Below are positions 1 to 64,000 of a stretch of 64,000 nt of DNA, in pieces. The notes beneath the pieces are model-generated. The model was not told the DNA's origin. It ran no database searches and saw nothing but the letters and a program-made list of their open reading frames with translations. The DNA comes from an uncultured Acidimicrobiales bacterium. Its GTDB lineage: Bacteria > Actinomycetota > Acidimicrobiia > Acidimicrobiales > SZUA-35. Where the stretch lies: positions 1-64,000 of the forward strand of contig CALAJQ010000011.1 in the NCBI GenBank assembly GCA_937922785.1. The letters are read 5' to 3'. The first letter of the stretch is position 1. Each line of letters starts with the position of its first letter. The translations under genes were made by a program, and so were the position numbers.

Positions 1-9
1 ATTCTGATC

Positions 10-27
10 TAGTGGGTATACCCACTA
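10..27. promoter_or_regulatory. 18-bp perfect palindrome, possible operator
   Basis: TAGTGGGTATACCCACTA reads the same on both strands. Its symmetry suggests a dimeric repressor site (GntR or TetR type). The gene it would control is to the left of the window or absent; the nearest gene here ends at 163 and is transcribed towards it. Function is inference only. Confidence 0.35.
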
Positions 28-162
28 CTCAACTCCGATCAGCCCGTTTTCGACAGGTCGATACCTGACAGTCCACAGTAGAAAGTGGACAAGCCACCGA
101 TCGAGCACCAACCCGCAGACCGATGCAGCCGCTGCAGGTTATTTATTGGGCAACCCCAACGC

Positions 163-819
163 TCAGTTGCTGAACGCCCACTCGACCATCAGCGAGAACT
201 CCTCCAGCCAGAACGCGCCGCCGTGCTCTCCGTCCCGCTGCATCATGACAACGTCGGCGGCTGCGTTGCGCAACGCGTCCGCCCATCGAGCGGCGTTGTC
301 CAAGAAAAACTGCTCTTGCTTACCGGCCACAAGGTAGACACGCGGAAGCGGACCTGTGAAGGTGTCCGGCGGCTGGTAGCCAGCACCCGGTGACGCCGAG
401 AACACCACGCCGTACACGCCGGGATGGCCAAGCCCCATAGCAAGCGCAAACTCGCCGCCAAGGGACGCACCCCAGACACCCGTGCGCTCAGCGGGCAACG
501 CAATTCCGAACCGCGACTCAACCCATCGACGCACGTCACCGACAAAGAACTCCTCGTGCGCAGCAAAGCGTTCAGCGTTAAACCCCGGCACGTACTCATG
601 TAGCCGCCCTTCGTCATCGGGCAGCCCATGAACACCAACGATCATCGTCGACGAAACGCCGGCGAGCTCAAGAACCTCGGACAGACGCGAGATATGCCAA
701 CCACCATCAGCCGCAAACACGACCGCCTTCACCGGGCCAGTCGGCACGTACACGGTGACTTGGCGCCCGCCGTCGTAGCCCAACGTTTCGGTGACCAGCT
801 CTCCCGACATTTGCGGCAT
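163..819 (-). CDS. Alpha/beta-hydrolase, esterase D-like
   Basis: A 218-residue cytosolic hydrolase of the enterochelin-esterase/esterase D type. Around residues 114-119 the nucleophile elbow reads GASLGG, with Ser as the expected nucleophile. A late His lies in DGEHGG near residue 198 and an acidic residue precedes it. No signal peptide is visible. The ATG overlaps the stop of the upstream truncated peptidase (TGATG), so the two are translationally coupled and sit behind ppk2. The substrate is not predictable; acyl or carbohydrate esters are typical of the family. Confidence 0.75.
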   Translation of the reverse strand: MPQMSGELVTETLGYDGGRQVTVYVPTGPVKAVVFAADGGWHISRLSEVLELAGVSSTMIVGVHGLPDDEGRLHEYVPGFNAERFAAHEEFFVGDVRRWVESRFGIALPAERTGVWGASLGGEFALAMGLGHPGVYGVVFSASPGAGYQPPDTFTGPLPRVYLVAGKQEQFFLDNAARWADALRNAAADVVMMQRDGEHGGAFWLEEFSLMVEWAFSN

Positions 820-1034
820 CAGCGCAGGGCGAGGAGCTTGTCGTGAGGAATAGCGTGCACGATTCGACCCACTGGGCGAGTGGTAACGATTGTCACTCCC
901 GTTCGTGCCGCCGTTGGTTCGTCCGTGACCACGGTGCGGTGCCCAACAGACACTCCGAGGACATCGGTGATGGCGTTGTAAGCGCCCGTCGGGAAAGTTC
1001 CAATGGTAAAACCGAGGTCCCTAAGACGTGCCAT
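819..1034 (-). pseudogene. Truncated P1-family (DmpA-like) peptidase, N-terminal fragment
   Basis: The first ~50 residues match the start of DmpA/L-aminopeptidase D-esterases, including the motif NAITDVLGVSVGH and the following RTGVTIV. Family members are about 340-375 residues; this frame is 71 and stops at the esterase start. The self-cleavage Gly-Ser site and the whole catalytic part are missing, so it cannot be an active peptidase. It starts 9 bases after the ppk2 stop. A deletion that joined the fragment to the esterase gene is the likely origin. Confidence 0.7.
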
Positions 1035-1043
1035 CGACGAAGA

Positions 1044-1934
1044 CTACCTGAGCGGGTCCTTCTGTGACCGGGCGAAGAGCTTAGTTAAGGCCGGAGGCAC
1101 CCGAGCGTAGTGATCTTCCAAGAGACGGTATCTGCCGTGCTCTGGCCGCTCGTAGGACGGGTCATCTTGCCGAGGCGGGAGGGTTATTGGCTTTGGCGTT
1201 AGGTCGCGATAGTGAATCGAAGCCAGAAGGTGACGTATCACGTTCAGCCGAGCGTGCCGCTTGATGTTCGCATCAACCACATTCCAGGGCGCCGCATCGG
1301 TACTGGTGTAGGCAAGCATCATGTCCCTAGCGCGTGAGTAGTCCACAAACCGCGCCCGAGACTCAAGATCCATAGGGCTGAGCTTCCACCGTTTGCGGGG
1401 GTCATCGATCCGAGCTTCAAATCGCCGCTCCTGAGTCTCAGCCGAGATATCAAGCCAATACTTGATCAGGATGATTCCAGAGTCGATCAGCGCTTGCTCA
1501 AATCCTGGTGTTGTATGCAGGAAGTCCCAGTACTCGGCATCGGTACAAAAACCCATCACGCGCTCAACTCCAGCACGGTTGTACCAACTTCGATCGAACA
1601 GAACCATCTCGCCAGCTGCGGGAAGGTGAGACATAAAGCGTTGGTAATACCATTGGGTCTTCTCGCGATCGCTTGGCGTTCCAAGCGCCACAACCCGAGC
1701 TGTCCGAGGATTCAGGCGGTATGTGATCCGCTTGATCGTCCCTCCCTTGCCGGCTGAATCACGACCTTCGAACACCACCACGACCTTCAGACCCTCACTC
1801 TGTATAAAGCCTTGAAGCTTCACGAGCTCCACTTCGAGCCGCTGCAGCTCCGCCTCATACTCCTTGCGCTTCATGCGGTATGGGCGCTTGGATCCATCTT
1901 TTCTGCTCTTGCCTTTCTTCTTCACCGAGACCAC
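1044..1934 (-). CDS. ppk2: Polyphosphate kinase 2
   Basis: PPK2-family kinase (296 residues) that transfers phosphate between polyphosphate and a nucleotide (GDP/ADP or AMP, depending on class). The P-loop GRDSAGKGG is at residues 57-65, the lid-type motif GTPSDREKTQWYYQRF at 85-100 and the Walker-B region FDRSWYNRAGVE at 113-124. The N-terminus is Lys/Arg-rich. Single-domain architecture and length fit class I or III; the class cannot be decided by eye. The chosen start is GTG with no clear ribosome site; a second GTG lies three codons in. It heads a small cluster with the peptidase fragment and the esterase. Confidence 0.93.
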   Translation of the reverse strand: MVSVKKKGKSRKDGSKRPYRMKRKEYEAELQRLEVELVKLQGFIQSEGLKVVVVFEGRDSAGKGGTIKRITYRLNPRTARVVALGTPSDREKTQWYYQRFMSHLPAAGEMVLFDRSWYNRAGVERVMGFCTDAEYWDFLHTTPGFEQALIDSGIILIKYWLDISAETQERRFEARIDDPRKRWKLSPMDLESRARFVDYSRARDMMLAYTSTDAAPWNVVDANIKRHARLNVIRHLLASIHYRDLTPKPITLPPRQDDPSYERPEHGRYRLLEDHYARVPPALTKLFARSQKDPLR

Positions 1935-2345
1935 ACCGATGAAATAGGCGCGTCAATCAAGACCCTGCTTCTTATGCGTCCGCCGCATATCCAACCGCTT
2001 TTCATGGTGTGAAACTATCGACGGTTTCCCCGCGAGTCACCTCACCGGAACAAATGAACGCCCAAGGGCGAAGCACCCGTCGCCCACGGACGCGCCGGCT
2101 GCGGTCACATCATTAGCTGCTCTATAGGTACGGTGACTTTTCTTTTCGCCGAAGCTGGCGCGAAACCGGCTCGGTCGTCAGGAGTGACCGGCGTCGAAGC
2201 GATTGAATCTGAGTCGGTTTGCCGGGGTGGAAGGCTGGTTCATCGGGTTCGATCGGGGAGGCCCGCCGGGCCTATGAGCCTGGGTTCGCGATCTCGCCGA
2301 GATCGACGTCCCAGTTCCCCGATTCGACGGTTTGGTTGGTGCAAC
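1935..2345. other. 411-bp region without a recognisable gene
   Basis: No convincing gene. A hairpin (GGGCGA at 2066-2071, TCGCCC at 2080-2085) and a GC-rich hairpin at 2260-2272 are present, but neither has a T-run. One plus-strand frame around 2200-2345 is open on both sides of a single stop, which could be an old remnant or chance. It should contain the ppk2 promoter near 1935-2000. Confidence 0.4.
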
Positions 2346-2930
2346 CTAACCGATTACGAGCTCCTCGAGGCTTAGAGTTACCGTCTCGGTTTCGCCCACT
2401 CGTACCCGGTGGATGAAGCCACTCCTACCCGCAAGCTCACCTTCGATGCCAGTCCAAGTGCCAATCTGCTCATCACAAAAAGGAGCGCCCTCGGCCGTGT
2501 TGAATACAGTCCTGGTGGTGTTGAGCTTGATCTCCGCCGACCCCAATTCGGCGATGGAGACTGTGCCGGGGGTAGACCGCACGATACTGGTTGTGAACGG
2601 TCCGTTGTGAGTCTCACCGCCACACGAAACAGACCCTCCTTCGATTCGAAGGTCCAAGAGAGTAAACGCAAAGTTGGCCCGCACACCGCCAGAGAGCAAC
2701 TCGCCAGCGATGCTAACCCTCTGGCCTCCCTCGATTTCCTCGAGTTCTTCTAAAGCCAGTGTCCGCCCGAAGAACTCCATGGGGAACTCAGGACCCTCGT
2801 CGGCTGATTCGGCAACCGTTGAGTTAGCTTGCGCCTCGGCGACAGGCGTCGAATCAGCTCCACACGCCGTGGCAGCCAAACACATGGCCGCCAGAATTAC
2901 CCAATGCCGATTTCCGATGTTCTTGACCAT
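2346..2930 (-). CDS. Hypothetical secreted lipoprotein
   Basis: From the ATG at 2930 the product is 194 residues with a classical lipoprotein signal: positive MVKNIGNRHW, hydrophobic core, lipobox LAATAC, then a Ser/Thr/Ala-rich linker. An AGGGG ribosome site 7-8 bases upstream supports this start over an upstream in-frame one at 3068. The mature part is beta-rich with two Cys (SVSCGGE and PFCDEQ) that could pair. I do not recognise the family. It is expected to be anchored outside the cytoplasmic membrane. No functional partner is adjacent. Confidence 0.7.
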   Translation of the reverse strand: MVKNIGNRHWVILAAMCLAATACGADSTPVAEAQANSTVAESADEGPEFPMEFFGRTLALEELEEIEGGQRVSIAGELLSGGVRANFAFTLLDLRIEGGSVSCGGETHNGPFTTSIVRSTPGTVSIAELGSAEIKLNTTRTVFNTAEGAPFCDEQIGTWTGIEGELAGRSGFIHRVRVGETETVTLSLEELVIG

Positions 2931-3116
2931 TTTGAACCCCTGTTCACACTGCGGGTCCCGCCACTCGGGATCGCACTGTCCAGTGTTCAAAACGTGTCTT
3001 TCGAAATCCTTCAGAACGCTCTCGTCCCCGGATGGCCAGCAGTGTGAGAACTTCCGAGCACGTTCCAAATCTGATGACTAGCGCGACGCGAGGTGGTTGT
3101 CGATCCCTCCTGGGAT

Positions 3117-3224
3117 TTCTGTGGGAAACATAACCGGTGGAAACAAAAAGGCTTCACCGTCCACAAAGACCCCCAAGGCCAATGGCACACCCACCGGCCC
3201 AACGGCACCGAAATCGACCCCTAG
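3117..3224 (+). pseudogene. 3' tail of a DUF222/HNH endonuclease-like gene
   Basis: The plus-strand frame starting with CGKHNRWKQKGFTVHKD, continuing through a WHTHRPNG segment and ending in a stop at 3222-3224, matches the C-terminal end of 13E12/DUF222 proteins after the HNH motif (CxxHHRxxHxxGW...W...PDG). Everything upstream, including the HNH core and DUF222 domain, is gone. A second, longer broken gene of the same family is at 53199-54523. Confidence 0.55.
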
Positions 3225-3280
3225 AACAACGCGGTCAAACGCGAAGAGATGACAAACTCGGCGATGGGCAAACCTACCGC

Positions 3281-3496
3281 TTAGCCTGCGAACTCGATGC
3301 CGTCAGCGGTGCCAACAAAGGGAACGCTGCCTTCACCGAATGCATAGGTGATGAGCCCGATGTACACAGACTCGCCGAACGGAGCCGTAGGACCCGGCAT
3401 GGCGCCTGTGCCTCGGTAGAGCTGCCAATCGTCAGCCGCTCCTGGGGTTGTGTTCGGGACTTGCCAATAGACCGTGAGCGTGTCGGGTTCGTGATC
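3281..3496 (-). pseudogene. Possible orphan 3' end, in frame behind the CobD stop
   Basis: Directly after the TGA of the CobD gene the same frame stays open for 71 codons (starting DHEPDTLTVYWQVPNTTPGA and ending GTADGIEFAG). Codon third positions are GC-rich and the peptide looks protein-like, but there is no start codon until an internal ATG about half way. I cannot assign a family. It may be the tail of a displaced gene or simply a chance open frame. Confidence 0.3.
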
Positions 3497-4420
3497 TCAC
3501 GAACCGGACGCTAGACCCAAACGCATCAAACCTACGACGCCTGCGATGACAAGCCCAGCCACAGCCAGCAGTTCACTTCGATTGGCAACCTCAACCGCTC
3601 GCTCTACATCGTCTGGCGCCGGCCGCGGACCCGAGCCCAGCCTCGGACGGTCCTCGAGGACATCGCCATAACGAAGCGGCCCTCCGAGCTCTCGACCAAT
3701 TGATGCGGCCATCGCCGTTTCGGCGACTCCAGCGTTGGGAGATGGATGAGCCGGAGCGTCTCGTTGGATCATGCTAATGACGTCCGCCGCTCGCTGTGGT
3801 GTTTGCACTGCCACGATGCCTGCGAACAATCGGGCAGGCACATAGTTAACAACGTCATCCGTTCGTGCAGCAGCCCACCCAAAGTTCTCATACCGAAGGT
3901 TACGACGTCCCACCATGGCATCCATCGTGTTAATCGCTCGGTAGGCGCAGGCCCCCGGTGCTCCAAACACCAACGCCCAGAAAACCGGTGCGATTACAGC
4001 GTCCACCGAGTTCTCCGCAACTGATTCGATGACCGCAGCCGCAATGCCCGACGAGTCGAGCTGGCTGGGGTCGCGGCCCACAAGCGAGGGCAACTCGGCG
4101 CGGGCTCGGTCCAGGTCGTCAGGGTCGATGCTGTCGCCGATGCGACTGCCCACCGCTCGCAGCTGGTGTCCGGCGGCAGTAATCACCACCGCAAAAGTTG
4201 TCGAACGCAACAACGTGCCTGCAACCAAGCCAAGGCCTGTCCCGACTGACGCGTAGGCCACGCCAGCGCGTCGAGTGTCGCTCCATAGTGTCGACTCGAC
4301 TCGACCCATCGCCTTGCCGAACCACGCAACCGGATGCAGAGAGTTCGGCGGCTCAGGGACGAACCGATCGAGCAGCAGCCCTGTGGCTGCAGCCAGGCAT
4401 CTGCGCGAAAACCAATTCAT
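3497..4420 (-). CDS. cobD: Adenosylcobinamide-phosphate synthase (CbiB/CobD)
   Basis: Integral-membrane enzyme (307 residues) that attaches the aminopropanol (phosphate) arm to adenosylcobyric acid in cobalamin synthesis. Family hallmarks are the N-terminal LLLDRFVPEPPNSLHPVAWFG, the central VIESVAENSVDAVIAPVFW near residues 130-150, RAINTMDAMVGRRN, and PSPNAG near residue 226. Several hydrophobic segments agree with a membrane location. The start overlaps the cbiZ stop by four bases (ATGA), making it the last gene of the operon. It is slightly shorter at the C-terminus than some homologues but has all core motifs. Confidence 0.93.
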   Translation of the reverse strand: MNWFSRRCLAAATGLLLDRFVPEPPNSLHPVAWFGKAMGRVESTLWSDTRRAGVAYASVGTGLGLVAGTLLRSTTFAVVITAAGHQLRAVGSRIGDSIDPDDLDRARAELPSLVGRDPSQLDSSGIAAAVIESVAENSVDAVIAPVFWALVFGAPGACAYRAINTMDAMVGRRNLRYENFGWAAARTDDVVNYVPARLFAGIVAVQTPQRAADVISMIQRDAPAHPSPNAGVAETAMAASIGRELGGPLRYGDVLEDRPRLGSGPRPAPDDVERAVEVANRSELLAVAGLVIAGVVGLMRLGLASGS

Positions 4421-5064
4421 GACCCGAGGTGCCTGGCTTTCCAGCTCTCAACGCCGGCCTTCACAGCTCCGTAGGTGGCCTGCGCAATTCGTGAACCCCA
4501 CTCCGAGCGTGGTCCACCAAACAGCTCGGCCTCACCCAACGATGGCCACGTGATCGCAACTGCATCACTGGCGGTTCCGGTGCCGGGAACTTGGCAATGC
4601 AAAAGCGCTTGTGTTTTGGCCTCGGTAGCGGTGGTGACCGCGTTGACCACTGCTCCCCCGCTCAGGGCAACAGGCAGCTGCACGACAATATTGATGGTTC
4701 CCGGCGTCCACTCTGCGAAGCCGCCGTCTGGGTCCGATGCCCAGGTGGGTTTGGACACCCCAACTGTTGCGTCGACGACAACGCCGTCACAGTCATGTCG
4801 TATGGAATGGGCAACGTTCACAGCCGTGAATAGCCCGATGCCGTTGCCGCTCAGAGCCAGTTCGCTAACGATCTCTGCCATGTGCGCGCCTAGGTCAGTG
4901 CGGTCATAATCAGTTGCGACAGTAGTGTTTAAGAGATAGTCGACCGGTTGAAGACCACCGCCCACGACGGCCGACGACAGTGCCATCGTTGGCGTTGGCC
5001 ACTGCCACACACGCACACCACGGTGGCCCGAGCTACTTGGATGCAGCACAGCTTCGCTTATCAC
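4417..5064 (-). CDS. cbiZ: Adenosylcobinamide amidohydrolase CbiZ
   Basis: A 215-residue CbiZ-family enzyme that removes the aminopropanol side chain from imported adenosylcobinamide (or pseudocobalamin), giving adenosylcobyric acid that can be re-used. The signature PGTGTASDAVAI lies near residues 161-172, followed by EWGSRIAQATYGAV, and the N-terminal half contains YLLNTTVATDYDR. It is the usual partner of CobD/CbiB, which re-attaches an arm. Starts and stops overlap both neighbours by four bases, so translation is coupled. The pair points to corrinoid salvage and remodelling. Confidence 0.85.
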   Translation of the reverse strand: MISEAVLHPSSSGHRGVRVWQWPTPTMALSSAVVGGGLQPVDYLLNTTVATDYDRTDLGAHMAEIVSELALSGNGIGLFTAVNVAHSIRHDCDGVVVDATVGVSKPTWASDPDGGFAEWTPGTINIVVQLPVALSGGAVVNAVTTATEAKTQALLHCQVPGTGTASDAVAITWPSLGEAELFGGPRSEWGSRIAQATYGAVKAGVESWKARHLGS

Positions 5065-5942
5065 CGCTTGCCCAACGCTTCGTCCAAACGCTCCAGCCCC
5101 TCAGGACCTGGCACGGCGATCCGGGCAACTCCACTCATTCCGAAGCTGGCGCAATCTCGCACGATGACTCCCTGTGGGGCGAGCTGCTCTCGAAGACCTT
5201 CGGCCTCGACGAGTACCCATGGTGCGTCGGCGGCATCCGCTACGAGCCCGTGCGATTCGACAACGTCGACTAGCTCGGCTCGGGCCTGCGAAATCGATTG
5301 TGCCCAACCGGACAAATCCGCAGCTGCGATCATGTCGGGAATGACGGCGAGTGCGAGTGAGCTGACTGACCAGAGGGGCTGCAACGGTGCGAGCTCGTCG
5401 ATGTTGTCGGCAATCACAAAGCCGAGGCGCAGACCGGGGCAAGCAAAGACCTTTGTCAGCGAACCAACGACCACACCCGGTCGGTTGGCGGTCCAGTCGC
5501 CCGTCGCCATCGGGTAGAACGCTTCATCCCAGACGTCGGCGGTTTCGGTAGGCCCGGCGAGACGGCCGCTTGGGCTCTGCGGATTGCTGCGCCACCTCGG
5601 TCCTCTTCCGTTTCGTGGGTGCAGCGCGAATTCTGGCTCGTTGTCTACTTGGCCGCCCAGGTGCCGTGCAACAAGCGAGATGGCTTCGCTGCCACCGTTG
5701 GTCAACAGTAAGCGGGCCCGATCGACCCCCATTGCATCGGCCAAGGCCGCGGTTGCGGGCGCAGGATCTGGATACCAGCCGACGGTGTGAAGATTGCGGC
5801 CAATCATGGCGCTGACGCTTGGGGCGAATGGATTGAGTGTCTGGGATAGGTCGAGGATCTCGGCAGGGTCAAGCCCCAGTGACAGCGCCAGTTTCGGCCC
5901 GTCGCCACCGTGGGTTCCTGCACTTGGTACCGAACTCGGCAT
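5061..5942 (-). CDS. CobC/threonine-phosphate decarboxylase-like PLP enzyme
   Basis: Fold type I aminotransferase family (HisC/CobC). The N-terminus THGGD near residue 10 and DLSQTLNPFAP are typical of CobC-type threonine-O-3-phosphate decarboxylase, which makes the aminopropanol phosphate used by CobD. The likely PLP lysine is K164 in GSLTKVFACPGLRLGF. At 293 residues it is shorter than the ~350 usual: the stretch between LTNGGSEAISLVA (80-92) and NPQSPSG (120-126) is abbreviated, so part of the large domain that holds the cofactor is missing. Activity is therefore uncertain. Overlaps cbiZ by four bases and follows the methyltransferase by a TGATG junction. Confidence 0.75.
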   Translation of the reverse strand: MPSSVPSAGTHGGDGPKLALSLGLDPAEILDLSQTLNPFAPSVSAMIGRNLHTVGWYPDPAPATAALADAMGVDRARLLLTNGGSEAISLVARHLGGQVDNEPEFALHPRNGRGPRWRSNPQSPSGRLAGPTETADVWDEAFYPMATGDWTANRPGVVVGSLTKVFACPGLRLGFVIADNIDELAPLQPLWSVSSLALAVIPDMIAAADLSGWAQSISQARAELVDVVESHGLVADAADAPWVLVEAEGLREQLAPQGVIVRDCASFGMSGVARIAVPGPEGLERLDEALGKR

Positions 5943-6868
5943 CAGGCATCAAGCAAGGACTGGGCGACCTTGCGAAGATGGTCTGGGCCGATACCGCAAC
6001 ACCCTCCGAGCATCGTCGCACCTGCCGCTTGCCACGCCGGGAGATACGCGACGTATTCGTCGGGTGTGATCACCCCGTCATGGGTGAACTCGCCATCAAT
6101 TATGGCCCCGGCATGCGCGTAGGCACCCAGCGGGCCGCCCCAGTGTTTACCGACCACGGGTAGACAATGCTCGACCAACCGCACGTCGGTGTGCATGATG
6201 CACAAGGCATCGACCGCCTCATAGCTTGCGGCGAGCTGCACGCCCTCGTGGAGAGCTCCACCATCACGAAGCTCAATGGGGTTCGTGAGTTCTTCGGGGC
6301 CGTGACCGAGTTCGCCGCCAATAGAGAAACCCACCCACACTGGAAGACCGACTGAAGTTGCTGCGTTTAACGTCGCCTCAAGCCGGGCAAGGTCGACCAT
6401 CATCTCCAGGCTCAGGAATTCAGCGCCAGCGTCACGCATGATCTCTGCCTGGCGCACGGTATCCGTTTCAAGCTGGGCAAGCGTCGGGTGATGACCAGAA
6501 AAGCTCCAGTTGCTGATGCCGGCCCCAACAACAACCGACGCTCCATCATCTCCAGCCGCGTCTCGGGCTGCCACCGCGAGTTCAACCGCCGTCCGGTTCA
6601 ACGTCTCGAAATCGGCATCTGTGCCGACATCGCGCAGAATGTTCGCTCCCGTCGCAAACGTGTTGGACACGATCAGGTCGGCTCCAACTGCGAGATAGTC
6701 GTTATGGATCGATCGAACGATCTCGGGGTGGCTAAGTGCGGCGCCACCACTCCATCCATGCTCGTGGTTTTCCACGCCTCGTCGGTGGCATTCCGATCCC
6801 GTCGCTCCATCGATTAAGACCGGTTCACCAGCTCGGGCTCGAGCTATCAGATTCGCATAGCGCTCCAT
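5942..6868 (-). CDS. Homocysteine S-methyltransferase family protein
   Basis: Zn-dependent methyltransferase of the MmuM/BHMT family (308 residues from the ATG at 6868). It opens with a typical PVLIDGATGSE, and the zinc ligands are visible as Cys in VDALCIMHTD and the pair GGCCGIGPDH near the end. The family methylates homocysteine to methionine using S-methylmethionine, betaine or a related donor. An in-frame extension to 7021 exists, but it lacks family similarity. First gene of an overlapping operon with the corrinoid genes, a link that makes sense if both serve methyl-group metabolism. No clear Shine-Dalgarno sequence was seen. Confidence 0.82.
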   Translation of the reverse strand: MERYANLIARARAGEPVLIDGATGSECHRRGVENHEHGWSGGAALSHPEIVRSIHNDYLAVGADLIVSNTFATGANILRDVGTDADFETLNRTAVELAVAARDAAGDDGASVVVGAGISNWSFSGHHPTLAQLETDTVRQAEIMRDAGAEFLSLEMMVDLARLEATLNAATSVGLPVWVGFSIGGELGHGPEELTNPIELRDGGALHEGVQLAASYEAVDALCIMHTDVRLVEHCLPVVGKHWGGPLGAYAHAGAIIDGEFTHDGVITPDEYVAYLPAWQAAGATMLGGCCGIGPDHLRKVAQSLLDA

Positions 6869-7110
6869 GGGCGAATCATAGACATGCCTGCTAGCACCGT
6901 GGCATGCGGATCGTCGAGCATATGTTGCAGGCTGGTGCCTTGCCTCTAGTTGTACGCCGTCGCTCGGAACGATCTCATCGGCTGAGGTTAGGATTGAGCA
7001 TGTCTCACGATCGCGGACCAATCTGCGTCATTGGCGCCGCCAGCACGGCCAAACTCAGCTGAGCCTACAACGTGGTCGGCGTCCGCCTCCCCGTCGACCT
7101 TGCGGCGGAG
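6869..7110 (-). promoter_or_regulatory. Leader with nested hairpin upstream of the corrinoid operon
   Basis: The 242-bp gap should hold the operon promoter. On the minus strand, arms GCCTGC (6927-6932) and GCAGGC (6886-6891) enclose an inner GCAT/ATGC stem, ending 17 bases before the ATG. Within it are GCAAC and ACGGTGC, which resemble parts of SAM-I class riboswitch cores, but the P1/P2 elements are not evident. It also lacks the cobalamin-riboswitch box. A structured leader is supported; a riboswitch is not. Confidence 0.3.
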
Positions 7111-9318
7111 CTAGCCCCTTGGCCCGTAGGCCGGCGGTGCAGAACCTCGCTCGAACGCCCCGAGATCTGGTGCTCCGACGGCCGAGTCGTTAATCGTTGG
7201 CAAACTAACGCCAGCGTTCACCGCCAGCGATGTACTCGCTAGCCGAAGATCCACCGGACCGAATTGGGATCTAGCGTCGTTGGGGTACGCAATTGCTGCG
7301 GCAAATGTGTTCAGGGCCAGCTGAACCGAGTTTGTCTCGGTTGTTCGTGCCCGCATCTCGGCCATGTTGCTGAACGTCGTGTCCCCTAGCCGCCCGGTGA
7401 ACTCACCCGTGGTTGAGCCGTAGCCGTTGTAGTTCATATCAGCAGTCGACTCATCGATATCAACAGCTCTAATGACCTGACCCGACCCACTGGAGAAGCC
7501 GTTGTAGGTATCACCCGGACCACCAATCATCAGGTTGTTGCGCATGTAAAGCTCGCTGACGTTGCGCCCGGCGTAGATGCCGAGAGCATCGCCACCCTTC
7601 ACCACGGTGTTGTGCAGCAGCACGTCGCCCTGGCTGCCTCGATATAGCTTGAAGGCAACGTGGCCGACGTTGTAGGCAGCGTTGCGCACGAAGTACGTCG
7701 GCCCGCCAAGGCTGGGCTGGGATGAGAACGCAATGAAAGTGTTCGTCAGTTGGTTCTCGACTATGCGGCAATTGTGCATACAGAAGTCGGCTTCGATTCC
7801 GTCGTCGCCAGCCTCACTGATGTCGTTGCGGAGAACATCGATGCTGAACTGGTCAACAGAGTTGTCCTCCATGAAGGAAATCCCGTCGCGCATTCCGGTG
7901 ACCCGGTTGTGCTCGATCACATGACCGGGCCCGGTAACCAAAATACCTTCGCCCAAGTTGTCACCCTGGGCCCCGAATGAAGGTTCACGCCAGACGGTGA
8001 GTCCGTTGATCGTGTTGTCGGCAATGTAGCTGTCTTCCGAGCGAGTAAAGGTGACGATGCCGTCACCGTTGCGATCGGCACTTGCGTTGATCGTGTTGCC
8101 AGTAATTGCGATTCGGTCTGAACCGTTAAAGCGGATTCGGCCGTTGATTGTGAGGTCTTCGACGTGAACATCGGACTGGTCAAAGATGTTGAGTTCGCGT
8201 GTGACGACTGCGCCTGGCAAACCACGAACAACGATGGGTCGCCCTGGGGCGCCACTTCGGTTTATCTCAAACTCGCTATAGGTTCCCGCGCTGAGGAGCA
8301 CGATGTCGCCCGGCTGAGCGCTACTCAACACGCTGTTGAGCGTCTCGGGAGTCGCTGACCTGATTGGGGCGTTCGCCATCGCAGTCGGCACGCTACGCGT
8401 CCGCACCGAGATCGAGCGCACGTCGTTCGGGCCATCGGGATCGGTCAGCGTTGCCTCAACCTCATATTGAGTTCCAGGGCTCAGATTGAAGATGCTCCCT
8501 GCGTGGCGCGAGGTCCAAGTGAAGCCCTCGTTGCTCCCAGCCGGTACACGCTGCAGCGGGAGTGCGGGCAACCATGTGAATGTGCCGCTTTGTCGATAAC
8601 GAACAGTGACGTTTGCGTTTCCGTTGGTATCACCCACGGTGTCCCACAACAGGGTGACGTTCTCGATGGTCGGGTGAGGCGCGCTCAACGGCCCATCGGC
8701 CGCCGGAAGCTCTGTGGCAGGATCGGGATCTGGTTCGGGATCGCTAGGCGCAGTAGGCGCGAATTCGTATTGGGAGATGAACTCGGGATTAGCAGTGACG
8801 TAGAACACCATCGATGGCCGATCAAGAATCGTCCCATTGGGATTCTCACCGGTCGTGTTGGTTCCTCTCAACGTGTCAAGCCAGTAGTTGAAACCAGCTT
8901 GGTCATAGTCGCGGCCCAGAACGTTTGAATACACGCGTTCAAGGAACACCTCATCATCGGTTCCTTCATAGTTGCTAGCCCACTCAGGCGAAATCGACAT
9001 GAAGCCGGCAATCGCCAACACGCTGTGGGCTACACCGTCTTCGGCACCGTTGTTCACCCGGATCCAATATTTCGCTCCATCAAGGTCGGGAGCGCGTCCG
9101 AATATCGCTTGATACAAACGAAGGATCTCGGCGTGGGACTCACCGTTGTAGTCGGGCTGACCCAAAATCTCCTCAACCGATGAGGCGTCCTCCACAGATG
9201 CGGCCGTCGGGCTGACTGACGTGGCCACAAGTCCCAGCGCCATAGCGCAAATACACACAGCAAAGGCCCGCAAACGAACAGTCACCTGATCATTCGATAA
9301 TCGGATCCTCATCCCCAT
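7111..9318 (-). CDS. Secreted DUF4214 / FN3-like / right-handed beta-helix protein
   Basis: A 735-residue exported protein. Residues ~15-40 form a signal peptide. Two DUF4214-type motifs follow (LYQAIFGRAPDLDGAKYW and VYSNVLGRDYDQAGFNYW, about residues 68-190). Next is an Asp/Pro linker, a fibronectin III-like segment (~215-305), then a parallel beta-helix from ~315 to 720 rich in N-T-I/N-x-I ladders such as GNTINA and DNTINGL. Such helices occur in pectate lyases, NosD and adhesins; catalytic residues are not evident. It starts 4 bases after the stop of the Rieske gene, so it appears to be the last gene of that operon, an unexpected partner. Could be a cell-surface polysaccharide-binding or -cleaving protein. 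Confidence 0.8.
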   Translation of the reverse strand: MGMRIRLSNDQVTVRLRAFAVCICAMALGLVATSVSPTAASVEDASSVEEILGQPDYNGESHAEILRLYQAIFGRAPDLDGAKYWIRVNNGAEDGVAHSVLAIAGFMSISPEWASNYEGTDDEVFLERVYSNVLGRDYDQAGFNYWLDTLRGTNTTGENPNGTILDRPSMVFYVTANPEFISQYEFAPTAPSDPEPDPDPATELPAADGPLSAPHPTIENVTLLWDTVGDTNGNANVTVRYRQSGTFTWLPALPLQRVPAGSNEGFTWTSRHAGSIFNLSPGTQYEVEATLTDPDGPNDVRSISVRTRSVPTAMANAPIRSATPETLNSVLSSAQPGDIVLLSAGTYSEFEINRSGAPGRPIVVRGLPGAVVTRELNIFDQSDVHVEDLTINGRIRFNGSDRIAITGNTINASADRNGDGIVTFTRSEDSYIADNTINGLTVWREPSFGAQGDNLGEGILVTGPGHVIEHNRVTGMRDGISFMEDNSVDQFSIDVLRNDISEAGDDGIEADFCMHNCRIVENQLTNTFIAFSSQPSLGGPTYFVRNAAYNVGHVAFKLYRGSQGDVLLHNTVVKGGDALGIYAGRNVSELYMRNNLMIGGPGDTYNGFSSGSGQVIRAVDIDESTADMNYNGYGSTTGEFTGRLGDTTFSNMAEMRARTTETNSVQLALNTFAAAIAYPNDARSQFGPVDLRLASTSLAVNAGVSLPTINDSAVGAPDLGAFERGSAPPAYGPRG

Positions 9319-9322
9319 GACC

Positions 9323-10387
9323 CTACGGGAGGGGGCGACCTTCGGCTTCGAGCTTGCGGTGCAGGACCTGACGTACGCGCAGCCCAGCGCCGTCGGCAGC
9401 TAGCCCGATCTCTACCGCAGTCTCGCGACGCGGGTCAAGCGAGACCTGTTCTTGGAGCCGTTCGAGCAGATGCTTGTCCTCGTCGAAGGCCTGGATGACG
9501 TTCTTGCGTGACATCTCTATCGCATGGTCCGGGACGTCGGGGATGTCGAAGGCAGCGGCCCAGTAGTAGTGGGTGCGTCCTCGCAGCCCGGGCGTCACGA
9601 TGTGGCAGCCGCGCATGAGGAACTCCGAGCGAGCGTCGGGCTCGGGGTCGGGGTCAGTGACGTGCCAATCAGAGAACGATACGGCCAGCGAGGGCATCGT
9701 GCCCACTTGCGTCCTCGCCACCGGCTTGGTCTCGCTGAACCCCATGGCGTGGCAGAACAACGGACTTAGCGGCGCCGGATCAAACGATTGCCGGTAAGTA
9801 ATAGTGTCACCGTCGATAGTCGACTTCGGGATGGTTTCCCAGTCGTTCTGCTTGAAAGTGGTGGCATGCAGAAACGGCAAATGCGTGAGATCCAGAACGT
9901 TCTCCCGAATCAGGACCCAGTTGCAGGCCACGTCGTAGTAGCCCATCGCCACCGACCACTCGGGATCGGCGGTGTAGCTCATGTCGATGGGCGGCTCGTT
10001 TTGGGCTTCTTCGGGGTCACCCATCCAGATCCATACGAATGCGCCACTCTCTCGCAGCGGGTAGCTGGCGATGTCGCTGCCGGGCGGCACGTTGGTCTGG
10101 GTTGGGACCAGCTCGCACTGGCCGCCGGGACCGAAGCGCAGGCCGTGGTAGGGACAGACGATCTGATTGCCCTCGACGCGTCCTTCCGAAAGCGGCGCCC
10201 ACCGGTGAGGGCACCGGTCGTCTAGCGCAACCGGTGTGCCGTCGGCGGTGCGGTAAAGCACCACGGGCATCTCCAGGATCCAGCGCGCCATCGGTTCGCT
10301 GGTGATCTCGTCGGCTCGGGCGGCGACCCACCACATGTTGCGGGGGTAGTTGTCACCCAAGAAGCCGTTACTGACACGTTGACTCAT
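9323..10387 (-). CDS. Rieske-type aromatic oxygenase / O-demethylase (VanA-like)
   Basis: Oxygenase component of a ring-hydroxylating or O-demethylating system, 354 residues. The Rieske cluster ligands are C59 and H61 in DRCPHRW and C78 and H81 in CPYHGL. The mononuclear iron site is marked by ENVLDLTHLPFLH (~162-174). Length and the early MWWVAA motif fit the VanA/DdmC group, which releases methyl groups as formaldehyde. No reductase gene is adjacent, so electrons must come from elsewhere. It shares an operon with a THF-dependent demethylase-like protein and a PanB paralogue, suggesting demethylation of a methoxylated or N-methylated compound. Confidence 0.88.
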   Translation of the reverse strand: MSQRVSNGFLGDNYPRNMWWVAARADEITSEPMARWILEMPVVLYRTADGTPVALDDRCPHRWAPLSEGRVEGNQIVCPYHGLRFGPGGQCELVPTQTNVPPGSDIASYPLRESGAFVWIWMGDPEEAQNEPPIDMSYTADPEWSVAMGYYDVACNWVLIRENVLDLTHLPFLHATTFKQNDWETIPKSTIDGDTITYRQSFDPAPLSPLFCHAMGFSETKPVARTQVGTMPSLAVSFSDWHVTDPDPEPDARSEFLMRGCHIVTPGLRGRTHYYWAAAFDIPDVPDHAIEMSRKNVIQAFDEDKHLLERLQEQVSLDPRRETAVEIGLAADGAGLRVRQVLHRKLEAEGRPLP

Positions 10388-10415
10388 CGTGACTCCTGCT
10401 CGGTTTCCTGCTCGA

Positions 10416-11282
10416 TCATTCGAGGTTCTCCAGTGCGGCGGCCAAGGCTTCCGCTTCGTCCTGGTTCATGCCATAGCTGTGGTCGTCGTCGGGGAAGGCC
10501 CCAGACGCCACGTCCGCCACATATGCCGCAAGTGCGGAGGTGGCTACCTCGTTGACGTTGCCGTAGCGCTTAGCGAACTTCGGCTTAAACGTGTCGAACG
10601 AGCCGATCAGGTCATAGGCGTTGAGCAGCTGCCCAGTCGCCGCTCCCCCGGCACCGATGCTGAACGTGAAGATCGACACCGCGTCATCAACCGCCTTGCC
10701 GACCTGGCGGGGCACGGCTTCGATCTCCATACCGATTCCTCCGGCTTCTTCGATCGCTCGAGCGTTGTCGATGATCTCGAGCGCCTCAGCAGCGGTTCGG
10801 CCCTGGGTCTTGAAACCTCCCATGCGGTGCACCATGTGTGGGATCAAGCCGACGTGGCCCATGATCGGCACGCCCGCGTCGGCGACAGCTCGGATGATAG
10901 AGAACTTGTCTCGGCCGCCCTGAAGCTTAAGCGCGTCGGTGCCCGACTCTTTCATGATCCTGAGGGCGTTTAGGACAGCGATCTCCTCGGTTGCGTAGGA
11001 CCCGTACGGCATGGCCGTAATGCAGAATGTGTCAGGGGCGCCGCGGCGCACGGCCTTGGTGTGCTCGATCATCTGGTCGACCGTGCACTCGAGGGTGTTC
11101 TCGTGGCCGTACATGGTCATGCCCATGCTGTCGCCGACACCCACGATGTCGATCCCGGCTCGATGCGCCCAAGTCGCCGTCATGAAATCGGCAATCGCCA
11201 CCATCGACAACCGCTCACCCGCAGCCTTCTTTTTCGCTAGGTCGGGAACCGTCAGTTTGGGTTTTGGGTCTGTGGCAGTCAT
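10416..11282 (-). CDS. PanB paralogue with altered metal site
   Basis: Ketopantoate hydroxymethyltransferase fold, 288 residues from the ATG at 11282, which overlaps the upstream stop by four bases. Recognisable motifs are VGDSMGMTMYGHENT (49-63, with the first Asp ligand D51), GHVGLIPHMV and the catalytic-type Glu in MEIEAVP. Two canonical residues differ, as I recall them from E. coli PanB: the second Mg-ligand Asp (in ADLPF) is Ala here (ITAMPYGSYAT), and the Glu of KIEGG is Gln (KLQGG). It is therefore probably not the pantothenate enzyme but a paralogue that uses another C1 acceptor or donor. Lies between the demethylase-like and Rieske genes. Confidence 0.8.
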   Translation of the reverse strand: MTATDPKPKLTVPDLAKKKAAGERLSMVAIADFMTATWAHRAGIDIVGVGDSMGMTMYGHENTLECTVDQMIEHTKAVRRGAPDTFCITAMPYGSYATEEIAVLNALRIMKESGTDALKLQGGRDKFSIIRAVADAGVPIMGHVGLIPHMVHRMGGFKTQGRTAAEALEIIDNARAIEEAGGIGMEIEAVPRQVGKAVDDAVSIFTFSIGAGGAATGQLLNAYDLIGSFDTFKPKFAKRYGNVNEVATSALAAYVADVASGAFPDDDHSYGMNQDEAEALAAALENLE

Positions 11283-12394
11283 TGGTCCTCCCGGCGAAAT
11301 GGAATGTCGGTGAGCACTCCAGACACCTTCTCTTCGCCCCGGTTGATGACGACGGCGTCGCCGATCTGGCACTCGACCGATATCAGACCGAACCCGATGT
11401 TGCGCTCTAGCTTGTAACTCCAGGTCCCGTTGGTCATGGAGCCAACCTTCACACCGTCGCGAGTGACGTCGAACCAGGCCTCATGGCCGGGTCGCGGCTC
11501 TTCACCGTCGAGCACGATGCCCGGCTGATGGCGTGCGGGTCCGGTTGCCGCGATGCGGCGAAGCGCCTGGATGCCGATGACGTCATCGGCTACGTCTAGA
11601 TTCACGAAACGGCCGAGGCGGACCTCGAAAGGATTGGTGGCCGCATCACAGTCGCCGGCCCACGACAGCAGCCCGTTCTCGATGCGCTCGCTTGCGTTAG
11701 GAGCACCCGGTCCTATGCCCCAGGGTCGACCAGCTTCCTTAACCAGGTTCCACAAGTCGACGCCACGCGATTGGTCCATTAGGTATAACTCGAAACCGCC
11801 CTGTTTAGACCACCCCGACCGGGCCACCTTCAGCGGTATTCCATCGACCTCAGCGTCGCCAAACCAGAAGTAGCGCAGCTCGCGGACCCAGTCACCGAAT
11901 ATCGACGCCACCACGTCCTCAGCCGAGGGGCCCTGCACAGCCAGCGGCGATACGTCCGGCTCCGACACCTCGACTTTCATGCCCCGCTCCGCCGCCACAC
12001 ACCGCGCCCACAGTCCGACGTCGGAGTCAGCCACCGACAGCCAGAAGCAGTCGTCAGCGAGCTTCAAAACGATCGGATCGTTGATGATCGTGCCAGCGTG
12101 ATCGCACACCGCGACATACTTGCCCTGGCCGACCACAATCTCAGACAGATCACGCGCACACAACACTTGCGCCAATCGAGCAGCGTCTGGTCCCATGAGC
12201 TGAACTTGACGTTCGGCGCCGACGTCCCACATCGAGACGCCTTCGACGAGGCGCCGATACTCAGCCTCTGGGTCGCCATAACCCAGCGGGATCATCATCC
12301 GGTTGTAGGGATGCATTGCGACTGCGCCCTCGGCGATGGTTGCCGCGTAGTACGGCGACGGCCGCAATGAAGTGTGAATCGCCAGCTCTGGCAT
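11279..12394 (-). CDS. GcvT-family THF-dependent demethylase, DmdA-like
   Basis: A 371-residue aminomethyltransferase-fold protein. It resembles DMSP demethylase DmdA closely along its length: WDVGAERQVQLMGPDAARL (57-75), CARDLSEI, NDPIVLKL, SVADSDVGLWA, ARSGWSKQGGFELYL (~195-209) and ERIENGLLSWAGDCD followed by NPFE. In DmdA the corresponding LLSYG carries a Tyr where this protein has Trp, so the substrate may not be DMSP. The reaction of the family is methyl transfer to tetrahydrofolate. First gene of the operon with PanB-like and Rieske genes; controlled region shared with the divergent MarR gene. A GGAGG-type site lies ~13 bases before the start. Confidence 0.83.
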   Translation of the reverse strand: MPELAIHTSLRPSPYYAATIAEGAVAMHPYNRMMIPLGYGDPEAEYRRLVEGVSMWDVGAERQVQLMGPDAARLAQVLCARDLSEIVVGQGKYVAVCDHAGTIINDPIVLKLADDCFWLSVADSDVGLWARCVAAERGMKVEVSEPDVSPLAVQGPSAEDVVASIFGDWVRELRYFWFGDAEVDGIPLKVARSGWSKQGGFELYLMDQSRGVDLWNLVKEAGRPWGIGPGAPNASERIENGLLSWAGDCDAATNPFEVRLGRFVNLDVADDVIGIQALRRIAATGPARHQPGIVLDGEEPRPGHEAWFDVTRDGVKVGSMTNGTWSYKLERNIGFGLISVECQIGDAVVINRGEEKVSGVLTDIPFRREDQ

Positions 12395-12442
12395 GCGGTG
12401 CAGGAACCTCCGAGGCGTACGGGTTGTTGGTAATCGGACCGA

Positions 12443-12464
12443 GATTGTTCCACTTGGAACAATC
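12443..12464. promoter_or_regulatory. 22-bp perfect inverted repeat, likely MarR operator
   Basis: Arms GATTGTTCCA and TGGAACAATC are exact reverse complements separated by CT. The site is central in the 100-bp divergent gap between the demethylase operon (start 12394) and the marR gene (start 12495). It fits autoregulation plus control of the operon by the MarR dimer. Confidence 0.75.
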
Positions 12465-12494
12465 GTTGGTCAGGATAAGGCCTAGCGTGTCCTC

Positions 12495-12959
12495 ATGCAA
12501 GAGGCTAACCCGATCGACATATTCGACGCCATCGAGTTCCGTGACGCCTACCGGATGTCATATCTGACGAACGCCGTAATCGTCCCGGTCTATGACCAAG
12601 TACGCCGGGACTTCGGCGTCATCCGTGCCGAGTATCACCTGCTCATGTGCCTCGCCCACTACCCCACCCTGAGCGCTCAGGACGTTTCCAGAGTGACCCG
12701 CCGACCCCGGAACTCCATCTCGCGAGCCGTACACCGAATGCTGGCCGATGGCTACCTAGACCGCGCGCCCGACCCCGACGACGGCCGCCAAGCACTCCTC
12801 ACCATCACGGCCTCTGGGCGCGAGCTTCACGACAAGATCTCGGCACGCCTTGCGGAACGCCAGGAAGAAATCCTGGCTCCGCTGACCGGCACCGAGCGCC
12901 GCCAGCTGGATCAGATCCTCCAGAAGCTCTCCACGCATACTGCGACACTGCCCCAATGA
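12495..12959 (+). CDS. MarR-family transcriptional regulator
   Basis: Winged-helix regulator, 154 residues. The MarR core is clear: recognition-helix region SRVTRRPRNSISRAVHRMLADGYLDR (residues ~67-92) followed by the wing DPDDGRQALLTITASGREL. MarR proteins typically repress a divergent catabolic operon and are released by an aromatic ligand. Placement back-to-back with the DmdA-like/PanB-like/Rieske genes, with a perfect palindrome between, makes this operon its evident target. The inducer may be the substrate of the Rieske or GcvT-like enzyme. A few longer upstream residues (MQEANPID) are unremarkable. Confidence 0.9.
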   Translation: MQEANPIDIFDAIEFRDAYRMSYLTNAVIVPVYDQVRRDFGVIRAEYHLLMCLAHYPTLSAQDVSRVTRRPRNSISRAVHRMLADGYLDRAPDPDDGRQALLTITASGRELHDKISARLAERQEEILAPLTGTERRQLDQILQKLSTHTATLPQ

Positions 12960-13006
12960 TGCGCCCCGTCGACCAATAACGAAACGGCTGAGAACCTCGA
13001 GTGGCC

Positions 13007-13825
13007 TCATGGCATTTGGGAAAGCCCGATCGGGAATTGCACCTCGACCACCTGTTCGGGTGCGCCGAGGGCGGGGTCGGCGAGCAGGACCTCGCGAACG
13101 GGGCCGACGATCTGGGCTGATTCGTTCTCGATCCACCGACCGATTGCGGCATTAGTTAGGTGAAGGTCGTCGGAGTCGGGAGACCGAACGGTGGACACGA
13201 CCTCAACTGAGGGCAGCAGCTCTTCTTGGAACCCATCACGCATTGCTGTCTCTTCCAGCCGGGGGTCAATGGGAACAGCGAATTCCATCGAGAATCCCTC
13301 CTCGTCGAAATCGGCAACCCATCGGGCCATACCGTACGGGGGAACCGGGTCTTCAATGTGTTGGCTCATCTCTTTCACCATGCACGAGAGCGCATCGAGC
13401 GCTTCACCCAAGTGCGCAGTTTGGTATGCGCTCGTCCAAACCGACATGGCCGGGACGGTCTTGCGAACAAGATCGATCGATGAGGACTGTTCCTCTAATT
13501 GAATTATCCGGGAATCGATTCCGCGAAGGCGCCGTTCTACCGCTTCAAGCTCGGCCACCGCTTGGGCCTGCTTAAGCGTCAGCATGGCTCGGAGTTCCGA
13601 GGGCGACATCTGCTCCTGCATCAGCTCGCCGATTTCGGCTAGCCCGAAACCAAGGTCGCGCAACGCCACGATTCGGTTCACATCGGCTAGCTGGGCCGCG
13701 CTATAGAAACGGTATCCCGTTGACTCGTCGACCTGGGCTGGGTGCAACAGTCCGATTCGGTCATAGTGCCGCAACACCCGAGCAGACACTCGTGTGAGCT
13801 GGGCGAAGTCGCCAATCTTGAACAT
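13007..13825 (-). CDS. MerR-family regulator with GyrI-like effector domain
   Basis: A 272-residue regulator. Residues 1-70 are a MerR DNA-binding domain (MFKIGDFAQLTRVSARVLRHYD, then YRFYSAAQLADV), followed by a coiled coil (~75-115, EAVERRLRGIDSRIIQLEEQ). The C-terminal ~150 residues are a GyrI/AraC-effector-like ligand-binding domain, as in BmrR/TipA-type multidrug sensors. It lies downstream of a DoxX-like gene on the same strand; each gene has its own promoter with the long 19-bp spacer used by MerR activators. The start codon is at the predicted transcription start, so the mRNA is probably leaderless. Confidence 0.9.
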   Translation of the reverse strand: MFKIGDFAQLTRVSARVLRHYDRIGLLHPAQVDESTGYRFYSAAQLADVNRIVALRDLGFGLAEIGELMQEQMSPSELRAMLTLKQAQAVAELEAVERRLRGIDSRIIQLEEQSSSIDLVRKTVPAMSVWTSAYQTAHLGEALDALSCMVKEMSQHIEDPVPPYGMARWVADFDEEGFSMEFAVPIDPRLEETAMRDGFQEELLPSVEVVSTVRSPDSDDLHLTNAAIGRWIENESAQIVGPVREVLLADPALGAPEQVVEVQFPIGLSQMP

Positions 13826-13831
13826 AACTCC

Positions 13832-13862
13832 ACAGTAAGGGTTGTCATCGTGTCAAGGTCAA
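13832..13862 (-). promoter_or_regulatory. MerR-type promoter of the merR gene, 19-bp spacer
   Basis: Read on the minus strand: TTGACC (-35, 13857-13862), 19 bases, TACTGT (-10, 13832-13837), then 6 bases to the ATG. The 19-bp spacer is the hallmark of MerR-activated promoters. The short distance to the start implies a leaderless transcript. A near copy precedes the DoxX-like gene at 14295-14325. Confidence 0.7.
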
Positions 13863-14287
13863 CCCGCAATCATGGATCGTTGTGCCGTCTCTCTATTGTG
13901 TGCCTGCCACAGGAGTGCGATCGCCAGGCCAAGAAACAGATGTGATAGATCCAGTGGGATCAGCGTGCTTAGTCCCGGGCGGTCGCTGGGGAGCAGAGCC
14001 TGGTCCACTCGGAACCCCAGATTGGATATCAACGCTCCAACAAAGAACCCTGCCATCACAAAGCCGGCAGGAACGCGAGTTCTCGGCCAGACGATCGCTG
14101 CGGCCATAATGAGCTCCAGCAAACCAACTAGCAAGAAGAACGTCCCACCGAAGTCTCGATCGCCCAACTGGTACGTGGTGCCCAGCTCGTCACGCCATGA
14201 TCCGTCAAGTACTTTTCGGGCCCCTGGGTACAGCAGGGCAGCCGCAGCGACGAACGGGAGTGTCTTTGAGAAGAAGTTCTTGATCAT
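13859..14287 (-). CDS. DoxX-like membrane protein
   Basis: A 142-residue protein with four hydrophobic segments (around residues 8-20, 50-68, 74-92 and 110-130), the layout of DoxX/DoxD-like proteins. Motifs ALLYPGARKVLDG near the N-terminus and GLLELIMAAAIVWPRTR in the middle are of that type. Members are linked to redox or thiol stress in actinobacteria, but the function is not established. It is preceded by a MerR-type promoter nearly identical to that of the merR gene downstream, so it is the likely target of that regulator. Confidence 0.65.
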   Translation of the reverse strand: MIKNFFSKTLPFVAAAALLYPGARKVLDGSWRDELGTTYQLGDRDFGGTFFLLVGLLELIMAAAIVWPRTRVPAGFVMAGFFVGALISNLGFRVDQALLPSDRPGLSTLIPLDLSHLFLGLAIALLWQAHNRETAQRSMIAG

Positions 14288-14294
14288 GAAACCG

Positions 14295-14325
14295 ACGGTA
14301 AGGCTTGCCGCCGTGTCAAGGTCAA
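14295..14325 (-). promoter_or_regulatory. MerR-type promoter of the DoxX-like gene, 19-bp spacer
   Basis: Minus strand: TTGACC (14320-14325), 19 bases, TACCGT (14295-14300), then 7 bases to the ATG at 14287. Over 28 positions (14298-14325) it matches 13835-13862 at 24. The site overlaps the end of the histidine kinase gene. Confidence 0.7.
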
Positions 14326-15716
14326 GAGGTATCTGCTAGCGGGAGCCGAATCGTGAATGTTGCCCCTTCACCCGGCGAAGTGTCGAGCTCGATGGTTCCG
14401 CCGTGGGCCTTGACGATGCCAGCCGTTATCGAAAGCCCAAGGCCCGTCGTACGAAGTCCCGAGTCGCTTGTTGGACTGCCCCTAAAGAAGCGATCAAACG
14501 CGTTGGCGGCAACATGGGGCGGCATGCCGCGCCCGTCATCTGACACGGTGATAACCGCATCGACTCCTTCGACCTCGACCGAGACCACAGCCTCGGCTCC
14601 GGGCGCGTGCACCTGGGCGTTCACTAACAAGTTGGCGAGGGCTCGGTAAAGCGAATCGCTGTCACCCTCAACCAGCAGTGGTCCGCCGTCTGCTCCGTGG
14701 AGTGAGAACTGTGTCGCAGACTCGGGTGTAGATGCACCAAGGGCCGCGTCAGCAACCGCAGCCCGGGCTACTTCCACCACGTCTACCGAATCGGTCTCGA
14801 GTGATACCTGGTTATCGAGGCGGGTAATCGTCAGCATCGACTCAACCAACCGACCAAGACGAGCGGCCTCACCGTTGATCCTCGTCATCTGCTTCTTAAC
14901 CGAGTCAGGATCGGTTGATGCCCCACTTAGATAGACCTCTGAGTACCCGGCGATCGTGGCCAACGGCGTGCGCAGTTCGTGCGAGGCTTCAGCTGCGAAG
15001 CGTGTCACCCGGTCCTCGGCCTCGGTTCGAGCGGTCAACGCATCTTGGTTCTGATCAAGCATCCGGTTGATCGAACCAACCAACCGTTGCACGTCGGGAT
15101 CGGGTTGGTGCGAACTCACCCTTCGGTCGAGGTCGCCTTCTACGATCGCATCAGCCGTCTGCACAATCTCGTCATAGGGCTCCAAGGTCACCCGCGCCAG
15201 CCACCAAAACATCAGGCCGAGCATCGCCACAACGCCGAACAGCGTTGCAAACAAGACCTGTTTGAGAGTCCTCATGACTTCTCCAAGCTCATCCAGCGGC
15301 CGGGCAAGCATCAAGAAACTACCGTCATCGAGTTCTTCGACGATGACGCGGAACGATTGATCAACGTCGATTCCGGACACCGTGAAGACCTCACCCGACC
15401 GGGCCACGATCTCGGCTACCGAGAGATCCGGACGCCCTGCTTGGCCAGCCGACTGTACGGTCCGCTCGAAATCAATATCTCCACTGGGGCTGACCAGAAC
15501 AACTGCACGATCAGTCTCGCGCTCGGCGGCGAACTCTTCTGCCTCTAATGGGAACGCGGCAGCAAGGTCGGCAAAAAGAGTGACGTTGGTAGCGAGTTGC
15601 TCGTCAATATCGCCGAGCAGGCGAGCTCTAGTGGCACTAACGCCAATAACACCGCCCACGGCGTAGACCACGACGAGGGCGACTAGTGACAGCACGGAGG
15701 CTTTGCGTCTCGTCAA
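14322..15716 (-). CDS. Sensor histidine kinase, HAMP type
   Basis: A 464-residue membrane kinase. TM1 is at residues ~8-28, followed by an extracytoplasmic sensor segment (~30-150), TM2 (~153-175) and a HAMP linker (~176-228). The HisKA motif FAAEASHELRTPLATI places the phospho-accepting His at 246. The ATPase domain shows the N box LANLLVNAQVHA and G boxes DDGRGMP and TGLGLSI. Its ATG overlaps the regulator's stop by four bases. As the last gene of an MMPL-regulator-kinase operon, it resembles the mycobacterial MprB arrangement and may sense envelope stress. Confidence 0.93.
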   Translation of the reverse strand: MTRRKASVLSLVALVVVYAVGGVIGVSATRARLLGDIDEQLATNVTLFADLAAAFPLEAEEFAAERETDRAVVLVSPSGDIDFERTVQSAGQAGRPDLSVAEIVARSGEVFTVSGIDVDQSFRVIVEELDDGSFLMLARPLDELGEVMRTLKQVLFATLFGVVAMLGLMFWWLARVTLEPYDEIVQTADAIVEGDLDRRVSSHQPDPDVQRLVGSINRMLDQNQDALTARTEAEDRVTRFAAEASHELRTPLATIAGYSEVYLSGASTDPDSVKKQMTRINGEAARLGRLVESMLTITRLDNQVSLETDSVDVVEVARAAVADAALGASTPESATQFSLHGADGGPLLVEGDSDSLYRALANLLVNAQVHAPGAEAVVSVEVEGVDAVITVSDDGRGMPPHVAANAFDRFFRGSPTSDSGLRTTGLGLSITAGIVKAHGGTIELDTSPGEGATFTIRLPLADTS

Positions 15717-16429
15717 CGTGTCCGACTCCGCAGTGTGTATCCGACGCCGCGGATGGTATAAATCAGCGGATCGTTCTCATGGTCAAGCTTCTTGCGCAAA
15801 TAGCTGATGTAAGTCTCGACCGAGCCTGCCTCCCCGCCGAAGTCGTAGTTCCAGACATGACCGAGAATCTGTTGCTTCGAAAGCACTCGTTCGGCGTTCA
15901 TCAACAGGTATCGCAGCAGTCGCCACTCTGTCGGCGAGAGATCGACCTCTCTCCCCGCTCGAGTAACCACATAAGTGGATTCGTCCATCACAACATCGGC
16001 GTATTCAACAAGGTCCGGTTCGGTCGTTCCAACGGTCGCCCGCTTGAGCACGGCACGAATCCGTACGACTACCTCTTCGAGGCTGAACGGCTTGGTTATG
16101 TAGTCGTCACCGCCGATGGCGAAACCCGATAGCAGATCTGCCTTTGTGTCTCGAGCAGTCAAGAAGATCACGGGCACCGAGTTCCCCGCCGACCGCAGCC
16201 GACGACACACCTCCATCCCGTCGATGTCGGGCATGAGCACGTCGAGCAGGATCAGATCGGGCTCAAAGGAGCCTGCTTTGGCGAGCGCCTCGAAGCCATT
16301 GGCCGCGATGTCCACCTCAAAATCCTGGAACCGAAGCGACGTCGACAGCAGGTCGACCAGATACTCCTCGTCATCAACGACCAGGATGCGTTGCTTGTCC
16401 GCGAAGGGCTCGGTCATCCCTTCAGTCAA
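15713..16429 (-). CDS. OmpR-family response regulator
   Basis: A 238-residue receiver plus winged-helix output protein. The acidic pocket is VDDEE (18-22), the phospho-acceptor Asp is D63 in LLDVLMPD and the Lys is in ITKPF (~114). The C-terminal DNA-binding domain contains LSPTEWRLLRYLL and GSVETYISYLRKKLD. It overlaps both the MMPL gene upstream and the kinase downstream by four bases. An internal ATG five codons in is an alternative start. Triple 11-bp repeats found upstream of the MMPL gene and again next to this start are its likely binding sites. Confidence 0.93.
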   Translation of the reverse strand: MTEGMTEPFADKQRILVVDDEEYLVDLLSTSLRFQDFEVDIAANGFEALAKAGSFEPDLILLDVLMPDIDGMEVCRRLRSAGNSVPVIFLTARDTKADLLSGFAIGGDDYITKPFSLEEVVVRIRAVLKRATVGTTEPDLVEYADVVMDESTYVVTRAGREVDLSPTEWRLLRYLLMNAERVLSKQQILGHVWNYDFGGEAGSVETYISYLRKKLDHENDPLIYTIRGVGYTLRSRTR

Positions 16430-18861
16430 TCAGACGAACCTGGGAGAAACCTGGGAGAAGGCTGAGAGGAGCTGGAACGCCATTGGTGGTAGGCCGCCCA
16501 AACGATGAGCATTGGCGGCACAACTACGATCGAAGCAATCAATGCGTAGAGAATCGTGATGCCGGTGACGAGGCCAAACTGTTGGAACGGCAGTTGCGGG
16601 CTGAGTAGCAACACGGCGAATGCGAGCGCCGTAGTGAGCGCCGATCCGATGAGCGCCGACCCCGTCGTCGAAAGCGTTGTCGTGGTGGCGTCGATCAGCG
16701 ACTTGCCGTGTTCCAACTCTTCGGTGAAGCGGTGGATGATGTGGATCGTGTAGTCAACACCAATGCCAATCGACAGAGCGGTGATCAACGCGGTCACCAC
16801 GTTGTACGGGATGTTCAGGAGCGTCATCGAGCCAAGCACCCACAGCAGAACGAGCAGAATTGGCGACACAGCGATGAAACCGAGCATGGGTTTGAATTCG
16901 GTTACCCAGAAGAAGATCATCAACACGATGAGCGCGGCGAGCAGCGTGATCGCTATTGATGTGGTCTGACCGTCGGTCATGGCACCGGTAATCTCGAGCG
17001 CCGTGATGTCGCCCGAGGTGGCGGTGATCTGATCTCGGTCGCCGAACCAAAGGCCTTCGATGTCCTCAACCATCTGCGTGGTCACGTCCAGGTCACCAGT
17101 GAAAGCATTGAACTGCACCAAGGTCAGGTCGCCACCTTCTGGATTGTTCACTGCGACTTGGGCGAAGCCGACCGGGTCGACCTCTTCGAGCCTGTCGAGC
17201 ACGGCCTGGACACCAGCAGGGTCTACGGTCAGGCCTTGGTCGATGCCTTGCGCCAGATCTACGAGTTCGGGGTCATAGTTGTCTCCCGGTTGACCACTGT
17301 CGTTGAACCAGTCACCGAAGAGCGCTCCGAGGGACAGAGTGATGTCTCCCGCTACGCCGGTCGGACGTGAGAGCTCGTCGCCGAAGGACTCGCTCAGGGT
17401 CAACAGGTTCCGCAGGGTGCGATCGTCGGTTAGTTCCGCCTCGATCAAGGTTGTCGTGAGAATGGTTTCACCCCCGAGTGCCTCGTTGATGGCTTCGATG
17501 TCTTCGATTGAGTTACTGCCGGACGGCAGGAAATCGTTCGAGTTGAACTCGGTGCTGATCTGGGTAGCAGCGACTCCCAAACCAATCGTGACGATGCCTG
17601 CGGTGGCGAGGACGATCATCGGCTTGGCTGCCACCAAATCACCGATTCGCTGCACAAACGCTCCCGCCCCCGGGATGGCGTCGGTCATCTGCCTCGCGTG
17701 GCCGAGCTTGCCAGCGGCCTCGCGGCGTCGATCGAGGAGTGACCGTGCGGCGGGAATCAAGATCAGCATGGTGAACAGACCGAAGAAGACGCCGAAGGCG
17801 GCAACAACACCAAAGTCGCCGTTAGCTGGAATCGACGATGTCAGGTTCGTCAGGAAACTGATGATTGTCGTGCCCGCAGCAAGCCCCAACGGCAGCGCCA
17901 CCCCTTTAAACGCGCCCCGAGTCGCGTCTGCGACGGAAGACCCATCGCCACGGAGTTCCCGGTATTTGGCCACAGTCTGGATCGAGTAGTCGACAACAAG
18001 GCCGACCAGCATGATCGGCACCATCGAAGTCAACGAGTTGGGCGCGCCTATGAGGCCTAGGCCGTCGGGCCCGGCCACCCCTTCAAAACCGAGGGTGCCA
18101 ACAATGGTGATTGCCAGCCCAGCAAGTGACAGGGCAACGTCGGATCCGCTGCGGAAGAAGAGAAACAGCAAGACCGCTATAACCGCCAGTGCACCCATCA
18201 TGAGAGTCCCCATCGACGGCGAAGCCTCCGCCGAATCCAGATTTCTCGTCGCACTTGACATACTGCGGACCGAGAGCGGACCGTCGACCGTCTCGACCGC
18301 ATCGGCGACGAGAAGTTCGACATCTGCCGTCGCATCGGAGTCACCTAGCGAACGGAGCTTGATCGACGAGATTACGAGCGGCTCGCCGTCGGCCTCCCCG
18401 CTCAGATTGCTCAGGACAGCAGCGATCTGGGGGTCCGCCGCGACGGTCTCTATGGCTTGTTGGGAGACTCCGCTTAGGTTCTGCACGCCTAGTGCCTGCT
18501 TGAACACCCCAGCCACCGACGTGCCCGGGTTTGTCAACGCCAACCGTTCCTGCACACTGGGTTCGGAAACGGCCGCAGCGATGACGCGGTCGATCTGGTT
18601 GAGGCCATGGGGAGTGAGGAAGTCGCCGCGATGAATGATGGTGATGGGGCTGAGCCCGGCGGTGTCGGGAAACGACTCATCCAGGGTGTCCGACGCGTCG
18701 GCAACGTCGCTGCCGGCAGGCAAGAACACCTCGTTGCCGGCCTGGGGCTGGCGCAAGCTCATACCGCCCGCCAGAGCGGCGGTTACCAGCCCTAGCAGTG
18801 CAAGCGCCGCAACGGGCTTGCGCGTGACGACCCCAGCGATCGATTCAAAGAACTTACCCAT
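16426..18861 (-). CDS. MMPL/RND-family membrane exporter
   Basis: An 811-residue RND transporter of the MMPL (SSD-like) class with about 12 membrane helices. These fall in two repeats: one helix, a large extracytoplasmic loop, then five helices. Conserved intramembrane stretches are IMLVGLVVDYSIQTVAKYRE (~285-304) in the first half and SIGIGVDYTIHIIHRF in the second. The N-terminus MGKFFESIAGVVTRKPV is typical. Family members move lipids or lipid-like molecules, or are drug exporters driven by protons. First gene of the operon with its own two-component system; the response-regulator repeats lie 81-113 bases upstream. Confidence 0.9.
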   Translation of the reverse strand: MGKFFESIAGVVTRKPVAALALLGLVTAALAGGMSLRQPQAGNEVFLPAGSDVADASDTLDESFPDTAGLSPITIIHRGDFLTPHGLNQIDRVIAAAVSEPSVQERLALTNPGTSVAGVFKQALGVQNLSGVSQQAIETVAADPQIAAVLSNLSGEADGEPLVISSIKLRSLGDSDATADVELLVADAVETVDGPLSVRSMSSATRNLDSAEASPSMGTLMMGALAVIAVLLFLFFRSGSDVALSLAGLAITIVGTLGFEGVAGPDGLGLIGAPNSLTSMVPIMLVGLVVDYSIQTVAKYRELRGDGSSVADATRGAFKGVALPLGLAAGTTIISFLTNLTSSIPANGDFGVVAAFGVFFGLFTMLILIPAARSLLDRRREAAGKLGHARQMTDAIPGAGAFVQRIGDLVAAKPMIVLATAGIVTIGLGVAATQISTEFNSNDFLPSGSNSIEDIEAINEALGGETILTTTLIEAELTDDRTLRNLLTLSESFGDELSRPTGVAGDITLSLGALFGDWFNDSGQPGDNYDPELVDLAQGIDQGLTVDPAGVQAVLDRLEEVDPVGFAQVAVNNPEGGDLTLVQFNAFTGDLDVTTQMVEDIEGLWFGDRDQITATSGDITALEITGAMTDGQTTSIAITLLAALIVLMIFFWVTEFKPMLGFIAVSPILLVLLWVLGSMTLLNIPYNVVTALITALSIGIGVDYTIHIIHRFTEELEHGKSLIDATTTTLSTTGSALIGSALTTALAFAVLLLSPQLPFQQFGLVTGITILYALIASIVVVPPMLIVWAAYHQWRSSSSQPSPRFLPGSSD
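16436..16468 (-). promoter_or_regulatory. Three 11-bp direct repeats beside the regulator start
   Basis: On the minus strand: CTCTCAGCCTT, CTCCCAGGTTT, CTCCCAGGTTC in tandem. The array lies inside the 3' end of the MMPL gene and ends 7 bases before the regulator's first codon. The same arrangement occurs upstream of the MMPL gene. It would suit autoregulation, though a position so near the start fits repression or an internal start better than activation. Confidence 0.5.
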
Positions 18862-18941
18862 ACCTGTTTCCCCAGTCGAAACGTAGTCAGCCTTGGTGCT
18901 GCTACCCGTTTGCAGAGGACGCTAAGACTCCAGCCTCAAGC

Positions 18942-18974
18942 GCGACTGAGAGAAGGCTGGGAGAAAGCTGAGAG
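18942..18974 (-). promoter_or_regulatory. Three 11-bp direct repeats upstream of the MMPL operon
   Basis: On the minus strand: CTCTCAGCTTT, CTCCCAGCCTT, CTCTCAGTCGC in tandem, 81-113 bases before the MMPL start. An 11-bp period places each copy on the same DNA face, as for OmpR-family regulators. The repeat matches the one at 16436-16468. Confidence 0.6.
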
Positions 18975-19048
18975 CCGCTATGCCGATCGTCAACGGCCTC
19001 CGACGCCGCGGGCAAGGTGTTGCGCCGATGTTGCCGTGGTAGTTGCGG

Positions 19049-19450
19049 TCACGAGTTTGAGCGCCAGCGGGTTATCCGTTGTGGACTGGAGCGCGGGATG
19101 CGCTCGACTTCGCACCGGGCCTCCATATCGGTCTTGGTATAGCGGACGTAGTTGGTCAGCCGACCCTTGGGGAACAGTTCATGATTGCCATATCGGTCTT
19201 GGGCCGCGTTGACGACAGCTTGCAGTTTGATGGTGCCGTCGGGGTCGGCGTGGTCGTCGAGCATTTCCAATATGAGGTCGTGGACGGCCTGATATTGGTC
19301 TTGGTCCATGGTCCACCCGTCGAGTCCTCCGGGACGAGTGGCGTTAAAGATCTCGACGCGTCCTTTTTCGGCACGGGATTCAGCGTCCGCGTGCCAGGCA
19401 GAGTCCGGGACGGGTCCGGCGTGTTCGTCTCGTTCAATATCAGCCACCAC
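19049..19450 (-). CDS. Conserved hypothetical protein (DUF6958-like)
   Basis: A 133-residue cytosolic protein. The core begins at VEIFNATRPGGLDGW (~32-46) and continues through IKLQAVVNAAQDRYGNHELF and KGRLTNYVRYTKTDMEARCE. I recognise the block as a small uncharacterised family (recalled as DUF6958) but know no function. The start is a GTG pair without a clear ribosome site. A nearly identical 3' end of a second copy survives at 42867-42950, which points to a past duplication. It lies next to a SnoaL-type gene on the same strand. Confidence 0.65.
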   Translation of the reverse strand: MVADIERDEHAGPVPDSAWHADAESRAEKGRVEIFNATRPGGLDGWTMDQDQYQAVHDLILEMLDDHADPDGTIKLQAVVNAAQDRYGNHELFPKGRLTNYVRYTKTDMEARCEVERIPRSSPQRITRWRSNS

Positions 19451-19460
19451 AGAGAGTCTG

Positions 19461-20459
19461 TCAGCCTTCCTCTAGCGGGGCCAGAAGGTCCACCCCGCAC
19501 TGGGCCGCGAAGTCGACCAAGTCGATGAGGACCCAGTTCTCGTGCAGCTTGTCGCTCCGGCGAACGTAGAAGTCCATGATGTTCTGGCCGATCGGGCCTC
19601 CCGTCGGCTCGATGCCGCGAAATGGTTCACCATCGAAGGTGCCTTGGAGGCTTGGCCAACCTGTGAAGGCTGCTGTCAGCCCGTCGGCGAAGCGGGCCTG
19701 GTGGAATCCACCCCGACGATCGGGGAAGGAGCGAACCGACGGCCCTTGGGCATGGTCCTGGAACTCTTGAAATCCGTGTGAAGAGCCGACACCCCACGGG
19801 CCATGCCAAACCATGTCTTCATGCCAGTAGGCCGCCATGCCCATCGAGGCCAAGTCAGAACCCTCCAATCGGTTGCAGCCGCCCAACATGTCCTCGACTA
19901 GTTGAAGCGTGTATGCGGTCTCATCCGGATCGGACGGACCCCGCACCACTCCGTTACCCAGTTCGGGTGGAGGTGGCGGACCTTTGTCTCCGACAAACGG
20001 GGGCAGCAGGCGAACACCGGTCTGGGCGGCAAGGCCGGGCAGGTCCAGAAGGCATCGAATCTCGGCGACAGTGCCATCGACCACTCGGTAGAACTCGCCG
20101 AACCGAAGCCGAACTGGACCCTTGTCGGTGGGTCTAATTCGCCACAACGGCTCGACCATGTGACCCACCAGGTAGCCGGTGGCGGCCACCCAAGTCTGGT
20201 CCTGCCAGATCCCTCCGAGAAACAGGTGTGTCTGGCGATGGACGACAGGGAAAGCACGGGCCAGCGGGCGGTAGAACCGCTCGTATAGCTCAACCCGCGA
20301 GGAGCACTTCCCGATTGGGGCCGGCCCAAAGAAGCTGACGTCGGAGGCCACTCGCCCCGGGTCGGGTTGCGACCACGACGTTGGCCCGTTGGCCTGGCTG
20401 GCCCACAACGACCAAACCAGATCCTTGACGCCTTGGACTCCCAACACAGTCATACTCAC
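19461..20459 (-). CDS. Tandem SnoaL-like (NTF2-fold) protein
   Basis: A 332-residue protein with two NTF2/SnoaL-like halves. The first (~30-150) includes SRVELYERFYRPLARAFP and the second (~180-325) YWHEDMVWHGPWGVGSSHGFQEF and GGPIGQNIMDFYVRRSDKL. These are the patterns of polyketide cyclases and ester cyclases, whose active-site acids are Asp/His in the cone-shaped pocket. Such proteins act on small hydrophobic ketones or esters, but no pathway is next to it. The likely start is the ATG two codons inside (20453), after a GTG at 20459. Confidence 0.75.
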   Translation of the reverse strand: MSMTVLGVQGVKDLVWSLWASQANGPTSWSQPDPGRVASDVSFFGPAPIGKCSSRVELYERFYRPLARAFPVVHRQTHLFLGGIWQDQTWVAATGYLVGHMVEPLWRIRPTDKGPVRLRFGEFYRVVDGTVAEIRCLLDLPGLAAQTGVRLLPPFVGDKGPPPPPELGNGVVRGPSDPDETAYTLQLVEDMLGGCNRLEGSDLASMGMAAYWHEDMVWHGPWGVGSSHGFQEFQDHAQGPSVRSFPDRRGGFHQARFADGLTAAFTGWPSLQGTFDGEPFRGIEPTGGPIGQNIMDFYVRRSDKLHENWVLIDLVDFAAQCGVDLLAPLEEG

Positions 20460-20551
20460 CAGTATTGCGGCCGGTTCGAGACTGCGCTGAAGGTGACGGC
20501 ACTCATCGGTCGGGCGAGCAGCTTCTTACACAAAGGCTGCTCAACGATCCG

Positions 20552-21580
20552 CTAGTCGGAATCGGCTCCACAAGATTCTCGGACGACGAGACGACCCTCA
20601 ACCGTCTGACACTGGGGCGCTTCGCCATCGATAAGGCGTTGCAGTTCGTCGATGAGCAACGGCACACCGGTCGCGAGGTTCTGGTCGACGGTTGTGAGCC
20701 GAGGGTTGACAAAGTCGGCGAGGTCGATGTTGTCGAATCCGACGAGCGCGATCTGATCGGGAACCGATACACCGTGGTCGCGAAGTCGTCGTGCGACCGA
20801 CAATGCAATTACGTCGCCGTAGCCGACGAACACCGCGTCGATGCTCGGCTGGACGTCGAGGAGTTCATCGACCGTATGGCCGCTGGCCTCGCCAACGAAT
20901 TCGGCACTAGCGACGATTGTCGGATCGTAGGGTATGCCTGCGCGTTCCAGTGCGGCCCGATATCCGGCATGGCGCAAGCTTCCCTCGGAGTTCGGGTATT
21001 CGAGGTCGCCAGAGATGATTCCGATGCGGCGCCGACCACATTCGATCAAGTGTGTGACTGCACGATCGGCGAGCTCGACGTTGTCGACCCCGACCGAACT
21101 GTACGCGCGGCCAGCGGCTGGAGGAGCCCAAACAACAATGGGCAAGCCCGCTTCGGCTGCCTCAACAATCGCCGAGTCGTCGATGCCGTAGCCGAGTTGC
21201 AGATACCCGTCGACCAAGCCCGAACGCTGGAGAGAGTCGTCGATCCCTCGCGCATTCGGAACCAACATGTTGAGCCCAGCACGATGCAACTCGTTTCCAA
21301 CAGCGGCAAGAAACTCGAGCACGAACGGGTTGGCTGCAACACCGTCGTCACCCCGGTCTGTGATTGGCACGTGCACGGCAATCGTGCCAGTGCGACGAGA
21401 ACGCAGTGCCCGCGCTTGATGTGAAATCACATAGCCAAGACGGTGCGCTTCGCGCTTTACTCGGTCTTTCGTCGCTGTCGTGACCGCGGGATCGTCATTG
21501 AGCGCTCGCGAGACCGTGGCCGTCGAGACTCCTGCCTCGCGGGCAACATCCTGCATCGTCGCAGCCTGTTGCGTGCTCAA
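20552..21580 (-). CDS. LacI-family repressor of the sugar operon
   Basis: A 342-residue LacI/GalR regulator. The helix-turn-helix is MQDVAREAGVSTATVSRALN (residues 9-28), with the hinge GYVISHQARALRSRRTGTIAV. The periplasmic-binding-protein-like domain ends with VGFDNIDLADFVNPRLTTV and the usual C-terminus. It starts at a TTG overlapping the hydrolase stop (TTGA), or possibly at the ATG eight codons further in. Being last in the operon it probably represses, it should bind the tandem TGTAATCGATTACA-type sites near 25981. The effector is presumably the transported sugar or its phosphate. Confidence 0.92.
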   Translation of the reverse strand: MSTQQAATMQDVAREAGVSTATVSRALNDDPAVTTATKDRVKREAHRLGYVISHQARALRSRRTGTIAVHVPITDRGDDGVAANPFVLEFLAAVGNELHRAGLNMLVPNARGIDDSLQRSGLVDGYLQLGYGIDDSAIVEAAEAGLPIVVWAPPAAGRAYSSVGVDNVELADRAVTHLIECGRRRIGIISGDLEYPNSEGSLRHAGYRAALERAGIPYDPTIVASAEFVGEASGHTVDELLDVQPSIDAVFVGYGDVIALSVARRLRDHGVSVPDQIALVGFDNIDLADFVNPRLTTVDQNLATGVPLLIDELQRLIDGEAPQCQTVEGRLVVRESCGADSD

Positions 21581-22518
21581 GATAGCTCGATGCCCTCACC
21601 GGTGTGAAGGACCTTGCGCGGGTCAGAGAGCTCTCCAACGAACGCTCCATCAGGTCCGTTTCGGAGCCATGAAAGATATTGCACTCCGTCACCGGCGATC
21701 ATGCGTCCAGCATAGGCTGACCCTGCCATGTCGACCTCAAGCGGGCGGCTGCCAGCCACCGCGAACGGTCCGAGCGCATCGTCTGCGCTCATGTAAAACG
21801 TGCCGGTTCCTCCGCCGCTCTTTTGGCGCTGAACGTCGGACAACAAGTGATCGTCGCAACAGAAAATGAGGAAATGGCGATCGTCGATCTCGTGGACTTG
21901 GGGAACTTCGAGCTGGCCGAATCCGCCGGGCGTCGAGATCGGCTCGCACACTTCCCAGTTGAAGAGATCCTCGCTTCGAGCGTGGCCAACGCAGCCACGA
22001 TCGAGCTTTTCACCCGTGTTTGATCGAGCGGTGATCAGTGCATGGTAATAACCGTCTGCTCCCAGGAAGACCCACGGGTCCCTCCAAGCCTCGTCGAACC
22101 ACATGTCGCCCAAACGTTCGTACCAACGAGAATCGGCTTCGATCAACGGGTCAGGGTGCTTCTCCCAGTGATCAAGGTCGTCGCTCCAGGCCATGCCGAC
22201 GCGCTGCACGAGCCCCTCTTCTGCATGCGATGTGCCGGTGTAGAACATGTACCAGCGGCCGTCGTGTCGAACGACCGAACCGGTCCACGTCGACTTGTCG
22301 TCCCAAGCGGGCTGTGGCGACGGAGCCAACACATCTGGCTTTACGGTCCAGTTCGTCAGATCCGTCGACACCGCATGACCAATCGACACGTTCCAATGCC
22401 GTAAGTCGGGGTTGCCAAGTGACTTTGGTGCTTGGAGGTAAAAGATATGGAACATGCCGGAGTGGTCGGTGACCAGCCAAAAATCCCAAATCCATTTATC
22501 GTCGAGAGCCAGAGCCAT
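21577..22518 (-). CDS. Glycoside hydrolase, GH32-like beta-fructosidase fold
   Basis: A 313-residue five-bladed propeller hydrolase, without signal peptide. Clan GH-J landmarks can be placed: a nucleophile-type Asp in KWIWDFW (near residue 12), TWTGSVV (~78), the transition-state Asp in WRDPWVF (~145) and the acid/base Glu in QLEVPQ (~203). The C-terminal beta-sandwich of larger GH32 enzymes is absent. It would cleave an imported fructoside or similar oligosaccharide in the cytoplasm. GH43-type specificity cannot be excluded. It sits between the ABC permeases and the LacI gene. Confidence 0.75.
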   Translation of the reverse strand: MALALDDKWIWDFWLVTDHSGMFHIFYLQAPKSLGNPDLRHWNVSIGHAVSTDLTNWTVKPDVLAPSPQPAWDDKSTWTGSVVRHDGRWYMFYTGTSHAEEGLVQRVGMAWSDDLDHWEKHPDPLIEADSRWYERLGDMWFDEAWRDPWVFLGADGYYHALITARSNTGEKLDRGCVGHARSEDLFNWEVCEPISTPGGFGQLEVPQVHEIDDRHFLIFCCDDHLLSDVQRQKSGGGTGTFYMSADDALGPFAVAGSRPLEVDMAGSAYAGRMIAGDGVQYLSWLRNGPDGAFVGELSDPRKVLHTGEGIELS

Positions 22519-22565
22519 GAGTTATGTCGCAAGTGTTGGAGGGGTAGGGGGTTCGCCGTGCACGC

Positions 22566-23381
22566 TCACTTCACCGATCCTGTGGCCACGCCTGAAACGA
22601 TATGGCGCTGCATAATTACGTAGAACACCAAGATCGGCGACGTCGCAAGAACGAGACCAGCCATGGCAAGTCCGAGTTCGGTTGTGTAGGTCCCGAAGAA
22701 TGTGTAGGTCTCAAGCGGAAGTGTTCTATCGCTTTGGAAGAGCACGAGCGAGGGTAGAAGGAAGTCGTTCCAAATCCACAGGGCATTGAGAACAATGACC
22801 GTTGCGGTAATCGGCTTGAGCATCGGAAACACCACACGCCAAAAGACCTGAAACCTGGATGCACCGTCGATGATGGCCGCTTCTTCGACGCTGACCGGGA
22901 TGCTCTTCACGAAGCCGTGGTAGAGAAAGGTCGAAAGGGCAGTGCCGAAACCAAGGTAGAAGAACATCAGGTAGGTCTTGGAGTTCAACATGTCGAGCTG
23001 GCCGTAAATGCTGACGAACGGGATCATCAGCGCCTGGAACGGGATAATCATCGACGCAATGATCAGCGCGTAGATGAGGCGGTTGCTCCGAAAATCGAAT
23101 CGAGCGAGGAAGTATCCGAACATTGCGGGGAAGATCACCAAGAGGACGCCTGAACCAATCGTCACAATGAGCGAGTTGATGAGCGACGTAACAAAGTTCA
23201 TTCGCTCCCAGGCAACTTCGAAATTCTCAATGTCGAGCGAGGAGGGAGGAGCAAGCGGGTTATCGATGATCTCGAGTCGCGTCTTGAAAGGGTTCAGAAC
23301 GATGAGCGCAAACGGGAACACCCACAACACGACCACGACAACAGCGAACATGAACCGAACAGAAGAGAAGCGGGTTATCAC
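22566..23381 (-). CDS. Sugar ABC transporter permease, MalG type
   Basis: A 271-residue inner-membrane permease with six predicted helices. The cytoplasmic EAA loop is EEAAIIDGASRFQVFWRVVF (~175-194), which contacts the ATPase. N-terminal MFAVVVVVLWVFPFALIVLN is the first helix. It overlaps the MalF-type gene by four bases (ATGA). It belongs to the CUT1 carbohydrate family by order and motif. No ATPase gene occurs in the operon, so a shared MsmK-type subunit elsewhere is expected. Confidence 0.93.
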   Translation of the reverse strand: MITRFSSVRFMFAVVVVVLWVFPFALIVLNPFKTRLEIIDNPLAPPSSLDIENFEVAWERMNFVTSLINSLIVTIGSGVLLVIFPAMFGYFLARFDFRSNRLIYALIIASMIIPFQALMIPFVSIYGQLDMLNSKTYLMFFYLGFGTALSTFLYHGFVKSIPVSVEEAAIIDGASRFQVFWRVVFPMLKPITATVIVLNALWIWNDFLLPSLVLFQSDRTLPLETYTFFGTYTTELGLAMAGLVLATSPILVFYVIMQRHIVSGVATGSVK

Positions 23382-24361
23382 TGTTCGACCTCGAATCGGC
23401 GCGACACGAGCACCTGCACCGAGGCAAGCACAGCAATGATGAGGAACAACAGCACCGCCTTGGCCTGGGCGGTCGCGAAGTTTCCAAACTTGAACGCCTC
23501 GTTGTACACGTTCAGGGTCACAAGCTCGGTGGAACGGAACGGGCCACCGTCGGTGAGCGCCAGGTTCACATCGAAGGCAAGGAAGGCGTTGCGGAGGGCA
23601 AGAAAAACACTAACGGCGATAGATGGAACGATTAGGCGAAGTTTGACGTAGATGAGCTGCTGGAACGCTGACGCCCCATCGACGCGTGCGGCCTCAAGAA
23701 TTTCCGAAGGGATCGAGACCAAACCTGCGATGTAAATCAGCATCAGGTAGCCGGAGAGCTGCCAGACCGTCACTAGAACCAGCGCGAGGATGCCTTGTTC
23801 AGGATCGACGAGCCAATTGTTTTGCAGGAACCCAACTCCAACGAGGTCACCGAACCAGGTGAACATGTTGCGGAAGACAAACACCCAGATGAACCCGAGG
23901 ATGACTCCACCGATCAAGTTTGGTGTGAAGAACAAGGCTCGAAAGGCATTCTGCCCACGCAGCCCTGAGGTGACGAGCAATGCGAGACCAAGCGCTGCAA
24001 GGTTTGAGAAGACAACAACACCGATGACGTAGACGGTTGTCCTGGTGAGAGTGGCCCGAAAGTCCTTGTCGCCGATGGCTTCTCGATAGTTCTCGGTTCC
24101 CGTGAACTCGTAGTCGAACGAGGTCACGCTGTCGATGCCACTCCAGTTGGTGAACGACAACAGAATTCCGACTACGAACGGGATGGTTACAACCGCAATG
24201 AAGGCGAACGTTGGGATCGCAGCGAATTGGAGAAACCCACGAACCGGCTGAGCTCCAGCCTCCCTGCTGAATATATGGGCGGTAGGTGCAGAGCCGGATC
24301 GCTTCGGAGTCGGCTTTGTCGGAGTCGCCTTTGCACTTTCAATCGGTTCGATGACCGTCAT
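23378..24361 (-). CDS. Sugar ABC transporter permease, MalF type
   Basis: A 327-residue CUT1 permease with a ~35-residue cytosolic N-terminal extension, then about six helices. The EAA loop reads LEAARVDGASAFQQLIYVKL (~225-244). The residue pattern GYLMLIYIAGLVSIP before it is typical. It is separated by 150 bases from the binding-protein gene, with a hairpin between, and overlaps the MalG-type gene downstream. Together they would form the channel for the sugar processed by the GH32-like enzyme. Confidence 0.93.
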   Translation of the reverse strand: MTVIEPIESAKATPTKPTPKRSGSAPTAHIFSREAGAQPVRGFLQFAAIPTFAFIAVVTIPFVVGILLSFTNWSGIDSVTSFDYEFTGTENYREAIGDKDFRATLTRTTVYVIGVVVFSNLAALGLALLVTSGLRGQNAFRALFFTPNLIGGVILGFIWVFVFRNMFTWFGDLVGVGFLQNNWLVDPEQGILALVLVTVWQLSGYLMLIYIAGLVSIPSEILEAARVDGASAFQQLIYVKLRLIVPSIAVSVFLALRNAFLAFDVNLALTDGGPFRSTELVTLNVYNEAFKFGNFATAQAKAVLLFLIIAVLASVQVLVSRRFEVEQ

Positions 24362-24479
24362 GTTGCTCCTCCGAGTGGTTCGTGGTTGGTCGTTCGGACA
24401 CGCCGAGCCGGTCGCCAGATGCGAGGGGACTACATCATGGCGGCCGGCTTCAGCATGTCCGGTCGCTCCATTGCACGTT

Positions 24480-24502
24480 CACCTACGCCAGGAGCGCAGG
24501 TG
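24480..24502 (-). other. Intercistronic hairpin after the binding-protein gene
   Basis: Arms CACCTACGC and GCGCAGGTG pair with one mismatch around a five-base loop. It lies just beyond the binding-protein stop and ahead of the permease genes. Such hairpins commonly protect the abundant binding-protein message or attenuate the rest; there is no T-run for a complete terminator. Confidence 0.45.
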
Positions 24503-24512
24503 ACGGGTGCTG

Positions 24513-25904
24513 CTACTCGACGCTGGTCCAGTAGTCAGCGAGCTCCTCGGCGACACCTGCGCGGTCGGTGTTTCCGCTGATGTACTTCTGCAGCGTTGCA
24601 CCGAACGTTGGCCAACCATCAGATGGATACAGGTTATTGATCCACTCGAGCGTGTTGCCAGCCTCGGCGTAACCAACGATCTGAGAGTTGATGTTGTCGG
24701 TAGGAGTGTTCATGCCTGCGTATGCCGGCAGGAAGGCAAACTCGTCGGTGTAGAAGGTCTTGCCCTCGTCCGAAGTGGTGAGCCAGTTCAAGAAGTCGAT
24801 CGCTCCAGCTTGCTGCTCAGGAGTTGACTGCTCGGCGTCGACGACCATGTAGTTCGGGACACCGACTGGGATCTGGGTGTTACCGAAGTCAGACGGATCA
24901 TCGCTGATCGGCAGCGGCATGATGCCGAACGTACCGTCAGGTGCGGCTTCGGTGAGCGGTGGCACAGCCCAGTTACCCATGAACCACAGACCAACCTGGC
25001 CGCTCGAAAGTGCTGAGACTGCAGGATCGAAGTCGCTATCGAGTGGCGAATCCTTGAGCTGGTTGAACTCAAGCATTGCATCGAGTGTGTCCATCCAACC
25101 CTGGAAGTTGTCGTTACCTGCAAAGTCGGCAGAGCCATCCTTCAGGCTGTCGAGGAACGCACGACGGCCAGCCGCATCTTCAGCTTGTGTGGCGTAGACA
25201 GGGGTGAGGAGGTGAGCGCCAAGCGACCAGTCCATCGGCGAGACCTGAATCGCCGCTTCAGTGCTGTCGAGTGCGTCGATCTGACCCATGAGCTCAACAA
25301 GAGCCGAGCGGGTGTTGATCGATGCTGGGTCGAAGGTTCCACCAACCGCTTCGTCAAGAACGGCCTGGTTGTAGAGGATGCCGTAGCCCTCGATGGTCTG
25401 AGGAACACCAATGATGCGCCCGTCGGCCAGTGTTGCCTGGTCGAGGGTGCCACTGAGGGCTGCGCCCACTGCGTCGGAGCCGCTCAGGTCGAGCAGACGA
25501 TCCTGGAACTCAGGAATCTCTTGGCTCATGCTCATCAGGGTTGGGGCGTTGCCGCTCGAGTACATGGCCGTGGCCGTCTCGAGTGTGGCGCCACCACCGG
25601 GAAGGGGGATGATCGAGAGGTTGTACGCATCCTGCGAGCCGTTGTATGCAGCGACAGCGCTTTCGAACTGCGTCGCGATTTCAGACTTGAGCGTGCCGAG
25701 CATGGTGATTTCAACCACGCCAGCTGGCGTATCGTCTGCCGGCGCATCATCTGCCGGCGCGTCGTCTGCGGGTTCATCGGTAGCTGGTGCGTCGGTAGTT
25801 GTCGGATCATCGGAGCTTGCCGTGTCACCATCGCTACTGCACGCGGCAGCCATAAGTCCGAATGCCAGCAGCATGGCCAGCAAACGAGTGATATTCGATT
25901 TCAT
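24513..25904 (-). CDS. Sugar ABC transporter substrate-binding lipoprotein
   Basis: From the ATG at 25904 the product is 463 residues. It has a lipoprotein signal with lipobox LMAAAC, then an unusual acidic linker of PADDA-type repeats (~28-50), and a family 1 extracellular solute-binding domain. AAGGGG just upstream supports this start rather than an in-frame TTG/ATG further up that would run through the operators. Domain landmarks include GEVGLWFMGNWAVPPL-like sequence and FLNWLTTSDEGKTFY. It is anchored to the outer face of the membrane and delivers sugar to the MalF/MalG-type permeases. First gene of the LacI-controlled operon. Confidence 0.92.
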   Translation of the reverse strand: MKSNITRLLAMLLAFGLMAAACSSDGDTASSDDPTTTDAPATDEPADDAPADDAPADDTPAGVVEITMLGTLKSEIATQFESAVAAYNGSQDAYNLSIIPLPGGGATLETATAMYSSGNAPTLMSMSQEIPEFQDRLLDLSGSDAVGAALSGTLDQATLADGRIIGVPQTIEGYGILYNQAVLDEAVGGTFDPASINTRSALVELMGQIDALDSTEAAIQVSPMDWSLGAHLLTPVYATQAEDAAGRRAFLDSLKDGSADFAGNDNFQGWMDTLDAMLEFNQLKDSPLDSDFDPAVSALSSGQVGLWFMGNWAVPPLTEAAPDGTFGIMPLPISDDPSDFGNTQIPVGVPNYMVVDAEQSTPEQQAGAIDFLNWLTTSDEGKTFYTDEFAFLPAYAGMNTPTDNINSQIVGYAEAGNTLEWINNLYPSDGWPTFGATLQKYISGNTDRAGVAEELADYWTSVE

Positions 25905-25970
25905 CTTTCCCCTTTTCCCCACGGGATGCCCCTTGGGTTTGGTGTGTTGAACCCAGTTTCTGAGTCTCGG

Positions 25971-26036
25971 TGTAATCGAATGTAATCGATTACAGTAATC
26001 GATTACATTTAAGTAGTGACTTGCGCCAGCTGTCAA
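25971..26036 (-). promoter_or_regulatory. Promoter with tandem LacI-type operators
   Basis: Minus strand: TTGACA at 26031-26036, an 18-base spacer and TTAAAT at 26007-26012. Adjoining and overlapping the -10 are two palindromes, TGTAATCGATTACA (25981-25994) and GTAATCGATTAC (25995-26006), followed by a half-site-like TGTAATCGAA at 25971-25980. Central CG symmetry and position over the start are as expected for LacI-family repression. Confidence 0.8.
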
Positions 26037-26071
26037 GGACATTTTTGAAGAGCCTAACCCAGGGACCTCGG

Positions 26072-27292
26072 TTATGCCGGAGTGAACTCGGCAGTCATGT
26101 GTTTGATGCCGTTGATGAACGACGAACGGAGGTAATCGGGTTCACCGACCACTTCGATATCGGGGAGTCGGTGCAGCAGTTCCCGGAAGATGGTGGCGAG
26201 CTGCCGGCGGGCGAAGTGGGCACCCAGGCAGAAGTGTGGGCCCGGGCCACCGAACCCAACCTGGGCCGAATTGTCTCGGAGGATGTCCATCTCATTCGGT
26301 CGATCAAAGACGCGTTCGTCTCGGTTGGCCGAGCCGTACCACAGCACCACTTTGTCACCTTCGTTGAACTTGTGATCGCCCAACTGAACGCCGTCCTGGG
26401 TGACGGTGCGGCGGAAGTGAATAACCGGTGACGACAAGCGAACGATCTCCTCGACGGCGCCGCCGATGCGTCCTTCGAAGTCGTCCATCAGCAGGCCACG
26501 CTGGTCGGGGTTGTCGGTCAGTAGCTTCAGGCCATGGCTGGTTGCGTTGCGGGTGGTCTCGTTGCCGGCCGCGCATAGCAGCACAAAGAACGACGCCAAT
26601 TCGTCATCAGTCAGCGTCTCGCCGTCGATTTCGGCATTGATAAGTGCCGACGTGAGATCGTCAGTCGGGTTACTCCTTCGCTCGGCAGCCAGACCGTTCA
26701 TGAGCTCGGCCAGTGTGGCGCCCGCCCCGATGAATGCTTCGAGCGGGTTGGCACCCTCGGGAATAAATTCAGGATCGCCGTTCGACAAGATGATGTTGGT
26801 CATGTCGAAGACCATCATGTGCTCCGATTCCGGGATACCCATGAGGTCACAGATAAGACGCAACGGAAGTTTGGCCGATACTTCGTGCACAAAATCAATC
26901 GAACCCTTCTCCGCCACGCTGTCAATAACATCGCGCGCCTGGGCGACGATTGCGTCGTTCAGCTGCTCGAGCATCCGCGGCGTGAACCCTCGCGACACAA
27001 TCCGCCGCATACGGGCGTGACGAGGGTCGTCCATGTTGATCATCGACCCAAAGAACTCAAGCATCTCGGGCGGAAGGTCGGCGATGTTCGAGCCCTTGCC
27101 GGAACAGAACAGCGACGGCTGCTTGCTGGCCGCCAACACATGATCGTGACGCACCAACGACCAGAATCCCGGTCCGGGCGGTAGGACGACTTCGCCGTCG
27201 ACCTCTAGACCACGCTCATTACTGAAGAACAGCTCATCGGTGGCCCGAAGCTGGGTGAAGAGCAGCGGGTCGGTTTCTCGAAGATCGATCAC
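26072..27292 (-). CDS. Cytochrome P450
   Basis: A 406-residue soluble bacterial P450. The oxygen-binding I-helix motif is AAGNETT (241-247), the ExxR pair is in EEIVR (E282, R285), and the heme-thiolate loop FGGPGPHFCLGAHFARRQ places the ligand at C355. The pattern AGNETTRNATSHG is like CYP125/CYP142/CYP124-type enzymes, which hydroxylate sterol side chains or branched lipids, but the substrate cannot be set. Start is a GTG. No ferredoxin gene is next to it. It is divergent from the amidohydrolase remnant. Confidence 0.93.
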   Translation of the reverse strand: MIDLRETDPLLFTQLRATDELFFSNERGLEVDGEVVLPPGPGFWSLVRHDHVLAASKQPSLFCSGKGSNIADLPPEMLEFFGSMINMDDPRHARMRRIVSRGFTPRMLEQLNDAIVAQARDVIDSVAEKGSIDFVHEVSAKLPLRLICDLMGIPESEHMMVFDMTNIILSNGDPEFIPEGANPLEAFIGAGATLAELMNGLAAERRSNPTDDLTSALINAEIDGETLTDDELASFFVLLCAAGNETTRNATSHGLKLLTDNPDQRGLLMDDFEGRIGGAVEEIVRLSSPVIHFRRTVTQDGVQLGDHKFNEGDKVVLWYGSANRDERVFDRPNEMDILRDNSAQVGFGGPGPHFCLGAHFARRQLATIFRELLHRLPDIEVVGEPDYLRSSFINGIKHMTAEFTPA

Positions 27293-27297
27293 GGGGC

Positions 27298-27588
27298 CCG
27301 AAACTCCCGATCGAATCAGTCATACAGAAGATGACCGCCGACACAGCTGCGCTGTTCGGGTTCGATGACCGCGGTGTGCTTGATGTCGGCAAGCGAGCCG
27401 ACATCAACGTGATCAACCACAGGAGCCTCCGTCTTCGGGAACCTCGCCTCGTTGCTGATCTTCCGGCTGGTGGCACCAGACTGCTGCAAGCATCCGAGGG
27501 CTATGTCGCTACCATCGTGGCCGGCGAGATCACGCGAGAGCACGACGAGTTCACCGGCGCTCGACCCGGACGCCTCGTACGCAGCTGA
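27298..27588 (+). pseudogene. 3' remnant of a D-aminoacylase-type amidohydrolase
   Basis: The frame from about 27298 to the stop at 27588 matches only the C-terminal end of amidohydrolase-3/N-acyl-D-amino-acid deacylases. Recognisable are MTADTAALFGFDDRGVLDVG, KRADINVI, VADLPAGGTRLLQ, and the final GYVATIVAGE...GRLVRS. The metal-binding barrel is gone; the fragment begins where the P450 gene begins on the other strand. A decayed gene cut by rearrangement. Confidence 0.7.
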
Positions 27589-27714
27589 GCACAGTGCGGA
27601 TGGATTCCACCTACGTGCATGCTGTAAGGATGATTACTAGAAACGACACCGTCGGTGCTGGGCCGTACTGTCGATGGTGAGGATGGGGATTTTGCTCCAC
27701 ACCGGAGATGTGAA

Positions 27715-28906
27715 GTGACCAACGCTGGCGGCAGCGCTACCTCCGACGTTGTCATTGTCGGCGGCGGCGTCATTGGAGTGTCATCTGCGTGGTGGCTGGA
27801 GCAGGCCGGCTACTTAGTGACGATCGTCGAGCGCAGGAAAACCTTAGGCTCGCTGACCACTCCGAATGCTCTCGGAACGATTCGCACCCAGTACGGCGCG
27901 CCATCGCTCGTAGCCCTAGCTCAGGAGAGCCTCGAATTCTATCGCCACATCCAAGCGCGTCTCGGGGTGGCCCCAAACGACATCGAGTTCTCCAATCCCG
28001 GCTACCTATACCTAACTGACCGGGCCGACGATGTCGATCGACTCGCCGACGCGCTCACCATGTATCAGGGGTTGGGCGTCACCAGCTCGGAGATGCTCAA
28101 CGAGGCAGAGATTCGCCGTCGGTTTCGGTTCGCTGGCGATTCGGTCGCTGGCATCTTCCACGGCGACGGAAGCTTCGTGAACCCGGCGCTGGTCACCGGG
28201 GCGTGGGCCGGGCAATTGTCGAACACGACGGTTCTGCTCGACAGCGCCGTCGAAGCAATCGAATCAACGTCGTCTGGCTGGCGCGTTTCAACCGAGCGAG
28301 GACACGTCGACGCCGCGGTTGTCGTCGTGGCTGGCGGACCATATGCAGCGCAGCTACTTTCGCCCTTCGGTGTTGACCTACCGGTGCGGGTCACTCCTCG
28401 CTATCGAGTGTTCGTTCCTGATGACGACCCCGAGCACCGTTCGGCTCCCCTGGTCATCAACGTGGTCAACGGGTCATATTGGCGTCCGGTGCCCCGGGGG
28501 CATTTGGCTTAGTACCGCCAACGTCGATGACCGCACGGTCGAACCACAAGAGACGGTCGAGATCCCAAACGACTTCCTTGCCACTGCGATCGAAGAGATT
28601 CGGCCGGTGTCGCCTCGTCTTGCCGCCACAGCCGAGTCTGCCGATCCAGCGACTCTTAGCTTCGCCGGCGGCTTCCAGGTTTACCCGGTTGACGATGTGC
28701 CAATCATTGGGCCGGTGCCGGGGCACGAGGGCTTGTTCGCCAACGTCGGGCACTGGGCCGGAATCATGTTGTCCCCCGCCAGCGGGCGTTTGCTGGCCGA
28801 CGTGGTTGCTGGCACGAGCGGCGTCGAGAACCCATGTGGGTTCGATCGTTTCACCGACGGCACGGCCGAGCGATCGTCCACCAACAAGTTCGGTGGTTGG
28901 GGGTAA
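27715..28906 (+). pseudogene. FAD-dependent amine oxidoreductase (DadA/SoxB-like), frameshifted
   Basis: A glycine-oxidase/sarcosine-oxidase beta-type flavoprotein. The FAD-binding motif is DVVIVGGGVIGVSSAWWLEQAG near the N-terminus, and the C-terminal VDDVPIIGPVPGHEGLFANVGHWAGIMLSPASG is intact. The reading frame breaks at 28492-28500 (a C4G5 run): removing one base restores VPGGIWLSTANV. As given, the first frame stops at 28512 and the rest continues in another frame to 28906. GTG at 27715 with GGAG upstream is the likely start. The stop overlaps the ATG of the dioxygenase (TAATG). Either a recent pseudogene or a sequencing error. Confidence 0.8.
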
Positions 28907-29676
28907 TGCAGGTAGAGCCGCTTTCGGCTGCGGTCGGCGCCCGAGTGACCGGGGTCGATCTTTCGAGCGAGCTGGACGCCGCAAGCATCGAGGCGCTTCG
29001 CGTCGCACTGGATGAGCATCATGTTCTTGCGTTCCCAAACCAAGACCTAACGCCGGAACGCCATGTTGAGGTCGGCGAATGGTTCGGCACGCCCTACATC
29101 CACCCCTATCTCACCCCAGTCGACGCTCACCCGGCGATTCTCGAGGTTCGTAAGGAGGCTGACGAAACTGAGGTCTTCGGCGGCCAGTACTGGCATGCCG
29201 ACATCACGTTCAGCGACCCACCGGCCGCCGCATCACTGCTTTATTCGTTAGACATTCCACCAATCGGCGGCGACACCCTTTTCGCAAACCAACACCTAGC
29301 CTTCGAGCGCCTTTCGGTTGGCATGCAGACCATGCTGGGCGGCCTCAACGCAGTGCATTGTTATCCGGGGAAGACCGAAGACGAAGCTTCTGCTGTTCAT
29401 CCGGTCCTACGTTTACACCCCCGCACGCGACGCCCCGCTCTCTATATCAATGCCGCCTTCGTCAGCCGGTTCGAAAACATGACCGAGGACGAAAGCAAGC
29501 CTTTGCTGGACTTTCTCTTCGCACATCAAACGCGTCCGGAGTTTCAACTCCGATTGGGATGGACGGCACGCATGTTGACGATCTGGGACAACCGGTCTGT
29601 CTTGCACTACGCAATGAACGATCATCACGGCTATCGGCGGGAGCTACAGCGCGTGACATCGATCGAGTTCCTGTAG
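28906..29676 (+). CDS. TauD/TfdA-family 2-oxoglutarate dioxygenase
   Basis: A 256-residue Fe(II)/2-oxoglutarate oxygenase. Iron ligands are the His and Asp of YWHADITF (~97-104) and the distal His of SVLHYAMNDHHG (~231-242); the 2OG-binding Arg is expected in YRRELQRVT near the end. The family oxidises sulfonates, phenoxyacetates, carnitine and other small acids. The TAATG overlap couples it to the upstream FAD-dependent amine oxidase, so both may act on one amine or amino-acid-like substrate. Confidence 0.88.
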   Translation: MQVEPLSAAVGARVTGVDLSSELDAASIEALRVALDEHHVLAFPNQDLTPERHVEVGEWFGTPYIHPYLTPVDAHPAILEVRKEADETEVFGGQYWHADITFSDPPAAASLLYSLDIPPIGGDTLFANQHLAFERLSVGMQTMLGGLNAVHCYPGKTEDEASAVHPVLRLHPRTRRPALYINAAFVSRFENMTEDESKPLLDFLFAHQTRPEFQLRLGWTARMLTIWDNRSVLHYAMNDHHGYRRELQRVTSIEFL

Positions 29677-29727
29677 GGCTATCGAAGCGGTTTGAACCGT
29701 TCGCTGGAGTTCACCATCAGCGATCGG

Positions 29728-29793
29728 TCAGAGCAGTTCTTTGTTGAAGCTGTCGGTGATGAAGAAGTTCATGGTTCCCATGTCGTGACCCAT
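29728..29793 (-). other. Tiny ORF after the acyl-CoA ligase gene
   Basis: An ATG two bases after the ligase stop opens 21 codons (MGHDMGTMNFFITDSFNKEL and one Leu) to a TGA. It has no identified homologue and could be a leftover of a longer gene or chance. The 29677-29795 interval is otherwise the convergent gap after the dioxygenase, with a small CGGTT/AACCG hairpin at 29688-29699. Confidence 0.2.
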
Positions 29794-29795
29794 CG

Positions 29796-31358
29796 TTAGT
29801 TGACGGCCCGTTCCTGGCCTTCCCAGTAGGGTTTGCGAAGTTCGGTTTTGAGGATCTTGCCCGAGGGGTTGCGGGGAATCGCCTCGATCCGCTCGACATT
29901 CTTGGGAAGCTTGAAGCGAGCGAGGAGCTCGGCGCAGTGATCGATGATGTCGGTTTCGCTCGGGTCAGAGCCCTCGGCCGGGATGATCAGCGCAAGAGGC
30001 GACTCACCCCACTTCTCGCTTGGGATGCCGATTACCGCAACATCGGCGACACCTTCGTGGGACATGATTGCGTTCTCAATCTCGGCCGGATAAATGTTCT
30101 CTCCACCGGAAACGATCATGTCCTTAACCCGGTCGTGGATAAACACGAAACCGTCTTTGAGATAGCCAGCATCACCGCTGGCGAACCAGCCGTAGCCGTC
30201 TTCGTCGCGGCCTTCGGGAAAGGCTGCAGCGGTTGCTTCGGGGTTCTTCCAATAGCCCTTGAGGTTCTGATGTGACCGAGACCAGATCTCACCGACTTCA
30301 CCCTCGGGCAGATCGTTGCCCTCCTCGTCGACAATCTTGACCTCGGTGCCCACGACGGGTTTGCCAGCGGAGCGGAGCAGTTCGGCTCGGTCACCGCCTG
30401 GATCATGATCCTCGGGCTTCAAGAACGTAACGGCGCCAGTTGTCTCGGTTAGGCCATAAACCTGGGCGTGATCACACTTGAGTAATCCCATTGAGCCGAT
30501 GAGCGCCTGCTCGGTAATCGGCGATGCGCCATAGAGGATCGTCTTGAGCGACGAGAAGTCAACATCGGAGGCTCCAGGAATCATCGGCAACACCTGGAGG
30601 AGCGCCGGGACCATAAACGCTGTGGTGACGCCGTGGCCGGGAATGTCGGCGAAGATACGGCCAGGGTCAACGTCGCGGTGCACGATACTCGTGCAGCCCT
30701 TGAAGACGGCTGCGTGAGCAACGCCGCTTCCACCGATGTGGAACATGGGCAGCACGTGGAGGATGACGTCGGATCCTTCGAGGCCCATCACACTGGTCAG
30801 CGGAGGGACAGAGGCTTCGAGGTTGTGATTGCTGATCTCCGCACCCTTCGGCAGACCAGTGGTGCCTGAGGTGTAGAGCTGCACTGCAGTGTCGTGGGCG
30901 TCAAATTCAGTGACGATGTCGTCGTCAGCGGCCTCTGCGATCCAGTCCACATACTGCTGGTGCGCGGTTTCGCCACCAACGGCAATCAGGTGCGGTGACC
31001 GGGGCAGGTCCATCTTTTCGAGGTGGCCGAGAAACTCAGCTTCCACCACCACGACCTTGGCTTCAGCGTTGTCGAGGATGTAGTCCATCTCAGGGGCAGC
31101 GAGACGCCAGTTGACGGCCACGATGACGGCGTTCAACTTGGCCGCGCCGTAGGTGAGGGTGAAGTACTCGGGGATGTTCTTGCCGATAAAGCCGACTCGG
31201 TCCTGGCTTCCTACGCCCATGGCGGCGAGTGCGTTTGCGACCTTGGCCGATTCGGCCTCGAACTCGCCGAAACTCAGCGTGCGATCATCACAAACGAGCG
31301 CTGTCTTGTCGGGCTGCTCGGTCGACTGACGACGCAGGTTCTCTGCGAGATTGAACAT
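29796..31358 (-). CDS. Long-chain/aryl acyl-CoA synthetase (FadD-like)
   Basis: ANL-superfamily ligase, 520 residues, which adenylates a carboxylic acid and forms its CoA thioester. The phosphate-binding loop is YTSGTTGLPKGA (~172-183). A YGLTETTG motif (~300-307), ASGDAGYLKDGFVFIHDRVKD (~390-410) and the C-terminal catalytic Lys in NPSGKILK complete the domain. Order and length are normal. The substrate may be a fatty or aromatic acid; the motif set does not decide. It is separate from the SDR gene upstream by 132 bases. Confidence 0.92.
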   Translation of the reverse strand: MFNLAENLRRQSTEQPDKTALVCDDRTLSFGEFEAESAKVANALAAMGVGSQDRVGFIGKNIPEYFTLTYGAAKLNAVIVAVNWRLAAPEMDYILDNAEAKVVVVEAEFLGHLEKMDLPRSPHLIAVGGETAHQQYVDWIAEAADDDIVTEFDAHDTAVQLYTSGTTGLPKGAEISNHNLEASVPPLTSVMGLEGSDVILHVLPMFHIGGSGVAHAAVFKGCTSIVHRDVDPGRIFADIPGHGVTTAFMVPALLQVLPMIPGASDVDFSSLKTILYGASPITEQALIGSMGLLKCDHAQVYGLTETTGAVTFLKPEDHDPGGDRAELLRSAGKPVVGTEVKIVDEEGNDLPEGEVGEIWSRSHQNLKGYWKNPEATAAAFPEGRDEDGYGWFASGDAGYLKDGFVFIHDRVKDMIVSGGENIYPAEIENAIMSHEGVADVAVIGIPSEKWGESPLALIIPAEGSDPSETDIIDHCAELLARFKLPKNVERIEAIPRNPSGKILKTELRKPYWEGQERAVN

Positions 31359-31490
31359 GAGTGGGCCCCCTTTGAGCTGAGTCGGGGCTGTCCCGCCCGC
31401 CCGACCAAACCTACAGCGCTCACCTCAGTGGCAACAAGCCAACCGGCGACGGTCATTGTCTGGGGCTGCACATTCGTAAACGTCGTTGGA

Positions 31491-32438
31491 TCAGAGCTGC
31501 CAGCTGTGCCCGGTCTCGGCCTCAGAGATTTCCCACAAGCGCTCCATTACGACCTTGTCGTAGGCGAACGACTCAAGCGTTCCCTTCCCGACCGGCCCGA
31601 CCCAATCGTTGCGGCCAGTGGGCCCATATAGTGCCCGCTGTTCCAGACCGTTCTCGGTTGCGCACATTAGTTCCGGGTACGCACCCTGTTCGGCGGATTG
31701 AACCAGCGGCGACATGGACATGAGCCTAAACACTGCCCGCGTTACCAAGTTTCCGCTCGTTGAGATGAGCGAGGTGGCCGACGAACCAGGGTGGCAGACG
31801 TAGACCTCCACGTCGGAGTTTGTCGCCGCCAGACGATCCTGGAGCTCGTACGCGAACATCATCTGTGCGAGCTTGCTTTGTGAGTAGGTCTTGTTCTGGT
31901 GATAGTTGTTGTCCCAATTCATGTCATCGAACTGGATTGTCTTGATGCCCATCTTGTAGCCGAGGCTGGCCACCACCACGATGCGACCCTTCGATGCTTC
32001 GATGCGATCGAAGAGCAGCCCGCTCAACAGGAAGTGACCGTAGTGGTTTGTGCCGAGCATGCTCTCATGACCGTCAACCGTGAGCTTCTGTGACGGCACC
32101 TGCGCAATAGCGGCGTTACAGATAAGTGCGTCGATATTGGGAACGGTTTCGAGGACCTCGGCTGCCGCGGCGCGAACGCTGTCGAGTGAGGCGAGGTCCA
32201 TCCGCACGAAGGACACCTGCGCCGCCGCTCCAAATTCCTCCTTTAGCTTCGCAACGGCAGCTTCGGACCGCTCGGGGCTGCGGTTCAACATCACTACCGT
32301 CGCACCCTTGCCGAGGAGGATTCGCGATGCCTCGTACCCGACGCCTGCGTTTCCGCCGGTTATGAGGTAGGTCTTACCGTCCTGGGGACCGAGGCGTTCT
32401 GGGGTCCAGCCTTGACGTCCGAATGTCGTGTCTGCCAT
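31491..32438 (-). CDS. Short-chain dehydrogenase/reductase
   Basis: Classical-extended SDR related to retinol dehydrogenase/protochlorophyllide reductase-like enzymes, 315 residues from the ATG at 32438. The NAD(P) motif TGGNAGVGYEASR is at ~29-41, NAA in LICNAAIA at ~108, and the catalytic Tyr/Lys pair in TYSQSKLAQ (~189-197). A weak AGGAA site supports the start; a longer frame upstream overlaps the HxlR gene and lacks similarity. It lies 22 bases after the HxlR gene on the same strand, so it is probably co-transcribed with its regulator. Confidence 0.88.
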   Translation of the reverse strand: MADTTFGRQGWTPERLGPQDGKTYLITGGNAGVGYEASRILLGKGATVVMLNRSPERSEAAVAKLKEEFGAAAQVSFVRMDLASLDSVRAAAAEVLETVPNIDALICNAAIAQVPSQKLTVDGHESMLGTNHYGHFLLSGLLFDRIEASKGRIVVVASLGYKMGIKTIQFDDMNWDNNYHQNKTYSQSKLAQMMFAYELQDRLAATNSDVEVYVCHPGSSATSLISTSGNLVTRAVFRLMSMSPLVQSAEQGAYPELMCATENGLEQRALYGPTGRNDWVGPVGKGTLESFAYDKVVMERLWEISEAETGHSWQL

Positions 32439-32460
32439 TGCTAAGTTCCTGTCGTTGGGT

Positions 32461-32814
32461 CTAGCTCGCGTTCGCGCTTGCGGCCAGAGTTTTTCCGTGC
32501 TTAGCCGTCCACGTCGCAATTGACTCGAGCACGGGAAGAAGCGTGTGAGCCGTGTCGGTGATGTCGTACTCGACCCGTGGCGGAATTTCATTGAACTGAG
32601 TTCGGGTGACGAGACCATCGCGTTCGAGTTCGCGAAGTTGACGGGTAAGCGTTGTTGGGGTCACCGGACTCATGCGCTCTGCGAGTTCGTTGAAGCGGGC
32701 CTTGCCATCACAACCCAGGCTGTAGAGAATGCCGATCTTCCAACGACCCCCGACCATGCCGGTAAACGTCGCCAGGGAATCGACGGTGACTGCGGTTGAT
32801 GTGTGATCTGGCAC
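32461..32814 (-). CDS. HxlR-family transcriptional regulator
   Basis: A 117-residue winged-helix protein of the HxlR type: GRWKIGILYSLGCDGKARFNEL (~23-44), the recognition helix SPVTPTTLTRQLRELERDGLV and PPRVEYDITD. HxlR proteins of known function (YodB, HypR) sense aldehydes, quinones or disulfide stress through a Cys. The only Cys here is in LGCDGKARF (near residue 35), in a different place from YodB's Cys6. Divergent from the HchA-nitroreductase pair and upstream of an SDR, it probably controls both. Confidence 0.9.
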   Translation of the reverse strand: MPDHTSTAVTVDSLATFTGMVGGRWKIGILYSLGCDGKARFNELAERMSPVTPTTLTRQLRELERDGLVTRTQFNEIPPRVEYDITDTAHTLLPVLESIATWTAKHGKTLAASANAS

Positions 32815-32846
32815 GTTTCTCCAACTTTCTGTGTTACTACCGTAGA

Positions 32847-32860
32847 AGATACTACTATCT
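32847..32860. promoter_or_regulatory. Short inverted repeat in the HxlR/HchA divergent gap
   Basis: AGATACTACTATCT has 5-bp arms AGATA and TATCT; GATACT recurs 17 bases further on. It sits in the 111-bp divergent gap and may be an HxlR operator. The arms are short, so confidence is modest. A TAAAGGAG ribosome site precedes hchA. Confidence 0.35.
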
Positions 32861-32925
32861 AAACGATACTGTGCTCCGAGCAGAAGCCCGCCACCAGGGG
32901 TTTCACTGTTCTAAAGGAGCACTCG

Positions 32926-33795
32926 ATGCGCACTCCCGTTTCCCCACAGGCCGAAGAAGACGGCACTTTCCGCCCGTCATGGCTGGCGATGAAACTAGCC
33001 ACCCAAGACAAGACCGACTACGACGGCCACGTCTACGCCAACGCCTATCAAGGCACCCAAAAGATCCTCATGATCTGTACCGAGCGCAAAGCCATGACCA
33101 TGGCCAACGGCAAGAAGTTCTCAACCGGAAACCATCCGGTCGAAACGCTCGTGCCCATGCTGCATCTGAGAGCCGCGGGATTCGAGATTGACATCGCAAC
33201 GCCAACCGGCGCACCTGTCCAGCTTGAGATGTGGGCGATGCCTACAGAAGACGAAGCGGTTATGGGTCTTTACAAGAACATCAAGACCCAACTCGACAAC
33301 CCAATCGCGTTGACCAGCTTCGCAGCTGAGTCGTTGAACGAGACGTCCCCCTACTGCGCAGTGTTTGTGCCTGGTGGACACGGCGCAATGTTGGGACTGC
33401 CAGACGACGCCAACGTTGGAAAGGTTCTGCATTGGGCCCACAACCGAGACCTCTTCACCCTCGCGCTCTGCCACGGACCGGGAGCTTTACTGGCCGCCAA
33501 CCTCCCCGAGGCTAAGGCCGGCCAGCCCAGCACCGCCTTTCCGTATGCGGGCTATGACATGGTCGTGTTCCCCGACGCAGTCGACAAGCAGACACCGCGC
33601 ATCGGCTACCTTCCCGGTCACATGCCGAGGTGGTTGGGCGAAAGCCTCACCGACCTAGGCGTCAACATCATCAACAAGAAATCAAACGGTGCGGTGCACA
33701 TCGACCGAAAGCTGGTCTCCGGCGACGGCCCACAAGCCGCCAACGCATTCGGACGCCTCGCTGCGGACTCCCTCCTCAAAGAACTCAACAACTAA
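32926..33795 (+). CDS. hchA: Hsp31/HchA-like glyoxalase III (DJ-1/PfpI superfamily)
   Basis: A 289-residue protein that aligns along its length with E. coli HchA: FSTGNHPVETLVPMLHLRAAGFE (66-87), VFVPGGHGAMLGLP, the nucleophile elbow LALCHGPGALLA (C182, H183), PDAVDKQTPRIGYLPGH and VHIDRKL. The conserved Glu before the elbow is in NHPVET (E73). HchA converts methylglyoxal to lactate without cofactor and acts in repair or chaperoning of glycated targets. First of two genes divergent from the HxlR regulator. Strong ribosome site. Confidence 0.93.
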   Translation: MRTPVSPQAEEDGTFRPSWLAMKLATQDKTDYDGHVYANAYQGTQKILMICTERKAMTMANGKKFSTGNHPVETLVPMLHLRAAGFEIDIATPTGAPVQLEMWAMPTEDEAVMGLYKNIKTQLDNPIALTSFAAESLNETSPYCAVFVPGGHGAMLGLPDDANVGKVLHWAHNRDLFTLALCHGPGALLAANLPEAKAGQPSTAFPYAGYDMVVFPDAVDKQTPRIGYLPGHMPRWLGESLTDLGVNIINKKSNGAVHIDRKLVSGDGPQAANAFGRLAADSLLKELNN

Positions 33796-33824
33796 AAGAA
33801 CTCAACAACAAAAGGACTAATCAC

Positions 33825-34466
33825 ATGACCAACACTTCACTTACCGAACGTATGAACTGGCGCTACGCCGTCAAAGCAATGGACCCGGCCTCACCCGCCC
33901 CACAAGACAAGGTCGACGCCATCATCGAAGCCGTCCGCATGGCACCAACATCAAGTGGAACCCAGCCGTTTGAACTTTTTGTGGTTACCAACCCAGAGGT
34001 ACGCGCTCAGATTCGTGAGGCCGCCTATGACCAGTCACCAATCATCGATGGTTCTCACCTCTTAGTGTTTGCGGCATGGGATAACTACACCGAAGAACGC
34101 CTTGAAGAGGTCGTGCAACTCAACAAGGCCGCCCGCGGTGACCTGCCCGCAATTGATGACTACTACGGCAATCTCAAAGCCAACTATCTTCCGCGTGACC
34201 CAGAAGTCAACTACGCCCACGCCGCCCGTCAGGCCTACATCGCTGTAGGTTTCGCGCTTCTCGCGGCCGCCGAACTCGGCGTGGACAGCACCCCAATGGA
34301 AGGCTTCGTGCCAGACCAGGTCGACGAGATCCTTGGCTTGCGAGAGAAAGGCCTGCGCTCAGTCGTCCTAATGCCACTAGGCAACCGCAACCCCGAAGCC
34401 GACTGGCTGCTGCCAATGCCAAAGGTACGCAAGTCACTAGACACACTCGTCACAACAATCGCCTAG
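33825..34466 (+). CDS. NAD(P)H-dependent nitroreductase family flavoprotein
   Basis: A 213-residue FMN oxidoreductase of the NfsB/YdgI type. It opens with MNWRYAVKAMDP (FMN-contacting RxS-like site) and continues with VRMAPTSSGTQPFELFVV (~37-54); ARQAYIAVGFALLAAAELGVDSTPMEGF (~128-155) is the other hallmark. AAAGGA 9 bases upstream favours ATG 33825 over a longer overlapping frame. It probably reduces quinones or nitro compounds and is co-transcribed with HchA, 29 bases apart. Confidence 0.9.
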   Translation: MTNTSLTERMNWRYAVKAMDPASPAPQDKVDAIIEAVRMAPTSSGTQPFELFVVTNPEVRAQIREAAYDQSPIIDGSHLLVFAAWDNYTEERLEEVVQLNKAARGDLPAIDDYYGNLKANYLPRDPEVNYAHAARQAYIAVGFALLAAAELGVDSTPMEGFVPDQVDEILGLREKGLRSVVLMPLGNRNPEADWLLPMPKVRKSLDTLVTTIA

Positions 34467-34522
34467 CGCCTCTAGGTGGCTGAAGAACCTGGCGGCGGCT
34501 TGAAGGCGAGTGTTTCGGCAGT

Positions 34523-36056
34523 TCAGCCAGCCTCAGACAGCGGGTTGGTCCATTGGAACCCGTCATCTAGGGGATATGCGGGGCGTGGGAGACGCTTGAA
34601 GGGCATGCGGTGCAGCATCGGTGACGTTCGACCGGGCGTGTCGATGAAGAGCATGTTCTCGGGACGCACAAACTCGTCGTAGGCCGGAGGGAAAGAGCTG
34701 CGAACCTTCACCACAATTGTTTGTACTGCGGCGAGATTGACGCCGAGCGCTTCGCTGTAGACCGGATCGTTGCCGACTGCAGCCCGGCTGGTCACCACAA
34801 CCTGGACGCCACCGATGTCGACCAGGGCCATCGGACCGGCGTAGAGGCTCTTGCCTGCGACGATGCCGCGGCGCGCCACAAGATGGCCGTCATGTAGAGC
34901 GAGCACGCGGGCCTCGGCGCTGTAGGTCGCTTCGTCGTCACGACCCCAGTCGTCGCCTGTGAATCGAGCCGTCATCGTGTTCCCAATACCGGCCTCTTGC
35001 GCAGCCTGTACGAGGCGACGATCGCGGAAGTTGACGATGAGCACTTCCTGGGCTCCGGCGCCGTGGAGCGCTTCGAGCATCCACAGGGTGTTGACCGGCC
35101 CACCGGCACCACAATTGTCGCCCAGATCAGAGAAAACCATCGATGGAAGAGACGTGTTCTCTCCGGCAGCGACGGCCAACTCGATCGCTTCATCGAGTGA
35201 GGTGGGGTCGCAGATGAACCGGTGTCGATTCGACCATCCCAGATCTGCGAGATCTCGCGCTAGTTCACGGGCAGAGGCCTCATTGTCGCGGCCAGTAACG
35301 ATGACCATGAGTCCATTGTGTGAGGTGTCAGCAAAGGCGAAGCCACCTAGGACAGATACGTTGGCGATGTCGGCTGAGACGCTTCGCTCCCCCATCGCAA
35401 CCATCTCAGCGAAGGGGCCCTCATCGGTGAACAGCGAAACGTTCGGCGGGACGATTGGCAACCGCACAGCAACCATGTGCGGCTGCATTCCCGCCCACAG
35501 CTCGTGGAGTAGATCAGCCGCTTCCTCGCCACGCTCGAACTGATCGACGTGCGGGTCAGTCCGATAGGCGACCACAATGTCGACCGAATCAAGCATTCGA
35601 TCGGACACGTTGCCATGCGGATCGAGCGTCGCAACGATCGGCACATCGGCACCAACAGCTGCACGGACGGCTGCTGTGAAGACCCCGTCCCCGTCCTCCT
35701 CCTCCGTCGTGATCATCGCGCCGTGGTTGCAGAGATAGACCGCATCGAGCGGGCCCGCGTCACCCAGCCCTGCTGCGACCCTTGGCCACCGTCGCATCGA
35801 AGAATGAATGCTCAGCCGCGCCGCCGCCGCTCATAGTCACCAAGATCGGAACCGGCTCCCAAGAACCGAGTTCGTCCATGCGTCGGTAGAACCCTGTCAC
35901 CTCGCCCATCACTCGAGGATGGTCAGCCAATGCGTCTATGGTCACCTCGTCGCCCTCGAGATAGACCGAACTCCGGAACCCTTGCTCAGACACGTCCCGA
36001 GCGAACGCGTTGCTCTCCAAGAACATCCCCAACACAGCAACGCGACGACTCGACAT
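34523..36056 (-). pseudogene. MlrC-type (M81) metallopeptidase, frameshifted
   Basis: The two halves together cover a complete M81/microcystinase C protein: N-terminal RVAVLGMFLESNAF, then LDAVYLCNHGAMITTEEEDGDG, TLDPHGNVSDRMLDS (zinc His) and YRTDPHVDQ, the usual zinc-binding set, and a C-terminal LDDGFQWTNPL. The frame breaks at the CCC run 35779-35781: removing one base joins DATVAK to VAAGLGDAGP. The first frame otherwise stops at 35760. ATG 36056 has GAGG about 9 bases upstream. Given the sequence as it stands it is inactive; a sequencing error is possible. Known members cleave linear peptides or hydrolyse cyclic ureas. Confidence 0.85.
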
Positions 36057-36415
36057 GGGCAACCTCTTCAACAGAACCTTCGGCCGACGCCATTGTGGCA
36101 GGTCCGACTAGATATCGGCAAAGATCCGGACGATCCTCGACCGCTGCAACCCAGCCACCATCAAACAAGGTGTCATCCAGAGTCAACGGCGCCGCCGCTA
36201 CCTACAACGCGTTCTCCTCGGTTTTTGCGAAGCAGCTCCGCCTCTAGTACCGATTTCTCACCCTTGCCTGCCATTTCTGCCCCTTAGTTCAGTCCGGAAC
36301 GAGATCTCACCCCGGTTGAACGACCCTGTCTTTTATTGTTTGGTCATATCAACAATAAACTCTGCTAGCTGTACCGAACTCCACAACCAGCACCGAGAGG
36401 ACCCATACTTAACCC
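36057..36415. other. 359-bp gap between mlrC and the VOC cluster
   Basis: No gene is recognised. A minus-strand frame (35986-36186) starts MTLDDTLFDGGWVAAVEDRP, which looks protein-like but overlaps the mlrC start and has no known match. An inverted repeat at 36333-36358 is listed separately. Promoters for mlrC (minus) and for the small ORFs (plus) should lie here. Confidence 0.35.
36333..36358. promoter_or_regulatory. AT-rich inverted repeat, possible operator
   Basis: Arms TTATTGTT and AACAATAA are exact inverted repeats with a 10-base spacer, standing out in GC-rich DNA. It lies ~58 bases before a small plus-strand ORF. Its place fits a repressor site for the VOC-sulfatase cluster, which is unproven. 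Confidence 0.4.
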
Positions 36416-36625
36416 ATGGCACGACCCAGCTTGGCCTCACTTCGCCGACATGGCTGGAATGCAGCCCAGCTCCCCGAATCGGTCCCCGCCGACCAACAAG
36501 AGACCACCGCGTATGCCCTGCTATGCACCGCACATGCCGCCCAGACCTTCGAACACCTCGGCTTCACGAACGACCCACTCCAACTCGCCCGCAGCGCAGC
36601 TGCGCTAGTCGTCAACCACCGATAA
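36416..36625 (+). CDS. Small hypothetical protein (69 residues)
   Basis: Starts MARPSLASLRRHGWNAAQLP and continues with AYALLCTAHAAQTFEHLGF. No family recognised; no membrane segment. A GAGAGG lies ~15 bases upstream, further than ideal. It stands alone in front of the VOC gene, and coding is only moderately likely. Confidence 0.35.
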   Translation: MARPSLASLRRHGWNAAQLPESVPADQQETTAYALLCTAHAAQTFEHLGFTNDPLQLARSAAALVVNHR

Positions 36626-36641
36626 GCGTGATCACGACCGA

Positions 36642-36776
36642 ATGCGCCGAGTCCGGGTGACCAAACACTTCGTCGACTTCAAACGCGGGTGCGAACTTGC
36701 AGGTCTCGATCTCGACGATGCAGTAGCCGCAAACCAGAACACAAGCGAAAACCAACCAAACGGAGACAAACCATGA
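36642..36776 (+). CDS. Possible 44-residue ORF coupled to the VOC gene
   Basis: Begins MRRVRVTKHFVDFKRGCELA and runs to a TGA that overlaps the VOC ATG (ATGA). The overlap is what would be expected of a coupled gene, but there is no clear ribosome site or homologue. It could be a chance frame. Confidence 0.25.
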   Translation: MRRVRVTKHFVDFKRGCELAGLDLDDAVAANQNTSENQPNGDKP

Positions 36777-37465
36777 GCCCCAACAACGGCATCCACCACC
36801 TTGCCGTCGCCACTGCCGACATCAAGACCCAAATCGAATTCTTCAATGACGTGCTCGGCTGCGAACTCGTCGCCCTCTATTGGATGCACGGCGTCGAAGG
36901 AGCATGGCATGGCTTCTTGAAACTCAGCGACACCTGTTCGATCGCGTTCGTCCAGACCCCTGACGTCGCAGGTATCGAACGCACGCTCGGCGTCACTCAC
37001 GCAGGCAGCGGAGGCGGGCCGTGCGCGGGCGGAACGATGCAACACGTCGCCTTCAACGTTGACACCCTCGACGACCTGCTGGCCATGCGTGACCGCATCC
37101 GCTCGCGTGGCATCACTGTGTTCGGGCCGCTCGACCACGGGATGTGCCACTCGATCTACTTCGCCGGCCCCGAAGATCTCAGCCTCGAGGTGGCCACCTC
37201 AGCAAAGCCGATTGACGGGCGGGCATGGATCGACCCCGAGGTCGTCGGCCTGGCGGGCATCTCCGCTGAGGAACTCGAGCGATATCGCAATCCCGAATCG
37301 TTCGAGGCGACCGGTACGCCGGTCGCCCAACCAGCGTTCGACCCGAACCTGCCGTGGCAGCGCGGGATTCCACAGGAGATATACGAGGCAATCATCAGCA
37401 TGCCTGACGACGAACTCACAGCGAACCTGAGCGAGAGCACGCCACCCGTCCTTGTCGATGACTGA
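36773..37465 (+). CDS. VOC-family (glyoxalase/bleomycin resistance fold) protein
   Basis: A 230-residue metal-binding VOC protein. IHHLAVATADIKTQIEFFNDVLG (~7-29) gives the first metal His, with HVAFNVDTLDDLLAMRDRI (~94-112) and the terminal Glu in FAGPEDLSLEVAT (~133-145). It has a ~60-residue C-terminal tail beyond the usual two-module fold. CGGAG 8 bases upstream supports ATG 36773. Members include dioxygenases and thiol-dependent enzymes. It precedes the sulfatase gene by 74 bases. Confidence 0.85.
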   Translation: MSPNNGIHHLAVATADIKTQIEFFNDVLGCELVALYWMHGVEGAWHGFLKLSDTCSIAFVQTPDVAGIERTLGVTHAGSGGGPCAGGTMQHVAFNVDTLDDLLAMRDRIRSRGITVFGPLDHGMCHSIYFAGPEDLSLEVATSAKPIDGRAWIDPEVVGLAGISAEELERYRNPESFEATGTPVAQPAFDPNLPWQRGIPQEIYEAIISMPDDELTANLSESTPPVLVDD

Positions 37466-37539
37466 CGAAATCCGGTGATCGACCGTCGCAAACATGCGTC
37501 TAGCCTCGTCAGAGTGCCATTGGGAAGGAAACCCACCAG

Positions 37540-39114
37540 ATGACCGACACCCCGCTATCGAGCGAACGACCAAACGTTCTGTTCATCATCACCGACCAGC
37601 ACCGAGCCGACCACGTCGGATTCATGGGCAACACCGTCGTCGATACGCCACACCTAGACGCGTTGGCCGCGCGGGGCACGGTCTTTGAGAACGCTTGGGT
37701 GAGCAACCCGGTTTGTATGCCGAACCGGAGCACCCTCATTACCGGTCGCATGCCGTCCAACCACGGTGTCATCACGAACGACCGCTCGCTGGAATGGGGA
37801 ACGAACACCTATGTCCGCCGCTTCCGTGCCGCTGGCTACCGGACCGCCCTTCTGGGCAAATCGCACCTACAAAACGGCATCAGCCGACTCACGTCGTACG
37901 GCCTGAACGGCGAGCCGGCGATGACGGACCCGTGGCCCAGCGGTTGGAACGAACTTGAATTCGCCGAGAACTTTTTCGACGGCAACCCAGACTGGCCGGA
38001 CGACTTCTACGGCTTCGACACCGCGGAGCTGTCGCTTAACCATGGCGCCAGCGTCGAAGGGCACCACTACCAATGGGCAATGGAGCGCGGCGCCCGCCAC
38101 GACGCCCTCGTCGTCCCCCAGACAGCAGAGAACCCGCGGACGCGGGGCGGCGATGCATGGTGGCAGGTTTATGACCCGCCCTATGGTGAGGAGTTCCACT
38201 CCAGTTCCTTCGTTGCCGACCGCACGATCGCTTTCATCACCGAGGCCGCCGCCGAGGGATCACCGTGGTTGGCGTGGGCGTCTTTCCCCGACCCACACCA
38301 TCCGTTCACGCCGCCGGGGCAGTGGTACGAACGCCACAACCCGGACGACATGGAACTCCCAGACACCTTCAACGATCCGATGGACGGCGCCCCCGAGTTC
38401 CTGAAGCTGACCCAGAAGAGGTCCGTGCACGAGATGAGGCAGTGGGTGGCCCTCACCGGTGCGACGAGCCCCGAGGTCACTCGCGCCGCCATTGCCGCCA
38501 ACTACGGAACGATCGAAATGATCGACGACCGCGTCGGTCAGATCCTCGCCGCGGTTGAACGCCTCGGCCAGACCCGAAACACAATTGTGGTTTTCACCTC
38601 CGACCACGGCGACATGATGGGCGACCACCATCTCCTCCTGAAGGGGTTCATGCATTATCGGGGCTGCCTTCAGGTCCCGATGATTGTCGCCGATCCGCGC
38701 CGAGGGCCAGGACGGTCGTCGTCGCTCATTAGCAGCATCGATCTCCCGTCCACACTGCTTGACCTCTGCAACATCGAGGGATATCACGGGATCCAGGGCG
38801 TCAATCAGACGCCCGTCCTCGACGACTCGACCGCATCGGTGCGCGACGCAGTCCTCATCGAGGACGACATGGACATCCCGCGGCGGGGCCCGTTCCCCTC
38901 CTCTATTCGCACCCTCATTACTCCCGAACATCGGTACTCGCGCTATGACACCGGGGAGGACCAGGTCTACGAACTCGGCACCGATGACGACGAACGCACA
39001 AACCTGTCGAGCGCCAACCCACGGCTGCGGGCGGCCCTGATCGAGCAACTCACCGACACGATGATCGCCCACACCGACAAAGCCCGCGCTGCACACGCTG
39101 CATCGGTCAACTGA
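37540..39114 (+). CDS. Type I sulfatase (formylglycine-dependent)
   Basis: A 524-residue alkaline-phosphatase-fold sulfatase. The catalytic motif is NPVCMPNRSTLITGR: the Cys (C59) in CxPxR is the one converted to formylglycine. The N-terminal metal ligands are in FIITDQHRADH (15-25) and others in FTSDHGDMMGDHHLLLKG (~350-367). No signal peptide is seen, so it is cytosolic or exported in a non-classical way. Sulfated sugars, choline sulfate or phosphonates are possible substrates. It needs a formylglycine-generating enzyme, not in the window. Confidence 0.93.
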   Translation: MTDTPLSSERPNVLFIITDQHRADHVGFMGNTVVDTPHLDALAARGTVFENAWVSNPVCMPNRSTLITGRMPSNHGVITNDRSLEWGTNTYVRRFRAAGYRTALLGKSHLQNGISRLTSYGLNGEPAMTDPWPSGWNELEFAENFFDGNPDWPDDFYGFDTAELSLNHGASVEGHHYQWAMERGARHDALVVPQTAENPRTRGGDAWWQVYDPPYGEEFHSSSFVADRTIAFITEAAAEGSPWLAWASFPDPHHPFTPPGQWYERHNPDDMELPDTFNDPMDGAPEFLKLTQKRSVHEMRQWVALTGATSPEVTRAAIAANYGTIEMIDDRVGQILAAVERLGQTRNTIVVFTSDHGDMMGDHHLLLKGFMHYRGCLQVPMIVADPRRGPGRSSSLISSIDLPSTLLDLCNIEGYHGIQGVNQTPVLDDSTASVRDAVLIEDDMDIPRRGPFPSSIRTLITPEHRYSRYDTGEDQVYELGTDDDERTNLSSANPRLRAALIEQLTDTMIAHTDKARAAHAASVN

Positions 39115-39236
39115 GGAGACGCGCTGAAAAGAAGTTACCTACTTTGTCCAATTCGGGTCTTGTCGATCGTCGCTTAAAAGGGAGACAGCTGGCAGCACCT
39201 GCAAACTGTTCACCTGACAACGCAAAGGAGACAACA

Positions 39237-39869
39237 ATGAAACCCGAATGGATCACCCCAGCAAAAGCTAGAGCAGACTTTGCTGACATGATTGAGAGTC
39301 TGACACCCGAGCAGCTGGCGGCCGAGACGCTATGCGAGGGTTGGACAGCACACGAGGTAGCAGGTCACTTGGTGAGCTTCGTCGAGATGTCTCTTCCAAC
39401 CCTGATGATGAGCATGGCGAAAAGTCGCTTCGACGTAAACAAGGCCTGGTTTAGCAACGCCAAAAGGTATGGAGCCCAAGATGCCAGTGAGATCGTGGCC
39501 AAAATGCGGGCCAATCTCGACAATCCCTCGGCAGCCCGGTTTCTACCTCCTGGGGTGACCACCGTTGACGTGGCAGTGCACACCCAAGACATCAGACGTC
39601 CGTTGGGTTTGCCGGGTGAACTTGACCCCGCCGTACTTACCGAAGCGTTGGACTTTTGCACCAGTCACAAGAAATCCAAGATGATGGTGGAACCAAAAGA
39701 AATAGCAGGCCTGCGCCTTGAAGCAACAGACATAGACTGGTCTTGGGGCAGCGGAGCATTAGTAAGCGGCCCGGCCGAAGCAATCCTGATGGGAATCAAC
39801 CGACGGGACACTCGCTCTGAGCTAACCGGCGAAGGTGTCAGCAAGTTGCCTACACGATCTACCCTCTGA
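39237..39869 (+). CDS. Mycothiol-dependent maleylpyruvate isomerase-like (DinB fold) protein
   Basis: A 210-residue protein of the TIGR03083 type: LTPEQLAAETLCEGWTAHEVAGHLVSF (~21-47) contains the metal-binding His, with further His in TVDVAVHTQDIRRPLG (~103-118), giving the three-His site of the DinB/MDMPI fold. AAGGAG seven bases upstream of ATG 39237 supports the start. Such proteins use mycothiol in actinobacteria; the reaction here is not known. It follows the sulfatase and converges on acdS. Confidence 0.85.
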   Translation: MKPEWITPAKARADFADMIESLTPEQLAAETLCEGWTAHEVAGHLVSFVEMSLPTLMMSMAKSRFDVNKAWFSNAKRYGAQDASEIVAKMRANLDNPSAARFLPPGVTTVDVAVHTQDIRRPLGLPGELDPAVLTEALDFCTSHKKSKMMVEPKEIAGLRLEATDIDWSWGSGALVSGPAEAILMGINRRDTRSELTGEGVSKLPTRSTL

Positions 39870-39881
39870 GCCACCATCTGG

Positions 39882-39903
39882 TTGCCTGAGCGGCCTCGGG
39901 CAA
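39882..39903. terminator. Hairpin between convergent genes
   Basis: TTGCC-t-GAG pairs with CTC-g-GGCAA around CGGC, between the stops of the convergent genes at 39869 and 39905. There is no T-run, so it would be a weak or Rho-assisted bidirectional terminator. Confidence 0.45.
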
Positions 39904-39904
39904 G

Positions 39905-40948
39905 TTAGTGAGTGAGCTCACGTTCGGGAGATCCGAGTCCGGGGAATCCGGCGTAGGCCGGAAGTGCGGTCTGGCCTCCGAGGTGTGCATACAGCACTCG
40001 AGATCCTGGGGGGATCTCGCCGCTTCGAATCATCCCGATGAGGCCAGCCATCGACTTCCCCTCATAGACAGGGTCGGTCAGCATCGCGTCGGTTCGAGCG
40101 GCAAGGTGGATGGCTTCGACCGTGCCTTTGTCCGGAACACCGTAGGCCGGACCTTCATAGCCCGGGATTACCGTGATCTCGTCATCGCGCAGTGATCGAC
40201 TTAGGCCAATCTTCTCAGCGGTCGCGGTAGCAATTCGTGTGACCTGGTCGATGGTCTGATCCAACGTGCCAGACGCATCGATACCCACGACGCGCCGATC
40301 GTCGCGATCTTCAAGTGCGAACCCAGCGATCATGCCAGCGTGAGTTGAGCCCGTCACCGTGCACACGATGATGGTGTCAAAGAACGTGTCGAGGTCGGCC
40401 TCCTGGGCTGCTACCTCACGGGCCCAATTGGCAAAGCCGAGCCCACCCAGAGGATGATCCGAAGCGCCCGCAGGAATCGCGTAGGGCTTTCCGCCGCTCT
40501 CTTCAACTGACTCAAGCGCTCGATGCCACGAGTCTCGGTAGCCAATATCAAAGCCGGCAGGATCAACCCGCGGATCGCCACCCAGTATGCGGGTCAGCTG
40601 GATATTGCCGACCTTGTCATAACACATGTCGTTGTAGTCAACCCACCCTTCCTGGACGGTCACGGCCTTGAGGCCAAGCTTGGCCGCCACGCCGGTTACC
40701 TGGCGAGTGTGGTTCGATTGAATACCACCGATGGAAACCAGCGTGTCGCAGCCGGTGTCGATGGCTTCGGCCGCAAGGTACTCAAGTTTGCGGACCTTGT
40801 TGCCACCAAATGCAATCCCAGAGTTGCAGTCTTCGCGCTTCGCCCAAATCTCGACCTGTCCGCCAAGGGCTTGTGACAATCGCGGCAGCGGGTGAATCGG
40901 TGATGGTCCGAACAGAAGCGGTTCGCGGCGGAAGTTGTCGAGGCTCAT
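39905..40948 (-). CDS. acdS: 1-Aminocyclopropane-1-carboxylate (ACC) deaminase
   Basis: A 347-residue PLP enzyme that splits ACC, the plant ethylene precursor, into 2-oxobutanoate and ammonia. It aligns end to end with Pseudomonas AcdS: YAKRED-like [17 protein letters not shown] (36-51, PLP Lys K51), [13 protein letters not shown] (72-84), DPVYEGKSM (Y295, E296) and YAHLGG (L323). Glu and Leu at the latter two positions separate true ACC deaminases from D-cysteine desulfhydrases, as I recall from mutational work on the family. Start at ATG 40948 with GGAG 8 bases upstream. No adjacent acdR/Lrp regulator. Confidence 0.92.
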
Positions 40949-41116
40949 GGGTTCTCCAAAGGTTGGTCTTTGCGGTGGAACACTAGTCGCAAGCCGCATC
41001 TGGTCTACTGCTGTTCGAATCCAACCGAGGGGTAATCGTTCCGTCGCTTAACGCCTTGGCAAACCGAGTCCTCCGAAATCACATGCTCACAGACTGCAGC
41101 GAGGACGCCCGAAAGT

Positions 41117-41458
41117 TCAAAGGTCAGTGTGGCCAGTGACAACAGTGGTTATGCGACCGCCGACCCAGGTCGCTGCCTGCACCCGACGCAGATGAACTTG
41201 GCCGTTTCGCCCGGTCAGTTGCCCTTGGCTGGCGATGTAGGGGGCCTGGGCTTGCTCGGTACGAAACAGCCAATCTCCGATTCCGGCGTTGAGGCTTCCA
41301 GTGACAGGATCCTCGCGAATAGTGCCGTTGTGATCACTGAAGAGGGCCCGGACTTCGATAAGGGGATCTTTCGGATTCGGTGACTGGTGGAAGCCGAATA
41401 GTCCAACGTCGGCGGACGTGGCAAATACGGAATTTGTTGACCCGATAGCTTGGGCCAA
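41117..41458 (-). pseudogene. 5'-truncated PhzF-family isomerase
   Basis: Only the C-terminal ~100 residues of a PhzF-like protein remain: FATSADVGLFGFHQSP, then EDPVTGSLNAGIGDWL, the substrate-binding signature, and QGQLTGRNGQVHL with WVGG. Intact members are ~260-300 residues with a catalytic Glu in the N-terminal half, which is missing. The homology ends exactly where the opposite-strand gene at 41460 begins, suggesting a rearrangement joint. Confidence 0.75.
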
Positions 41459-41459
41459 A

Positions 41460-41855
41460 ATGGACCAGACGAAGGGTGCACGGGTGGACGAACGCGTAAC
41501 GCGAGATCAATGGAAGAACGAGCCGCTGCTAGACCCGACTCCGATTCCGTCACCTAAGCGCATCTGGACCGCTGACGAGATGACCCGAATCCGGCTGGGC
41601 GTGCTCCCGGTGGATATGGACGACAAGTGGTTCATCTTTATGGAAGACAACCAACTCCACCTACACCGCAGCTGGACAGGACACGGCATCTACGAGGCAA
41701 CGTTCATCAAAACCGACGGTGGCCACCGAATCAGCAAGGCAGTGGTCACCAATGACCACGAGAGATTCCGACAATCCTCAGCCGACGCCGAAAGCAAACT
41801 ACTTGAACGGTTGATCAGCCTGCTGTTGCTCGACGAGCATCCAGACCAACCGTGA
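41460..41855 (+). CDS. Conserved hypothetical protein
   Basis: A 131-residue protein with the block VLPVDMDDKWFIFMEDN followed by LHLHRSWTGHGIYEATF. I have seen this motif in a widely conserved but uncharacterised family that often occurs in bacterial stress or defence neighbourhoods; no activity is known. No signal or membrane segment. The start could be the ATG at 41418, 41460 or the GTG at 41484; no ribosome site is evident. Confidence 0.65.
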   Translation: MDQTKGARVDERVTRDQWKNEPLLDPTPIPSPKRIWTADEMTRIRLGVLPVDMDDKWFIFMEDNQLHLHRSWTGHGIYEATFIKTDGGHRISKAVVTNDHERFRQSSADAESKLLERLISLLLLDEHPDQP

Positions 41856-41924
41856 CCGACCGTCGAGACTGAGATTAGGATTCGTAGTGACCACTGCAAA
41901 CAAGGCCATAGGAGCCCGTGAACC

Positions 41925-42806
41925 ATGCCCCTCTCCGAAAACGACGCGGCCCAACTGTTTCGCGAGGAACCCGACGGGTTCCTCGATGTGGGCGCCGGCG
42001 AAGTCGCACACCGGAAAGTCGGGTCCGGCCCAGACGTACTTTTTGTCCACGGATGGCCAGTTAGCGGCGCCACATGGCGCAAGCTCCTCCCGCATCTCGT
42101 TGACCACGTCACGTGCCATGTCATCGATTTCCCTTCGGCCGGATCCAGCCGCTTCGATGCCGACACTCCGATGTCAATCGAGCAACACATCACTAGTGTC
42201 CGACGCGTGGTGGATCTGCTCGGCTTCGACGAGATCGCCGTGGTTGGGCACAACAGCGGCGGGATGATCGCCCGGCACGCCATGGCCGGCGACCAGCGCC
42301 TGCGCTCGATGGGTCTCATCAACACCGAACCACCAGACCCGAGCTGGCGGTTCCGTTCCTTTATCGCCGCAAGACGGCTACCCGGGCTCAGCGCCGGACT
42401 GGGCTGGGTCGCAGGGCAACCAAAGATCCGATCATCCAAACTCGTGTTCGGCGATGCTTTCGCTGACCGTTCGCTCCTTGAGGGCGAGTTCACCGAGTTC
42501 TTCTTCGACCCACTCCACAACGACCCCGTCGCCAGAGACGCCGCCGTCCGGCTGCTCCGAAGCTTCGACATGAGCCACGTGACCGACCTCCCGGCAATCC
42601 ACCGTCAACTCAACGTGCCGGTCAAACTCGTCTGGGGTGATCGCGACCCATTCTTCCCAGTCGAGCGGGCCAAGGCCTTGGTGCCAACCTTCGCGAACGC
42701 CAGCATCGACATCATCGAAGGCGCCGGACTGTTCTCCCACGAGGAAGCCCCGGCCCAAGTCGCAGCAGCGCTGCTCCCCATACTCAGCAGTTCACCGACG
42801 AATTGA
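41925..42806 (+). CDS. Alpha/beta-hydrolase (haloalkane dehalogenase/epoxide hydrolase group)
   Basis: A 293-residue hydrolase. The oxyanion motif is FVHGWPVSG (40-48), the nucleophile elbow GHNSGG (~108-113) gives Ser as nucleophile, the acid is in VWGDRDPFFP (~240-249) and the likely base His in FSHEEAP. Ser rather than Asp in the elbow argues for esterase or C-C hydrolase activity and against dehalogenase. A cap domain lies at ~130-215. Neighbours give no substrate. Confidence 0.87.
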   Translation: MPLSENDAAQLFREEPDGFLDVGAGEVAHRKVGSGPDVLFVHGWPVSGATWRKLLPHLVDHVTCHVIDFPSAGSSRFDADTPMSIEQHITSVRRVVDLLGFDEIAVVGHNSGGMIARHAMAGDQRLRSMGLINTEPPDPSWRFRSFIAARRLPGLSAGLGWVAGQPKIRSSKLVFGDAFADRSLLEGEFTEFFFDPLHNDPVARDAAVRLLRSFDMSHVTDLPAIHRQLNVPVKLVWGDRDPFFPVERAKALVPTFANASIDIIEGAGLFSHEEAPAQVAAALLPILSSSPTN

Positions 42807-42866
42807 TCCGAACGTTCTGGACTGGCTCAGCTAGTCACGTCAGAAGGTCCGGTCAGATGCGCAGAG

Positions 42867-42950
42867 TCAGCCGTTCCGCCAGCGGGTGATGCGTTGTGGG
42901 CTCGAACGTGGGATCCGTTCGACTTCGCAACGGGCTTCCATGTCGGCCAC
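42867..42950 (-). pseudogene. 3' remnant of a DUF6958-like gene
   Basis: Minus-strand codons read ADMEARCEVERIPRSSPQRI, then TRWRNG and a stop. The intact gene at 19049 ends TDMEARCEVERIPRSSPQRI, TRWRSNS. Nothing upstream of this segment survives. The remaining part of the 42807-42980 gap holds nothing I recognise. Confidence 0.75.
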
Positions 42951-42980
42951 TAGTACCCAGCATGGCAGAAGTGCTTGTTG

Positions 42981-43538
42981 TCAGGTGGACGAAAGCTGTT
43001 GAATCACCCAGATGGCGTCCTGATCCGGCGGGAACACTGGGTAGTGGACATCAGTGATCGTGCCGTCAATGACGATCATCGTCAACCGTCGAAGCAAGAC
43101 CACACCGCCCACTTCCATCGTCGGTAGTTGGAGCGCTTCGAGCAAGCGATGATTTGCGTCAGAGAGTAGCGGAAAGGGCAAACGCAGCCGCTCGACCGCT
43201 TCGCTCTGATAGCCAGTGTCTTGTGTGGCGACACCGAACAACTGATCGCAGCCAATTTCGCTGAGCTCGGCGAAATGGTCTCGGAACGAACAACTCTGTG
43301 GCGTACATCCACGGGCACCCGGGATCATGTCCCAACCGTCGGGCAGCGCAACCCCGGGCCGCCCTGTCATGGGGTAGCAATAGACGACGGTGGTTCCAGT
43401 GAGCGAAGCCAGATCCACTATTGCTCCCTCGGTCGATCCCAGAGGCACCGCTGGCAACTCACACCCAATCAAGTGGTCGGCGTCCCCCTCATCCAGCGGC
43501 GAAGGGATAGAAGCCCAATCAACGTTCTCCAACGACAT
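42981..43538 (-). CDS. Peroxiredoxin (AhpC/TSA family, Prx-like)
   Basis: A 185-residue thioredoxin-fold protein. VVYCYPMTGRPGVALPDGWD (~52-71) and IPGARGCTPQSCSFRDHFAELSEIGCDQLFGVATQD (~73-108) match AhpC/TSA proteins. In these, the peroxidatic Cys is in GCTPQSC; two Cys there could give a disulfide. The usual PxxxTxxC has the Thr. A GGAGG about 11 bases ahead of ATG 43538 supports this start instead of an upstream GTG. It presumably reduces peroxides using a thioredoxin-like donor. Confidence 0.8.
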   Translation of the reverse strand: MSLENVDWASIPSPLDEGDADHLIGCELPAVPLGSTEGAIVDLASLTGTTVVYCYPMTGRPGVALPDGWDMIPGARGCTPQSCSFRDHFAELSEIGCDQLFGVATQDTGYQSEAVERLRLPFPLLSDANHRLLEALQLPTMEVGGVVLLRRLTMIVIDGTITDVHYPVFPPDQDAIWVIQQLSST

Positions 43539-43642
43539 AATCTTCAGCACCTCCAGACAATCGGGTCGACCATTCGGGCGACGCCAGGACCTTACAACTC
43601 AGCGTGGTGGACGGCGGGGCAATTCGACCCGAACAGCAGGCA

Positions 43643-44497
43643 TCAACTCACGATGTCTCGGTTCCTGAAGGCGAATAACGAGACGCTGGCTGCCACCGCT
43701 CCGTAGAGGAGCGTGAGCCCCAGCGCCGACGACCAGGAGAGGTCGGCGGTCCCACCGGCGGCGAGGGCGCTCAAGGTCCCGCCCGGCAACAGATGTGTTA
43801 TGTCGGGGGCGGTGATCCCAATGAGGTTCTCCACCACAAGAAGCCAGCCGATGCCAACGCCTATTGCGGTACCAGAGCTTCGAGTGAGCACGGCAATGGT
43901 CAAGCCGATCAGGCCCCACACAAGAACCGGAACTCCGAAGTTGAAGAAGCCGGACGCCATCTCGGCTGCCGCATCGGTCTTCCATGGTTCAGTGTCGACC
44001 TCATATGCCCGGGCGAGTGGCCGGGCAACCGCCGACGTTATGAACACTGTCGCAACAGACAACAAGACGGTGAAGAAGCTGAGCGCAATGATCTTGCCAC
44101 CCAACAGTCTCAGTCTGGAAGGCTGAGCCTGGACGAGCACCCTGATCAGTCCGCTGTCGTAGTCACTGGCTGCTGCGATCGCCCATAGAGACAGCACAAC
44201 AATGCCAGCGAGCGTGCTTATTGAGCCAAGAGCGTGGATCATGCCTCCCGCCTGCTCGAGGTCGGCTGCGGTAGTGGCCGCACCACCGGGCCCTGGGGGG
44301 CCGGCAGCCGCGCTCGGATCGGCGAGCGACGAGTAGATGAAGTACGAGATCAGTACCGAGAAAGACGCAAGGACGCCAAAGCCGCCGTAACGGAACGAGG
44401 GGCGCCAGATTCGGATCCACTCGGAACGGATCGTATTGATCAGACCGGGTGCGCTTGCGACCGAATCAGTTGTCTTGGTGGTGAGGGTGCTGTTCAT
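43643..44497 (-). CDS. ABC-2 type exporter permease
   Basis: A 284-residue membrane protein with six hydrophobic segments (~38-55, 95-112, 140-160, 187-215, 235-245, 260-277). The preface RPSFRYGGFGVLASFSVLIS and the sequence SDYDSGLIRVLVQAQPSRLRLLGGKIIAL (~112-140) are typical of ABC-2 permeases of the drug/antibiotic type. Its ATG overlaps the ATPase stop by four bases. Downstream of the two-component system and box-controlled. Confidence 0.88.
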   Translation of the reverse strand: MNSTLTTKTTDSVASAPGLINTIRSEWIRIWRPSFRYGGFGVLASFSVLISYFIYSSLADPSAAAGPPGPGGAATTAADLEQAGGMIHALGSISTLAGIVVLSLWAIAAASDYDSGLIRVLVQAQPSRLRLLGGKIIALSFFTVLLSVATVFITSAVARPLARAYEVDTEPWKTDAAAEMASGFFNFGVPVLVWGLIGLTIAVLTRSSGTAIGVGIGWLLVVENLIGITAPDITHLLPGGTLSALAAGGTADLSWSSALGLTLLYGAVAASVSLFAFRNRDIVS

Positions 44498-45447
44498 GAT
44501 GTTGCTCCGGTCGTTCGTTGTTCGCCTCGGCTCGCAGCGAGCTCGGCGTCGGTTCCTCCGGTGAGCCGTAGAAAGACGTCTTCGAGGTTGTCTTGTTCAG
44601 GGGTCAGCTGCCGAAGAGTGACTCCCGCCTCAGCGGCCGCGCGGCCGACGTCGGCAGAACTCGACGCCGGCGCTTGAACGCGAACCTGGTCTCCATGGGA
44701 CGTGTACTCCCAGCCTCGGGACTCGACTGCGCCGATCAGCTGTGGGAGGTCGGTGCCGAATTCGGGAACGGCGATGACCTGCTCAACAGCGTCTTCCATG
44801 AGGCCCGAAAGCGAACCCGAGTAGAGAAGCTTGCCGAATCGGATTACCACCAGATCATCGGCCATGGCTTGGATCTCGCTCATGAGATGAGACGACACGA
44901 CAACGGTCCGTCGGCCGTCCGCCAACGACTTCAGTAGAGTTCGGATCTCGACGATGCCGGCCGGGTCGAGGCCGTTCGTCGGCTCATCGAGAACCAGAAG
45001 CTCCGGATCAGGCAACAACGCGGCAGCGATGCCAAGGCGCTGTTTCATTCCCAGCGAGAAGGTCGAAGCTTTGTCTTTCTCACGACCGGCGAGCCCAACG
45101 ATTTCGAGCACCTCGTGGATTCGTTGCTCGGAGATCCCCCGAAGTGCTGCCATGCTCCGCAGGTTGTCCCAAGCCGACAGCGAACCGATGAAGGTCGGTG
45201 CTTCGATGAGCGCTCCGACTCGATGAGCGAACCGCTCGGGATGGGTAATCGGCTCGCCAAGCACGGTTCCGACGCCGTCGCTCGCCTCGATGAGACCCAG
45301 CAACACCCGGATCGTCGTGGACTTGCCTGACCCATTGGGACCGACAAATCCCACGACTCCCCCGATCGGCACCTCGAACGTCAGATTGTCCACGGCGGTA
45401 AGTTCGCCGAATCTACGGGTCAGACCCTCCGCAGTGATTGCACTCAT
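44494..45447 (-). CDS. ABC exporter ATP-binding protein
   Basis: A 317-residue ATPase with all motifs: Walker A GPNGSGKST (35-43), Q-loop-equivalent IEAPTF, signature FSLGMKQR (~130-137), Walker B LLVLDEPTNGLDP (~148-160) and H-loop SSH. The ~90-residue C-terminal extension is like drug/bacitracin-type exporters (DrrA, BcrA). With the overlapping permease it forms an exporter. A copy of the 22-bp response-regulator box lies 99 bases upstream. Confidence 0.93.
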   Translation of the reverse strand: MSAITAEGLTRRFGELTAVDNLTFEVPIGGVVGFVGPNGSGKSTTIRVLLGLIEASDGVGTVLGEPITHPERFAHRVGALIEAPTFIGSLSAWDNLRSMAALRGISEQRIHEVLEIVGLAGREKDKASTFSLGMKQRLGIAAALLPDPELLVLDEPTNGLDPAGIVEIRTLLKSLADGRRTVVVSSHLMSEIQAMADDLVVIRFGKLLYSGSLSGLMEDAVEQVIAVPEFGTDLPQLIGAVESRGWEYTSHGDQVRVQAPASSSADVGRAAAEAGVTLRQLTPEQDNLEDVFLRLTGGTDAELAASRGEQRTTGATS

Positions 45448-45545
45448 GATGTTTCCTGTTTCATCGGCCGTTCATCCTCTGTGGTTGGGAACGTGTTGTT
45501 GGGAACGACCTCACAGTACGAACAGCATCTGAAGGCAGCATCAGC

Positions 45546-45567
45546 GTTTCCTGCGGAGTTGCTGAAG
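45546..45567 (-). promoter_or_regulatory. 22-bp response-regulator box upstream of the ABC-2 exporter
   Basis: Minus strand: CTTCAGCAACT followed by CCGCAGGAAAC, two 11-base halves. It agrees at 18 of 22 positions with the box at 47723-47744. It is 99-120 bases before the ATPase start and directly after the kinase stop. Confidence 0.6.
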
Positions 45568-45575
45568 AATGAGCG

Positions 45576-46949
45576 CTACTGATCCAGCGGAAGCGAGATA
45601 GTTATGGTCGTGCCGTCTCCCACGGTCGAAACCGCGTCTATTTGACCATGGTGGGCTGCGACGATGCCCTGTGCGATCGCCAGGCCGAGACCTGACCCTC
45701 CGGCGAAACGTTCCCGTCCTGTGTCAGCTCGGTAGAAACGTTCGAACAGATGGTCGAGATGTTCGGGTTCGATGCCCGGCCCCTCGTCCGAGATTCGTAT
45801 GCGCACGCCCGTTTCGTCTTGCCCGCAGGCGAGCATGATCCGCGCCGTCGGTGGCGTGTGAAGAAGCGCGTTGTTGATGATCGTGGTCAGCGCCTGGGTC
45901 AGCTGATGGCGATCGCCAGCGATGTTCACTCCTTCGTCGACATCTGAAACGTCGATCGGACGCTCGGGCTGGATTGCCGAGGCGTCGGAGGCGAGGTCAC
46001 CAAGTAGCTGCGAAAGGTTGATGGTTGAGTATTCGAGGGGTCGATCCTCGTCGAGCGAGGCCAGGGTCAGCAGATCGTCGACCAACGCTTCCATACGTTT
46101 GCTTTCGCTGTGAATCCTGGCCATCGCGTCGTCGGTTTCTGTGGCGCTCAGCTGGCCGCTTGCGTGGAGCGCTGCATAACCCCGCAGTGTGGTGAGAGGC
46201 GTCCGTAGCTCGTGAGATGCGTCGGCAACGAAGCGCCGCTGACGTGCTTCGGTTGCTTGGCGCGAATCAAGCATCGCGTTGAACGCGAGACCCAACCGGC
46301 CCGCCTCGGTGGCCACCGACGGGTGTTCGACTCGGTGATCGCTACGTCCGGCGGCGACATCTTCGGCGGCCTTGGTAACCGACTCGATCGGTCGGATTCC
46401 AAGTCGGTCGACCGACCAGAGGGCCGCGGCCAACGCCGCCAGAACAACACCGAGAGCGATTCCCGCAGTGATAAGCATCTGGTTCTGCGCTTCGTCGGCT
46501 GCCCGCGTCGAGATGGCGAAGACCAAGTGACCAGGACCAACGTCGGTGACAACAACTCGGGCCCGAGTGTCGCTGTCCAGAGCATCTGCGGAGAATGGCT
46601 GACTCGTTTCTGCTGCTTGCTCGAGGTCGGCATCGGAGACGTCGGGGACCAGATCGGGTTCGGAAACTGGACGCGCCAATACCTGGGGTTCGGTTGCGCC
46701 ATCACCAACGAACGCAACGTAGAGCTCTCCTGTCACCAGAGGCGCGTCAGGTCTTGGTTGCGGGTTCGCAGGGAACTCCCCTGCGATCCTCTCGACGCCT
46801 CGGCTGATGTTGTCCGAAACGACCAACAGCTGAGAATCGAGCTGGCCGATGAGCACGCTTCCTTGACGGGCCGACACATATGCCAGCGCAGCGACGACGG
46901 TGATCGTCACGACAAGCGCCGCCAGCAAGAGTCGGGATCGCAGCGTCAC
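45576..46949 (-). CDS. Sensor histidine kinase of the exporter-linked system
   Basis: A 457-residue membrane kinase. TM1 is at ~8-26, an extracytoplasmic domain at ~28-155, TM2 at ~158-180 and HAMP to ~232. The HisKA motif RRFVADASHELRTPLTTL has the phospho-His at 246. Then follow the N box LTTIINNALLHTP, G1 DEGPGIE, F box FYRADTGRE and G2 GSGLGLAI. Start overlaps the regulator's stop by four bases. Flanked by two exporters, it may detect an antimicrobial or membrane stress. Confidence 0.93.
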   Translation of the reverse strand: MTLRSRLLLAALVVTITVVAALAYVSARQGSVLIGQLDSQLLVVSDNISRGVERIAGEFPANPQPRPDAPLVTGELYVAFVGDGATEPQVLARPVSEPDLVPDVSDADLEQAAETSQPFSADALDSDTRARVVVTDVGPGHLVFAISTRAADEAQNQMLITAGIALGVVLAALAAALWSVDRLGIRPIESVTKAAEDVAAGRSDHRVEHPSVATEAGRLGLAFNAMLDSRQATEARQRRFVADASHELRTPLTTLRGYAALHASGQLSATETDDAMARIHSESKRMEALVDDLLTLASLDEDRPLEYSTINLSQLLGDLASDASAIQPERPIDVSDVDEGVNIAGDRHQLTQALTTIINNALLHTPPTARIMLACGQDETGVRIRISDEGPGIEPEHLDHLFERFYRADTGRERFAGGSGLGLAIAQGIVAAHHGQIDAVSTVGDGTTITISLPLDQ

Positions 46950-47629
46950 GACTGGCGACGAATCGTGTATCCGACACCTCGAACAGTCTCGATGAGCTGT
47001 TGTTCAGAGCCGCCGAGCTTTTTGCGGAGCGACGAGATGAACGTCTCTACGATGGCCGATTCGCCGTCGAAGTCGTACTCCCAGACATGGTCGAGGATTT
47101 GGCCGCGTGACACGACCCGACCAGTGTTGGTGAGTAACAGGCGACAGAGTTTGTATTCGGTCGGGGTCAGGTGGACAACTTCACCTGCCTTGGTCACAAG
47201 ATGGGCATCTTCGTCAAGCTCGACATCGCCAGCCGCCAGAATTGCAGATGTTTCGCCAAGCCCGGTTCTGCGTAGTGCTACCTGGACCCGAGCCACGAGT
47301 TCCTCCAACGAAAACGGTTTGGTGATGTAGTCGTCGCCGCCAGCGGTCAGACCCTTCACTCGGTCTGCGGTTGAGGTCTTCGCGGTCAAGAACAGGACGG
47401 GGGCAGTGTGACCGCGAGAACGGAGAATTCTAAGAACATCGAGACCATCGATGTCTCCCAACATGATGTCCAAGACAAGCACGTCTGGCCTGAAGCTGTC
47501 CGCAAGACTCAAGGCGGAGCTGCCGGTCTCGGCCGTCTCGACTTCCATCCCCGCCATCCGCAAGGCCGAGGCCACAAGAAACGAGATGTTCTCCTCGTCA
47601 TCGACCACTAGAACCTTCGCTTCGCTCAT
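46946..47629 (-). CDS. OmpR-family response regulator of the exporter-linked system
   Basis: A 227-residue receiver/winged-helix regulator. Acidic cluster VDDEEN (9-14), phospho-acceptor D54 in VLDIMLGD, Lys in ITKPF (~104) and the DNA-binding part LTPTEYKLCRLLL and VETFISSLRKKL. First gene of the pair and divergent from the adaptor-MacB operon. Its own upstream region, that of the adaptor operon and that of the ABC-2 operon each contain a copy of a 22-bp double repeat, making this the best candidate for the binding protein. Confidence 0.93.
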   Translation of the reverse strand: MSEAKVLVVDDEENISFLVASALRMAGMEVETAETGSSALSLADSFRPDVLVLDIMLGDIDGLDVLRILRSRGHTAPVLFLTAKTSTADRVKGLTAGGDDYITKPFSLEELVARVQVALRRTGLGETSAILAAGDVELDEDAHLVTKAGEVVHLTPTEYKLCRLLLTNTGRVVSRGQILDHVWEYDFDGESAIVETFISSLRKKLGGSEQQLIETVRGVGYTIRRQS

Positions 47630-47670
47630 ACCTAGACAGCATGGTCCAAGTTCCTGTGGGTTGTTCTAAC

Positions 47671-47692
47671 TAATCCTGAGGATTTCCTGAAG
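47671..47692 (-). promoter_or_regulatory. 22-bp response-regulator box ahead of the regulator gene
   Basis: Minus strand: CTTCAGGAAAT followed by CCTCAGGATTA, matching the box at 47723-47744 at 18 of 22 positions and 42 bases before the regulator start. Fits autoregulation. Confidence 0.6.
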
Positions 47693-47722
47693 ATTCGGCG
47701 GCACGACTCACAGGCCGTGGAT

Positions 47723-47744
47723 CTTCAGGAAACCCGCAGGACTC
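47723..47744 (+). promoter_or_regulatory. 22-bp response-regulator box ahead of the adaptor operon
   Basis: Plus strand: CTTCAGGAAAC followed by CCGCAGGACTC, ending 39 bases before the adaptor ATG. It is oriented towards that operon, whereas the box at 47671 faces the regulator gene; together they mark a divergent regulatory gap. Confidence 0.65.
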
Positions 47745-47783
47745 CCTTAAGTAGGCGTCAGCTTGGGGGTCTAGGTTCTAACC

Positions 47784-49529
47784 ATGAACTCCAACCAAGC
47801 GAAGAGCTCCAGGCGAGCCATTGGACTCGCACTTGTCCTGTCACTAACCGCAGCGGCTTGTGCAACATCAGCAACCGGCGAAACCGAGATTGCCGCCGGC
47901 TTGTACGCCCAAACCTTCGATGACGACCGACCCCTTGAGGACAAGGTCGACACTGATGGTGACGGCGAGATGAGCGATGATGAGATATCGGCCTATGCCC
48001 AATGGGTCTTGTTGGACTTCTCCGACTGCATGCGCCAGAACGGCTACCCCGACTTCACCGACATCTCCATCGAGGATTTAACCGAGGGCTCCGGGTCGGG
48101 CCAAGGCCGCTTCATCGGGCTGATGACTCAACGTGGTGTCCCACTTCCCGACGGGGTCCCGACCATTCAGCTGTGCGGTGAGAATCTCTCAGACCTCCAG
48201 ACCTTTGCCCCGGAGCCCAGCGATGACGAGCAGGCCGAGCTTGAAGAAAACGTGTTGGAGTTTGCTGCGTGCATGCGAAGTGAAGGTCTGACGAATTGGC
48301 CCGACCCCGACTTTGCCGCCAACGGCGGAAACGGATACGGCCCCGGGCTACTGGAAGAGTTCGACATTCAGTCAGATGAAGTCCAGTCAGCCATCGCCAC
48401 CTGCCAAGCCGCCAACAGCGGCGCTGTCGACGTAGGCAGCGACGAAGCAGATAGTGAATCTGACTCCGACTCTGACGCCGACACTGACACCGACTCGGCG
48501 GACGAGGTCGACGCAGAAGACCCCGAAGCTGGCGACCGAACCGCAATCAGCCCGGTCATCGAAAGCGACACCAGCGATCTCAACGTTGCAGAGGTCGCCC
48601 GGCGTGACCTAGTGCAGACCAAAACATTCGCTGCAGTCCTCGACTATGGCGAATTGCGGCCTCTACCTACCAACACCACGGGAATTATCACCGAGTTACC
48701 GAGCGTTGGCGACACCATCGAGTTTGGCGAGGTGCTCTTCGCAGTTGATGGCCAACCGGTACTGCTGTTCGAAGGAGATTCACCCCAATACCGTTCGTTC
48801 AACGTTGACATGACCGACGGCGCCGACGTCGAACAGCTCGAAAGAAACCTGGCCAACTTCGGGTATGCAGACGACTTCGACCTCACCGTCGACGACGACT
48901 TCACTTACGTCACCGCTGACGTGATCGAAGAGATGCAGATTCAGTTCGGATTGGAAGAAACTGGTGAGCTTGGCCTCGGGCGAGTCGTCTTTTCCCCAAC
49001 GCCGGTTCGGATTGGTGCAGTCAACGTCGAACTCGGGCAGTCCGTTAACTCCCAAGTCAACGTGGTAAGCGTGACCGAGAGCGAGCAGCGAATCACCCTC
49101 GACCTTGAAGCCGAAGATCTTCTTCTTCTGCCCGCAGGCACCGATGTAGATATTGAACTGCCCGACGGCACAGTCGTTGCGGGTCGGGTGTCTGAAGTCG
49201 CCGCGGTCGCAACTCAAACTGTCAACCAACAAGGATCCGCCGGTGACCCGACTATCGAAATCACGGTCGTGTTCGCCAGTGGAACTCCCAGCGAAGTGTT
49301 CGACGCAGCCCCGGTAGACATAATCGTGGCCGACGAGGTAAGCCTCGACGTCTTGACGGTTCCAGTTCCCGCGTTGATCGCGATGTCTGGGGGTGGTCAC
49401 GCCGTTGAGCTGATCGTCGAAGGCGGCACTCAGCTGGTGGCGGTTGAGCTTGGCGACTTCGTGGATGACCACGTGGAGATCCGAGGCGACCTTCGAGAAG
49501 GCGACCGAGTTGTCATGGCGGGTAACTGA
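47784..49529 (+). CDS. Lipoprotein adaptor with EF-hand and CMR-repeat N-terminal region
   Basis: A 581-residue multi-part lipoprotein. The signal peptide ends in lipobox LTAAAC (C26). A calcium-binding-like EF loop, DTDGDGEMSDDE, is at 56-67. Two similar blocks, FSDCMRQNGYPDFTD (79-93) and FAACMRSEGLTNWPDPD (160-176), with further Cys at 131 and 207, probably form a disulfide-bonded region. A Ser/Asp-rich linker (220-245) leads to a membrane-fusion-protein-like part: a peptidoglycan-binding-type helix bundle (~345-392), then beta-barrel and membrane-proximal segments to 581. It probably bridges the MacB-type exporter to the cell wall. First gene of an operon with 1-base spacing to the ATPase. 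Confidence 0.8.
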   Translation: MNSNQAKSSRRAIGLALVLSLTAAACATSATGETEIAAGLYAQTFDDDRPLEDKVDTDGDGEMSDDEISAYAQWVLLDFSDCMRQNGYPDFTDISIEDLTEGSGSGQGRFIGLMTQRGVPLPDGVPTIQLCGENLSDLQTFAPEPSDDEQAELEENVLEFAACMRSEGLTNWPDPDFAANGGNGYGPGLLEEFDIQSDEVQSAIATCQAANSGAVDVGSDEADSESDSDSDADTDTDSADEVDAEDPEAGDRTAISPVIESDTSDLNVAEVARRDLVQTKTFAAVLDYGELRPLPTNTTGIITELPSVGDTIEFGEVLFAVDGQPVLLFEGDSPQYRSFNVDMTDGADVEQLERNLANFGYADDFDLTVDDDFTYVTADVIEEMQIQFGLEETGELGLGRVVFSPTPVRIGAVNVELGQSVNSQVNVVSVTESEQRITLDLEAEDLLLLPAGTDVDIELPDGTVVAGRVSEVAAVATQTVNQQGSAGDPTIEITVVFASGTPSEVFDAAPVDIIVADEVSLDVLTVPVPALIAMSGGGHAVELIVEGGTQLVAVELGDFVDDHVEIRGDLREGDRVVMAGN

Positions 49530-49530
49530 G

Positions 49531-50217
49531 GTGCCCGCAGTTCTAGAACTTCGAGGAGTCACTAAGTCATACGATGGCGACCCGCCAATTGAGGTACTTA
49601 AGGGAATCGACCTCACCATTGAGGAAGGCGAACTAGTGGCAATCGTCGGGCCGTCTGGTTCGGGCAAGAGCACTTTGCTCAACATGATGGGAGCGCTCGA
49701 CCGACCGACTTCGGGCGATGTGCTCATCGACGGAGCAGTTGTCAACGGCTTGGGCGACTCTTCCCTATCGGGCGTGCGTGGCCGGCGACTTGGATTTGTG
49801 TTCCAACAATTCCATTTGCTGGCGGGTCTGACCGCAACCGAGAACGTGGCAACCGGGCTGCTCTATCACGGCTCCAGTGCGCGTGAACGAAAAGCCCAAG
49901 CCCGCGAGGCCCTCACCCGGGTTGGCCTCGGCCATCGGTTAGACCAGAAACCAGGAAAGCTGTCCGGAGGCGAACGGCAACGGGTCGCAATCGCTCGGGC
50001 GTTGCTGGGAGACCCGGCAATCGTCTTGGCCGATGAGCCCACCGGAAACCTCGACTCAACAACGACCGGGGAAATCGTTGAACTCTTCCTCGAGTTAAAC
50101 CAGCAGGGCTCGACGATTGTGATGATCACCCACGACCCAGACCTCGCACGGTCGATGCCGCGGGTCGTCGAGATCTTGGACGGCGAAATTCGCCTCGATC
50201 AGGTCGCAACGTCATGA
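49531..50217 (+). CDS. MacB-type ABC transporter ATPase
   Basis: A 228-residue ATPase from a GTG one base after the adaptor stop. Walker A GPSGSGKST (~39-47), Q loop FVFQQFHLL, signature LSGGERQR, Walker B IVLADEPTGNLD and H-loop ITHD match the LolD/MacB-ATPase type. It overlaps the permease by four bases. It powers a MacB-like mechanotransmission exporter, using the adjacent adaptor. Confidence 0.93.
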   Translation: MPAVLELRGVTKSYDGDPPIEVLKGIDLTIEEGELVAIVGPSGSGKSTLLNMMGALDRPTSGDVLIDGAVVNGLGDSSLSGVRGRRLGFVFQQFHLLAGLTATENVATGLLYHGSSARERKAQAREALTRVGLGHRLDQKPGKLSGGERQRVAIARALLGDPAIVLADEPTGNLDSTTTGEIVELFLELNQQGSTIVMITHDPDLARSMPRVVEILDGEIRLDQVATS

Positions 50218-51440
50218 CCGAACTCGCCACAGCCCCCAATCACCGAAGTCGGCTTCGTCTCGTTGATGTCGTCTCCCAAGCGCTGCTTGGGCTGACCAGT
50301 CGCAAGCTTCGCACCGCGCTCACGGCGCTCGGCATATCTATTGGCATTGCTTCGCTCATCAGCATTCAAGGCATCACCGAAGCGAACCAGGCCGAGGCCA
50401 GGGCCGAGATTGATGCGTTGGGCTCTGACTTTCTGTTCATCACCGCGGGAACCGGCATCACTGAAGAGGCCGAGCTTCTCCCCTATGCGCCCGACATGCT
50501 GGAAACGCATCTGGACGCTCTGGAATATGTAGCCGCCCTCTACCCGGTCGACGCCCGGGCCAGGAAGAACGAACTTATCCCCGAGGTGCAAACTGGCGGG
50601 GTAACGGTGAGCGCCATAACTTCGACGGGCCTAGACCTGCTCGAGCCAGTTAACGGTTCGGTTGCTTTTGGACGATTTCACGACGCTACCTCGGTAGAGG
50701 TACCTGGCGTCGTGCTTGGGTCGCTGGCAGCCGAACGGCTTGGCATTCGTCATCTGGTTGGGCACCCGACAATCAACATCTCCGGGCACCAATTCGCCGT
50801 CATTGGCGTGTTGAACGAATTTGAGACGCTCAACACCGATCTGAACCGAACGGCAATCGTCGGACTGTCCGTTGCCCAAGAACTGTTCGACACGCCCGAC
50901 ACCCCAAGCGCCATATATGCCCAGGTTCAACCCGAACAGCTCGACGAGGCTCGCGACCTTATACCGGCCCAAGCGAACCCGGCCGCCCCCGGCGAGGTCG
51001 CCGTGTCGAGACCAACCGAAGCCTTGGAAATTCGTGAGGTGATCGACGAAACGTTCGCCCGAATTCTGCAAGCACTGGCGTTGATCGTGTTGGCTGTGGG
51101 CGGAATCGGTATCGCCAACATCATGGTTATCTCCGTCATTGAACGCAGAGGAGAGATCGGCCTGCGCCGCTCGCTTGGGGCGACCCGCAAACACATAGCC
51201 TCCCAGTTCGTGATCGAATCGACGATGCTGTCGCTTCTTGGTGGGGTGCTAGGCGTTGTGATTGGCGTCGGAATTGTGCTGGGTTACGCGCAATACAAAA
51301 GCTTCGCAGCCGTTATCCCCTGGTACTGGCTTTCGGTAGGCGTGGCCGCGGCCTTCGCACTCGGAGCAATCGCCGGCCTCTATCCAGCTTGGCGAGCCAG
51401 CCGCCTAGAACCAGCCGAAGCAGTCCGCCCCGCGGCATAA
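50214..51440 (+). CDS. MacB/FtsX-type ABC permease
   Basis: A 408-residue permease. The N-terminal helix (LTSRKLRTALTALGISIGIASLI) is followed by a large extracytoplasmic MacB domain (~60-275) and three C-terminal helices with the FtsX motifs VGGIGIANIMVISVIERRGE and LRRSLGATRKHI. The topology is the four-helix MacB one. Substrate may be a peptide, antibiotic or lipid. Third gene of the adaptor operon. Confidence 0.92.
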   Translation: MTELATAPNHRSRLRLVDVVSQALLGLTSRKLRTALTALGISIGIASLISIQGITEANQAEARAEIDALGSDFLFITAGTGITEEAELLPYAPDMLETHLDALEYVAALYPVDARARKNELIPEVQTGGVTVSAITSTGLDLLEPVNGSVAFGRFHDATSVEVPGVVLGSLAAERLGIRHLVGHPTINISGHQFAVIGVLNEFETLNTDLNRTAIVGLSVAQELFDTPDTPSAIYAQVQPEQLDEARDLIPAQANPAAPGEVAVSRPTEALEIREVIDETFARILQALALIVLAVGGIGIANIMVISVIERRGEIGLRRSLGATRKHIASQFVIESTMLSLLGGVLGVVIGVGIVLGYAQYKSFAAVIPWYWLSVGVAAAFALGAIAGLYPAWRASRLEPAEAVRPAA

Positions 51441-51582
51441 GAACCGATGGTGTGGGCGTGTCGTAAGCCGCGCTCGATAGTGGGCTACTTCAGAGCCACC
51501 TCCGGGCAACAAGCCGAATGACGAGCACCAGGGTGTCGCGTTTGCATCGCACTCCTAGCCATCAGCAACTACGGTGAATCGC

Positions 51583-52284
51583 ATGCAAGTGATCGGCGCA
51601 GGATTCGGTCGAACAGGCACGTTGTCACTCAAACGAGCTTTGGAAGACCTCGGGTTTGGGCCGGCCTACCACATGCAAGAGGCGATGCAACGGCCTGCTC
51701 ACGTTCGGCAGTGGCTCGACTACGCCGAAACCGGAACAGCAGACTGGGATGAACTGTTCGCAAAGTTCAGTTCAGGCGTCGACTACCCGGTTTGTTGCGT
51801 GTGGGAAGAACTCGTATCTCACTACCCAGACTCAAAAGTCGTGTTAACCGTGCGAGACCCGCAGCGTTGGTGGCAGAGCACTATGTCAACTGTCTACGGC
51901 TTCCGGACAGCGTTCGCCCCGTGGTTCCTGCGAGCCGTGCCCACGGCGGGTCGCTTCGTCGACATGGTGGAACGGTTGGTCTGGACCGGATTATTCGATG
52001 GACGCTTCGACGACCGTGATCACGCCATTGGGGTCTTTAATCGGCATAACGAACACGTTCGCGCAACCTGCCCACCTGAGCGGCTTCTCGTGTTCGAGGT
52101 TGCTGACGGATGGGAGCCACTTTGTGAGTTTCTTGACGTACCAGTTCCCGACAAACCATTCCCCCACCTGAACGACACAGCCGAGACAAGACGCATCGTC
52201 ACTGGTGTTAAGTGGGTGACCCGAGCAATTCCCGCGGTTGGCGCTGCGGCGGCTGGTGCGGTTTTGCTAAATGCGCTCGGCTGA
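51583..52284 (+). CDS. P-loop sulfotransferase-family protein
   Basis: A 233-residue protein of the Sulfotransfer_4 type. The PAPS 5'-phosphosulfate loop is GAGFGRTGTLSLKRAL (5-20), and LTVRDPQRWWQS (~88-99) is the 3'-phosphate-binding region. A short hydrophobic tail (AIPAVGAAAAGAVLLNAL) could attach it to the membrane. The ATG three codons after a GTG at 51574 fits the family start; no ribosome site is seen, so it may be leaderless. The acceptor is unknown. Confidence 0.8.
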   Translation: MQVIGAGFGRTGTLSLKRALEDLGFGPAYHMQEAMQRPAHVRQWLDYAETGTADWDELFAKFSSGVDYPVCCVWEELVSHYPDSKVVLTVRDPQRWWQSTMSTVYGFRTAFAPWFLRAVPTAGRFVDMVERLVWTGLFDGRFDDRDHAIGVFNRHNEHVRATCPPERLLVFEVADGWEPLCEFLDVPVPDKPFPHLNDTAETRRIVTGVKWVTRAIPAVGAAAAGAVLLNALG

Positions 52285-52330
52285 GATGCAGTATTGACTT
52301 CTGTGTGATTGACAATGAGCTCATCGGTTT

Positions 52331-52924
52331 CTAGCGCTTGCGGCCCATCAGCCGCATGAGTGTTGTCACCTGATTGCCGGTTTCAATGTCATCGCCGGCT
52401 TGCGTCGCAAAATTGGTTGATCGCTCCAGCGTGGCGCGTTCGGCTCGGGCGATCTCAACCCCAAGGTCGACGGCGGTGGGATCGAGCTGCACAGAGGAGC
52501 CGGTTGCCTGGCCAAGATCCCACGTGTGACCCAGCTGGTCGATGATCCGATACTGAAGAAAAAGGCGAGCCGATATAGACCCCACCGGATGCTCCACCAT
52601 CTGATCCAGCGGCTGGCCGAAAGCCTCCAGCGCAGACGCCGCAGCGCTAGTCAGTTGGCCAACCACATCGGAGTCATGAGGGTCAAGACCAACCGATGCT
52701 GTGACCGACTCAGCCAGCGTCGCCCCGCTCATCACCGAAACCACGAAACGCTCACCGGCCACCACATGATCGACCACATCGCGCACCGACCACTCGGCAC
52801 AAGGTGTTCCTAAATCCCACTGATCGGGCTGCACCGCCCGCACGGCATCCGCGAACCCTGCCATGGCTCGTTCCATCGCATCACGAAGTTTGTCGTCTTC
52901 GCCAGGCTGGCCTAGTCCAGTCAC
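52331..52924 (-). CDS. TIGR03086-like metal-binding (MDMPI N-terminal/DinB-fold) protein
   Basis: A 197-residue protein. DLGTPCAEWSVRDVVDHVVAGERF (~37-60) carries a metal-type His, and IDQLGHTWDLGQATG (~128-142) carries another. These are characteristic of TIGR03086 proteins, common in actinobacteria and related to mycothiol-dependent isomerases. The substrate is unknown. It is convergent with the sulfotransferase gene. Confidence 0.85.
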   Translation of the reverse strand: MTGLGQPGEDDKLRDAMERAMAGFADAVRAVQPDQWDLGTPCAEWSVRDVVDHVVAGERFVVSVMSGATLAESVTASVGLDPHDSDVVGQLTSAAASALEAFGQPLDQMVEHPVGSISARLFLQYRIIDQLGHTWDLGQATGSSVQLDPTAVDLGVEIARAERATLERSTNFATQAGDDIETGNQVTTLMRLMGRKR

Positions 52925-53198
52925 GATTCGAGATTACTACTTGCCCTGAACCTCCTGTCGCGAATGGCTACTGGGGCCGATACAGATTGGAGGGCTCGCA
53001 CCTCCGCAAGTGTCACGCGGTGGGGCTCGACTATCTCGGAGTCAATCCGAACGGGCTTTTTAGTTGTCAAAGAGCGGGGCATCAGTTGCCTCATTTGGGC
53101 GGTTGCATTGCTGCGGCGCTTGACCTGTGATGTGCAGTTGCTGGACCGATTGTTTCGTTACTTGTTGTTTCGTTACTTGGCTTGCATGGGTGGCGCCG
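52925..53198. other. 274-bp gap with a 15-bp tandem repeat
   Basis: No gene is recognised. TGTTTCGTTACTT occurs at 53151-53163 and 53166-53178 in a 15-base period. The left part contains the promoter of the gene ending at 52331; the right part is downstream of the broken HNH gene. Confidence 0.35.
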
Positions 53199-53303
53199 TT
53201 AGGCAGCGAGGGCCGCGTCCTGCCTATGTAGGACAGGAATGGGTGGGGCGATGGTTTTGTGCAGTGTCCCGTCGGGGCGGGACAACGCCGCCGACTGCGA
53301 CGT

Positions 53304-53348
53304 TTTGGCCGCAGGCCGAAACTCGGTTAGTGAGCGACAGCGAACGGC
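53304..53348. repeat. 45-bp direct repeat, copy 1
   Basis: Begins TTTGGCCGCAGGCCGAAACT and ends GACAGCGAACGGC; identical to 53527-53571, 223 bases away. It contains a small GGCC-GCA-GGCC hairpin. It replaces coding sequence behind the HNH motif. Confidence 0.85.
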
Positions 53349-53526
53349 GTGGTGCCAACGTTTGCTGACCGGGACGAGGTTGGATAGTTCTGTCCTGCCC
53401 CCGTAGGACACAAAGTGCGCGTGGTGCACTTCGATCTGCGACCACGGCGCCCCACTTATCGGACACTCGCCATACAAGGCACGTAGCGCTGCTTTCTGGG
53501 TCGGGCGGCACAACAGACCACGCGAG

Positions 53527-53571
53527 TTTGGCCGCAGGCCGAAACTCGGTTAGTGAGCGACAGCGAACGGC
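53527..53571. repeat. 45-bp direct repeat, copy 2
   Basis: Same 45 bases as 53304-53348. On the coding strand it follows CGTTCG-like sequence and interrupts the HNH gene between DUF222 and the PTQKAALR segment, giving the frameshift. Confidence 0.85.
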
Positions 53572-54646
53572 AGACACAATTTACTTTGCCATCAGCCGTT
53601 GTTTCGACTCGTTGGATGACACAGTCACAAGCGATCTGTCCCAACGTCGAGGGACACAACGGCAAGCCATCCTGGGTTTCCATAACGGAGTCTTCATGCG
53701 GACCCTTCGACAGGGTCTTCCCGTCGGTTAAGACATGCATCACAACGGTCGGTCGGTTGTTCTCTGCCGTCGCCGCAGTGTTACCGCCCCGGATGATCAG
53801 GTCATGCAACGCTTGGGCCGAAATCTGATCCGACGTCAGCCCGTGCCCAGAACCCAAGTCATCACAAAGCCTTCGATATTCAAGCCTATGTGCGGCAGCG
53901 ACTGCGGTTCCGTTAATGGTGTCGAAGATGGCGTGTAATCGGTGGGTTTGGTTGTCCCGGGAAACTGAGACAGACGCACACTCTTCCATACGAGCCTGCT
54001 GCTCAGCAGTGGCGCCATTGTCGCTACGAATTTTGGTGCGGTAGCGCTGGACCCGTTTGCGGAAACTGTCCACCCCCAACCGGACAGCCGCTGCTGCCAG
54101 ATCGGCGTCACGACCCACCAGCTGGTTCACTTCATCATCAGTCATTCGACCCGTGATACGAGCCAACACATCCAAATTCTCTGGGAACACCGAACCAGCC
54201 GAAACCGCTGCACCAACCAAAGGGAAGGTACGGGTCATCTGGGCGCGAAGCCGATCCCGACACACAGTGCCATCAGAAACCGAACGGCCAGCCTGCAGAA
54301 CTTCTTCCACCGGCGGCCCGATACCCGCCGTCGCGTTCGCCCGAGCCTTAGCATCCAAATGCACAAGCACCGCCACCAACAGGCGTTGCTGAGCCCGAGC
54401 GTTCGCCACCAAAGCCGACACCACATCCGGTTTCAACTCCGCTGATTCCAGCCCGCCAAGCAACCCAGCCAAAGCCTCCGATGCTGCTTCCGAATATTGT
54501 TCCAAACCCGCCGATTTAGTCATAAGAACAGTATGACGAAGGCCTATGACACTATCGAAAACCCGCTAAATCAGTAGGTTCTGCTCCAATCGCCAGGCCG
54601 CGTTGCCGCCAGTGGAAGCCGCAAACTGAAATCAATGACCGTGACG

Positions 54647-54784
54647 CTATGGAATGATGAGATACGTCTGACGTACCACGTAGCCGTCGGAAGCGAACAG
54701 CCCGACGATCGAATCCACGTCACTTGCGGTCAGCATTGCGAAGTATGACCGAACGATCTCGGCCCGTGTTGCAGCGGTCGACAT
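54647..54784 (-). pseudogene. N-terminal SnoaL-like fragment
   Basis: ATG 54784 with GGAG 8 bases upstream starts MSTAATRAEIVRSYFAMLTA, then DVDSIVGLFASDGYVV, a typical SnoaL/NTF2 N-terminus. After that the frame stops within a few codons, at 45 residues; family members are ~120-150. The region 54524-54646 behind it has no recognisable continuation. Confidence 0.55.
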
Positions 54785-54834
54785 AGCGTCACTCCTGTGA
54801 TGCTCCGAACAGCATCCTACGCCAGCGCCAAGCT

Positions 54835-56243
54835 TCACCAGATTAGAGGCGTGGGTTCAGTCGTCCAGAAGATCCAGCGGCGGACTTCACGATGCTGGCT
54901 ATTGCCAATTTGGTAAGGCGCCTGTTCTCCTGCGTCGAGTTGGCTAATGGATAGGAGCCCGGCGTAGGTAGAGACCACAAGGGTCTCCCCATCGGGTGAT
55001 AGTGCCATGGCTGAAGCGGACGAGCCGACGAATAGCTGCCAGCGAGGTTCGCCAGAAAGGCTGAAAGCGCGCACGTAGCCGGAGGCATCACCAATTATGA
55101 ACTCGTCGTTGCGGGCCACACCGGTATAGACCCTTGAACCATCTTCGATCATCGGAGTACGTGGATCGTCCGAATAGGACTCGGTTTCGAGACCCGGAAG
55201 TAGGTCAACCGAAACAGCTATCGTGCTGCCGCTATAGAAATGGCAAGAGTTGAACGCAATCGTTTTGCTGTCCGCACTGAACAACGCATAGTGGGGTACT
55301 CACTGGCATGGCCGACACTTGCAGCCAACACGAGCTCGGCGTCGAAAACAAGGTGAGGTCCGTCTTGGCTGCCAACTGCAATCCATTTGCCATCGCCTGA
55401 CACTGCACCGTGTGCCATGTCTGCGCTCAGGTTCAGTGGTTGCCCGGCATCCTCCTCTAGACGCCACTTCACGTGGTCAGCGATTCCATCCTCGGATGGA
55501 ATTAGGCGATGAGCTACGTCGGTCGTCAACACAAAGACACCATCTGAACCAATCGAAAGCACTCGCAGGCCGTCAGGAAACGGAACTAGCGAATCAACCG
55601 AAGGAGGAGTTTCGATTTTCTCAACTGGCGCACCCTCAGGTGCACCCTCTTGACCCGTGGGCCAACGACAGATTGATGATGTTGGGCCGCCCCAACCATC
55701 GGTGATGCGAACTCCATCAGGTTCGGCGAATGCTATGAAGCGTCCGTTCGGCCCGGCGCCAAACAAGCCAATGTCTGGCAGCTGGGTGACCTCGTCACCG
55801 TGGATATGAACAGTCGAGGAGTTCTCAGAGTGGGTATTGCCGATGCGAGCGATGATGGAGCCATCGTCAAGCACGATCAATGCGGGGATCGACTGTGCAC
55901 CTTCCTTGAGATAGTCGATTAGGGGAATGTGGGCAGGTGGCCACTGACCCCTCAGACCGTCAAAGTCGCCTTTGGCGTTTGCCGCCCGAACCGCCGAAAT
56001 GGCAGCGTCAGCAAGATGAGAACGATCCCGATCAACCGGGTCTGAACCCGCCTTGTCCCACCCAAGCCGCAACCCCCGCTCTACGAACTCATTCACATCG
56101 TTTACATATGCGTAGGTTTTCATACGCCATTCTTCGTCTGGTGCCACTTCAGCATTGTGCCAGCTTGCCGAGTTGCCAGCTATTGGTCCGAGTGTTGAAG
56201 CTCGTCCGACACGACACTTCCCCACGGACTGGTCGATGGCCAA
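54835..56243 (-). pseudogene. Beta-propeller (WD40-like) protein, frameshifted
   Basis: The first part (to ~55297) has a helical N-terminal segment (YVNDVNEFVERGLRLGWDKA) and then repeated blade-like strands such as VLDDGSIIARIG, GPNGRFIAFAEPDGVRI and SGDGKWIAVGSQDG. The second frame resumes with FSADSKTIAFNSCHFYSG and ALSPDGETLVVSTYAG. One missing base in the GGGG at 55293-55296 explains the break: adding one gives GHASEYPHYALFSAD. The start could be 56243 or the ATG at 56123. Function unknown; such propellers mediate protein contacts. Confidence 0.65.
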
Positions 56244-56297
56244 GCCCTAAGTCCAGGCTCGAGTTGATCTTGACGAAGCGTCACTAATCTCCGGCGC

Positions 56298-57284
56298 CTA
56301 CCAGAGTGTGCAGCTTGACTGCACAAAACCCGTCGTCATCGCGAGACGAGCGCCGTCGGCAGAGATAAAGACTCCGTCGCCGCCATCAACCTCGAGCCGG
56401 CCCGCAATTTCTTGACCTTCCCATTGAGTCGGCGCGTTTTCATTTGTTCTCCACGTCGCGCCACCGGCTTCAACTAACCCACCGTTTCGACATTCGGCAT
56501 CAGTCATGAAGGTGACTTCGGGGAACACTCCGGCTTCGAAAGTTGGCGGGTCCTCGGGCGGCGAAACCGAACCTTGTCCTTCGGTGGGAGCGTCGGCCAG
56601 TGAGGCCTGCATTCGACGGGCGAGAGATTCAACGGCAGCTTCGTCAACGCCATCGCCGCTGGAAACAACCATCCTCGAAACAACATTGAAACGATGAGCA
56701 AACACGAACCAAGCCTCTCGACTGGCGTCCATCTCTGGGTCGAGCCCGATGGTGTCCTGATCGAACAGCGGATACGCATCCAGCTTGAACCACGTAATTT
56801 CGTCAGCGAACGAGTCCAACGCCGTGACCGAGACATCCGTTCCGTTAATCGTCAAGACCGGGCATGACAGAGGAAGCCGGGCAGCTTCTTGCACATAAGC
56901 TGCTGCCCCGAAGTTGAGATCGGCCACCCGCACAGAGAGGTCAGAGTTCCCATCGGTCCACAGCGTCATGGTTCCACCCCAGTCATCGATAAGGGCCAGT
57001 GCGTCCCACTCAGCGCAACCCGTCGCCACCTCGGCGACTCCCTCGACATACCAGCGGTCGACCTCTTCCCAGTTAGCGCCGAAGTCTTCCACAAGAGCGT
57101 TTTCCGGTTCGATGACCCCAGCAATAGTCTCTTCCCCCGATTCCGAATCAATGCGTTCACCGATTGCTTCGCTCCCGGAACCACCAGATTCAGAAACACC
57201 TGACCCCGACGAAACTGGTCCACAAGCTGCGCCGATAAGTACAAGGCAACCCAGCACGATCCGAGGCTTCACGAAGGGGAACAC
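56298..57284 (-). CDS. Hypothetical lipoprotein
   Basis: A ~328-residue secreted lipoprotein: VKPRIVLGCLVLIGAAC is the signal with lipobox LIGAAC, followed by a Ser/Gly/Glu-rich linker and a globular domain containing VEGVAEVATGCAEWDAL. GTG at 57284 has GAGG ~8 bases upstream; a second GTG at 57272 is nearer the signal core, and a TTG upstream (57302) is less likely. Four Cys in the mature part could form disulfides. I recognise no family. Confidence 0.65.
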   Translation of the reverse strand: MFPFVKPRIVLGCLVLIGAACGPVSSGSGVSESGGSGSEAIGERIDSESGEETIAGVIEPENALVEDFGANWEEVDRWYVEGVAEVATGCAEWDALALIDDWGGTMTLWTDGNSDLSVRVADLNFGAAAYVQEAARLPLSCPVLTINGTDVSVTALDSFADEITWFKLDAYPLFDQDTIGLDPEMDASREAWFVFAHRFNVVSRMVVSSGDGVDEAAVESLARRMQASLADAPTEGQGSVSPPEDPPTFEAGVFPEVTFMTDAECRNGGLVEAGGATWRTNENAPTQWEGQEIAGRLEVDGGDGVFISADGARLAMTTGFVQSSCTLW

Positions 57285-57379
57285 CTCTAAATCCTCCCAC
57301 AATCTGGGCTAGCCCCAGCGACTTGGAAGATCAGTTCGCTTCTTCCACTAACGCGGCGGTCGGGGTGGATTGAAGGCTT

Positions 57380-58816
57380 GTGTTACGCGATACCAGCGAC
57401 GATAGTTCCTACATGGCGGAGAACGACCTCTTTCTGAGCGGCATGGGCCTTGGGTACCTCAACCTCAACCTCGATGACCCCGACGGCTTTAGACGACTCT
57501 TCGAGCCGTTCGTCGTATCTCGCACCGACGACTGGAGAGTCGCTCAGCTTTCGTTCCGAGGACCGGGCGGGCCGACACAAGTTGTCTTACTGAACACTGG
57601 GCAGGCTCACTTGCTTTTCCGTAGAGCGGATACAGGCAGCGCGTTCAGCCCAATATGGGAGCTGTTCTTCAAAGTTTCGAAGAATCATCCGCTTGGTGTC
57701 ACTTGCAGCACGGACACCGAAATCGTCTGCTCCCTGGTGGCCTCGGGTGCCACCTGGGAGCCATCTCAGACCGCTGCAACCTACGCAGTCGAGTGCGCTG
57801 ATGCGGAACAAATGCACGCCCGTTTCGTCCAGTTCCATGAGCTCAATGCGAGAAACGAGACACCTGACTGGGCCATCAAACCAGAGCCAGAACCGTTTGA
57901 TGCGATAGCTGACGCCAAACTCGATCACCTCCTAAAGCCACCTGTGGAGGAAGAGATCGTCGAAGAGATCATGTCGAGCGTTGCCGACGTCGATTGGAAT
58001 TCCATCGGCCATGCCTACGGTCCAGCGGGTGAGGTACCCGAACTTCTAAGACTGTGGCTAAGGGATGACAGGAGGCGCTGGGAGCGCTGCGATACCGCAG
58101 ACCTGTACGACGCAAACGGCGAAACCATCAGCGAGCGTGCTGGGTCGATTTTGTTCAACGCAACCTTTCATCAGGGCACGCTCTATGACGCATCCGCCCC
58201 AATGGCAACCGTGCTGATCGAGGTTGCACGCTTACACCCTGAACTTGAACTCCGGATCGAAGCACTGCACATACTTGGCCACTGCATGGCGAACCACGCT
58301 CCAGCGTTCGAGGCAGTGGAGTTTCCTGAACGCGACCATCCAAAGCCTGAGGTTTGGAAGGCAGCACGTGCCGGTTGGCAGCTCTACCTTTCCCTGCTCG
58401 GCCCGGACGAACCTGTCGCCATCGGCAGACTCGCGGCACGACTTCTCCCCTGGATCGGGATGCACAAGCTCGTGTGCAATCAGATCATCGATGAATTGAA
58501 CACACATTCAGGCGTGGACCAGTTACGAGATTCGCTACTGCTGCTAGCGCTCGGAACGACCGCACATGGAGATCTCGCAGCTGAGTCCATTGCCCGAGCC
58601 CTAACCGACGAGGGCGAGATGGTCGGTTTCGCTGCAACCGTCGCACTAGCCCGAATGGGGCTACTCGATCGCGAAGCTGACGCTGCTCTTATCGAACGTC
58701 TCGAACTCGCCAGCCGGAGCCAGAGCCAGATCGGGCAACTGGGCGAATGGCACTACTATTCGGCGAACGAGGGCACCACAGTTGCAATCGCCAAGGACGC
58801 CCTGGCCCGTATTTGA
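57380..58816 (+). CDS. HEAT-repeat-like hypothetical protein
   Basis: A 478-residue protein. Residues 15-160 form a beta-rich N-terminal domain; after ~195 there is an alpha-helical repeat region. VDWNSIGHAYGPAGEVPELLRLWL and FHQGTLYDASAPMATVLIEVARL are patterns I know from HEAT-repeat proteins of actinobacteria. No signal peptide. The first codon is GTG; an ATG at 57413 is an alternative. Divergent from the lipoprotein, it may belong to an immunity or stress-type locus, but this is not shown by sequence. Confidence 0.65.
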   Translation: MLRDTSDDSSYMAENDLFLSGMGLGYLNLNLDDPDGFRRLFEPFVVSRTDDWRVAQLSFRGPGGPTQVVLLNTGQAHLLFRRADTGSAFSPIWELFFKVSKNHPLGVTCSTDTEIVCSLVASGATWEPSQTAATYAVECADAEQMHARFVQFHELNARNETPDWAIKPEPEPFDAIADAKLDHLLKPPVEEEIVEEIMSSVADVDWNSIGHAYGPAGEVPELLRLWLRDDRRRWERCDTADLYDANGETISERAGSILFNATFHQGTLYDASAPMATVLIEVARLHPELELRIEALHILGHCMANHAPAFEAVEFPERDHPKPEVWKAARAGWQLYLSLLGPDEPVAIGRLAARLLPWIGMHKLVCNQIIDELNTHSGVDQLRDSLLLLALGTTAHGDLAAESIARALTDEGEMVGFAATVALARMGLLDREADAALIERLELASRSQSQIGQLGEWHYYSANEGTTVAIAKDALARI

Positions 58817-59063
58817 TGGTCAGGGCGACTGCGGAGTTTCGTCAAAACGGGGACCAGCTAGAAGTTCGCTGGTCGATCGTCGGCTAGCGACTAGTCGCCA
58901 ACCAGCGCGTTGTGAGCTTGCCACCTCGTCCTGCTCGAGGTGTGCGATCATTGCTTGCACACGCTGATTCGAGCGATGTTCGATCTCTGCAAGTATTCGT
59001 TTATTGCAACGAGGCCAGGAAACTTGATAGGGCGGGCGGACATGCCGTGTCGAGCCAGACGGT
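58817..59063. other. 247-bp convergent gap with a hairpin
   Basis: CGCTGGT (58867-58873) pairs with ACCAGCG (58901-58907) around an internal CGACTAGTCG palindrome, a potential terminator without T-run for the HEAT-like gene. A minus-strand frame with AEIEHRSNQRVQAMIAHLEQ looks protein-like but has no known relative. Confidence 0.35.
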
Positions 59064-59390
59064 TCACCCGAGTATCCGCTCGATCTGTCGCTGCTCCCAT
59101 GTCGACACAGCAAACGATGGTCGATTCAAGCGGACGACGAATCCGTGCACAGCGATCCCGGCGCCCCACCCAATTAGCGCCCAAATCGACCACCACGCCG
59201 ACCATTCATCTGCGATTCCGGCCTGAAGGTTTACGAACAGATTTAGGGCGATGTTGATGGCCATACTGCCGACGAACACGGCAGCGTGGACGTAGAACAC
59301 GCGCAGCTGCTGGACATACCGTCGAGCCGCTTCCTCTCGTTCGTCTACCGGTTGATCGATTGAGCTGGGTGCGGTGGTTGAAGTTGTCAT
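59064..59390 (-). CDS. 2TM-domain membrane protein
   Basis: A 108-residue protein with a short N-terminal tail, REEAARRYVQQLRVFYVHAAVF leading into TM1 (~30-50), a short loop with DEWSAWWSIW, and TM2 (~66-86). This is the pattern of the 2TM domain proteins. They are often found next to histidine kinases or LytTR systems. A GAAAG sequence precedes the ATG. It ends the ABC exporter operon. Confidence 0.75.
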   Translation of the reverse strand: MTTSTTAPSSIDQPVDEREEAARRYVQQLRVFYVHAAVFVGSMAINIALNLFVNLQAGIADEWSAWWSIWALIGWGAGIAVHGFVVRLNRPSFAVSTWEQRQIERILG

Positions 59391-59468
59391 TGTTTTTTTC
59401 TTTCGTTGAACTTCGTGGGTTGTGGTTGTGTCGGTGGCAATAGCGACCGTCTGGATCGAGGTTGTAGT

Positions 59469-59624
59469 TCATCGGAACTCTCGCAGTAGCGCTTCGACGA
59501 TGGCGTGGTGGTCATAGGCGGTGGCATTACCCATGATGACGACACCGAATCCATGGTCGTTCGATCGGATGACGACGGCCCAGGCGGCGGAGAGGCCGAG
59601 CCACAACCTGAAGTTCCTGTTCAC
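59469..59624 (-). CDS. Small ORF (51 residues) coupled to the ABC permease
   Basis: A GTG overlapping the permease stop (GTGA) opens a frame of MNRNFRLWLGLSAAWAVVIR, then SNDHGFGVVIMGNATAYDHHAI and VEALLREFR. One hydrophobic helix and a soluble tail with DHHAIVEALL are visible. The four-base overlap mirrors those of the other operon genes, which supports reality despite the size. Its stop overlaps another ATG (ATGA) that does not lead to a convincing product. No family known. Confidence 0.55.
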   Translation of the reverse strand: MNRNFRLWLGLSAAWAVVIRSNDHGFGVVIMGNATAYDHHAIVEALLREFR

Positions 59625-60424
59625 GGGTCCGTCCGCTGTACTACGACCATGCCGAGCAGCAGAGCCGCGGCGGCGTATCCGGCGAAGATGAGTGCGGTAA
59701 CCGGTCGCTCGAACGGTGTCGCCTCGCCTTCGCCGGTGATGCCGATCATGACGTTGCCTGCGACGAACGGCAGGAATCGAACAAGACGGTCGGGAGCAAA
59801 AGCACTGACGAGGCTTTCAACCACGAGCCACCAAACGAGCAATCCCGAGATAGCAGCGGCGCTCTGCCGTGCGATCAGGCCGATGCCCAGACCGAGCACT
59901 CCGGCCAAGGACGCGAATCCTGTCGCCCATGCGATGGTGGCCGGAACAGTAGGGGTATCGCCGGCGCCTACACCGCCGAGCATTGCACCGAGAGCGCCGG
60001 CCGCTAGTCCGGCGAGGGCCAGAACGGCTGCGAAGCCCGCGACCGTCAGCACCTTTGCGCCGATCACCACCGATCGCTGTGGTTGGGCGGCGAAGGCCTG
60101 TCCGACCGTTCCATGTTCGGCTTCTGAGGTGTGGAGCAGGATCCCGCTGATCGCCGCAAACACCGCAGTGAAGACGGTTGAGAGGCCGAACACGTTGGCG
60201 ACGGTGATCACCTGGTCGGTGACAAAGTGAGCTACGAGGAAGGCGGCGAGGGCGCCGACGACGATTGTGAGGCCTGCGATCGCCCGGTAGGACCGGACGG
60301 TGGTGAGCTTCACGAGCTCGCTGCGCAGGGCAGCGACCAATCCGGGACTGCCGGCGCCGAGTGTCGCGGTATCGGATGGTTGGCTGGTGTCAGCCAACGG
60401 GCGGTTTTCGATAAGGGTTGTCAT
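59621..60424 (-). CDS. ABC-2 type exporter permease
   Basis: A 267-residue permease with about six helices, from the ATG at 60424. After a Thr/Asp N-terminal tail comes GLVAALRSELVKLTTVRSYRAI, a usual start of ABC-2 permeases, and then SEAEHGTVGQAFAAQPQRSVVIGAKVL. The longer in-frame start at 60568 would overlap the ATPase gene and lacks similarity. It follows the ATPase by 16 bases. Confidence 0.85.
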   Translation of the reverse strand: MTTLIENRPLADTSQPSDTATLGAGSPGLVAALRSELVKLTTVRSYRAIAGLTIVVGALAAFLVAHFVTDQVITVANVFGLSTVFTAVFAAISGILLHTSEAEHGTVGQAFAAQPQRSVVIGAKVLTVAGFAAVLALAGLAAGALGAMLGGVGAGDTPTVPATIAWATGFASLAGVLGLGIGLIARQSAAAISGLLVWWLVVESLVSAFAPDRLVRFLPFVAGNVMIGITGEGEATPFERPVTALIFAGYAAAALLLGMVVVQRTDP

Positions 60425-60440
60425 TGGTTCGATCTTTCGT

Positions 60441-61334
60441 TCATGCCGCCGAGAATTCGGCAGTGGATTGGGTGAGGTCAACAAGGAGGTCCTCCAGAGA
60501 GGCCCGTTGGTCGGTAAGTTCGTCGAGCCGGATCCGATGATCGAGCGCCAACTGAGCCACCTCGACACGCGTGGTTCCAGTCACGGTCAACCGATCACCG
60601 GTGGGGACGATCGCAAAGCCTTCGGCTTCGAGAATGGCCCGGAACTGGTCGGGCTCGGATGCCTCGACAACCACGGCGTTCTCGGCGGCGCCAACGATCT
60701 GTTCAACCGGTGCTGCGGTGAGAAGTTGACCGGCGCCAATGACCACCAGATCGTCCACGAACATCGCCAGTTCGGCGATGAGGTGGCTCGAGACGAAGAC
60801 GGCCCGTCCGCTGTCGGCATAGGACCCGAGGAACGAGCGAAGCCATCGGATTCCGTCGGGGTCAAGGCCGTTGGCCGGTTCGTCGAGTAGGAGGGTGTCG
60901 GGTTCGCCCAGCAGCGCCCCGGCGAGGGCGAGGCGCTGCCGCATACCGAGCGAGAAACCGCCCACCCGTTGGCCGGCAACCGAGGTCAGGCCAACGTCGG
61001 CGAGGACCTCATCGACCCGGCGGACCGGCAGTCCGGATGCTGCGCACAGCATCCGCAGGTGGTTGCGGGCGCTGCGTCCTGGGTGGGCCGAAGCGTCCAG
61101 CGCGGCCCCGATGGTGCCGACCGGGTTGGCCAGCTGCCGGTAGGGGGTGCCGTTGTAGAGCACATGACCGGAATCGGGGCGGGTGAGGCCGACCATCATT
61201 CGCATGGTGGTGGACTTGCCCGAACCGTTGGGCCCGACGAAGCCGGTGACCCGGCCAGGTTCTATCTCGAACGAGAGACTGTCGACGGCTCGACGCGAGC
61301 CGTAGGTCTTGGTGAGTGAGTCGACGGTGATCAT
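60441..61334 (-). CDS. ABC exporter ATP-binding protein
   Basis: A 297-residue ATPase. Walker A GPNGSGKST (35-43), signature FSLGMRQR (~129-136), Walker B LLLDEPANGLDPDG (~148-161) and H-loop SSH. The C-terminal ~75 residues form a DrrA-like domain. The ATG overlaps the stop of the upstream membrane protein gene by four bases. Pairs with the downstream permease for export of an unknown substrate. Confidence 0.93.
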   Translation of the reverse strand: MITVDSLTKTYGSRRAVDSLSFEIEPGRVTGFVGPNGSGKSTTMRMMVGLTRPDSGHVLYNGTPYRQLANPVGTIGAALDASAHPGRSARNHLRMLCAASGLPVRRVDEVLADVGLTSVAGQRVGGFSLGMRQRLALAGALLGEPDTLLLDEPANGLDPDGIRWLRSFLGSYADSGRAVFVSSHLIAELAMFVDDLVVIGAGQLLTAAPVEQIVGAAENAVVVEASEPDQFRAILEAEGFAIVPTGDRLTVTGTTRVEVAQLALDHRIRLDELTDQRASLEDLLVDLTQSTAEFSAA

Positions 61335-62050
61335 CGGGCCACCTCCACCGCAGCGGTCTCGTCGGAGTAATCACGGTTGCGTAGGAGGTAGATGCCGGCC
61401 CAGGCGAACCAGGCGATCGATCCGAGTCCGAAGATTATCCCGAAGTCAGACAGGCCGGGGATGAGGGTGATGAGTCCTGACGCTGCGCTGACGATGCCGA
61501 GCACGTTGAGTCCACGGGGCAGTCGCCCAGTTCCCCAAGCGGCGAGGCTCACGAGCAGGATCCACATCCCGCCGACCAGCTCGTTGCCACCGCCTAGACC
61601 GTCGGCGACGGTGGAGATGCTCGACCACAACGCTTCTGCAGCTGCCGGGTCGTTTTCGTTGAGGTCGGCGATCGCTGCGATGCCGATGTTCTCGGTCATG
61701 CCCGTGGCGAACATCAAGCCCGCCCAGATGTAGGCGAAGACGGCGCCGATATCGGCGAGTTCGGGGCTGACGTCGACGAGGCGTTCACGCAGGCTGCGTG
61801 CCAACGGGATGATCGCTACGCCGAACACCAGGTAGATGACGAAGTACCAGACGAACAACGTCGATTGATTGCCGACGAGGAACTCGACGGATTCAGCCGG
61901 CGTGGCGTCACCTTCGGTGTAGTCGCTCAAGCTCGTGACGAGCAGTGCAATGCCAAAGATGAAAGCCGCAGCGGCGATGAGGCCGCCGATAGCGCCGGCA
62001 CGAGACGAGACGATCTTGTCGCCAGTTTGGTTGTGGGTGGTGGTAGTCAT
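61331..62050 (-). CDS. DUF4386-like integral membrane protein A
   Basis: A 239-residue protein with six hydrophobic segments (around 18-40, 66-86, 105-125, 155-172, 180-198, 205-228). It is clearly paralogous to the next gene upstream: both contain TPAE(S/A)VEF(L/I).(G/D)NQ, ENIGIA/NIAYAT-type segments, and DGLGGGNE(L/V). A DUF4386-type family is my tentative assignment. It precedes the exporter ATPase and overlaps it. Confidence 0.65.
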   Translation of the reverse strand: MTTTTHNQTGDKIVSSRAGAIGGLIAAAAFIFGIALLVTSLSDYTEGDATPAESVEFLVGNQSTLFVWYFVIYLVFGVAIIPLARSLRERLVDVSPELADIGAVFAYIWAGLMFATGMTENIGIAAIADLNENDPAAAEALWSSISTVADGLGGGNELVGGMWILLVSLAAWGTGRLPRGLNVLGIVSAASGLITLIPGLSDFGIIFGLGSIAWFAWAGIYLLRNRDYSDETAAVEVAR

Positions 62051-62748
62051 AATTGCCTTTCAGTTGGTTTGTTTGGTTGTTTATGGAGACTTGGTTCCGC
62101 CGGTGCGAAGCTGACGATCAGGTCGATGCCGACTGCAACGAACCAGACGATCAAGCCGAGGCCGAAGACCGCCCCGACCACGTCAAGGGTCAGTACGACA
62201 GTGATGAGACCGGCGACACCCATGACCGCGCCGAGGTAGTTGACCCAGCGGGCGAAGAGCCGCTCACGGAGAGCAACGACGCTGATTCCCAGTACCCACA
62301 CTCCCCCGAGCACTTCGTTGCCCCCGCCGAGGCCGTTGGTCACAGCGTCGAGACCAGCCCACACCGTGGACGCCATCTCGGGATCGGTGCGGTGGAGGTC
62401 AGCGACTGTGGCATAGGCGATGTTGGTGATGATCCCGGTGGAGATCATCACCCCCGACCAGATGAGCCCAAACACCGAGGCCACTCGGGCCAGCGGCGAA
62501 TGAGCCCCACGGAGACGGTCCCCTATCGCCAGCACCACGGGAACGAGGGCGATACCGAACACGATCATGATCGTGATGTTCCACAGGTGCAGGGCCAGTT
62601 GGTTGTCGGCAATGAATTCCACCGCCTCAGCCGGGGTGGCCGCAGATACAAAGTCGGTGAAAAGTGTGGCGAACATCACCAACCCGACCACAAACGTGCC
62701 GGCGGCGATAAGGGCACCGATCCCACCCATTTTCTGGAGTGATTGCAT
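62047..62748 (-). CDS. DUF4386-like integral membrane protein B
   Basis: A 233-residue paralogue of the downstream gene, with the same order of six helices: SLQKMGGIGALIAAGTFVVG, ATPAEAVEFIADNQLALHLW, GVMISTGIITNIAYATVADL and TNGLGGGNEVLGGVWVLG. AGAGG eight bases ahead of ATG 62748 supports the start. First gene of the operon and divergent from the histidine kinase. Confidence 0.65.
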   Translation of the reverse strand: MQSLQKMGGIGALIAAGTFVVGLVMFATLFTDFVSAATPAEAVEFIADNQLALHLWNITIMIVFGIALVPVVLAIGDRLRGAHSPLARVASVFGLIWSGVMISTGIITNIAYATVADLHRTDPEMASTVWAGLDAVTNGLGGGNEVLGGVWVLGISVVALRERLFARWVNYLGAVMGVAGLITVVLTLDVVGAVFGLGLIVWFVAVGIDLIVSFAPAEPSLHKQPNKPTERQL

Positions 62749-62919
62749 GTCAGGACCTCTCGATCGCTTTCGGTAGTGCAAGGACTGCTGTCAATTTGCC
62801 GCAGTTGTCGCCCCGGCACATCGGCCGCAGGGCCGTGATCAGGTCGTCCCTCAGTTGATTCAGAGTGCGTACTTTTGGCCGATGACGGTGGACGCATTCC
62901 CATCTACGGTGTCTTTGTA

Positions 62920-64000
62920 ATGAACGCTCTTCGATCGTTTTGGGATGAACCAGCCGAGCCCCATCCGCCACGCCGCGTGTGGAGGGATTGGGTGCTGGTG
63001 TCTGTGCTCGTCGGGCTTGCACTTCTCGAGGGCTTCACCCGAGAGGAGCTGGTGTGGCGACCACTCTCGGTGCCGATGCATCTCGTTCCGATCGTGATGA
63101 TGCTGTGGCGGCGCACCCATCCGCTGCTGTCAGTAGCAGTCGCGTGGAGCGTCATTACAGGGCTGGACATCGCGGCCATCGCCGTCGGACGCGATTCACC
63201 CGGTTTGGACACCATGGTTGGCCTGATCGTTTACCCCTACGCCCTTTATCGCTGGGGATCGGGGCGCGACGCAGTCATCGGTCTCATCGTTATGAGCGTG
63301 ATGCACGTGACGAACATGATCTGGTACCCGAGCGGTCCCGAGCTCACCATCTTCAGTTTTGCCTGGCTGTTGTTGCCTTCGTCGCTGGGCGCGGCCGTCC
63401 GTTTTCGCGAGCGGGCACAGACCAACGCCATCGCCGAGGCCAAGATGTTCGAACGCGAACAACTCGCCCGAGAGCTGCACGACACCATCGCCCACCGCGT
63501 GTCAGCAATCGCTATCCAGGCCCAGGCCGGATGGACCCTGGCCGCCTCCGACCCCGAAGCGTCGGCCTCAACACTCAAGGCAATCAAACAGGAGGCAAGC
63601 CGTACCCTCACCGAGATGCGCAGCATCGTCGGGATGCTACGCAGGGGCGAAGACGAGCACAGTCCGCAAAAACGTCTCAGCGACCTCGAACGCCTCGTCG
63701 CTAACGGAACACAACAACCCCCAGTCGAGCTCGAAGTGCTTGGCGAACTCGAGGATGTGGCCCCGTCGATCCAAACAGCGGTGTTCCGAATCGCCCAGGA
63801 AGCCACTACCAATGCCCGACGCCACGCCCGACGGGCAACGAGAATCAGCATTCGGGTGGAAGAAGACAACCAGGATGTAACGGTCACCGTTGCCGACGAC
63901 GGGGATGCCTCCTACGTTGACCCGAAGTTGTCCTCAGGGTTCGGACTCGTCGGAATGAGCGAGAGAGCTTCCCTACACGGCGGCTCGCTAGATGCGGGCC
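62920..64000 (+). CDS. LiaS/DesK-type sensor histidine kinase (partial, runs off right edge)
   Basis: An open frame from ATG 62920 to the window end, 360 codons. It begins MNALRSFWDEPAEPHPPRRV, followed by four to five helices (~25-155), then a coiled linker. The HisKA_3 motif REQLARELHDTIAHRVSAIA has the phospho-His at about residue 186. The ATPase N box IAQEATTNARRHA and G-type VADDGD...SSGFGLVGMSERASLHGG follow. A NarL-type partner presumably lies just outside. No Shine-Dalgarno sequence is present; TACGGT nine bases upstream suggests leaderless expression. Its divergence from the ABC operon suggests that operon as a target. Confidence 0.9.
   Translation, partial: MNALRSFWDEPAEPHPPRRVWRDWVLVSVLVGLALLEGFTREELVWRPLSVPMHLVPIVMMLWRRTHPLLSVAVAWSVITGLDIAAIAVGRDSPGLDTMVGLIVYPYALYRWGSGRDAVIGLIVMSVMHVTNMIWYPSGPELTIFSFAWLLLPSSLGAAVRFRERAQTNAIAEAKMFEREQLARELHDTIAHRVSAIAIQAQAGWTLAASDPEASASTLKAIKQEASRTLTEMRSIVGMLRRGEDEHSPQKRLSDLERLVANGTQQPPVELEVLGELEDVAPSIQTAVFRIAQEATTNARRHARRATRISIRVEEDNQDVTVTVADDGDASYVDPKLSSGFGLVGMSERASLHGGSLDAG

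Follow-up and report, generated by a model that had tools for sequence, protein, structure and literature searches.

Phased CAG arrays as putative activator-dependent promoters of a PhoP-like regulator gene and two exporter operons in an uncultured Acidimicrobiales bacterium

Background

Boxes made of 11-nt direct repeats have long been known for the response regulators PhoB and PhoP (PMC4415409, PMC3413638). A PHO box is described as two such units, with seven conserved and four less conserved bases, arranged in simple or complex operators (PMC4415409). The sites reported here share these 11-nt direct-repeat units with the PHO boxes of PhoB and Streptomyces PhoP (PMC4415409), but their half-site differs, their distance to the -10 element is fixed and no phosphate gene is found among the eight proteins scanned with Pfam at the locus.

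M. tuberculosis PhoP is the nearest solved relative of the regulator encoded at this locus (phmmer E-value: 9e-70). It binds as a tandem dimer to 7-bp motifs (TCACAGC) with a strict 4-bp spacer, and arrays of three and four motifs are bound more tightly (PMC4832192). The residues of its recognition helix that face the bases are Asn212, Val213, Glu215, Ser216, Tyr217 and Tyr220, among which Tyr217 and Tyr220 contact the 5' part of the motif (PMC4832192). The sites described here are similar to PhoP sites in their direct repeats, their 11-bp period and the CAG inside the half-site. PhoP has been proposed to control 87 genes (PMC3413638), whereas significant matches to the present sites are local only.

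In S. aureus, BraRS is associated with both BraDE and VraDE (reference list of PMC8003753), such that one regulator pair is connected to two exporters, as is proposed here; the exporters at this locus, however, are of the ABC-2 and adaptor-MacB types. Bce-type kinases are described as intramembrane-sensing (PMC3023708), whereas the kinase at this locus has a predicted folded extracytoplasmic domain. In the lantibiotic-resistance operons of Corynebacterium, an actinobacterial two-component system is also found beside ABC transporters; these operons are reported to provide nisin resistance upon heterologous expression, and the transporter and kinase-regulator results are called ambiguous in the discussion of that report (PMC8003753). 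Unlike these operons, the locus has no such peptidase among its eight scanned proteins, and MacB has 0 occurrences in the available text of the Corynebacterium report (PMC8003753). Searches of open-licence PMC, which were not organism-specific, returned no paper on this locus.

Results and Discussion

Organization of the locus

The window (the whole stretch of 64,000 nucleotides that was analysed) is from contig C11 of a genome of 4,913,539 bases in 45 contigs (G000). The response regulator gene (46946..47629, minus strand) encodes a 227-aa protein of the OmpR/PhoB family. This protein has the conserved Pfam domains Response_reg (PF00072, E-value: 7.5e-30) and Trans_reg_C (PF00486, E-value: 8.1e-26), both above cut-off, and it scores below every NCBIfam equivalog cut-off among the matches listed (25 of 103; best PhoB, 207.7 of 296.2). 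The gene for a 457-aa sensor histidine kinase (45576..46949, minus strand; Pfam HAMP, HisKA and HATPase_c) has a start that overlaps the regulator stop. Behind these genes is the ABC-2 pair, consisting of a 317-aa exporter ATPase (44494..45447, minus strand; Pfam ABC_tran) and a 284-aa membrane partner assigned by its position (43643..44497, minus strand). The best NCBIfam match of the ATPase is a lantibiotic-protection ATPase, under the cut-off of that family. The membrane partner has a sub-threshold match to ABC2_membrane_2 (E-value: 0.35), as has its homologue in locus L128 (E-value: 0.0057, also sub-threshold).

The adaptor-MacB genes are divergent from the regulator gene. The 581-aa adaptor (47784..49529, plus strand) is a fusion in which a lipoprotein-like N-terminal part with a Cys is joined to PG_binding_1 and an HlyD/RND-mfp-like part; its HlyD_3 score is sub-threshold (20.7; cut-off 22.2). 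The MacB-type ATPase (49531..50217, plus strand) and the MacB/FtsX-type permease (50214..51440, plus strand; Pfam MacB_PCD and FtsX) are encoded as separate genes. Their MacB equivalog scores are 241.7 and 97.8 of the 966 required, and the Pfam permease and ATPase domains are both present.

In the AlphaFold model of kinase residues 1-190, two long helices surround a small alpha/beta domain (mean pLDDT 86.3), and the kinase is predicted to have a folded extracytoplasmic domain between these helices. When this sensor model was searched with Foldseek, no match reached E <=0.001; the strongest was a WalK model (E-value: 2.0e-3), and further weak matches include several PAS- and Cache-like domains. 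Because of the exporter types, an envelope-active compound is a plausible signal by analogy, although this is a guess.

The three boxes and the longer array

An earlier note on this DNA had claimed that three 22-bp boxes, each consisting of two 11-base half units with CAG cores, connect this two-component system to the two exporters. All three boxes are found as quoted, and each points to its named gene: the adaptor-MacB box at 47723..47744 on the plus strand (units 1-2, CTTCAGGAAAC CCGCAGGACTC), the regulator-gene box at 47671..47692 on the minus strand (units 1-2, CTTCAGGAAAT CCTCAGGATTA) and the ABC-2 box at 45546..45567 on the minus strand (units 1-2, CTTCAGCAACT CCGCAGGAAAC). The adaptor and regulator boxes are 31 bp apart. 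In every box the CAG cores occupy positions 4-6 and 15-17. The probable site is longer, with the box as its distal half. The shared core, CTTCAGNAANNCCNCAGGA, has three matches in the window with up to two mismatches, all with 0, where shuffles lead to an expectation of 0.11; as the pattern was derived from the same three sites, this test is circular. Across the whole genome (4.91 Mb) the core occurs with 0 mismatches at the three boxes only, and there is one match with a single mismatch, on contig C20. With up to three mismatches the genome contains 147 matches (100 of which were listed) versus 114 for a backward-read control pattern, and so weak core matches carry little meaning by themselves.

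The CAG units continue at an 11-bp period over 44 bp, and the 22-bp box is the strong half of this run; a -10-type hexamer follows at array positions 50-55. Units 3-4 of the regulator array are degenerate (47649..47670, minus strand), with unit 4, CCACAGGAACT, in the 11-bp phase; the hexamer CATGCT follows at 47638..47643, and the regulator ATG is 8 nt beyond it. Units 3-4 of the adaptor array are at 47745..47766 on the plus strand (unit 4, CGTCAGCTTGG), with the hexamer TAGGTT at 47772..47777 and the adaptor ATG 6 nt beyond. In the ABC-2 array, units 3-4 are at 45524..45545 on the minus strand (unit 4, CTTCAGATGCT) and the hexamer TACTGT is at 45513..45518, with the ATG of the ABC-2 ATPase 65 nt beyond.

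The four-unit arrangement was first noticed by eye and was tested afterwards in 19 related loci including the window (287,868 bases). These were hand-picked on gene context and upstream sequences from the window and 140 loci with neighbourhoods; homologues had been sampled by retaining the top 80 among 556 loci and by taking 20 regions from the 185 of 397 genomes with a match. Viral contigs yielded 24 loci at 27-55% identity, and these were set aside. The 19 loci were scanned with the consensus CTTCAGGAANNCCNCAGGA, sites being selected on positions 1-19 only, and positions 20-64 were then scored. Eight sites have no mismatch, eight have one and two have two; in these three classes the pattern nAnnnT begins at position 50 in seven, eight and two cases, respectively. 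It therefore starts at position 50 in 17/18 sites, compared to at most 4/18 for any other position from 20 to 63, with the proviso that the 18 sites are not 18 independent events because the window, L061 and L126 are closely related by shared descent. One good site, that of the L063 regulator gene, has its hexamer shifted by one base. At 3 and 4 mismatches, where sites were counted irrespective of the presence of a -10, nAnnnT is present at position 50 in 7/10 and 8/22. The phase is maintained at position 37 (xAG in 14/18 sites with up to two mismatches, full CAG in 9/18) and is poorly visible at position 26 (xAG in 5/18, full CAG in 4/18), such that unit 4 and the -10 are clear in the test of positions 20-64 and unit 3 is weak.

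Among 27 genome-wide look-alikes in G000, used as a control, nAnnnT is found at position 50 in one. This is the single-mismatch site of contig C20 (CAAGCT), which was considered as an additional member. It is located inside a 702-aa reading frame, on the opposite strand, and has a profile E-value of 0.36. The combination of box and -10 can thus arise without an evident role, and the C20 site was set aside as a member, yet its sequence does not disprove membership. The 122 other loci (1,833,884 bases) contain six sites with up to two mismatches. Two of these belong to L125, which has the same DNA as L061; among the remaining four, a -10 is present in one (C20) and absent in three (L071, L147 and L185). 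When N is allowed at position 7, L143 has a two-mismatch site before its regulator gene, also without a -10.

Absence of a -35 element and mode of regulation

There is no -35 element above chance at the 18 sites: on average 2.11 of the 6 bases of TTGACA are matched at the proper spacing, and shuffles give 2.29. Between 43400 and 51600, a sigma-70 scan predicts two promoter-like sites, compared to 1.8 expected, and none of them is at the boxes, in agreement with promoters that have no -35. The reading that we favour, with a probability of about 85%, is that the phosphorylated PhoP-like regulator occupies the place of the -35 and activates its own gene and both exporter operons, the three arrays being copies of one activator-dependent promoter.

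A site used for repression would normally cover the -10 or the start of transcription. The strong units of the arrays instead end 27 bp before the -10, and with no -35 above chance the promoter alone would be weak; both observations make it unlikely that the regulator binds the boxes as a repressor that keeps the regulator-kinase genes and the two exporters silent in the absence of a signal, despite the precedent of PhoP autoregulation, which is reported to act via repeats downstream from a reference point (PMC3413638).

Genes preceded by the array

The earlier note had called for a check of box conservation upstream of orthologous genes. When this check was run, arrays were found to recur before regulator, adaptor/lipoprotein-MacB and ABC-2 genes in several gene orders. 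The 19 loci contain 32 sites with both a box (up to four mismatches) and a -10, of which 31 precede a gene of one of these three types: 14 are before the regulator (recognised by the start of the translated frame), 10 before the adaptor or its lipoprotein gene and 7 before the ABC-2 ATPase, with one before an unassigned 332-aa frame. For the regulator genes, the start codon follows 6-8 nt past the hexamer in 14/14 cases. This distance provides separate support for the hexamer and would fit leaderless regulator transcripts.

The divergent order of the window is also found in L061, L126, L065 and L234. The order adaptor-MacB-regulator-kinase is found in L062, L063 and L064, and the ABC-2 genes are divergent from the regulator in L127 and L237. 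Most operons in the related loci retain their own array. No regulator-gene site passes the box and -10 tests in 5 of the 19 loci (L063, L128, L238, L240 and L242), although the profile described below does detect one in G320, the genome of L238.

Distribution of the array among genomes

The training set of a gap-free, sequence-only profile of 58 columns consisted of 20 sites in 13 other loci; the window and its two closest relatives, L061 (G059) and L126, were omitted. In each genome, 150 first-look candidates were scored, such that a site missed at this stage would be absent from the results. The top three matches in G000 (150 of 1969 first-look candidates) are the regulator-gene box (E-value: 1.2e-4), the adaptor-MacB box (1.2e-3) and the ABC-2 box (6.4e-3); five matches have E <=10, and the two after the boxes are at 0.36, inside a reading frame, and 0.87. 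In the ten relatives that carry the regulator, all 25 matches at E <0.01 among the 150 candidates per genome have a regulator gene of this group no more than about 7 kb away. Eight of these relatives supplied training sites and two, G059 and G320, supplied none. The held-out G059 has three homologous sites (E-values: 1.9e-5 at the regulator, 1.3e-4 at the ABC-2 genes and 6.2e-3 on the adaptor side), and G320 has two matches at 9.2e-5 and 1.0e-4 and a third at 0.07. With 150 candidates scored per genome, no array match at E <=0.01 occurs in 18 genomes that have no close homologue of the regulator (no regulator match at E 1e-75), the best being 0.042. Among the candidates scored, significant array matches are restricted to loci of this regulator group. 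The shared OmpR-family regulon proposed in the earlier note is supported by the conservation of the array, by its absence at this threshold from the 18 control genomes and by the similarity of the regulator to PhoP; regulator binding itself is what we infer.

The recognition helix and the choice of regulator

The PhoP half-site TCACAGC differs from the half-sites found here, CTTCAGGAA / CCNCAGGA, which contain CTTCAGG / CCNCAGG; CAG is common to both and the 5' part is different. In 18/18 close relatives of the regulator, the equivalent of PhoP Tyr217 is Phe, and that of Tyr220 is never Tyr (Ser in 8, Asn in 5, Gly in 3, Gln in 1 and Thr in 1), while Glu215 is retained in 18/18; in the regulator of this locus the two changed residues are Phe197 and Ser200. 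Among 115 more distant regulators, Tyr is found at position 217 in 106 and at position 220 in 95; the near/far split was made by hand, and three of the 115 have the near-type helix. As a correlation, CAG appears to be kept while the 5' part of the half-site changes along with the residues that read this part.

The upstream regions of the two sets differ in their -10 distance. CAG-N8-CAG occurs in 13 of the 18 near regions, with nAnnnT at position 50 in 11/13 and at position 39 in 7/13. It occurs upstream of 77 of the 115 distant regulators, with nAnnnT at position 28 in 55/77 and lesser peaks at position 39 (33/77) and position 50 (17/74), against a mean of 7.5% for all positions. Because these peaks (28, 39 and 50) are spaced by 11 bp, a CAG array abutting the -10 is common in this regulator family, with the strong pair located two units further upstream in the group studied here.

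A search of G000 with the regulator gives 37 matches at E <=1e-3, and another of these proteins could bind the boxes, which counts against the activator model, and more distant relatives do use similar CAG/11-bp sites. It is nonetheless very unlikely that the boxes belong to another OmpR-family regulator encoded elsewhere in the genome: significant array matches are confined, among the candidates scored, to loci of this regulator group, which has recognition-helix residues of its own and arrays that differ from those of the distant relatives in their -10 distance. MprA was considered as a candidate on account of its repeats, and no usable paper on it was found. CutR of Streptomyces, from a conserved actinobacterial system, was rejected, as its motif (TAWATAAA) is unrelated to the box (PMC12802291).

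Mosaic origin of the locus

The two sides of the locus resemble different relatives. The DNA of the window is 86% identical to that of G059 from 43642 to 47714, and the encoded proteins are 93% (membrane partner), 92% (ABC-2 ATPase), 82% (kinase) and 93% (regulator) identical; on the other side, identity to G059 is 29% for the best adaptor piece, 58% for the MacB ATPase and 43% for the permease. Identity to G226, by contrast, is 78% for the adaptor and 85% for the MacB ATPase, but 73% for the regulator and 46% for the kinase (the G226 contig is 4,436 bases long and ends inside the permease). RpoB of the window genome is 83% identical to that of G059 and 82% identical to that of G226, and the three genomes represent three different families. 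In 200-base steps, identity crosses over at 47600-47800; this junction is in the intergenic region that contains two of the boxes. The window groups with L061 and L126 in a regulator tree (13 rows; support 100/98) and with L234 (G226) in a MacB-ATPase tree (13 rows; support 100/100), and the opposite groupings are rejected (p 1.2e-4 and 7.5e-9, respectively). By these comparisons the locus is a mosaic: its regulator-kinase and ABC-2 genes resemble those of one lineage, and its adaptor-MacB genes those of another. Horizontal exchange is the simplest account, and differential loss of duplicated operons could also have led to this pattern.

A recombination junction in the intergenic region, together with the short distance between two of the boxes, is also what might be expected if the boxes resembled one another because promoter DNA was recently duplicated, and not through any shared regulation. 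This is extremely improbable, as the promoters in the window differ from one another between box and start codon, save for the -10 and the phased CAG, and the box and its -10 distance persist in different gene orders and lineages. Because the regulator and exporter operons each bear the same cassette of array and -10, the array may be a portable promoter: recombination in the intergenic region would let exporter operons pass from one lineage to another, where the regulator already present would control them immediately. This idea is put forward tentatively, as somewhat short of an even chance. If it is true, the locus in the window would be one such exchange captured in the sequence, composed of a regulator-kinase-ABC-2 module and an adaptor-MacB module of two lineages.

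Proposed model

The proposed model for the activator-dependent promoter is as follows. The PhoP-like regulator would be phosphorylated by the adjacent kinase and would then form a head-to-tail dimer on the two strong 11-bp units, the boxes being the high-affinity halves of the three promoter copies. If transcription starts 7 nt past the -10, the strong units would be at approximately -61 to -40. A second dimer is probably loaded on the weaker units 3-4, in the place of the missing -35, although the weak conservation of these units counts against the model. The regulator would recruit RNA polymerase to the -10, which starts 27 bp past the box. The same promoter would drive the regulator-kinase genes (in a positive feedback), the adaptor-MacB operon and the ABC-2 exporter. 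With one promoter type for both exporter operons, the two exporters would rise together, presumably in response to a shared signal.

Conclusions

The site type is known from PhoB/PhoP-like repeats; this well-defined member of it is new, and its geometry is unusually rigid. A box followed by a -10 that starts at position 50 provides a rule for finding more members. A handle on specificity is provided by the PhoP-like regulators with this half-site, which share changes in the helix at the residues that contact the 5' part of the PhoP motif. The mosaic suggests that exporter operons can change hands with control retained. In an actinobacterial order known mostly from draft genomes, the locus offers a complete, testable regulon of one regulator, three promoters and two exporters.

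The locus at 43642-50375 of the window is a mosaic, with two different nearest relatives for different gene blocks. The regulator, kinase and ABC-2 genes have their closest relative in genome G059 and the adaptor and MacB genes in genome G226. The junction lies within the intergenic region that bears two of the three boxes.

The adaptor is fused to a lipoprotein-like N-terminal part (window 47784-48650). This part has two CMR-type cysteine motifs, and a Pfam search with it gave no match above the cut-off. Its counterpart in L061, the related locus of G059, is encoded by a gene of its own (5278-6009) and is not fused.

The window encodes a second PhoP-like regulator (15725-16393, minus strand; 51% identity to the locus regulator). 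Directly 5' of the start of this gene are three CAG units with 11-bp spacing (16440-16480, minus strand); no nAnnnT hexamer was seen by eye at the expected place after these units. Genome G087 encodes three regulators of the same group as the locus regulator, on contigs C43, C96 and C116. In the profile search, each of these contigs has an array match with an E-value below 0.01, with four such matches on C96.

In L238, a related locus of genome G320, an array with a -10-type hexamer (14618; G320:C99:38618) is located 5' of a 332-aa frame. This frame is upstream of a second MacB-type ATPase gene, and there may be an additional exporter here in the same regulon.

The regions upstream of 115 distant regulators (for example, those of loci L139, L142 and L144) were also examined. 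Here, 55 of 77 CAG-N8-CAG pairs have nAnnnT downstream, at position 28. This arrangement is likely to be a general rule for the regulator family's own promoters.
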